From: a virus
Virus record (IMG/VR): IMGVR_UViG_3300027763_000221
Span: 1-25,325 of that record
DNA: 25,325 nt
Direction: 5' to 3' (one strand)
In this document: piece by piece, positions 1 to 25,325 of the stretch
Layout of the letters: every line of letters starts with the position of its first letter
Position numbering within the stretch: the first letter of the stretch is position 1
The notes under the pieces: generated by a model
What the model was told of the DNA's origin: nothing
The model's database searches: none
What the model saw: the letters and a program-made list of their open reading frames with translations, nothing else
Translations under genes and position numbers: made by a program

Positions 1-1643
1 CTGACGTTGTTATTCACGCCGTTGACATTTTGAAGTATCTGTCGTTGACGTATCTTTCGAACCCTAACTTCTACACAGCGTACGCAGACGTGTCTTCAAC
101 GCGTAGTTGGTACGCAACACCAGCGGGGCATTCGTTGCCTGACAAAGTGGGAACGTTCAACGCGTCAATTTGGGGTGAGTATCAACGCACAGAAGGCGTG
201 TTGTTGTATGACGTTCACCAAGCGATTGACCTGACGAACGGAACGCAGGACGCGAACACTGCTGATATTCGCATTCCCGTTGCCACTTCAGGTTCGATTG
301 CACTTGACAACGGCATTGACTTTTGGGTCATTGGTCAAGAACTGTCGGGTATCACGTTGTTGCCGCTGATTTATCAAAGCGGTTTCTACGCGCAGGACAT
401 AAGTTTGCAAGTCAACGGCGACGGTCAACTTTTCATAGCAAGCGAAACGTCACCGCCCGCCGCAGTTGCCTTCCCCGGCTTGCAATCAAACGTTGTCGTC
501 AGTGACGGACTGTGGCACCACGTTGCAATCATTGTTGACGCGACAACAACCAAACTGACGTTGATCGTTGACGGCAACGCTGTTGCGTGGACTGCTTATT
601 CACTGACCGGTGGTGGCTTTCTAACAACAGGCGTTGACGATCAGTATCACCTTGCCAACACTGCGATTGGGTACGTTGATCAAATCGTTGTGTCTGACAA
701 CACTGTCACTACAACTGATATCAAGAATCGGTACGTTGCGGGGTCGTTGTTGCGCAACGTCGTTTTGTCAGGAGACAGAATTGCCGAAGCACTTGTTCTT
801 GCGGGATACGGCACGATTGCGAACGGCGCGCTTTCGACGCTTGACCCCGTTGCAGGCACGCAGAACTATTTCATTGACGGCGTTGCGTACACGCCTTACG
901 CGTCACCAAACGGTTGTTTCTACACACAAGGCACGCTGACACCCGTGACCGGAACGACTGCAATGAACGTCATTCAGTCAATCAGTGATACTGAAACGGG
1001 CGCGTTCTATCAAAACGACGACGGCACGTTTGCATTTCACACGCTCGCGTACCCGTACACAAACACGCGCGCTACAACGTCGCAAGGCACAATGGGCGAC
1101 AACAGCACCGCGGCGTTGCACTATCAAGCAGAATCGCTTTCGTTGATTAACGACGACGCTGACGTGTGGCCTAACGTCATTGTGACACCACAGAACGGAA
1201 CGTCACAAACGTACCAGTCTGGGAACGATAAATTGTACGGACCGCAAACGCTTGATCGTTCAGGCACGTTGCACGACAGTCTTGAAGCCGCGCTCGCAAC
1301 GGCGCAATACTTGGGGTACGTATTTCAATCGCCACTAATGCGCGTTGGCAATGTTGAACTGCGAAACAGCACAAACAACGGAAGCAATATCCCGTTCATG
1401 TTGACAGCGCAGATTGAAGACCGTGTGACTTTTCAACGTCAGTTTCAAGGCGGCTACGCAATCAACACTGACTACCTGATTGAAACAGCGGCGCACGACT
1501 TTACTGCTGACCCCGGTGCGTTTCGCACGACGTTTGTTCTTGACCCGTACCCGATTAGAAACACAACCGTTGATTCACTGCCCGCACTAATCTTCGACGA
1601 CGCCACCTATGGTCGGTTGGACAGCAACAACGCGTTGTTGTAA
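1..1643 (+). CDS. Minor tail protein with LamG-like (concanavalin-fold) domain, 5' truncated
   Basis: The reading frame is open back to the first bases of the window (codons from position 3), so the gene begins upstream and the TTG at 30 is probably not its start. About 546 residues are visible. Roughly residues 90-240 read as a LamG/concanavalin-like lectin fold: a 'DGLWHHVAIIVD' strand, then 'LTLIVDGNAV', then 'AIGYVDQIVVSD', the usual order in phage LamG proteins. The C-terminal half, with 'YQNDDGTFAFHT', resembles actinophage minor tail proteins. It likely sits at the tail tip or on the virion surface and binds host glycans; that role is inferred from the fold and from its place beside lysis and tail genes. 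No transmembrane segment is seen. The fold call is fairly firm; the exact tail position is not. Confidence 0.7.
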   Translation, partial: DVVIHAVDILKYLSLTYLSNPNFYTAYADVSSTRSWYATPAGHSLPDKVGTFNASIWGEYQRTEGVLLYDVHQAIDLTNGTQDANTADIRIPVATSGSIALDNGIDFWVIGQELSGITLLPLIYQSGFYAQDISLQVNGDGQLFIASETSPPAAVAFPGLQSNVVVSDGLWHHVAIIVDATTTKLTLIVDGNAVAWTAYSLTGGGFLTTGVDDQYHLANTAIGYVDQIVVSDNTVTTTDIKNRYVAGSLLRNVVLSGDRIAEALVLAGYGTIANGALSTLDPVAGTQNYFIDGVAYTPYASPNGCFYTQGTLTPVTGTTAMNVIQSISDTETGAFYQNDDGTFAFHTLAYPYTNTRATTSQGTMGDNSTAALHYQAESLSLINDDADVWPNVIVTPQNGTSQTYQSGNDKLYGPQTLDRSGTLHDSLEAALATAQYLGYVFQSPLMRVGNVELRNSTNNGSNIPFMLTAQIEDRVTFQRQFQGGYAINTDYLIETAAHDFTADPGAFRTTFVLDPYPIRNTTVDSLPALIFDDATYGRLDSNNALL

Positions 1644-1657
1644 GAATAGGAACTGTT

Positions 1658-2344
1658 ATGCCTACACCTGTCACCGGAACAATTGCGTATCAAACGCCTT
1701 CAACGTTTGCCGCGCTTGAAGTTTTCACCACGACTGAATACAACAAAGTTGTGAAAGACGTTGCGTACTTTCGCGCACGTCCGTACTTGCTTGCTTGGCA
1801 GACCAACCCGCCAAGTCCTGCAACATTGCCGATTAGCACCAACTTGAACACGGGCGGAACGTACCGAACTTTGTTTTCAACGGGCAACGGTGGTTCGCTT
1901 GCAACTTCAGTTTCAACTTCAAGCGTTGGCACGATCACAGTTGCGTCGGACGGGCGTTTGGTCACGCCTTCGTCGCTCGCGGGTTTGTATCGTTTCAAAG
2001 CGCAAATGATGGTTAGTTCTGAAGCCAGTGGAAAACACGTTCGCGTTTCTGCAATTTTGTACAACGCCGCAGGAACGCAACTTGCTTCAATACCGGGGTC
2101 TTGGGTGAACTGTGACACCGCGTTCAACGCACTTTCAATCTGCACGTTCACTATCCCTTGCAACGTTGCAGGTTTTGCAATGGGGAACGTCAACGCAGTC
2201 AAGTTCGTCGGACAAATGGCGGGAACGGGAACGGTCAGCATTGTCCAAGCAGACGACAACGGCAACGGACCGAGTTCGGCCTACAAGCAGTACAACACTT
2301 TTGCTGAAGTTGAATATCTAGGAACAGGAACAGGTTCGTACTAA
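1658..2344 (+). CDS. Putative tail/surface structural protein (beta-rich)
   Basis: 228 residues from an ATG preceded by AGGAA at a normal Shine-Dalgarno distance. The protein is rich in Thr, Ser, Gly, Val and Asn, with alternating hydrophobic strands. It contains a block 'SLAGLYRFKAQMMVSS' to 'VRVSAILYNAAGT' and ends 'FAEVEYLGTGTGSY', reminiscent of the jelly-roll (C1q/TNF-like) domains of phage tail fibres and receptor-binding proteins. The resemblance is of texture, not a recognised signature. It lies between the LamG-like tail protein and the peptidase, and its stop overlaps the next start (TAATG), so the two are translationally coupled. Virion structural protein is likely; the specific role is unknown. 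Confidence 0.55.
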   Translation: MPTPVTGTIAYQTPSTFAALEVFTTTEYNKVVKDVAYFRARPYLLAWQTNPPSPATLPISTNLNTGGTYRTLFSTGNGGSLATSVSTSSVGTITVASDGRLVTPSSLAGLYRFKAQMMVSSEASGKHVRVSAILYNAAGTQLASIPGSWVNCDTAFNALSICTFTIPCNVAGFAMGNVNAVKFVGQMAGTGTVSIVQADDNGNGPSSAYKQYNTFAEVEYLGTGTGSY

Positions 2345-2823
2345 TGCCACCAATCAAAGACGCAACGCCACTACTAATGGCGTGGACAAAGTATTGCGTT
2401 TCAATTCGCAATCACTTTCGATACGCACAGATACGACCTATGCCGTTGAAGTTGAACACGTTTCCTGTTGTGACTGACTGTTCAGGTTTCGTCACGCTCG
2501 TTTGCAAACTTGCAGGAATGCCTGACCCGAACGGACTGAACTACAACGGACGCGGCTACACCGGAACGTTGCTTTCGTACAAGTTCAACAAAAAGATTCC
2601 TAAGTCACAAGCGCAACCGGGCGACCTTGTTGTGTACGGACCCGGCACAGGCTGGCACGTTGCAATGATCGTCGAAGGCGGTCCAAATCCCCTCACCGTT
2701 TCTATGGGGCAAAACGGCGACCCGTCATATGTTCACGTGAACGAGGACGGAAGAATGCCACAGACGTACTTGCGCCTTGACCGTCGTCAACTTCTTGCGC
2801 CTACTGAACTGCCGAAGGCGTAG
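2344..2823 (+). CDS. NlpC/P60-family (C40) peptidoglycan peptidase, endolysin or tail lysin
   Basis: 159 residues, essentially one NlpC/P60 domain. The catalytic cysteine is in 'TDCSGFV' (Cys46) and the catalytic histidine in 'GWHVAMIVEGG' (His105), separated by the usual 'QPGDLVVYGP' strand; the third polar residue is likely in 'SMGQNGDP' near 120. Family members hydrolyse the gamma-D-Glu to diaminopimelate bond or related stem-peptide bonds. There is no signal peptide, so export would need a holin (the next gene is a candidate) or incorporation in the tail tip. The start overlaps the preceding stop. Endolysin is favoured because a small membrane protein follows at once; a tail-associated lysin is the alternative because tail genes flank it. 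Confidence 0.8.
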   Translation: MPPIKDATPLLMAWTKYCVSIRNHFRYAQIRPMPLKLNTFPVVTDCSGFVTLVCKLAGMPDPNGLNYNGRGYTGTLLSYKFNKKIPKSQAQPGDLVVYGPGTGWHVAMIVEGGPNPLTVSMGQNGDPSYVHVNEDGRMPQTYLRLDRRQLLAPTELPKA

Positions 2824-2827
2824 TGTC

Positions 2828-3097
2828 GTGTTCGCCGCGCTTCACTGGTCTGACCTAGCGACGTACTCAACTGCACTTGCGCCCATTCTCGCGCTGACTG
2901 CTTTCTTGGGGCGCGTTCTGTGGAAGAACATAAAACACGAACTGACGCCAAATTCAGGCGCGTCATTACGCGACGCAGTTGACAGGATCGAACACGCAGT
3001 GACAATGACACAATCTGACATTCAGCGCATTGACAAAGCACTTGAACGGCACTTGGGCTATCACGACGCGACTGACGCACAGTTGCAACAGCACTAG
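2828..3097 (+). CDS. Holin-like / DUF2746-type small membrane protein
   Basis: Starting from the GTG at 2828, just after the peptidase stop, gives 89 residues. Residues about 8-33 form one hydrophobic segment ('YSTALAPILALTAFLGRVLW'), followed by basic 'KNIKHELTPNSG' and 'SLRDAVDRIEHAV', then a predicted coiled-coil tail. The 'PN-G-SLRDAVDRIE' signature is typical of actinophage membrane proteins annotated DUF2746 or as candidate holins and found near lysis genes. A longer reading from a start at 2777 overlaps the peptidase gene and adds a non-hydrophobic basic leader, so it is less likely. Holin function is inferred from size, topology and the neighbouring peptidase. Confidence 0.6.
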   Translation: MFAALHWSDLATYSTALAPILALTAFLGRVLWKNIKHELTPNSGASLRDAVDRIEHAVTMTQSDIQRIDKALERHLGYHDATDAQLQQH

Positions 3098-3106
3098 AAC
3101 TGCCAC

Positions 3107-3118
3107 TAACCTGACGTT
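3107..3118 (+). promoter_or_regulatory. Leaderless -10 box TAACCT-N6-ATG
   Basis: TAACCT (3107-3112) lies exactly six bases before the ATG at 3119. That ATG has no Shine-Dalgarno sequence. A TTGCAA (3083-3088) sits 18 bases upstream of the -10 box as a possible -35. The spacing equals that at four other starts in this window, which supports a transcript beginning at or next to the start codon. Confidence 0.55.
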
Positions 3119-3646
3119 ATGGCTTCGACTTCAAACTACGTTTTCCCCGCAGAAGGTCTTGACTATCTGCTCGGCATTGTGCCAAAGGGTGGGACTGCCC
3201 CTGCGACTTTGTACTTGGGCTTGTTCACGACTTCGTGGGCGACTATTCAGGGATACGGAATTGCCAACACAAACATTACGTTGAACGGTGGCACGTACCC
3301 CGTGACCGAACTTGCAAGCGCGACGGGCTACGCAACGCGCCCGTCTTTGGCGGCGGCGACTTGGGGCGCGGCGACTGCTGGCACGACTGTTATTGGCGCA
3401 AACACAATCAACGTGCGTCAGTCAACGTACGGTTCTGCAATCACGATCACAAACACAAGTGCGTCGGCGTGGACTGGTATCAACGGAATGTTCATTGCGA
3501 CTAGCGCAACAGTTGGTCAAGCGTCAGGTTCAGGAACAACTGTTCTTTGGTACGCACCATTTAGCGACGGTTCGACTGTCACGCTTGCAGTCAACGACAG
3601 CATTTCAATTACACCTACTTGGCAATCCGCGCCTTACCCCGCGTAA
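3119..3646 (+). CDS. Tail-associated structural protein (Gp80-like phage tail fibre texture)
   Basis: 175 residues, beta-rich, with 'LYLGLFTT' near the N-terminus, 'GGTYPVTEL', 'GYATRPSLAAATWG', and a C-terminal 'LWYAPFSDGSTVTLAVNDSISITPTW'. This order (xxxLGLF, a 'Y-R' strand, then 'W...PL/F..G.tvtvndGDsl.i') is that of small actinophage structural proteins that sit near tail fibre genes. The start seems leaderless (see the -10 box just upstream). The next gene follows after 12 bases. The structural assignment rests on family texture and position; no catalytic motif is visible. Confidence 0.55.
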   Translation: MASTSNYVFPAEGLDYLLGIVPKGGTAPATLYLGLFTTSWATIQGYGIANTNITLNGGTYPVTELASATGYATRPSLAAATWGAATAGTTVIGANTINVRQSTYGSAITITNTSASAWTGINGMFIATSATVGQASGSGTTVLWYAPFSDGSTVTLAVNDSISITPTWQSAPYPA

Positions 3647-3658
3647 AGGTAGAACGCA

Positions 3659-5359
3659 ATGGCGTTCACGGAAGTTGCCCGACTTGCGACAACTACGGCG
3701 CGCGTTGCCGCACTTAGCGCAACGAACACTTACACGTTGCCTTCCGCCCCCGCTTCAGGGCAGTGGATAGTTGTAGCCCTTTACACGAATCAGGGCATTA
3801 TTCCTACGGGCGCGATTACCGGCGCAAACAACTTAGTGACTTCAGTGACTTGCGGTTCAATAAGTCTTTCAGTTTTAGAAGGTTCAACTAACACTTCACT
3901 TCAAGAACCAACTGTCTATGCCGCGCCTTACGCCTCGGGAATGACGACAACGCTTTCGGTCACTTGGACAAACGGCATTGCGGCAACAACGCTTGGCGTG
4001 GCTGTCCTCATCTTTTCAGGCGCGTCAACCACTACGGGGTCTATGACGTTTCGCGAAGGCAACGGAGCATTCGACGGGGCGGGCAACACAACGTTTGGCG
4101 CAACAGGTGCGCAAGGATCGTCAGGCGTTATTACTTGGGCGAATTCAAACAATGCAATTCCGACAAACTACGATTCACAACAACAGCCATTCATTGCCGC
4201 GATTGTGGATACAAACGTCCCCACTTCAACGACACTTCAACTTGCAAGGTCTGCTGGTTTGTTTGGAGTAGTTAGCAACTCATCAGGACAACTTTCGCAG
4301 TTTGGTGGAACGGCTGGCACGTTGCCTATCAGTAGCGGAACAAGCGTGTACAACCCTGCTGGCGGTACTGCCTACGGAGTTATCTACGGAACGTATGGCA
4401 ACTTCACGTTTTCGTACACGGGTGTATCGGGTAACAACTTGACTGGTTGCGTTGCAACGGGTCTTGGCATTTTCGCGCAAGCACCTTCGTACGCCCCGAT
4501 TATGCTTGCCGGTACTTCGGCTGTCACGATCACAGCAATTCTAAATACAAACTCCCCGACAACTCCAAACTTGAACGGGTTCCTCACAGGTTCGACTTCG
4601 TACACTTCAGGTACAGCAAGCGCAAACGGTCATGTTCAAATTGGTATGGGCGGCACAGGAACAGTCCCCGCAAGATTGCACTTGATCGGCGGGTCAAACA
4701 ATGCGGGCTACGTGAAGCAAACGGCGTACGCAGTTCAGCGAATAAACGGAAGCGTTCTAACTAACGGCGGGGGTTTCATTTACACCTTTGCGCCCGCGAC
4801 TAGAACGCTGACACGAACAAGCACAGCCGTTCGTACTCTGATTTCACGCGTTGTCAAAGTTCGCGAGAAAATCGCAGTGGCAGTTTTCGTCCGTACGCCG
4901 TACGCCGTTCGTCAAGTTGCGTCAGTTCGAACAGCAAAAGCAGTATTGACCAGAACGTCAACAGCGCTCAAGGCAGTAGCCACGTTCAGAACGTCTGTGG
5001 CAAACGCCCTACGTATTCCCCTAGTTGCCAAAACGCGGGCGTCACAGCGCGTTTCAGCGGCCTCTCAAGCCAACGTGGCGTCAGTGACTAGAACGCGTCA
5101 GTCCGTTCGTCGCGCGAACGTTTCAGTGACGTACACAATCGCGTCAACAAAACGACGCACGTTTGTTCGTCGTGCAGTTGCAACGTCGGTTTTGATCGCA
5201 CGTTCAATCAGCAAGGTCTTGACGATTTCGCGTGCGGGAACTGTGACGGGCGACTTCAAGATTGCAGGCGGGCGCGCCGCTTTCAAAACAGGGCAACTTG
5301 AAGGTACATTCGATACGGCGAACGTCGTCGGTTCGCAGAAAAAGACAGGTCAAATCTAA
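3659..5359 (+). CDS. Large virion surface/tail protein with Arg/Thr-rich repetitive C-terminal region
   Basis: 566 residues from an ATG preceded by AAAGGTAGAA. Residues 1 to about 375 are Gly/Thr/Ser/Ala/Asn-rich beta-type sequence with almost no charge, typical of tail or capsid decoration proteins. Residues about 380-526 change sharply: Arg recurs every 4-10 residues in Val/Thr/Ser/Ala strands ('TRTLTRTSTAVRT' and similar), with about 23 Arg and 7 Lys against one visible acidic residue (Glu403). The last 40 residues return to ordinary Gly-rich sequence with acids. The stop overlaps the next start (TAATG). The basic block could be a beta-helical or DNA/polyanion-contacting stalk; this is speculation. 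It is probably a structural protein of the tail end or head surface. Confidence 0.55.
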   Translation: MAFTEVARLATTTARVAALSATNTYTLPSAPASGQWIVVALYTNQGIIPTGAITGANNLVTSVTCGSISLSVLEGSTNTSLQEPTVYAAPYASGMTTTLSVTWTNGIAATTLGVAVLIFSGASTTTGSMTFREGNGAFDGAGNTTFGATGAQGSSGVITWANSNNAIPTNYDSQQQPFIAAIVDTNVPTSTTLQLARSAGLFGVVSNSSGQLSQFGGTAGTLPISSGTSVYNPAGGTAYGVIYGTYGNFTFSYTGVSGNNLTGCVATGLGIFAQAPSYAPIMLAGTSAVTITAILNTNSPTTPNLNGFLTGSTSYTSGTASANGHVQIGMGGTGTVPARLHLIGGSNNAGYVKQTAYAVQRINGSVLTNGGGFIYTFAPATRTLTRTSTAVRTLISRVVKVREKIAVAVFVRTPYAVRQVASVRTAKAVLTRTSTALKAVATFRTSVANALRIPLVAKTRASQRVSAASQANVASVTRTRQSVRRANVSVTYTIASTKRRTFVRRAVATSVLIARSISKVLTISRAGTVTGDFKIAGGRAAFKTGQLEGTFDTANVVGSQKKTGQI

Positions 5360-5688
5360 TGTCGTACGTCATCATTGAAGGCACAACTATTCGTTTCTAC
5401 ACGAAGCGACCCTTTGCCGATTTCGCGGGCAACCCCGTTGACCCCGACAGGGTTGAATTCTCGTTTCGCGTAGCCAACGGGACAGTCACAACGTACGTGT
5501 ACGGAAGCGGTGACGGCGTAGTTGTGCGAGACAGTAAGGGCTACTACCACGCAGACATTGACAGCGACGGAAGCAAAGGCACGTGGACGTATTCGTGGTA
5601 CGGCTATCCGACCAGCGCAAACACTGACCCGACCCGTACAAAGGTCAAGTTTGAAGGCAACGTTCAAGTCAGTGTGAGTACCGTCTAG
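5359..5688 (+). CDS. Small Ig-like/beta-sandwich structural protein
   Basis: 109 residues. The sequence runs 'TIRFYTKRPFADFAGNPVDPDRVEFSFRV', 'VVVRDSKGYYHADID', 'GTWTYSWYG', then 'EGNVQVS', i.e. the strand order of small Ig-like proteins common in actinophage head-tail or tail-fibre neighbourhoods ('D--G-P-DP--V-F--', 'V-RD--G-Y--D', 'GtW-Y-W', 'e--F-V'). The ATG overlaps the preceding stop (TAATG), so it is co-translated with the large surface protein and may decorate or assemble with it. It is the last gene of the structural block in this window. Confidence 0.6.
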   Translation: MSYVIIEGTTIRFYTKRPFADFAGNPVDPDRVEFSFRVANGTVTTYVYGSGDGVVVRDSKGYYHADIDSDGSKGTWTYSWYGYPTSANTDPTRTKVKFEGNVQVSVSTV

Positions 5689-5692
5689 CCAC

Positions 5693-5698
5693 TATCCT
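5693..5698 (+). promoter_or_regulatory. Candidate -10 box TATCCT upstream of 5727 gene
   Basis: TATCCT fits the TANNCT pattern seen at other starts here and would place a transcript start near 5705. This leaves a short leader with a strong Shine-Dalgarno (AAAGGGGG, 5715-5722) before the GTG at 5727. No good -35 is visible. It sits in the 38-base gap between structural and non-structural genes. Confidence 0.3.
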
Positions 5699-5726
5699 TT
5701 CCCCTAACGCCTACAAAGGGGGAACA

Positions 5727-5975
5727 GTGAACAAAGCCACAGAAAAGTCACAGGTTGACTTGTCCGAATTTTTCGTTGCTGAAGTCAAGCGTTGCATTGC
5801 TGAACGCGCGGTTGATCAACTGAACGAAACTGACGCAGAAAAATACGTTGCCGCGCTCGCGACAGCAGAAATTTCAGCGCGCAAAATTTTTGATTGGTTG
5901 AAAGAACGCAACGTCAACGCAAGTCTTCCGTCAATCAAGTTGCACCGTTCAAAAACGTGTGGTTGCAATGGTTGA
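5727..5975 (+). CDS. Small putative DNA-binding protein with C-terminal HR-S-K-CxC
   Basis: 82 residues from a GTG with the Shine-Dalgarno AAAGGGGG five bases upstream. The body is helical and charged. The end 'SLPSIKLHRSKTCGCNG' resembles small actinophage helix-turn-helix proteins whose recognition helix is followed by 'HR-G-C-C'. It overlaps the metallophosphoesterase gene by a few bases, a pairing often seen in actinophages. No function beyond probable nucleic-acid binding can be supported. Confidence 0.5.
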   Translation: MNKATEKSQVDLSEFFVAEVKRCIAERAVDQLNETDAEKYVAALATAEISARKIFDWLKERNVNASLPSIKLHRSKTCGCNG

Positions 5976-7014
5976 TCTTTCAGAATTTCAGTCAGACAAA
6001 TCAGAACAACTGAAGGCACAGCGCGACGAAGCGCGACGACGTGTTGAACGCTTGGAAAAAGTTGTTGAACAAATGCAAAAGCGGTACGACTTAGTGACTG
6101 CAATTGACGAACTGAAGCCGATTGGTCAGCCGTGGAAACGTGCAAAAGCCAAGAAGGGCGAACACAGGGGAATCGCAAACACGATTTCAAGCGACCAGCA
6201 CTACGGCGAAGTGGTGCGCCCTGAAGAAGTTCAAGGGTCTAACGCGTACGACATTTCGATTGCAAAGCAACGCTGGCAAGTTCACGTTGACAAATTTCTT
6301 GCACTGTCGCTCGATCACTTGGGATACCTGAAGTATGACGGCGCGCATATTTGGTGGAACGGTGACGCGTTCAGCGGTGACATTCACGAAGAACTAGCAA
6401 AGTCAAACGAACTGTCAACGCTCGCAACGCTTGACGCAATGATTGACCCGATTGTTGCCGGGCTGAAAACTGTGGCAAGCGAATTCCCGCAACTGGTTGT
6501 TTCAGTTCGTCGCGGTAATCACACGCGCACAAGTCACAAGACACCCGCAAAGGGACGCGTTCGCGAATCGTTTGACTGGTTGTTCATGCGAATTATTGAA
6601 CGCGAACTTCGTGGGAGTGGAATCATCTTTGACATTCCTGAAAGCGACGACGGCATTGTTCAGCAGTACGACCACAGGTTCCTAGCAACTCACGGTGATC
6701 AGTTTAGGGGCGGTTCAGGTATCGCGGGCATTATGACCCCGCTGGCACTTGGCAATTATCGCAAGTTGCGACGCAACGTTTCGATTGGCGACCACCTTGC
6801 GTACGACACAATGATTCTTGGACACTTTCATCAGTACCTAATTATCCCCGGCGTGATCGTCAACGGTTCTGCAAAGGGCTACGACGAATACGCGTACGTG
6901 TCGAACTTTGGTTTCGAACCCGCACAGCAAGCGTTTTGGGTGACAACGCCTGAATACGGTCCGTCGTTTCACACTGCCATTCGTCTTGACAACAGAAAGG
7001 CTGAAGGTTGGTGA
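5968..7014 (+). CDS. Calcineurin-like metallophosphoesterase with N-terminal coiled coil
   Basis: 348 residues from the ATG at 5968 (a GTG at 5959 would add three). Residues about 12-42 are a charged coiled coil. The metallophosphoesterase motifs follow in order: 'SSDQHYG' (Asp76, His78), 'NGDAFSG' (Asp133), 'RRGNHTR' (Asn184, His185), 'THGDQF' (His242) and 'LGHFHQY' (His286, His288). These ligate a two-metal centre that cleaves phosphomonoesters or diesters; phage members are usually proposed to act on DNA ends or nucleotides. The protein is cytosolic by sequence. The gene overlaps the upstream small DNA-binding-like gene, and its stop overlaps the following micro-ORF (GTGA), so it lies in a coupled cluster. 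Substrate is unknown. Confidence 0.85.
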   Translation: MVDLSEFQSDKSEQLKAQRDEARRRVERLEKVVEQMQKRYDLVTAIDELKPIGQPWKRAKAKKGEHRGIANTISSDQHYGEVVRPEEVQGSNAYDISIAKQRWQVHVDKFLALSLDHLGYLKYDGAHIWWNGDAFSGDIHEELAKSNELSTLATLDAMIDPIVAGLKTVASEFPQLVVSVRRGNHTRTSHKTPAKGRVRESFDWLFMRIIERELRGSGIIFDIPESDDGIVQQYDHRFLATHGDQFRGGSGIAGIMTPLALGNYRKLRRNVSIGDHLAYDTMILGHFHQYLIIPGVIVNGSAKGYDEYAYVSNFGFEPAQQAFWVTTPEYGPSFHTAIRLDNRKAEGW

Positions 7015-7124
7015 CGACGTTCTTTGTTGTCGTTTCAGTCTTGCCGCACCTGTTGATCTTGACGTGCGGCGCGTGTCTCGCGTACTCAATTTTGAAAGAC
7101 GTTTTTTGTAGTCGCAAAAAGTAA
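7011..7124 (+). CDS. Possible 37-residue single-span membrane micro-protein
   Basis: A GTG overlapping the metallophosphoesterase stop (GTGA) opens a 37-codon frame. Residues 4-29 are a continuous hydrophobic stretch ('FFVVVSVLPHLLILTCGACL') and the peptide ends in a basic 'SRKK'. Stop-start coupling and the clean membrane-segment plus positive-end layout favour a real gene, for example an accessory lysis or membrane peptide. The short length keeps confidence low. Confidence 0.4.
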   Translation: MTTFFVVVSVLPHLLILTCGACLAYSILKDVFCSRKK

Positions 7125-7125
7125 G

Positions 7126-7131
7126 TACGCT
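7126..7131 (+). promoter_or_regulatory. Candidate -10 box TACGCT before 7142 gene
   Basis: TACGCT followed by GAC matches the -10 and discriminator of other promoters in the window (TATGCT-GAC, TACGCT). It is ten bases before the ATG at 7142, giving a very short leader. No clear -35 is seen upstream in the T-rich stretch. Confidence 0.3.
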
Positions 7132-7141
7132 GACGCGTTCT

Positions 7142-7288
7142 ATGAAACTTCTTTTTTTGTGTGAACGTTGCAATCAAACTTTTGTTTTGTATCGCGGTGA
7201 CGTTGTAAGTATCTCGTTTAGTGGACTTCCTGAAGTTGTTGCACGTACGCTTGATCACGACTGCAAGACAGAAAGAACAACGACGTGA
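7142..7288 (+). CDS. Zinc-ribbon micro-protein (48 aa)
   Basis: The 48-codon frame begins 'MKLLFLCERCNQTF' (Cys7, Cys10) and ends with 'DHDCK' (His39, Cys41), a plausible CxxC...HxC zinc site. The stop overlaps the next gene's GTG (GTGA), which supports real coupled translation. There is no obvious Shine-Dalgarno; a TACGCT box lies 10 bases before the ATG. Function is unknown; it resembles the many small CxxC proteins elsewhere in this window. Confidence 0.5.
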   Translation: MKLLFLCERCNQTFVLYRGDVVSISFSGLPEVVARTLDHDCKTERTTT

Positions 7289-7785
7289 CACCCGTACCCG
7301 GCACTTTGGTATTCGCCCATTCCAACGGGCTAATGGGACGCGTCATTCGTTTTGGCGAACGCCTGCGCTGGCGTGGCGGGCATTTCTACAATCACGTGGC
7401 AATCGTTGATCGAATCGAAGACGGCGTTGCGTACGTCATTCAGGCTGAAGCGCGTGGAGTGACTGACGACAAAGCACTTCACACAGTCGGCAGGTACACA
7501 CTTGTTGATATGCCGCGACACGTTGACGTTGAAGACGCGTTGCATTTCGCGCGCGAACAGGTAGGCAGTTCGTACGGCTGGCTGACCATTCTTTCAATCG
7601 CGATTGACATTGTTACCCCGTTTTGGTTTGTTGCGTTTCGACGTGGCAACAGTTGGATTTGTTCTGCGCTCGTTGGCGAATCGTTGCGTGCCGGCGGTTG
7701 GGTTCGCAATTTTGCTGACGTGTACTGCGTCACGCCTGCGCAACTGTGGCTTGAAATTCGCGGGCTGATCTACACGAATCCCTAG
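7285..7785 (+). CDS. Permuted papain-fold (YiiX/DUF830-like NlpC/P60) thiol hydrolase
   Basis: 166 residues. It begins 'PGTLVFAHSNGLMGRVIRFGE', then 'YNHVAIVD' (His37), 'VIQAEARGV' (Glu55), and later 'WICSALVGESLRAGG' (Cys126). His then Glu then Cys is the circularly permuted order of YiiX/YaeF-type NlpC/P60 enzymes, whose members act on peptide, amide or lipid ester bonds. A hydrophobic stretch at 97-117 ('WLTILSIAIDIVTPFWFVAF') could pack in the fold or touch membrane. The gene is coupled to the zinc-ribbon micro-protein before it and ends the block before promoter P1. Whether it attacks the wall or a host protein or lipid is open. Confidence 0.7.
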   Translation: MTPVPGTLVFAHSNGLMGRVIRFGERLRWRGGHFYNHVAIVDRIEDGVAYVIQAEARGVTDDKALHTVGRYTLVDMPRHVDVEDALHFAREQVGSSYGWLTILSIAIDIVTPFWFVAFRRGNSWICSALVGESLRAGGWVRNFADVYCVTPAQLWLEIRGLIYTNP

Positions 7786-7826
7786 TTGACCTCGACTTTC
7801 TTCAGTATTTATCGCGTTTTTCGCAC

Positions 7827-7841
7827 TAGAAAACGTTTCTA
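7827..7841 (+). repeat. Inverted repeat TAGAAA-N3-TTTCTA upstream of P1
   Basis: Perfect 6-bp arms separated by ACG, about 16 bases before the P1 palindrome, in the A/T-rich 147-base gap (7786-7932). It could be a regulator site or part of a weak terminator for the hydrolase gene; nothing decides between these. Confidence 0.35.
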
Positions 7842-7856
7842 AATTCTTTTGACAAA

Positions 7857-7893
7857 CGTTCGCTTGACGAACGAAAGCGTGTATGCTGACTCA
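7857..7893 (+). promoter_or_regulatory. P1: palindrome-operator promoter CGTTCG-N5-CGAACG-N8-TATGCT
   Basis: A perfect 17-bp dyad (arms 7857-7862 and 7868-7873) is followed after eight bases by TATGCT (7882-7887) and five bases later by an ATG (7893). With a 17-base spacer the -35 position (TTCGCT, 7859-7864) lies inside the dyad, so a protein bound there would directly block or replace -35 recognition. Two further promoters (12967 and 19024) share the dyad and its exact distance to the -10. It drives the operon starting at 7933. Confidence 0.75.
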
Positions 7894-7913
7894 TGTCGAA
7901 CAAAAGTCCGACA
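7894..7913 (+). promoter_or_regulatory. Leader hairpin TGTCG-N10-CGACA after P1
   Basis: A 5-bp stem with a 10-base loop lies just before the Shine-Dalgarno (AAAAGGGAG) of the 7933 gene. The leader of P2 has the same stem position and loop length with TGTCA/TGACA instead, a compensating change in one pair. An ATG at 7893 opens a 19-codon frame that overlaps the 7933 start and could be a leader peptide. Confidence 0.4.
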
Positions 7914-7932
7914 CTGAAAAGGGAGATTCAAA

Positions 7933-8292
7933 ATGAACGCAGTTATGTTTAGCGAAAGTCACAACACGTTGACAATTCCAACGACAGAAATTGAGCGCGA
8001 CGCGTTGTGGGCCAACTTGGCAATCATTGTCGCGCACGCCAACAACAACGGCGGCAACGCCGCAGGCTGTTCTGCAATTATCCACGCACTTGAGGCAACG
8101 CGCCATGCAACAGTTGATCTTGACGTTGTTCTTTCACGCACAATGTTGCAGTGGGCGTGCAAAGAAGCGCGCCGCTACGTGAAGGTGCGCACCTCATTCG
8201 ACCTAGCCGCCACCGCGGGACACTCTGTTGAGAATCGTATTATCACTTGTTTCAACAACGCAGGTCTTGACGACGAAGGACGTGCGCTCTAA
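7933..8292 (+). CDS. Hypothetical protein, first gene of P1 operon
   Basis: 119 residues from an ATG with the strong Shine-Dalgarno AAAAGGGAG. The protein is mostly helical, with 'RDALWANLAIIVAHANNNGGNAAGCSAIIHALEA' in the first half and a Lys/Arg-containing middle. No catalytic motif, membrane segment or known domain is recognised. As first gene after the regulated P1 promoter it is probably expressed early and strongly; its role is unknown. Confidence 0.65.
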   Translation: MNAVMFSESHNTLTIPTTEIERDALWANLAIIVAHANNNGGNAAGCSAIIHALEATRHATVDLDVVLSRTMLQWACKEARRYVKVRTSFDLAATAGHSVENRIITCFNNAGLDDEGRAL

Positions 8293-8447
8293 TGAACAAG
8301 ACGTTCGACACAATGAACAATCGCGAAAAGTCGTTGCACTGTGCGCGCGTCGGTGACCGTCTGACGCGTATGGGCGACAAAGAAGGCGCAGACCGTTTCT
8401 ACCGGTTCGCCGTCGAATACATTCTTCAAGACAAGGCGGCGAACTAA
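8292..8447 (+). CDS. Hypothetical small charged protein (51 aa)
   Basis: The ATG overlaps the previous stop (TAATG) and the stop overlaps the next ATG in the same way. The 51 residues ('NNREKSLHCARVGDRL', 'GDKEGADRFYRFAVEYIL') form two likely amphipathic helices. The tight two-sided coupling is the main evidence that it is real. No family is recognised. Confidence 0.6.
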   Translation: MNKTFDTMNNREKSLHCARVGDRLTRMGDKEGADRFYRFAVEYILQDKAAN

Positions 8448-8653
8448 TGAACGCCGTTGAAGAAATCAAGTGGTGGAAGATTGGCGCGCGCGAATGGTAC
8501 AGCGATTGCGGCGACTTCGTAATTCAGGATTCGCCAACGGGGTACTTCTTGATTGCGTACGACGAAGACTTTGCACGCCCGTACGTTGTGTGCGACGTAG
8601 CGACAATTGACAAAGCAAAACTGAAGGCGACAATTCTGAAGGCGGGTGAGTAA
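8447..8653 (+). CDS. Hypothetical protein (68 aa)
   Basis: Coupled by TAATG overlaps on both sides. The sequence has 'KWWKIGAREWYSDCGDFVIQDSPTGYFLIAYD', a compact alpha/beta small domain with many aromatics, then a helical Lys-rich end. No zinc pairs, membrane segment or catalytic motif is seen. Function unknown. Confidence 0.6.
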   Translation: MNAVEEIKWWKIGAREWYSDCGDFVIQDSPTGYFLIAYDEDFARPYVVCDVATIDKAKLKATILKAGE

Positions 8654-9087
8654 TGAAGTGCAACTGTCAAACGTTCACGTTGCTTGACGACTACGCGAAC
8701 ACGGTGCGAATGAACAACATTGCACACACGATCAAGTCGTGCTTGCCCGAATTGCCGTACGTGTACTGCACCTGCAGAACGTTCTTGCTTGACGGCGACA
8801 ACAAGTGGATCGAAGACGACAACGGCGTTTTTCACACAGCCGAATCGTGCGTTCACGAACACAGCATTGTGAACAATCTGTTCGACTACACGTGCAGTTG
8901 CGGTCAGTTCTTCCCTGCGAATTTTGCAATGACGCTGACGCTGACTGCTGAAGCGTGGCAACGCGTACGCGCAATGATTGTGTGCGACGTAATGCTTTCG
9001 CCCTACGACGATACTTCAAAGCGACTTGACAGCGTTGTTGACGACATTGACCAACTGATCAACTTTGACGAAAGTGAACTGATATGA
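8653..9087 (+). CDS. Cys-rich hypothetical protein, putative zinc binding
   Basis: 144 residues with three CxC pairs: 'KCNCQTF' at the N-terminus, 'VYCTCRTFLLDG' near 40 and 'DYTCSCGQFF' near 80, plus 'SCVHEH' between the last two. Spacing suggests two repeated half-sites ('Y-C-C-x-F') that could hold zinc. The C-terminal third is acidic and helical. The start overlaps the preceding stop and the TGA overlaps an ATG at 9084 that opens only 11 codons (see the duplication at 9072). Function unknown. Confidence 0.6.
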   Translation: MKCNCQTFTLLDDYANTVRMNNIAHTIKSCLPELPYVYCTCRTFLLDGDNKWIEDDNGVFHTAESCVHEHSIVNNLFDYTCSCGQFFPANFAMTLTLTAEAWQRVRAMIVCDVMLSPYDDTSKRLDSVVDDIDQLINFDESELI

Positions 9088-9130
9088 GTACAACACAGCG
9101 ATTGAAGCAAGTGAACTGATATGAGTACAC
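9072..9130 (+). repeat. 37-bp-spaced duplication of a gene start
   Basis: A 21-base block containing GTGAACTGATATGAGTAC occurs at 9072-9092 and again at 9109-9129, with related flanking bases (CACAGC against GACAGC). The first copy gives the overlapping ATG at 9084 an 11-codon frame ending at 9119; the second supplies the ATG (9121) of the real downstream gene. It looks like a local tandem duplication of the junction. Confidence 0.7.
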
Positions 9131-9390
9131 GACAGCAACTACTGACCGACTACGACTTCACAGCAGTTGAAGTCAACGAAGATTCAGGCACGTGGAAAAC
9201 ACGCGGCGCGCACAAAGAACAGTGGGTTGAACTGCTCGTTCGATTTCAGTACGAAGACTACGAACACGAAGTCACGGTTTTGCTTGAAGACGAATACTTC
9301 ACGCGCAACCTGATTGAACTGAAGTCGTACGACGACACAACGTTGCGTTCGATTTTGAACGTATGGACTTTCAAGGGCGAAGGGGGGTGA
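9121..9390 (+). CDS. Hypothetical acidic protein (89 aa)
   Basis: 89 residues, acidic, with 'FTAVEVNEDSGTWKTRGAHKEQWVELLVRFQYEDYEHEVTVLLED', a likely small beta-sheet, then one helix. It starts at the ATG in the second copy of a duplicated junction; the first copy makes an 11-codon frame that ends one base before it. Its stop overlaps the next GTG (GTGA). No family recognised. Confidence 0.6.
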   Translation: MSTRQQLLTDYDFTAVEVNEDSGTWKTRGAHKEQWVELLVRFQYEDYEHEVTVLLEDEYFTRNLIELKSYDDTTLRSILNVWTFKGEGG

Positions 9391-9599
9391 GAAAAATTAC
9401 AGAACAACGACATTTGTACGCGCTGAAGAATGCCGAACTGAACGGCAAACTTGTTGACACGTTGACTGAACTACGCAGTGAAGGCAAGTCGCTTGCACAG
9501 ATAGCAAAGCAACTGTCAGCAGTCGGCACGCGTGTCGCAAAGACCACAGTTTTTGAGTGGGTGCAACAGCAAGAATCAAACGCAGTATCAACCAACTAG
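9387..9599 (+). CDS. Helix-turn-helix DNA-binding protein (Hin/resolvase-like HTH)
   Basis: 70 residues from the GTG at 9387, which overlaps the previous stop and follows a strong AAGGGG Shine-Dalgarno; an ATG at 9363 in the same frame lies inside the upstream gene and is less likely. Residues about 24-58 read as a helix-turn-helix: 'LRSEGKSLAQIAKQLSAVGTRVAKTTVFEWVQQ', similar to recombinase or transposase HTH segments. No catalytic domain is attached, so this is a small stand-alone DNA-binding protein, possibly regulatory for the P1 operon. Confidence 0.6.
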   Translation: MRKITEQRHLYALKNAELNGKLVDTLTELRSEGKSLAQIAKQLSAVGTRVAKTTVFEWVQQQESNAVSTN

Positions 9600-9617
9600 A
9601 AAAGGGAGAAATCCAAA

Positions 9618-10169
9618 ATGGCATTCAACTTGAATGAGTACGAACCCGTTGAAACACGTATTGCGCGTTTCTACGATCAACACCCGAACGGGCGCATTAT
9701 CACTGACCTTGTGTTTCACGACGAAACACGTTTCATTGTGAAATCGTTTCTGTTCACAACTGCTGAAGCGTGCGAACCGCTTGCAACGGGCTACGCCGAA
9801 GAACGCGTTGACAACAACCCGAAGCGCGTGAACTTTGCGTCAGCGTTGGAGAACTGCGAAACGTCTTCAATCGGGCGCGCGCTCGCGAACGCAAACTTTG
9901 CGCCGCGCGGTCAGCGTCCGTCACGTGAAGAAATGCAGAAGGTTCAGCGCGCAACGTCAACGCAAGTTGTCAGCACGCCGCTGTCGAATCTGAAGTCACG
10001 TCTTGCCGCGTACAGTGACAACGCTGAAGTGCGCAAGGCAATCGTCACGTCTGCTGTCGATCGTGAACTAGGTTCACTGAACGAATTGACAGAAGAAGAA
10101 ATCACCGCAGTCGGCAACGCGCTTGAAGCGCGCATTGCTGGCGAAGCACCGTTTGTTGAAGTCAACTAG
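9618..10169 (+). CDS. ERF-like single-strand annealing protein
   Basis: 183 residues from an ATG with Shine-Dalgarno AAAAGGGAG. It starts 'YEPVETRIARFYDQHPNGRIITDLV', followed by a beta-strand block, 'ATGYAEERV', and then 'SALENCETSSIGRALANANF', the region characteristic of ERF-superfamily recombinases and related actinophage proteins ('ENaeTSAIGRALA'). The C-terminal 60 residues are helical and probably regulatory or protein-binding. ERF proteins pair complementary single strands, working with a 5'-3' exonuclease (the YqaJ-type enzyme at 14930) and SSB (the next gene). The neighbourhood fits. A less specific ssDNA-binding protein is the alternative. Confidence 0.65.
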   Translation: MAFNLNEYEPVETRIARFYDQHPNGRIITDLVFHDETRFIVKSFLFTTAEACEPLATGYAEERVDNNPKRVNFASALENCETSSIGRALANANFAPRGQRPSREEMQKVQRATSTQVVSTPLSNLKSRLAAYSDNAEVRKAIVTSAVDRELGSLNELTEEEITAVGNALEARIAGEAPFVEVN

Positions 10170-10186
10170 AAAGCAAGGCAAAGAAA

Positions 10187-10600
10187 ATGAACACAACAAC
10201 ACAAACAGGCAACGTCACACGCGATCCCGAATTGAAGTTTCTTCAGAACGGGCAAGCAAGTGCGCGCTTTTCAATTGCAGTGAACCGACGCTGGCAGAAC
10301 AAGCAAACGCAAGAGTGGGAAGAAAAGGTTTCGTACTTCGACATTCAGGCGTACGGCGCGTTGGCAGAAAACGTTGCGAACAGTGTGACGCGTGGTACGC
10401 GAATCACTGTCACGGGACAACTTGAACAGCGTTCGTGGGAGACACCCGAAGGCGACAAGCGTTCAGTCGTTGAGATCAAGGCTGAAGACGTTGGCGTTTC
10501 GCTCGCGTACGCAACTGCTGTTGTGACGAAGATTGAAGCGACTGCAAACAAGAAGTCATTCACGCCGCGCAATGCGCCTGAAGAAGACTTTGCGTTCTAA
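10187..10600 (+). CDS. ssb: Single-stranded DNA-binding protein
   Basis: 137 residues with the OB-fold order of bacterial SSB: 'TGNVTRDPELKFLQNGQASARFSIAVNRRW', 'VSYFDIQAYGALAENVANSVTRGTRITVTGQLEQRSWETPEGDKRSVVEIKAEDVG', then a short linker and an acidic-hydrophobic tip 'EEDFAF' like the DDDIPF tail that recruits host replication and repair proteins. The linker is shorter than in cellular SSB, as usual for phage. It follows the ERF-like gene and overlaps the next start (TAATG). It coats single-stranded DNA during replication and recombination. Confidence 0.9.
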   Translation: MNTTTQTGNVTRDPELKFLQNGQASARFSIAVNRRWQNKQTQEWEEKVSYFDIQAYGALAENVANSVTRGTRITVTGQLEQRSWETPEGDKRSVVEIKAEDVGVSLAYATAVVTKIEATANKKSFTPRNAPEEDFAF

Positions 10601-10875
10601 TGCAGTTCTGTGACGCAGTGCAAAGCGTGATTGACACTTACAGAACGCAGTACGCCGAAGTTGTTTTTGAACCTGACCGCTACGCAAGCGTGTTTGGCGA
10701 CCAAGCAGAAGTGCCTGACGCGGGTTGGTCAATCGCAGAAATGTCTGACAATGAAGTCGTACAAATTGCGTTGCTCGATTTCATCAGCCGTCTTGTGAAG
10801 GCTGAAGAAGTGATTGAAGTTCAACACAAGGCAATATCAACACAACCGAATCGCGCAACACGGCGCAAGAAGTAA
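10600..10875 (+). CDS. Hypothetical acidic helical protein
   Basis: 91 residues, coupled to ssb by TAATG overlap. It is mostly helical and acidic with a basic end ('QPNRATRRKK'). The 'DNEVVQIALLDFISRLVKAEEVIEV' segment suggests a coiled coil. It is the last gene before the strong hairpin at 10883, so it closes the P1 operon. No family recognised. Confidence 0.6.
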   Translation: MQFCDAVQSVIDTYRTQYAEVVFEPDRYASVFGDQAEVPDAGWSIAEMSDNEVVQIALLDFISRLVKAEEVIEVQHKAISTQPNRATRRKK

Positions 10876-10882
10876 TCAACGA

Positions 10883-10919
10883 TCAGCGCGCGTGTCGTGA
10901 GTATCGGCACGCGCGCTGA
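10883..10919 (+). terminator. Strong hairpin at end of P1 operon (probable terminator)
   Basis: Perfect 12-bp arms (10883-10894 and 10908-10919, TCAGCGCGCGTG and its complement), extended inward by three more pairs (one G-U) to a 7-base loop. It lies in the 61-base gap between the P1 operon and the membrane protein gene. There is no T-run after it, as is common for actinobacterial terminators, so termination or RNA stabilisation are both possible. Confidence 0.6.
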
Positions 10920-10936
10920 CTTTACAAAGGGGAATT

Positions 10937-11191
10937 ATGAACTATCTACAAGCAAGAACACTGAACCGTCGTGTGTCGTTCGTGACGGGCGCAATCGTTT
11001 GTCAACTGATAACCGTTGACGGAACGCAACGTCATCAACGCTTGACGTTCGTGCTGTTTGAAAGTTGGGTGATAGGCGCGCTGACGTGTATGACTGTGTT
11101 CGCAGTTATGCACCGCGTTGTCGCAGTACGCTTTCAACGTGCAGAACAAAGACGCAGATTGGAAGCGATACGCCGCCTGTCGCAACGCTGA
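10937..11191 (+). CDS. Small membrane protein
   Basis: 84 residues from an ATG with Shine-Dalgarno AAAGGGG. One clear hydrophobic segment at about residues 40-66 ('FESWVIGALTCMTVFAVMHRVVAV') is followed by a strongly basic cytosolic-type tail ('RFQRAEQRRRLEAIRRLSQR'). The last 53 bases overlap the WhiB gene in another frame, and that gene's -10 box lies inside this one. Function unknown; no holin signature beyond size. Confidence 0.55.
   Translation: MNYLQARTLNRRVSFVTGAIVCQLITVDGTQRHQRLTFVLFESWVIGALTCMTVFAVMHRVVAVRFQRAEQRRRLEAIRRLSQR
11127..11138 (+). promoter_or_regulatory. Leaderless -10 box TACGCT-N6-GTG for WhiB
   Basis: TACGCT (11127-11132) is exactly six bases before the GTG at 11139, inside the upstream membrane protein gene. 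The same hexamer and spacing occur before the HslV-like gene at 19867. There is no Shine-Dalgarno at this GTG, so this box decides the start. Confidence 0.55.
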
Positions 11192-11387
11192 CCTTGCCGC
11201 GTACTTTGCACCTGCGCAACAAATAGAATCTTCAGTCTTTGCAACGTGTGACAGTTGTGCCGTTCGATTGTTGTGCTTGCAGTTCGCCCTTGACAATCAA
11301 CTTGACTACGGGGTGTACGGCGGTATGACGGGACGACAACGCGTTGCACTACGCAAGAAACAACACAACAAACGAAAAGGGAATTGA
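11139..11387 (+). CDS. WhiB-family iron-sulfur transcriptional regulator
   Basis: 82 residues from the GTG at 11139. Four cysteines (Cys14, Cys37, Cys40, Cys46) give the WhiB spacing C-x22-C-x2-C-x5-C that binds a [4Fe-4S] cluster. 'DADWKRYAAC' precedes the first, and 'DYGVYGGMTGRQR' is the conserved G[VI]WGG turn with Tyr for Trp, followed by a basic DNA-contacting tail ('RKKQHNKRKGN'). WhiB proteins are confined to Actinobacteria and their phages and bind the housekeeping sigma factor to alter transcription. The start is chosen by the TACGCT-N6-GTG box; a TTG at 11118 would add seven residues. A one-base gap separates it from the initiator gene. Confidence 0.88.
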   Translation: MQNKDADWKRYAACRNADLAAYFAPAQQIESSVFATCDSCAVRLLCLQFALDNQLDYGVYGGMTGRQRVALRKKQHNKRKGN

Positions 11388-11388
11388 C

Positions 11389-11889
11389 GTGTCAATCAAA
11401 GTTATGAATCACGTATGGAAGTTGCAACTTGCACCTCACCTGAAGTACACAGCACTTGCGCTTGCTGATCACGCGCACGACGACGGCACTGAAGCGCGCC
11501 CGTCGCAAGACTTCTTGGCTGAGAAGACGGGCATTTCAGTTCGACAGATACGACGCAACTTGAAAGAACTTCTTGAACACGGGGTCATCAAAGTTCAGCG
11601 ACCTGCAGGACGCAACCGCGCGACGTGCTACGAATTCATTTGGGCGGACACTCACGTCCCCCCATTGAACGAGAATGGGCGGACACTTGGGCGGACATAT
11701 GCGACACTTGGGCGGACATATGCGACACAATGGGCGGACGCCCACGACCCCCTAAACATTAGAACCGTTATTGAAAACAAAAACACGCCGTCAACAAGTG
11801 ACGACGAAACGACAATTTCAATTTCTGATCCTCGGGAAGAAGTGCGCAAGGCGCGCGAACTGTTAGCGCAACAAAGGCGGAACCGATAG
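11389..11889 (+). CDS. Winged-helix replication-initiator-like protein with internal iterons
   Basis: 166 residues from the GTG at 11389, which has AAAAGGGA six bases upstream; a longer frame from 11344 overlaps WhiB. Residues about 8-85 are a helix-turn-helix/winged-helix domain ('LKYTALALADHAHDDGTEARPSQDFLAEKTGISVRQIRRNLKELLEHGVI'), like lambda O N-terminal and HTH_36 proteins. The middle ('WADTH', 'GRTLGRTYATLGRTYAT', 'WADAHD') is encoded by five GGGCGGAC repeats, then a low-complexity acidic linker and a basic helix ('REEVRKARELLAQQRRNR'). Lambda-type initiators carry their origin inside the gene, so this is probably the phage replication initiator. No helicase or helicase loader is visible next to it. 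Confidence 0.65.
   Translation: MSIKVMNHVWKLQLAPHLKYTALALADHAHDDGTEARPSQDFLAEKTGISVRQIRRNLKELLEHGVIKVQRPAGRNRATCYEFIWADTHVPPLNENGRTLGRTYATLGRTYATQWADAHDPLNIRTVIENKNTPSTSDDETTISISDPREEVRKARELLAQQRRNR
11642..11739 (+). repeat. Iteron array, candidate origin of replication
   Basis: GGGCGGAC occurs five times on the + strand: 11642, 11677, 11689, 11710 and 11732. Four are TGGGCGGACA and the fifth has G in the last place. Copies 3-5 are 21 and 22 bases apart, about two helical turns; copies 2-3 are 12 apart. An A/T-rich stretch (11753-11788) follows directly, as an unwinding region would. The array lies inside an initiator-like gene, the same design as lambda ori in gene O. Confidence 0.6.
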
Positions 11890-11898
11890 CCTGACTAC
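11887..11898 (+). promoter_or_regulatory. Leaderless -10 box TAGCCT-N6-GTG
   Basis: TAGCCT (11887-11892) starts at the stop of the initiator gene and is exactly six bases before the GTG at 11899. The 12-base string ACCGATAGCCTG around it recurs identically before terS (21766-21777 region). No Shine-Dalgarno is properly placed. Confidence 0.5.
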
Positions 11899-12237
11899 GT
11901 GTACGCAGACTTGACTGACGTGTTGATCGAACTTCACCGCTTTCAAATGTCTGTGTCGCTGAAGACGTTGGAGCCTGATCAACTTTCGATTGAACCGGGG
12001 ACTACCGACGAAGACTTGATTCACGCGCTTGAACATTTCTTTCACGACCTACGCGAGATACTTCCGGGGATTTGTGAATCGTGTCAGTTGTGGTCACCGA
12101 AAAGAACAGTCGCGTATTGGGGTCACGAACCTTTGTTTTGTCACTTGTGCCTAGACCAAATACTTGACTACTTGAACGAAACGCAGAACTACCCCGCAGT
12201 GTTAGTACCTGATCGTTATGAAGCGTACGCCGATTAG
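11899..12237 (+). CDS. Zinc-ribbon hypothetical protein (112 aa)
   Basis: 112 residues. The N-terminal half is helical ('LTDVLIELHRFQMSVSLKTL', then an acidic 'DEDLIHALEHFFHDLREIL'). The C-terminal half has two CxxC pairs, 'GICESCQLW' and 'FCHLCLDQIL', about 20 residues apart, a zinc-ribbon arrangement. The GTG start fits the TAGCCT-N6 box. The end overlaps the HNH gene by 20 bases. A DNA- or protein-binding accessory of replication is possible but not shown. Confidence 0.6.
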   Translation: MYADLTDVLIELHRFQMSVSLKTLEPDQLSIEPGTTDEDLIHALEHFFHDLREILPGICESCQLWSPKRTVAYWGHEPLFCHLCLDQILDYLNETQNYPAVLVPDRYEAYAD

Positions 12238-12586
12238 TCGCAAGACGCGGTTGCAACCCGTGTCAGCGAAACGACGTGCGCAAGCCCCCGCGAGAATGGC
12301 GACGCGCAACGAAGTCTTTGAACGCGCCGCTGGTATCTGTGAAGCACGAACAGAACGTTGCACGTACTTCGGGTGTGACGTTCACGAAATCAAAACGCGC
12401 GCACGTGGCGGTTCGATCACAGACGAACGCAACTGTTTGTTGTTGTGCCGCGAATGCCACAGCAAAATCACAGTCGAAGTTTCGTTTGCAACTCAACACG
12501 GGTTCATTGTGAGTACGTACGCAACTGCTGAAGACTTGATTGACGCTGAAGAACGTCGTCGTGCGTATCGGCGCAACCGTGGCTAA
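12218..12586 (+). CDS. HNH endonuclease
   Basis: 122 residues, with a basic N-terminus ('MKRTPISRKTRL') as in many stand-alone phage HNH proteins. The core runs 'AAGICEARTERCTYFGCDVHEIKTRARGG', 'ITDERNCLLLCRECHSKI': Cys41 and Cys77/Cys80 as structural zinc ligands, His56 followed by E-I-K as the first catalytic His position, Asn72 and His81 completing H-N-H. Here it sits between a zinc-ribbon protein and a VRR-NUC nuclease, not next to terminase, so a replication or recombination role is likelier than packaging. Coupled by overlap on both sides. Confidence 0.8.
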   Translation: MKRTPISRKTRLQPVSAKRRAQAPARMATRNEVFERAAGICEARTERCTYFGCDVHEIKTRARGGSITDERNCLLLCRECHSKITVEVSFATQHGFIVSTYATAEDLIDAEERRRAYRRNRG

Positions 12587-12920
12587 GAAGAAGCAACTGA
12601 CGTTGCTGACGACTGACCAACTTGTTGCGCTTGAACTTGAACGTGACTTTCAACAACGCGTTGTCGAAGTCGCGAGACTGAAAGGCTGGCTGGTCTATTC
12701 AGTTCCCGACAGCAGGCGTGCGACGCTCGCGGGCTACCCCGATTTGACGTTGGTCAGAAAGCGCGACAAACGCTTGATCTTCGCTGAACTGAAGCGTGAG
12801 AAAGGACGGGTCAGTTCTGCACAGCAAGACGTTTTGAACGCCCTAGAAACGATTGTGGGCGTGTCTGTGTACGTTTGGCGACCTTCGCACTGGCAGTCAA
12901 TACTTGACATTTTGACATAA
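12579..12920 (+). CDS. VRR-NUC nuclease (Holliday-junction-resolvase-like)
   Basis: 113 residues from the GTG at 12579, overlapping the HNH stop; the longer frame from 12540 runs deep into the HNH gene and has only a TTG. The PD-(D/E)xK core of VRR-NUC is plain: 'ERDFQQRVVEVARLKGWLVY' with the helix Glu/Gln, 'AGYPDLTLVR' (Asp55), 'LIFAELKREKG' (Glu70, Lys72) and 'SSAQQDVLNAL'. Phage members of this size are structure-specific endonucleases that resolve branched DNA before packaging. It closes the block ahead of promoter P2. Confidence 0.82.
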   Translation: MAKKKQLTLLTTDQLVALELERDFQQRVVEVARLKGWLVYSVPDSRRATLAGYPDLTLVRKRDKRLIFAELKREKGRVSSAQQDVLNALETIVGVSVYVWRPSHWQSILDILT

Positions 12921-12921
12921 A

Positions 12922-12940
12922 TGCAATTTCTTGCAGTTTT
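12922..12940 (+). terminator. Weak hairpin with T-stretch after VRR-NUC gene
   Basis: TGCAA (12922-12926), loop TTTC, TTGCA (12931-12935), then GTTTT. The 5-bp stem is short for an intrinsic terminator, but it lies directly after a stop and before a promoter. Confidence 0.3.
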
Positions 12941-12966
12941 GTGCGGGAAATAAAACTTTGCAAAAG

Positions 12967-13003
12967 CGTTCGCGCGACGAACGAAATACCGTATGCTGAC
13001 GTA
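12967..13003 (+). promoter_or_regulatory. P2: palindrome-operator promoter CGTTCG-N5-CGAACG-N8-TATGCT
   Basis: Dyad arms 12967-12972 and 12978-12983, eight bases, then TATGCT (12992-12997) and an ATG five bases on (13003). The geometry is identical to P1. The downstream leader is also nearly the same, ending in AAAAAGGGAGATTCAAA before the ATG at 13043. P1 and P2 clearly descend from one duplicated control element. P2 reads into the long operon 13043-18768. Confidence 0.78.
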
Positions 13004-13023
13004 TGTCAAGCAAACGCCTGACA
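13004..13023 (+). promoter_or_regulatory. Leader hairpin TGTCA-N10-TGACA after P2
   Basis: 5-bp stem and 10-base loop at the same place as in the P1 leader. The last stem pair is A-T here and G-C there, a covarying pair that hints at selection on the structure or on a DNA dyad. The ATG at 13003 opens a 22-codon frame overlapping the 13043 start. Confidence 0.4.
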
Positions 13024-13042
13024 CGAAAAAGGGAGATTCAAA

Positions 13043-13255
13043 ATGAACAAGACAATCACAGTCGAAATTGAAGTTGGCTATTCAATGCTAGAGCAACTGA
13101 ACAAAGTGCTTGAAGTGTTGAACGCAGTGCAGTCGTCAATGCCAACGTGGGCAATCGAACAGTTGCAACAGGTAGTCGAACACAACTTGACCTGCGACGG
13201 CACTTGCGGATACCGCGACTGCACGCAGTCGAAGAATGCAAAGGCGGGCAACTAA
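13043..13255 (+). CDS. Hypothetical protein, first gene of P2 operon (70 aa)
   Basis: 70 residues from an ATG with AAAAAGGGAG. It has an N-terminal beta strand ('KTITVEIEVGY'), a long helix ('LEQLNKVLEVLNAVQSSMPTWAIEQLQQVVEHNL') and a Cys-containing end ('TCDGTCGYRDCTQ'), where C-x3-C-x4-C could bind metal. No similarity to the first gene of the P1 operon is seen despite the shared leader. Function unknown. Confidence 0.6.
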   Translation: MNKTITVEIEVGYSMLEQLNKVLEVLNAVQSSMPTWAIEQLQQVVEHNLTCDGTCGYRDCTQSKNAKAGN

Positions 13256-13563
13256 TGAAGTCGCTACAAGCACAAGAAGTCGGACTTTGGGAGTTCGGCA
13301 CAGGCATTCGTGTTTCGAATCGTTTCAAGTTTCAAGAAATGAACAACTTGAACTTGACCGTGATTGACCGTTTGACAAAGAAGCCCGTTTCGTACTTGTT
13401 TCGTTTTGAAGTCACTGAAATGGAATCAGGCAATTTCATTTTGACAACGTGCGCGTCAAGCAAGAACGCGTCACGCCACCGCAAGTTCGACACAGCAGGC
13501 GAAGCAGTCGCAGTTGGCTACGCGTGGTTGAATCGTCGTTTCGTTGTGAAGCAGGTCAACTAA
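13255..13563 (+). CDS. Hypothetical protein (102 aa)
   Basis: The start is taken as the ATG at 13255 in the TAATG overlap; the frame extends upstream to 13147, but that part lies in the preceding gene. The protein is alpha/beta with 'LTVIDRLTKKPVSYLFRFEVTEMESGNFILTTCASSKNASRHRKFDTAGEAVAVGYAWL', a texture seen in small phage proteins of unknown role. Ends in a TAATG overlap with the next gene. Confidence 0.6.
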   Translation: MKSLQAQEVGLWEFGTGIRVSNRFKFQEMNNLNLTVIDRLTKKPVSYLFRFEVTEMESGNFILTTCASSKNASRHRKFDTAGEAVAVGYAWLNRRFVVKQVN

Positions 13564-13817
13564 TGAAGACGCTTGAAGAACTGCAAGCAGAACTACGCGC
13601 GGCGCAAGAGGTGTACGGGTTTCACGTACGCGTTCTTGATCGAAACGAAGACGAAGTTCGCAACCGCAATCAACACGGCTTTCAATTTATGCGCAAAGAG
13701 ACACGCGCAAAACTTGAACGACTTGAAATGAAAGTGAACGTCGCTTGGGAAATCGTACGTGCGCTTGAAGTTGAAGTTCAAAAGTTCAGTCGCGAAATGA
13801 ACAAGGCGGTCAACTAA
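13563..13817 (+). CDS. Hypothetical coiled-coil protein (84 aa)
   Basis: From the ATG at 13563 the 84 residues are almost entirely helical and highly charged ('KTLEELQAELRAAQEV', 'ETRAKLERLEMKVNVAWEIVRALEVEVQKF'), a two-segment coiled coil. TAATG overlaps on both sides support the short start rather than a frame from 13449. Function unknown. Confidence 0.58.
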   Translation: MKTLEELQAELRAAQEVYGFHVRVLDRNEDEVRNRNQHGFQFMRKETRAKLERLEMKVNVAWEIVRALEVEVQKFSREMNKAVN

Positions 13818-14083
13818 TGACGAAGACACAGCAAGAACAGCGACGCGCTGAATACGAAGCGCGACGCGCCGAACGCGGGGACGTTGACGCGTACCGCAAC
13901 TTGAAGAAGGGCGACGTTGTGAAGATACGAGGCGAACGCGGCGTGTTCACGTTCGTCGAAGCACGCGTTGTCGAAGGTGAGTGTCAGTGGGTCGGCGTGT
14001 ACGGCGGCACTTCGTCGCACCGCGCAATGCGTTTCTTCACGCTTGATCGTGTAATCAAGAAGCGCACGAAGGCGGGTGAGTAA
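13817..14083 (+). CDS. Hypothetical protein with SH3-like KOW-type strand
   Basis: 88 residues. A basic helical N-terminus ('QQEQRRAEYEARRAERG') is followed by 'LKKGDVVKIRGERGVFTFVEARVVEGECQWVGVYGG', which reads like a small SH3-like or KOW barrel with the conserved 'GD-V-I-G--G-F'. Such barrels bind RNA, DNA or ribosomal proteins; here that is inference. Coupled on both sides (TAATG). Confidence 0.55.
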   Translation: MTKTQQEQRRAEYEARRAERGDVDAYRNLKKGDVVKIRGERGVFTFVEARVVEGECQWVGVYGGTSSHRAMRFFTLDRVIKKRTKAGE

Positions 14084-14385
14084 TGCAAACGCTATTTGAT
14101 CAGCCGCCGTATCAGGCGCACAGCGCAACAAGTATCGAAGCCGCAGTTTCAATGCGTGGCAAGACTGCACGTATTCGCGACCTTGTGCTTGAAGCGATCA
14201 AAGAACGTCCGTCAACTGACGAAGAACTTGTTGCACGTTTGCAAATCTCGCAGAACACAGTTCGCCCGCGACGTGTCGAACTTGTGCAACGTGGTCTTGT
14301 TGTCGAAGGCGGGCGACGCAAAACGCAGTCAGGACGCACCGCGATTGTTTGGACAACGAACGACTTGCTTGAAGGGGGTTTCTAA
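14083..14385 (+). CDS. Winged-helix DNA-binding protein
   Basis: 100 residues. A winged-helix domain fills residues about 28-92: 'ARIRDLVLEAIKERPSTDEELVARLQISQNTVRPRRVELVQRGLVVEGGRRKTQSGRTAIVW'. The 'NTVRPRRVEL' recognition helix and the 'GR-T-SGR-A-VW' wing are typical of small actinophage regulators that resemble MarR/DprA wings. It could regulate the P2 operon. Coupled to both neighbours by TAATG overlap; no effector domain is attached. Confidence 0.7.
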   Translation: MQTLFDQPPYQAHSATSIEAAVSMRGKTARIRDLVLEAIKERPSTDEELVARLQISQNTVRPRRVELVQRGLVVEGGRRKTQSGRTAIVWTTNDLLEGGF

Positions 14386-14855
14386 TGCGTAAGATGGTCA
14401 CTGCGATTGTCGCCGCGTCCTTTATTCCCTTTTTGGGCGCGGCGGCAAACGCTCCGATACGCCCCGTCAAAATCTTGCATTCTGACTACGTGACTACAAC
14501 GACAGTTGCACCCGTCGTACCGATTGTGTTCCCGAAGTACGACACAACGAACTACGACGACACTGCGTACCTACCGTCGCCCACTGATCCGCTACGTTTC
14601 GAAACGCGAGAAGTGCAAGAACGTTTTGCGTGCGTGCGTTTCTATGAATCACGCAATCACCCGTACAGTTTCAACCCGTCAAGTTCCGCGCATGGTTGGT
14701 ATCAGTTCTTGCCTTACATCTGGCAGTACGCCGCAGTTCGATTGCATTTGCCGTTGACTGTAAGTGAAGCGTCACTTGATCAACAAAGCCAAGCGGCACT
14801 GTGGTACTACCACCGCAACAACGGTCTTGCGCCTGAATGGGGTGACGGTTGCTGA
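14385..14855 (+). CDS. Secreted Rpf/lytic-transglycosylase-like muralytic protein
   Basis: 156 residues. It has a signal peptide-like start (residues 1-23: basic 'MRKM', hydrophobic 'VTAIVAASFIPFLGAAANA'), a Pro/Thr/Val linker, then a lysozyme-like domain from about 78: 'FACVRFYESRNHP' (Cys83, catalytic Glu88), 'SSSAHGWYQFLPYIWQYAA', 'LDQQSQAALWYYHRNNG' and a terminal 'WGDGC' (Cys156). The Cys pair would form the disulfide typical of resuscitation-promoting factors. Family enzymes cleave the glycan backbone of peptidoglycan. Placement inside the replication/regulation operon, far from the lysis genes, is odd; possible roles are wall loosening, superinfection exclusion or growth-state control. 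Coupled to the preceding gene. Confidence 0.72.
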   Translation: MRKMVTAIVAASFIPFLGAAANAPIRPVKILHSDYVTTTTVAPVVPIVFPKYDTTNYDDTAYLPSPTDPLRFETREVQERFACVRFYESRNHPYSFNPSSSAHGWYQFLPYIWQYAAVRLHLPLTVSEASLDQQSQAALWYYHRNNGLAPEWGDGC

Positions 14856-14863
14856 ACTAGAAA

Positions 14864-14890
14864 TTGAATGTCGTACGTATCAACTACAAT
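14864..14890 (+). promoter_or_regulatory. Candidate promoter TTGAAT-N15-TACAAT before exonuclease gene
   Basis: The 74-base gap after the transglycosylase holds TTGAAT (14864-14869) and TACAAT (14885-14890) at a short 15-base spacing, then a Shine-Dalgarno (AAAAGGGAG) before the ATG at 14930. It may give extra expression of the exonuclease; spacing is suboptimal. Confidence 0.3.
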
Positions 14891-14929
14891 GAACAAACAA
14901 ATCAAACACAACAAAAGGGAGCGTCAGAA

Positions 14930-15979
14930 ATGACAACACTAAACAATCACGTCGAAGTCGTCGCAAAGACAGACGAACTGACACGCGAACAATGGCTTGA
15001 ATATCGTCGTGCCGGAATCGGGGGCAGTGACGCCGCAAGCATTCTGAACAAGTCGCGCTACAAGTCAGCGTTCGCATTATGGGCTGACAAACGTGGCGAG
15101 ATCGAACACGAAGACAACACGAACGAGGCTATGACTTGGGGCAACGAACTTGAACTTGTTGTTGCACAGCGTTTCGCGCGCGAACACCACTGCGCGGTCA
15201 TTGCATTTCCCGCACTGCTGAAGTCGAAAGCGTTCCCGTTTATGTTCGCGAACGTTGACTTCTTTGTGACGTTCGACGAAGCGTACGAAAAGGGTGCAGT
15301 CGCAGTGTTCGAAGGCGACGTTGCAGACTTGCCAAAGATCATCAGCATTCTTGAAATCAAGACGACAGGCATTGTCGGTCGCGCGTCACGTGCTTGGGAC
15401 GACGACAACGTGCCGCCCGCTTACGACTTACAAGGACAGCACTATTCAATCGTGTGTGGCGTTGAATCAGTTATCTACGCCGCGTTGGTTGCGGGTCAGG
15501 GACTTCAAGTTCGCGTGCGTTTGTACAACAGCCCCGAACAGAACAAAGAACTGATTGACGCTGAACGCGCATTTTGGTCAATGGTTCAGTCAGGTGAAGC
15601 ACCTGAAGTTGACGGAACTGAATCGTCGTTCGACACGATCAAAGCGTTGCACCCGTCAAGCATTGAAGGCACGTCAGTTGAAGCGGACGATTTCTTGCTT
15701 GCGACAATTGCTGAATACAACGACGCAAAGAACCAGTTCGACGCAATCGAAGCACGCGTTGAAGAATTGCGCGCAAAGATTGTATTTGCAATCGGGGACG
15801 CAGAAATGTTGACACACGACGCAGTTGTTCTTGCAACGTACAAATCAACGAAGTCAGGCACGACAGTTGACACGAAGGCATTAGTGGCGCACTTGAAAGA
15901 AACGTCACCTGAAGTTGTTGAGCAGTACACGAAGACAAAAAATGGCTACCGCGTGTTGCGGTTCAAAGAAGGGAACTGA
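14930..15979 (+). CDS. YqaJ/lambda-exonuclease-type recombination nuclease
   Basis: 349 residues from the ATG at 14930, chosen for AAAAGGGAG; the frame is open to a non-ATG codon at 14864. The YqaJ core is clear: 'RRAGIGGSDAASIL' (Asp34), 'MTWGNELELVVAQRF' (Glu73), 'MFANVDFFV' (Asp110), 'SILEIKTTG' (Glu142, Lys144) and 'YDLQGQHY' (Gln168, Gln170). These are the PD-(D/E)xK residues of 5'-3' exonucleases that resect duplex ends to load an annealing protein. The likely partner is the ERF-like protein at 9618 with SSB at 10187, although those lie in the other operon. The C-terminal third is helical. Preceded by a candidate promoter. Confidence 0.88.
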   Translation: MTTLNNHVEVVAKTDELTREQWLEYRRAGIGGSDAASILNKSRYKSAFALWADKRGEIEHEDNTNEAMTWGNELELVVAQRFAREHHCAVIAFPALLKSKAFPFMFANVDFFVTFDEAYEKGAVAVFEGDVADLPKIISILEIKTTGIVGRASRAWDDDNVPPAYDLQGQHYSIVCGVESVIYAALVAGQGLQVRVRLYNSPEQNKELIDAERAFWSMVQSGEAPEVDGTESSFDTIKALHPSSIEGTSVEADDFLLATIAEYNDAKNQFDAIEARVEELRAKIVFAIGDAEMLTHDAVVLATYKSTKSGTTVDTKALVAHLKETSPEVVEQYTKTKNGYRVLRFKEGN

Positions 15980-15983
15980 ACTT

Positions 15984-16247
15984 ATGAAGTATCTGATTGA
16001 AGTTGTTGAAGAAGAATTTGTCACAGTCGCGTTTGCCGAACCAACGGTCACGATTGAAACGACAGTTGTTGACACAGTTGAAATGTCAATCACGTTGAAG
16101 TGGCAAGACTTCGACGAAGGCGTGACGATAGGCGAACTGATTGAATACGGAATCTTTCGCGTCAACGTAATGCTTGACGAAGTGTTGTGGGAGTTTGCAC
16201 GCAAGGACGACGAAGTGATTCAAGAAATGGGTATCTGCAATGACTGA
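15984..16247 (+). CDS. Hypothetical acidic protein (87 aa)
   Basis: 87 residues from the ATG at 15984 with GAAGGGA upstream. It is Val/Glu/Thr-rich ('KYLIEVVEEEFVTVAFAEPTVTIETTVVDTVEMSITLKW'), a beta-rich first half, then acidic helices. No motif recognised. The end overlaps the next ATG (16240) by eight bases. Confidence 0.55.
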   Translation: MKYLIEVVEEEFVTVAFAEPTVTIETTVVDTVEMSITLKWQDFDEGVTIGELIEYGIFRVNVMLDEVLWEFARKDDEVIQEMGICND

Positions 16248-16395
16248 CGAAACGCGAATGGTCACGCTGTACCAGCACTTGAAGTCAATGTCAGAAACAG
16301 CACGCGGCGCAGAACGCGCGACGTTGAACAACGTGTGTGCGATCATTCACCGACTAATGACAATGCAGGAGAAGTCGCAGGCGGGCAAGCAATGA
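16240..16395 (+). CDS. Hypothetical micro-protein (51 aa)
   Basis: 51 residues, one or two amphipathic helices ('MVTLYQHLKSMSETARGAERATLNNVCAIIHRLMTM'). It is short, but it begins within the previous gene's end and its TGA overlaps the next ATG (ATGA), which is the coupling pattern of real genes in this genome. No family recognised. Confidence 0.5.
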   Translation: MTDETRMVTLYQHLKSMSETARGAERATLNNVCAIIHRLMTMQEKSQAGKQ

Positions 16396-16613
16396 CGTTC
16401 GACGAATGGTTGAAGTACGGCGTTGACAACGGGTTCTGTTCAGAACAAGTTTGCGATACACACGAAGGCTTGCCTATCGCAGACGAAGAAATTGAACTGT
16501 ACGACGACGGCGAAACTGACTTGTGCGCTTACGTCGTTCGTCTTGGCACGCCGGAAGAATGGACAGCGCACGCGTTAGAATATCGTGACGCTTTACTAGA
16601 AAAGGGAAATTGA
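16392..16613 (+). CDS. Hypothetical acidic protein (73 aa)
   Basis: The start is the ATG at 16392 (ATGA overlap). The 73 residues are acidic with 'TFDEWLKYGVDNGFCSEQVCDTHEGLPIADEEIELYDDGETDLCAYVVRLG'. The line 'CDTHEG-P---EE--L-DDG-D-C-YVVRL' resembles small proteins common in actinophages of unknown role. Three Cys and one His could bind metal. It ends before a gene with the conserved AAAAGGG Shine-Dalgarno. Confidence 0.58.
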   Translation: MTFDEWLKYGVDNGFCSEQVCDTHEGLPIADEEIELYDDGETDLCAYVVRLGTPEEWTAHALEYRDALLEKGN

Positions 16614-16614
16614 A

Positions 16615-16794
16615 ATGTCAGATTGGTACACAGATTATTCATTAGAACAGGGACCGGAAATCGTCTGTCTTCACTGCAACGGCGACGTTGTGTGGGTCGA
16701 AATGCTTGAACGGGTATTCGAACTGCAACACGTTGACACTGCAAACGAACTGTCAGCAGACGGTTCGCACCGCGCTGAAGAAACGGGTATCTAA
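16615..16794 (+). CDS. Zinc-binding micro-protein (59 aa)
   Basis: 59 residues from the ATG at 16615 with AAAAGGGAAA upstream. 'PEIVCLHCNGDVVWVEML' holds a CxxC pair, and later His residues (HVD, SHR) might complete a site. The stop overlaps the next start (TAATG). Too short for the length-limited gene callers but well supported by RBS and coupling. Function unknown. Confidence 0.5.
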   Translation: MSDWYTDYSLEQGPEIVCLHCNGDVVWVEMLERVFELQHVDTANELSADGSHRAEETGI

Positions 16795-17213
16795 TGAGCG
16801 AACTACAAAAAGTCACTGAAGAACTTGTTGCTGAACTGATCAAGCACAGAACGTTGCTGGCTGAAGTTCTGAACAACGCGTCACTGCAACAGTTGGTTGC
16901 TGAAGTACGCAACGATTTGTCAGCAGACGACGCTTTCAAAAGTGGGGGAGAAGTGGACAAAACTTCAACGACGTACGTTGAGTACCCAGTTGGTTACAAT
17001 GCTGGCCTTGACTTTGACGCACTGACTTCAACGACGTACGCTGAATACTTGTGGCGCGAACGAACTGAAGACGCACAACCTTCAATGCAGTCAAACGTTG
17101 TTCAAGGTTGTAGCCATCTGTACGCAGGACTTGCGCCGGACGTTGGACAAAGCAACTACTCACTTGAAGTTTTGGAATTTGCCTACTGCCCTAAGTGTGG
17201 GGAGAAACTATGA
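16794..17213 (+). CDS. CxH...CPxCG protein, first of three tandem relatives
   Basis: 139 residues. The N-terminus is a coiled coil ('LQKVTEELVAELIKHRTLLAEVLNNASLQQLVAEV'). A duplicated element 'TSTTY-EY' occurs twice, 21 codons apart (24-base DNA repeat at 16962 and 17025 with two differences). The C-terminus has 'GCSHLYAGLAP' and ends 'FAYCPKCGEKL', the C-x-H plus CPxCG pattern shared with the next gene. The stop overlaps the next ATG (ATGA). A zinc-stabilised adaptor is likely; the partner is unknown. Confidence 0.6.
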   Translation: MSELQKVTEELVAELIKHRTLLAEVLNNASLQQLVAEVRNDLSADDAFKSGGEVDKTSTTYVEYPVGYNAGLDFDALTSTTYAEYLWRERTEDAQPSMQSNVVQGCSHLYAGLAPDVGQSNYSLEVLEFAYCPKCGEKL

Positions 17214-17437
17214 GTTTCGAAAATCCCGCCATTTCGTGTGACACGGAATCAACCGAAGAACGAAAGTTCAGCGACCTAGAAACTGAAGTTGAACAATCAG
17301 ATGAAGCACGAAACGACTGCAACCACCGCTACACAGACCGTTTTGGTATCACGCAAGACTTCCGCCGGCACTTCACCGGTCACTTAGAAACTTTGAAACG
17401 ATACGCATTCTGCCCGTTGTGCGGGGTGGCACTGTGA
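17210..17437 (+). CDS. CxH...CPxCG protein, second of three tandem relatives
   Basis: 75 residues from the ATG at 17210, overlapping the previous stop. After an acidic stretch it has 'DCNHRYTDRFGITQDF' and ends 'KRYAFCPLCGVAL', matching the end of the preceding protein (C-x-H-x-Y, about 25 residues, aromatic-x-C-P-x-C-G-x-x-L). Its stop overlaps the next GTG. The three adjacent proteins look like diverged duplicates of one zinc domain. Confidence 0.6.
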   Translation: MSFENPAISCDTESTEERKFSDLETEVEQSDEARNDCNHRYTDRFGITQDFRRHFTGHLETLKRYAFCPLCGVAL

Positions 17438-17850
17438 AGACGCCTGACCCCGACAACAACGAAGTGATTGACTTTGACAGAGCGCGCTTTCACAAACTGA
17501 TTGACGATTTCAGGAAAGGCAAGGTGACAATAAACGACGTTCGACGCGCGGCAGGTTTTGCTGACCCGAAAACAGTTCAACCGATTTTACTTGAAACGTA
17601 CGACGAACAATTAGTTGTGAATCACGTCACAGCAATCACGAATCATATTACGCAAGACGAATTCGTGCCTTGTCAGTTGACGAACGGCGAAACGTTGACT
17701 GTTTCTGCGCCGATTGCAGAATGGTTGTACTGCCCGTTTTGTGGACTGGACGTTGACTTTCACGACCCGAAGCCCATTGAGGAATGGACGCTTGAAGACT
17801 GGGCAGAATTTTACGCGGGCTATCACGAAGGGTATGACGAAGAACAGTGA
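17434..17850 (+). CDS. CPxCG protein, third of three tandem relatives
   Basis: 138 residues from the GTG at 17434 (GTGA overlap). An N-terminal helical part with a possible helix-turn-helix ('FRKGKVTINDVRRAAGFADPKTVQPIL') is followed by 'FVPCQLTNG', then 'EWLYCPFCGLDVD', aligning with the zinc ends of the two genes before it, and an acidic tail ('EEWTLEDWAEFYAGYHEGYDEEQ'). The stop overlaps the next GTG. A small DNA-binding or adaptor protein is possible. Confidence 0.6.
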   Translation: MKTPDPDNNEVIDFDRARFHKLIDDFRKGKVTINDVRRAAGFADPKTVQPILLETYDEQLVVNHVTAITNHITQDEFVPCQLTNGETLTVSAPIAEWLYCPFCGLDVDFHDPKPIEEWTLEDWAEFYAGYHEGYDEEQ

Positions 17851-17981
17851 CGTGCCTGAACTGCAACGCGTTGATCGCCGTTCGTTGGATATTCAGCAAG
17901 TACTGGTATCACGTTGATACCGGACGCGAGCAGTGCGCGTACGACGACTTGACCAACATTCAGATTGCCACGCCGTCGTGA
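17847..17981 (+). CDS. Zinc-knuckle micro-protein (44 aa)
   Basis: A GTG overlapping the previous stop (GTGA) opens 44 codons: 'TCLNCNALIAVRWIFSKYWYHVDTGREQC'. Cys3 and Cys6, a His and a Cys give a CxxC...H...C site. The stop overlaps the GTG of the methyltransferase, so it is coupled on both sides. It fits small treble-clef-like phage proteins; function unknown. Confidence 0.52.
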   Translation: MTCLNCNALIAVRWIFSKYWYHVDTGREQCAYDDLTNIQIATPS

Positions 17982-18547
17982 CGTACGACGTGATTGTTTC
18001 TGACCCGCCGTGGAAATACGACGTTGCTGGCAAAGGTTGGGGCAAGGCTGAGAACTACTACCGCACGCACCCGCTTGACGAAATCGTTTCAATGGGTGGA
18101 ATGCCTGACATTCTTGCTGATCGTGGCGTTCTGTTTTTGTGGGCGACTTCACCCTTGTTAGACGACGCCATTGAACTGCTGAACAAATGGGGGCTGACGT
18201 TTCGTGGCGTTGCGTTTGTATGGGTCAAGACAAAGAAGACTGAACCGACAACGCCTATTGGCGCGCAAGGCGTGCGCCCGTCGATTGTGAAGCCGACTGT
18301 CGAATTTGTTCTTGCCGCGTCACGTGTGAAGCGTGGACGACCTATGCCGCTGTTTGACGAATCAGTGCGTCAGGTCATTCTTGCGCCAAAACGCGAACAC
18401 AGCAGAAAGCCCGACGAAGTGTTTGAACGTATCGAAGCGTTGTACCCCGACGCACGCAGGCTTGAAATGTTTGCGAGACAGTCGCGCGCAGGTTGGGACG
18501 CGTGGGGCAATGAAGCAACAAAGTTTGATCAGAAAGACGACGAATGA
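17978..18547 (+). CDS. MT-A70-family adenine N6 DNA methyltransferase
   Basis: 189 residues from the GTG at 17978, which overlaps the preceding stop and starts directly at the domain. 'YDVIVSDPPWKYD' carries the catalytic DPPW. It is followed by 'ILADRGVLFLWATSPLL', 'LTFRGVAFVWVKTK', 'GVRPSIVKPTVEFVLAA', 'HSRKPDEVFERIEALYPDARRLEMFARQSRAGWDAWGNE', the full MT-A70 order with the C-terminal 'LFAR--r-GW--WGNE'. It transfers methyl from S-adenosylmethionine to adenine N6. No partner nuclease is present, so it is likely an orphan enzyme protecting phage DNA or regulating transcription. Overlaps the DUF3310 gene by four bases. Confidence 0.88.
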   Translation: MTYDVIVSDPPWKYDVAGKGWGKAENYYRTHPLDEIVSMGGMPDILADRGVLFLWATSPLLDDAIELLNKWGLTFRGVAFVWVKTKKTEPTTPIGAQGVRPSIVKPTVEFVLAASRVKRGRPMPLFDESVRQVILAPKREHSRKPDEVFERIEALYPDARRLEMFARQSRAGWDAWGNEATKFDQKDDE

Positions 18548-18768
18548 ACAACAACGTCAATCACCCACGCCACTACACGTCTGACCCGTCAGGGATCGAA
18601 TGCATTGAAGTCACACGTTGGCGCAACTTCAACGTCGGCAACGCGATCAAGTACCTATGGCGCGCAGGACTGAAAGACGACACGCGCACAATCGAAGACC
18701 TACGCAAAGCGGCGTGGTACATAGAAGACGAAATCAACCGACTTCAACGCGTGCGCAACTTGGGCTGA
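18544..18768 (+). CDS. DUF3310 protein (putative nucleotide-kinase-like)
   Basis: 74 residues with the DUF3310 signature from end to end: 'NHPRHYT' at the start, 'GIECIEV', 'NVGNAIKYLWRAGLKDD', 'EDLRKAAWYIEDEI'. The family is widespread in phages; some members (T7 gp1.7-like context) have been linked to nucleotide kinase activity, but biochemical evidence for this branch is unknown. The ATG overlaps the methyltransferase stop (ATGA). It is the last gene of the P2 operon. Confidence 0.82.
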   Translation: MNNNVNHPRHYTSDPSGIECIEVTRWRNFNVGNAIKYLWRAGLKDDTRTIEDLRKAAWYIEDEINRLQRVRNLG

Positions 18769-18787
18769 AGTGCAATCACGCAGTCGC

Positions 18788-18825
18788 GCCAAATCAGACA
18801 ATAAATGACTGCCAAATCTGACAAT
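18788..18825 (+). repeat. Direct repeat GCCAAATC-W-GACAAT, two copies 23 bp apart
   Basis: 15-base copies at 18788-18802 and 18811-18825 differ at one base (A or T in the middle). The 23-base period is about two helical turns. They lie at the head of the 313-base stretch (18769-19081) between the P2 and P3 operons and may be protein-binding sites. Confidence 0.5.
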
Positions 18826-19020
18826 CGTGGCAGAACAATACCGAAAAAGGGATACTTTCGACACAGACACGCTGAAACGCGCTGTCACGTCATTTCGTAC
18901 GTGGGCTACGCAATCACGCACAAACAGCGTCAGAACGTCTTAGAACGCGTCACAGCGCGTCTGACGGGCAATACGAACAACTGTTCGCCTTGCAGAAAAA
19001 AAGTCAGAAATTGTCCCTGA
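18805..19020 (+). CDS. Doubtful small ORF in the P3 upstream region
   Basis: 71 codons from an ATG lying between the two direct repeats. It has no Shine-Dalgarno and no -10 box at the leaderless distance. The peptide is basic with 'ETRCHVISYVG' and a Cys-rich end ('NNCSPCRKKVRNC'). Other frames in the same place look equally plausible over parts, so the stretch may be a non-coding control region or an untranslated RNA instead. Recorded because it otherwise fills a 300-base gap. Confidence 0.25.
   Translation: MTAKSDNRGRTIPKKGYFRHRHAETRCHVISYVGYAITHKQRQNVLERVTARLTGNTNNCSPCRKKVRNCP
18974..18987 (+). promoter_or_regulatory. SOS-box-like dyad CGAAC-AACT-GTTCG
   Basis: Both 5-base arms of the Gram-positive/actinobacterial LexA site (CGAAC-N4-GTTCG) are perfect. 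It lies about 37 bases upstream of the P3 dyad. LexA or a phage LexA-like repressor could bind here and tie P3 to DNA damage. It is not a terminator, because an A-run rather than a T-run follows. Confidence 0.45.
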
Positions 19021-19023
19021 AAA

Positions 19024-19060
19024 CGTTCGCTGAACGAACGAACGCGTGTAGTCTGTCACT
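19024..19060 (+). promoter_or_regulatory. P3: palindrome-operator promoter CGTTCG-N5-CGAACG-N8-TAGTCT
   Basis: Dyad arms 19024-19029 and 19035-19040, eight bases, TAGTCT (19049-19054), six bases, then an ATG (19061). The dyad-to--10 distance is identical to P1 and P2. Unlike those, the ATG here is in frame with the first gene, so leaderless translation from 19061 and Shine-Dalgarno translation from 19082 are both possible. A TGTCA-N3-TGACA dyad overlaps the expected transcript start. Confidence 0.72.
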
Positions 19061-19081
19061 ATGACAACAAAGGGAGACACA

Positions 19082-19282
19082 ATGAAGCACCGTTTCAGTT
19101 GGACTGCGATCAGTCTCACAACAGGCGAAAAGTACCCACGTACTTCAGTTATGCGTTCGCGCGACTGGGGTTGGGACGTTGAATGTTCGTGCGGTTTCAA
19201 GACGAACACAGGCGGCGCGTTGCGTCCTTCGATTCAGCGAAGCATTGCTTGGCACTTGGCTATGACCGAAGAAGACAACTAA
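19082..19282 (+). CDS. CxC...H zinc-finger-like protein (66 aa), first gene after P3
   Basis: 66 residues from the ATG at 19082 with AAAGGGAG at good spacing; an in-frame ATG at 19061 could give seven more if translation is leaderless. 'HRFSWTAISLTTGEKYPRT' then 'WGWDVECSCGFKTNTGGALRPSIQRSIAWHL' matches small actinophage proteins with a 'W-V-CSCG--T-GG-------I--H' zinc-finger-like site. Ends in TAATG overlap. Likely DNA- or protein-binding; role unknown. Confidence 0.6.
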   Translation: MKHRFSWTAISLTTGEKYPRTSVMRSRDWGWDVECSCGFKTNTGGALRPSIQRSIAWHLAMTEEDN

Positions 19283-19665
19283 TGACGACGCTGACCAAGA
19301 CAGGCTGGGTTGCGCAACAAGGAACAGCACAGCAGGGTGGCAACAAAGACGTTCTGTTGTGCGAGCAGTGCGGCGGGCTTGTTGTGTGGGCTACCTCAAA
19401 GAACGGCAACTACTACCTAGCCGACGTGTTTCAGGGCATTTCAATTTTGTACTACGTGAAGGCGTCACCGCACTTCAATTCGTGCGAAGACAAGCGCGCT
19501 GTCAAAGACGAAAGAAACAAGCACGAGGCTGAACTTGCACGTTGGATTGCCGAGACTGACCTACGCAACTTCTTGTTTGCCGTCAAGCACATTCGCGAAG
19601 GGCTTGCTGAAGGTCGCGACTTCCAGTTGCCCGACTGGTGGCAGAAAGAATACGAGGCTGACTAA
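19282..19665 (+). CDS. CxxC...HxxxC zinc-binding hypothetical protein (127 aa)
   Basis: The start is the ATG at 19282 in the TAATG overlap; the frame reads further up but only into the preceding gene. 'VLLCEQCGGLVVW' provides CxxC, and 'SPHFNSCEDK' an H-x3-C, around 45 residues apart, so a zinc ribbon is likely. The C-terminal half is a charged helix ('AVKDERNKHEAELARWIAETDLRNFLFAVKHIREGL'). TAATG overlap with the next gene. Function unknown. Confidence 0.6.
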   Translation: MTTLTKTGWVAQQGTAQQGGNKDVLLCEQCGGLVVWATSKNGNYYLADVFQGISILYYVKASPHFNSCEDKRAVKDERNKHEAELARWIAETDLRNFLFAVKHIREGLAEGRDFQLPDWWQKEYEAD

Positions 19666-19841
19666 TGAAGTACACAAAATTAGTGCTTGGCGAAGAAGTG
19701 ATCAACGACGACCCGTATTGCGCAGGAGGTCTTGCACTGTTCGCGAGCGACGGCGCGATTTGCCGCACGTGCCTGCAGAAGGTCAAAACAAATCGGTACG
19801 GCAATGCAACGAAGCACAAGAAGCCGCAAGCAAATACTTGA
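19665..19841 (+). CDS. CxxC micro-protein (58 aa)
   Basis: 58 residues from the ATG at 19665 (TAATG overlap). 'DPYCAGGLALFASDGAICRTCLQKVK' contains one Cys then a CxxC pair, followed by a Lys/Asn-rich basic tail. It is the third consecutive zinc-type protein after P3. No family recognised. Confidence 0.52.
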   Translation: MKYTKLVLGEEVINDDPYCAGGLALFASDGAICRTCLQKVKTNRYGNATKHKKPQANT

Positions 19842-19854
19842 ACAACTGAACAAC

Positions 19855-19866
19855 TACGCTTGACGC
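19855..19866 (+). promoter_or_regulatory. Leaderless -10 box TACGCT-N6-GTG
   Basis: TACGCT (19855-19860) is exactly six bases before the GTG at 19867, in the 25-base gap after the previous stop. There is no Shine-Dalgarno. The same hexamer and spacing precede the WhiB gene. Confidence 0.55.
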
Positions 19867-20358
19867 GTGACAGTCATTTGCGCGTACTACGACAGCGACC
19901 ACGCGTACATAGGCGCAGATTCAGGCGCGTTCGATTCCGATTCTGTTGTCATCAGCACGACACAGAAAGTTTGGCGCGTTGACGACACGTTGATTGGCGT
20001 TGCTGGTTCGTTTCGCGTTGTCGAACTTGCACGTCAGTCGAACATTGCTGACCCGCACGAACTTCGTGACTTCTTGCTGGCTGACTACAACACGCGCGCA
20101 AGTCACCCGACAGCGCACGAAGCAACGATTCTGACTGTCAATACGTCAGGCATTCATTATGTCAGCGACGACTTCAGTGTGATCAAAGTTCGTGAGCAGT
20201 ACGGCGCAACAGGCGCAAGCGGACTGATCGCACTTGGCGCGCTGTCTGCGTTGTCTCGCACTGACACTGACCCGCGTTCAATGATTGACGTTGCGTTGAA
20301 AGTCGCGGCACAACACACGTTGTACGCACGCGCGCCGTTCAAGATTCTTCAGACGTAA
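19867..20358 (+). CDS. HslV/proteasome-beta-like Ntn hydrolase
   Basis: 163 residues. After removal of Met1, Thr becomes residue 1; then Asp falls at 17 ('YIGADSG') and Lys at 33 ('TTQKVW'), exactly the T1/D17/K33 catalytic trio of proteasome beta and HslV subunits. Further matches follow the fold: 'TLIGVAGSF' after the lysine, 'GATGASGLIALGAL' for the GSG-x-x-ALGAL turn (Ser117 in T1 numbering), and 'DPRSMIDVALKVAAQHTLYARAPFKIL' for the last helix and strand. The protein needs no propeptide. No HslU or other ATPase is in the window, so it may work alone, pair with a host ATPase, or interfere with the host proteasome. The start is leaderless; the next gene begins directly at its stop. Confidence 0.78.
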   Translation: MTVICAYYDSDHAYIGADSGAFDSDSVVISTTQKVWRVDDTLIGVAGSFRVVELARQSNIADPHELRDFLLADYNTRASHPTAHEATILTVNTSGIHYVSDDFSVIKVREQYGATGASGLIALGALSALSRTDTDPRSMIDVALKVAAQHTLYARAPFKILQT

Positions 20359-20595
20359 ATGCTGTGGTCTTTCGTTCTTGAAGGCGTAGGGCTGTTGGGC
20401 GTATTCATTGCAGGACGCAAGCACTGGCAAGGCTGGGCGATTCTGCTGTTCAACGTAGGGCTGTGGACAACGTACGGGGTTCAATCACGTCAATACGGTT
20501 TCGTTGTAGCCTCACTTGCGTACGCAGTCGTGTACACAAGAAATTTGCTGAAGTGGCGAAGGGACAAAAATGAAGATATCGAACGTTGCAATTGA
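20359..20595 (+). CDS. Small multi-span membrane protein
   Basis: 78 residues with three likely spans: about 3-18 ('WSFVLEGVGLLGVFIA'), 26-41 ('WAILLFNVGLWTTYGV') and 47-61 ('GFVVASLAYAVVYTR'). The end is basic ('NLLKWRRDKN'). 'GRKHWQGW', 'LW--Y' and 'QYGF' recur in actinophage membrane proteins that look like a half of a PnuC-type transporter. It starts directly after the HslV-like gene's stop and overlaps the ParB-like gene by 26 bases. Transport or holin roles are both unproven. Confidence 0.6.
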   Translation: MLWSFVLEGVGLLGVFIAGRKHWQGWAILLFNVGLWTTYGVQSRQYGFVVASLAYAVVYTRNLLKWRRDKNEDIERCN

Positions 20596-21088
20596 CACGA
20601 TCAGCGCACACCCGCAGAACGTCAGACAGGGCGACATAGGCGCAATCGTCACGTCGCTTGAAGCACACGGGCAGTACCGCCCGTTGATCGTACAAAAGTC
20701 AACGGGGTTTATTCTCGCGGGCAATCACACGTGGCGCGCCGCGGCTGTTGTTGGGCTGAAGAAGGTTGACATTGTTGAACTTGACGTTGACGACGACGAA
20801 GCGTTGCGAATCTTGCTTGTGGACAATCGAACGAACGACCTTGCAACGTACGATCAAGACGCGCTGAAGTCACTGCTTGAAGTTCTAGCCCGCACAGAAA
20901 AGCAACTTGAAGGAACAGGGTTCGACCTTGACGATTTAGACAACTTCATTTTCGACGCTGAACGCGAACTTGACTTCAAGCCCGACGACACAGAACAACC
21001 CCGACTTGACGAAGTGACCCCGCTTTCGTGTCCGAATTGCAGTTTTCAATGGCGCAAGGGCAAGGGCGACGCAATCATTCCGCTATGA
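20570..21088 (+). CDS. ParB-like nuclease-domain protein with C-terminal CPxC
   Basis: 172 residues from an ATG with GAAGGGAC upstream. The ParB/Srx-type domain spans about 1-100: 'HPQNVRQGDIGAIVTSLEAHGQYRPLIVQ', 'GFILAGNHTWRAAAVVGL' (in place of the ParB GERR box) and 'DEALRILLVDNRTNDLATYD'. An acidic linker leads to 'LSCPNCSFQWRKGKGD', a half zinc-ribbon. Such phage ParB-like proteins are often next to or fused with DNA methylases, suggesting a role in targeting DNA modification; some have nuclease activity. The stop overlaps the Mom-like gene (ATGA), so the two are made together. Confidence 0.78.
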   Translation: MKISNVAIDTISAHPQNVRQGDIGAIVTSLEAHGQYRPLIVQKSTGFILAGNHTWRAAAVVGLKKVDIVELDVDDDEALRILLVDNRTNDLATYDQDALKSLLEVLARTEKQLEGTGFDLDDLDNFIFDAERELDFKPDDTEQPRLDEVTPLSCPNCSFQWRKGKGDAIIPL

Positions 21089-21699
21089 CAGAATTGAAGG
21101 TTGCACTGTGCGCGCACGACGCGGCGAAACACGCAGTAATGAATTGGCACTATTCGAAAGCAATGCCTATCGGCAAACTTGTTCGACACGGCGTTTGGGA
21201 AGACGACAAATTCATAGGCGTTGTTCTGTATGGGCGTGGAGCGTCACCCGAACTTGGCGCGCCCTATGGCTTGAATCAAACTGAAGTGTGCGAACTGGTA
21301 CGTGTTGCATTGAACAAGCACGTGTCGCCCGTGTCGCAGGTAATGGCACGATCGTTGGAACTGCTGAAGCAAACGAACACGAACTTGCGACTTGTGGTTT
21401 CGTTCGCCGACCCGAATCAAGGTCATCACGGCGGCATTTATCAAGCAACGAATTGGGTCTATTGCGGGCGTTCAGGTGAAGCCGAAGAAGTTTTGTTCAA
21501 GGGAAAGTGGACTCACTCACGTATGTTGCGCCCTACGGGTTGGGGAACAGTGCCGGAGATAGCGCGCCTATCCCCCGATCAACAGAAAGCACTGCCCCGT
21601 CGAAAGCGTGTTGGGAAGTTCAGATACCTAATGCCACTGGACAAACAGATACGGCGACGTGTCGAACCGCTACGATTGCCGTACCCCTCTGCGGTCTAG
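21085..21699 (+). CDS. Mom-like DNA adenine modification protein (GNAT fold)
   Basis: 204 residues from the ATG at 21085; the frame extends to 21028, but that part overlaps the ParB-like gene. The sequence follows the Mu Mom family: 'AVMNWHYSKAMPIGKLVRHGVWEDDKFIGVVLYGRGA', 'EVCELVRVALNKHVSPVSQVMARSLELLK', 'LRLVVSFADPNQGHHGGIYQATNWVYCG', with the charged 'GRSGEAEEVLFKGKWTH' after it. Mu Mom converts adenine in DNA to N6-(carbamoylmethyl)adenine, protecting against restriction. The C-terminus is basic and may contact DNA. The pair with the ParB-like gene is coupled by a 4-base overlap. An ordinary acetyltransferase is the alternative, but the 'ELVRVAL...SFADP--GH-G-IYQA-NW' run favours Mom. Confidence 0.75.
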   Translation: MTELKVALCAHDAAKHAVMNWHYSKAMPIGKLVRHGVWEDDKFIGVVLYGRGASPELGAPYGLNQTEVCELVRVALNKHVSPVSQVMARSLELLKQTNTNLRLVVSFADPNQGHHGGIYQATNWVYCGRSGEAEEVLFKGKWTHSRMLRPTGWGTVPEIARLSPDQQKALPRRKRVGKFRYLMPLDKQIRRRVEPLRLPYPSAV

Positions 21700-21716
21700 G
21701 TCTTGACAGTAAGACG

Positions 21717-21755
21717 CGTCAGTTCCACTGACGAAGTGCAAGTGCAACCCTTGCA
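21717..21755 (+). terminator. Two adjacent hairpins before terS (terminator and/or packaging-site structure)
   Basis: First stem CGTCAG (21717-21722), loop TTCCA, CTGACG (21728-21733). Second stem TGCAAG (21737-21742), 7-base loop, CTTGCA (21750-21755). Both 6-bp stems are perfect. No T-run follows. They occupy the 82-base gap upstream of terS, where terminators and pac/cos signals are commonly found. Confidence 0.4.
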
Positions 21756-21769
21756 GACCGCTCGACCGA

Positions 21770-21781
21770 TAGCCTGTACAT
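21770..21781 (+). promoter_or_regulatory. Leaderless -10 box TAGCCT-N6-ATG for terS
   Basis: TAGCCT (21770-21775) is exactly six bases before the ATG at 21782. The surrounding string ACCGATAGCCTG is identical to that before the 11899 gene. No Shine-Dalgarno is seen, and no -35 at normal spacing. Confidence 0.55.
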
Positions 21782-22276
21782 ATGGGCGGTGTACAGAAAA
21801 ATCAGTTCGACGAAATAGAGACAGTCGAAAAAGAACGACAGGTCATTGAACTACGTCGTGCGGGCTACACGTTTGACGACATTGCAAAGGCAGTTGGTTT
21901 CGCGTACTCATCAGGCGCGCACCAAGCGTACCGACGCGCACTGAAGCGCACGTTGATCGAAGCAGGCGTTGAAGAAGCACGCGAACAAGAACTTGATCGT
22001 CTTGACAGAATGCAACGCGCACTATGGACGCAAGCATTGTCAGGTGACACGAAAGCCGCACTTGCCGTTCTTCGATTTATGGAACAGCGCGCAAAACTTC
22101 TTGGGCTGTACGCGCCAACACGAATCACAGCAGACGTGACGACTTATGAAGGGGGCGGGGACATTGACAGTGAAGTCAGACGACTTGCACAACTTCTCGC
22201 CAACGCAGAAAACAGCGGCGGCGAGAGTGGTGTGGGAATACAAAGAAGCACGACCGAACCAACTTCCCCCGACTGA
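21782..22276 (+). CDS. terS: Terminase small subunit
   Basis: 164 residues. An N-terminal helix-turn-helix occupies about 18-58 ('VIELRRAGYTFDDIAKAVGFAYSSGAHQAYRRALKR'), followed by a charged helix for oligomerisation ('EEAREQELDRLDRMQRALWTQALSGDTKAALAVLRFMEQRAKLLGLYAP'), the standard layout of phage small terminases that recognise pac/cos DNA and feed it to TerL. The Gly/Ser-rich tail overlaps the start of terL by more than 100 bases in another frame. The start is set by the TAGCCT-N6-ATG box. Confidence 0.8.
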   Translation: MGGVQKNQFDEIETVEKERQVIELRRAGYTFDDIAKAVGFAYSSGAHQAYRRALKRTLIEAGVEEAREQELDRLDRMQRALWTQALSGDTKAALAVLRFMEQRAKLLGLYAPTRITADVTTYEGGGDIDSEVRRLAQLLANAENSGGESGVGIQRSTTEPTSPD

Positions 22277-23564
22277 AGATTGGAAGATTTGGTTGATTCA
22301 ATCGGGACGTGGTTGGGGTAAGACACGCACTGGTGCTGAATGGCTGTTGTACGAAGCACTGAAATATGACGCGACACGTTGGGCGATTGTCGCACCGACG
22401 TTCAGTGACGCACGTGACACGTGTGCTGAAGGTGATTCAGGCATTGTCGCAATCGCACAGCGATACGGCGTACTGAAGACGTGGAACAGGTCGCTTGGTG
22501 AGATCAGATTGACAAACGGCAGTCGAATCAAACTGTTTGGTGCTGAAGAACCAAATCGCTTGCGCGGTCCACAGTTTCACGGCGCGTGGTGTGACGAACT
22601 TTCGTCTTGGCGGTACGCCGATACTTGGGATCAGTTGCAGTTTGGTCTTCGTCTTGGACGTGAATCGGGAATCAAACCGCGCACTGTTGTCACGACTACG
22701 CCAAAGCCGACGCGCTTGTTTCGATCACTGCTGACGCGCGACGACGTACACGTGACACGTGGCAGTACGCGAGACAACGAAGCGAACCTATCTGAAGACT
22801 TCGTTCGCGAGATAGTCAACAAGTACGGCAACACACGTCTAGGTCGTCAGGAGATTGACGGCGAACTACTTGAAGACACGCCCGGCGCACTGTGGTCGTA
22901 CGAAATGATTGAACGATCACGCATTGAAGTTGCGCCCGATATGCAACGCATTGTTGTTGCTGTTGACCCCGCCGCGACTTCAACTGAACAGGCAGACGAA
23001 ACGGGCATTGTCGTTGTCGGTCTTGGCGTTGACGGGCGCGGGTACGTGCTTGCAGACAGAACTTGCAAACTGTCACCGAACGGTTGGGCGCGACGTGTCG
23101 TTGAAACGTACGACGAATTCAACGCTGACCGTGTTGTTGGTGAAACTAATCAGGGCGGCGAAATGATTGAATCGCTGATACGTCAGGTACGTCCAACAAT
23201 CCCGTATCGCGGTGTGGTCGCACGTATCGGCAAACGCTTGCGTGCTGAACCCATTTCGTCACTGTACGAACAAAGCCGTGTGTCGCACGTCGGTACGTTT
23301 CTCGAACTAGAAACGCAAATGACTTCGTGGGTAGAGAAAGAAAGCGACTTCAGTCCCGACAGACTTGACGCACTTGTTCACGCGTTGACTGAACTGAACA
23401 TTGGTCGTGGCGGTGGTGCGGCTGACAGATTCTTTGAATCACTGTCGCCGGAGTGTCCGCAGTGCGGTGAGCGCAACACCTACGACACAGTTGTTTGCGC
23501 GTACTGCAACGCTGTTTTGATCGAACAGAACACAGTTTCAAAACTTCCGCAGTTGGGGTATTAG
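22146..23564 (+). CDS. terL: Terminase large subunit with C-terminal zinc ribbon
   Basis: About 472 residues. ATPase half: Walker A 'SGRGWGKT' (53-60), Walker B 'GAWCDEL' (Asp150, Glu151), coupling motif 'VTTTPKPT' near 181. Nuclease half (RNase H-like): 'VAVDPAATS' (Asp273), 'VVGETNQGGEM' (Glu332) and 'SPDRLDALVHAL' (Asp404/Asp407). It packages and cuts DNA at the portal. After the nuclease comes an unusual extension with 'CPQCGERNTYDTVVCAYC', a complete CxxCG...CxxC zinc ribbon. The exact start is uncertain: ATG 22146 has no Shine-Dalgarno, while TTG 22164 and GTG 22170 follow AAGGGGG or GGGGA. All choices overlap terS. Confidence 0.92.
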   Translation: MKGAGTLTVKSDDLHNFSPTQKTAAARVVWEYKEARPNQLPPTEDWKIWLIQSGRGWGKTRTGAEWLLYEALKYDATRWAIVAPTFSDARDTCAEGDSGIVAIAQRYGVLKTWNRSLGEIRLTNGSRIKLFGAEEPNRLRGPQFHGAWCDELSSWRYADTWDQLQFGLRLGRESGIKPRTVVTTTPKPTRLFRSLLTRDDVHVTRGSTRDNEANLSEDFVREIVNKYGNTRLGRQEIDGELLEDTPGALWSYEMIERSRIEVAPDMQRIVVAVDPAATSTEQADETGIVVVGLGVDGRGYVLADRTCKLSPNGWARRVVETYDEFNADRVVGETNQGGEMIESLIRQVRPTIPYRGVVARIGKRLRAEPISSLYEQSRVSHVGTFLELETQMTSWVEKESDFSPDRLDALVHALTELNIGRGGGAADRFFESLSPECPQCGERNTYDTVVCAYCNAVLIEQNTVSKLPQLGY

Positions 23565-23601
23565 GCAAATGCGCGTTCGTTCGGTATTGTAGGAATCACT
23601 T

Positions 23602-25325
23602 ATGGCACTATTCCGTCGCAATAAAGAATCTGACCTTGTAGCGCGTATCGTCGAAGAACTGACGAAAGCGAACAACAACCTTGCGGGTACGCCTATGGCG
23701 GGCGCGTCACAGTACGCGCTGTCAACTGCTAACCAACCGACAGGTTCAGGCGGTCAGGGTCTTTTGCAGACGCCGGGGTTTGAGGCGACGCCACTGCCAC
23801 GACTTGCACAAGCGTTCGGTTCACAACTTGGACCCGCCGCGCCATTCTTGCCCGCACCGCTTGACCCCGTTGACCCTGAAACGGGACGCGCATTGCCACG
23901 TGTCTATGAATACCCCGTTGCGTGGAACCTTGACTTGAACCAGCGTTCAACGCCGTGGTCAATCTTGCGTGCGTTGACTGATCAGTGTGACATTGTTCAC
24001 CGTTGCATTGAAATTCGTGTGTCGCAGATTGTCAAAATGTCGTGGAACTTCACAGTGAGCGACGCGGCACTAAGTCAGATTATGGCTGAAGAAAACGTCA
24101 GTCACGCAAAGGCGGCGCGCATTGGTCGCGAACGCTACGCCGACGCAATCGTCAAGTTGCGTGAGTTTTGGGAGAACCCCTACCCCGAACTTGGGCGTTC
24201 GTTTTCTGAATGGATAACTGAATTTCTTTGGCAACACTACGCATTCGACGGCGTGCCTGTTTATCCCCGCTACAACTTGGGCGGCGACGTAATCGGGTTT
24301 GAAATCATTGACGCGCCAACGATCAAAGTCTTGCTTGACAATCGCGGCACAGTGCCACAGCCACCGAACCCCGCCTATCAACAAATTTTGTGGGGCTTTC
24401 CGCGCGGTGAGTTTCAAGCGTCAGCAGACACGAACGGGGAATTCTTTTCCGGCAAGGGACGCAACAATCAGTTCATCAAGGACCAACTTTCGTACTTCGT
24501 GCGCAATCGTCGCACGTGGTCGCCCTACGGTTTCAGTGCAGTCGAAGAATCTATCCCTATGGCGACGTTGTACTTGGAGCGTCAACGCTGGTTGAAGTCT
24601 GAATACGTGGACGGCACAATGCCTATGACGTTTATGACGACGGACGCTGAAGAATACGACGTGAAGAAGTTGGCTGACTTCGAACGAATCTTCAATGACA
24701 AACTAATGGGGTCTGCCGCTGAACGTCACCGCGTCAAAGTATTGCCAAAGGGGTTCACGCCCGTTTCAATGCCGACTGTTGAAGAACGTTTCAAGCCTGA
24801 ATACGACGAACTGTTGATCAAGCGCATAGGCGCAATCTTTGGTGTTTCAGCGTCAGTGCTTGGAGTAACCCCGCGTTCAGGTCTTGGGGGCAAGGGCGAA
24901 CACGACGGCGAAATGGATCAGTCAGAACTGATTAGTCAAAAGCCCGTCGAAACGTTCATTGTTGAAATGGTCAACACGTTGTGCGAACGCTACTTAGGCG
25001 CAGACAAAAACGTCACGTTCATTCTCAACGACAACACAACTTCACAGAACGAAGAATCACGCGCAAAGGCATTTCAGACTGCACTGAACAGTGGACAAAT
25101 GACGACGAACGACGTGCGTGGCGAACTTGGCTTGCCGCTGTACGACGACGCAAGTGCCGACGAACCGTACGTGATTACGTCGCAGGGTCCTATGTTCCTG
25201 AAGGGACTGATTGCAACAACCGCCGCTGGCGAATCTATTGGACAGAAAGAAAACGCAAATGACGGAAATGAAAACGCCTTGGGCGAATCAACAAGTGTCA
25301 ACGCCGTGGAATCCAAAAAGCCCGA
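23602..25325 (+). CDS. Portal protein, 3' truncated
   Basis: The ATG at 23602 has AGGAA six bases upstream, and the frame stays open to the window end (574 codons so far). The portal pattern is seen through the middle: 'STPWSILRALTDQCDIVHRCIEIRVSQIVKMSWNF', 'EWITEFLWQHYAFDGVPVYPRYNLGG', 'LSYFVRNRRTWSPYGFSAVEESIPMATLYLERQRW', 'DELLIKRIGAIFGVSASVLGVTP' and 'VETFIVEMVNTLCERYLG'. Portal proteins form the dodecameric DNA channel at the head vertex and dock terminase; the gene follows terL directly. The last visible residues are a Ser/Asn/Glu-rich tail, probably near the natural C-terminus. Confidence 0.88.
   Translation, partial: MALFRRNKESDLVARIVEELTKANNNLAGTPMAGASQYALSTANQPTGSGGQGLLQTPGFEATPLPRLAQAFGSQLGPAAPFLPAPLDPVDPETGRALPRVYEYPVAWNLDLNQRSTPWSILRALTDQCDIVHRCIEIRVSQIVKMSWNFTVSDAALSQIMAEENVSHAKAARIGRERYADAIVKLREFWENPYPELGRSFSEWITEFLWQHYAFDGVPVYPRYNLGGDVIGFEIIDAPTIKVLLDNRGTVPQPPNPAYQQILWGFPRGEFQASADTNGEFFSGKGRNNQFIKDQLSYFVRNRRTWSPYGFSAVEESIPMATLYLERQRWLKSEYVDGTMPMTFMTTDAEEYDVKKLADFERIFNDKLMGSAAERHRVKVLPKGFTPVSMPTVEERFKPEYDELLIKRIGAIFGVSASVLGVTPRSGLGGKGEHDGEMDQSELISQKPVETFIVEMVNTLCERYLGADKNVTFILNDNTTSQNEESRAKAFQTALNSGQMTTNDVRGELGLPLYDDASADEPYVITSQGPMFLKGLIATTAAGESIGQKENANDGNENALGESTSVNAVESKKP

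Follow-up and report, generated by a model that had tools for sequence, protein, structure and literature searches.

A proteasome-like hydrolase gene in a freshwater phage

A gene of a freshwater phage does indeed encode a small enzyme of the proteasome-like kind, in which the catalytic residues are all retained, and the product is a new member of an already described, poorly understood phage family. Its identity as a proteasome-like hydrolase is close to certain. The gene lies in a stretch of 25,325 nucleotides of viral DNA (IMG/VR record IMGVR_UViG_3300027763_000221; hereafter the window), in which it has the following features, Asp17 and Lys33 being numbered with the Thr directly after Met as residue 1.

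19867–20358, + strand: proteasome-like (HslV-family) Ntn hydrolase gene, GTG start, 163 aa
19870–19872, + strand: codon of Thr1, the predicted nucleophile, after the initiator Met and without a propeptide (sequence; invariant in the 44-sequence alignment)
19918–19920, + strand: codon of Asp17 (sequence; invariant in the 44-sequence alignment A4)
19966–19968, + strand: codon of Lys33 (sequence; invariant in the 44-sequence alignment A4)
20005–20007, + strand: codon of Gly, residue 46, candidate equivalent of the oxyanion-hole Gly47 (invariant in the 13-sequence alignment A2)
20212–20244, + strand: GASG-LI-ALGAL turn leading into helix 3, residues 116–126 (sequence, model)

The open reading frame spans exactly the coordinates given in an initial annotation of this DNA, which had also placed Thr directly after Met. 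Its start is fixed by an in-frame TGA at 19861–19863, one codon 5′ of the GTG at 19867, which leaves this GTG as the only plausible start and thus puts Thr immediately behind the initiator Met. Across 44 divergent sequences, drawn from the window and from IMG/VR loci and aligned, no residue is invariant apart from Met1, Thr1, Asp17, Lys33 and a single Ala, which makes five such columns. The T1/D17/K33 active site proposed in the initial annotation is therefore present and retained in all 44 sequences. The GASG-x-x-ALGAL turn that it had pointed out is also present, at residues 116–126, where positions 116, 118, 122 and 124 are at least 90% conserved in the same alignment. Gly46 fits the oxyanion-hole Gly47 when matched by eye, with a loop one residue shorter. 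Relatives with a complete start begin with M-T, and so lack a propeptide.

Family assignment and predicted fold

A single-sequence search with the hydrolase gave no significant match among viral contigs and isolate phages, and an alignment was required to find relatives. The PHROG 1040 profile ("peptidase HslV family") matches residues 1–162 (E = 2.1e-14) as well as 13 of the 13 members of alignment A2, while a profile made from 50-odd relatives, leaving out the window hydrolase and its nearest relative, picks the hydrolase alone among 282 reading frames of the window (E = 3.9e-30); both results lie well outside chance expectation. The Pfam Proteasome model (PF00227) scores it at 15.9 bits, below the 22.4-bit gathering cut-off; at E ≤ 0.01 this model matches only 8 of the 44 family members and is thus insensitive to the phage HslV-family group. 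The NCBIfam HslV equivalog cut-offs are missed as well (26.5 versus 137 bits and 23.3 versus 157.75 bits). About 200 sequenced phages carry relatives, some of them annotated as "proteasome subunit" or "protease," and the hosts of such phages include E. coli, Salmonella, Vibrio and Geobacillus.

An AlphaFold2 model, run on the 44-sequence alignment (pLDDT 95.4, pTM 0.90), displays the four-layer alpha-beta-beta-alpha fold of proteasome beta subunits, with two short helices between strands (residues 49–58 and 63–76). Comparison of the model with the PDB returned 1,249 matches at E ≤ 0.001, the best being T. maritima HslV (TM 0.80) and BPH (TM 0.82), with proteasome beta subunits, archaeal ones among them, coming after these. 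HslV (1.6e-13) and then BPH likewise headed the list when PDB sequences were searched with a profile. The structure comparison proposed at the outset as a check thus gave a confident HslV/proteasome-beta fold, of the Ntn hydrolase type.

With the PHROG 1040 peptidases of tailed phages, examples of which come from Geobacillus virus E3 (gp65), Psychrobacter phage D'Alembert (DAL_45), T5-like Salmonella phages and the jumbo phage 121Q, the hydrolase shares its profile family, M-T start, triad, lack of an AAA+ partner and phage context. It is, however, only 25–28% identical to the members from isolate phages, groups with proteins of other uncultivated phages in a separate clade of good support, and appears to be expressed from a leaderless promoter instead of by way of a Shine-Dalgarno sequence. 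Fuchs, Alva and Lupas described PPH and AAH in 2021 as phage-borne HslV/BPH-like proteasome homologs with no function assigned (PMC8665760). Like the hydrolase described here, these Group I (HslV/BPH-like) homologs of tailed phages are compact and have neither propeptide nor ATPase. PPH measures ~140 aa and lacks helix H2, whereas the window hydrolase has 163 aa and, in the model, seems to retain a pair of short helices at that place, and for this reason we do not file it as a PPH; the 141-aa CcrColossus protein, a member of the same PHROG, fits the published PPH length.

BPH (PDB 5OVS, 5OVU) resembles the hydrolase in fold, in the lack of a propeptide and in having no known unfoldase, but it is bacterial rather than phage-borne and only ~17–19% identical, and its ring has been shown, whereas a ring of the window hydrolase is putative. 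HslV (PDB 1M4Y) has the same fold and is the best profile match among solved structures, and differs in that the hydrolase lies far below the HslV equivalog cut-offs and has no HslU gene beside it in the fragmentary window record. The 20S beta subunit PrcB is set apart by its propeptide, since Thr here directly follows Met, and a search of the window record for a partner alpha subunit found no proteasome-family match at E ≤ 0.001.

Helices 1 and 2 carry ring contacts in the proteasome, and their shortness in the model favors an alternative in which the hydrolase would be no degradative chamber but a monomer or small oligomer that, with high specificity, processes or transpeptidates a single protein of the phage or host. 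Connectase offers a precedent, as it has a proteasome-like fold and the same triad and yet is a monomeric ligase (PMC8665760), and the inertness of BPH on generic substrates (PMC5777263) is also consistent with such specificity. We nevertheless regard this alternative as possible but rather unlikely: the model lacks the two-helix S3/S4 insertion of connectase, the nearest folds are those of the ring formers HslV and BPH, and no conserved candidate substrate gene is found at the hydrolase locus across distant relatives.

Phage lineage, synteny and selection

Related phages were gathered with the terminase as bait, and three genes of the window matter here.

22146–23564, + strand: terminase large subunit, bait for the related phage lineage
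20570–21088, + strand: ParB-like protein, conserved downstream neighbor in this lineage
20359–20595, + strand: PnuC-like small membrane protein, 78 aa, phrog_2421, adjacent gene

The hydrolase gene was found in 24 of 80 contigs related by terminase; of the 26 terminase relatives whose contigs extend 5.3 kb or more upstream of terL, 15 carry it, in the same place. The gene order of the lineage runs RecE-like exonuclease, hydrolase, ParB, TerS, TerL, with insertions between. In the tree, the window hydrolase groups with that of contig L004 (support 100/99), and this pair next joins the lineage's other copies (98/89), with the exception of the long-branched L214. Values of dN/dS among the relatives range from 0.03 to 0.19, with 0.44 for one near-identical pair, a poor estimate. 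These comparisons of sequences indicate that the gene is inherited with its neighbors in an uncultivated phage lineage, under purifying selection. The low identity to named families, with the Pfam Proteasome match below cut-off, might suggest a functionless remnant, decaying or arisen by chance, but the intact triad, the purifying selection and the conserved synteny all contradict this, and we give it practically no credence; the view of the initial annotation that this is not a decayed copy is borne out by the same evidence.

Neither neighboring gene emerged as a partner. ParB adjoins the hydrolase gene in most of the lineage and is absent beside it in distant relatives, so the arrangement reflects local synteny. 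The PnuC-like protein, whose Pfam NMN_transporter match (5.5e-4) is below cut-off, is widespread in phage contigs, with at least 574 matches, and in several of these contigs its gene lies beside that of the hydrolase, before or after it. The hydrolase is present in only 6 of 80 loci of PnuC-like relatives, so this association is weak at most and the protein is not an obligate partner.

The window also encodes a Mom-like DNA modification protein (21028–21699, + strand; Pfam Mom 4e-48), which is shared with a few relatives in the lineage (L154, L179) and not with most of those examined.

A probable leaderless promoter and the likely host

No Shine-Dalgarno sequence precedes the hydrolase GTG at 19867. 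A different signal stands there.

19855–19860, + strand: TACGCT, a TANNNT −10-like box 6 nt before the GTG, probable leaderless promoter

A TANNNT box at a spacing of exactly 6 precedes 7 of the 13 hydrolase genes of the lineage (P about 5e-13, a value that treats lineage members as independent, which is true only in part). Among distant hydrolase relatives it occurs at this spacing in only 1 of 42, and Shine-Dalgarno-like motifs are found in 32 of the 42. Within the window, TANNNT stands at spacing 6 before 4 of 58 candidate starts, with only two matches over all other spacings from 0 to 19. In the terminase relatives the counts are 22 at spacing 6 and 17 at spacing 7, as against 1–4 at spacings 3–5 and 8–10; contigs found through Mom have no TANNNT peak at those spacings. 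In published surveys the first T of TANNNT lies ~12 bp ahead of the start in leaderless genes, which are most frequent in Actinobacteria and Deinococcus-Thermus (PMC3160421; PMC3898074). Together with these surveys, the comparison across related genes supports the leaderless promoter that the initial annotation had ascribed to the gene, and the signature suggests that an actinobacterial host is plausible and indeed fairly likely. As of 2021, no actinobacterial phage with an AAH was known (PMC8665760).

The signature itself is lineage-wide: boxes 6–7 nt before starts are seen in the window at 3119, 11899, 19867 and 21782 (all + strand) and in contigs L137–L216. It should be useful for inferring the hosts of these uncultivated phages.

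The terminase gave a more mixed picture. Its best matches in bacterial genomes (45–53% identity) are mostly to alphaproteobacterial prophages, and one actinomycete MAG contig (L229, 50%) carries ParB-methylase, TerS and TerL in order, so that this prophage search yielded no firm or direct host link; the hydrolase was found in these loci as a single weak match (L220). The closest isolate-phage terminases, 48% for a Brevundimonas phage and then those of Microcystis and Arthrobacter phages, are not decisive for the host.

20S proteasomes are common in actinobacteria, and the hydrolase shares its fold with proteasome beta subunits; if the host is an actinobacterium, the protein could conceivably act as a decoy subunit, joining the host's 20S proteasome or HslV during assembly and poisoning it. 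The initial annotation had listed proteasome poisoning as an option, which we now consider very unlikely, because the triad, which a structural poison would not need, is invariant in 44 relatives, and because relatives infect E. coli, Salmonella, Vibrio and Geobacillus, hosts that have no 20S proteasome. Sequence and fold are also nearer to HslV/BPH than to actinobacterial PrcB.

Absence of a phage-encoded ATPase partner

HslU (TIGR00390) was found above cut-off in none of 35 hydrolase-carrying records, including those of 247–369 kb, in a search whose control was positive. An AAA_2 ATPase above cut-off was present in only 1 of the 35, as a Clp-like protein, and we accordingly discarded HslU or another Clp-type ATPase as a partner. 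The 25.3-kb window record, a fragment of a phage, has no HslU or AAA_2 match; an ATPase gene could lie in the part of the phage beyond it. The phage-borne family was described in 2021 as being without AAA+ partners (PMC8665760), and none was found for BPH either (PMC5777263). Taken together with the published survey, the lack of HslU in all 35 records makes the missing ATPase a trait of the family, not a peculiarity of this phage. The initial annotation was thus right that no ATPase accompanies the gene in this record, but not in treating this as a distinctive feature; the search for an ATPase, which it had suggested for the rest of the genome, turned up no HslU in the 35 records or in the window.

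A ring might still draw on a host AAA+ unfoldase (HslU, ClpX or ClpC, or Mpa/ARC) to act on host or phage proteins. HslV, the closest structural relative, works in this way, and phage records without HslU would make a host unfoldase necessary. This arrangement seems improbable to us, as the hosts of the phages that carry this family differ greatly in their unfoldases, and AAA+ co-occurrence is unreported in the literature (PMC8665760).

Proposed mode of action

We moderately favor the view that the product is a threonine hydrolase, made without a propeptide and independent of any ATPase, whose subunits assemble by themselves into a ring like BPH. Transcription from the TANNNT −10 box would start at or next to the GTG, giving a leaderless mRNA. 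Methionine aminopeptidase removes Met before a small residue such as Thr, and the host enzyme would in this way expose Thr1 without any propeptide. Subunits would then pack via helices 1–4 to form a closed ring, resembling most closely the particle of BPH or HslV. In this ring Thr1, with Asp17 and Lys33, may hydrolyze peptides, unfolded proteins or specific phage or host proteins that reach the chamber, and no AAA+ partner of its own would be needed. BPH, although it forms its particle and binds epoxomicin, is inert on all standard substrates tested (PMC5777263), making a narrow substrate range likely for the window hydrolase as well; to call it a working peptidase in the ordinary sense, as the initial annotation did, may be wrong. 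Far more tentatively, we suggest that the hydrolase could represent a distinct subfamily, expressed from leaderless mRNAs and conserved in an uncultivated lineage of phages that are probably actinobacterial, that serves as a dedicated ATPase-free protease or processing enzyme for one specific target. In that case, a proteasome-like enzyme would for the first time have a defined part in infection by a phage.

The mere existence of a proteasome-like gene in a phage is not surprising, and the question of its function concerns the whole family: we found no paper giving a function to any of the phage-borne proteasome homologs described in 2021, and sequence alone does not advance the answer. This lineage provides a family member that is compact, conserved, easy to express and found at a clear position in the genome, with which it becomes testable why a phage has a proteasome-like enzyme and whether an unfoldase is needed.

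Other observations

The terminase large subunit has a zinc-ribbon-like C-terminal segment (residues about 436–458), whose cysteines 437, 440, 451 and 454 are invariant in seven relatives (alignment A3). In contig L214, the terminase match region (7740–9071) contains an in-frame stop on translation, which may mean that the gene is broken, that the sequence has an error or just that the coordinates end there. Elsewhere in the window, the reading frame at 7285–7785 (+ strand) matches phrog_1128, "enoyl-CoA hydratase/carnithine racemase-like" (8e-14), which is classed among the auxiliary metabolic and host-takeover genes.
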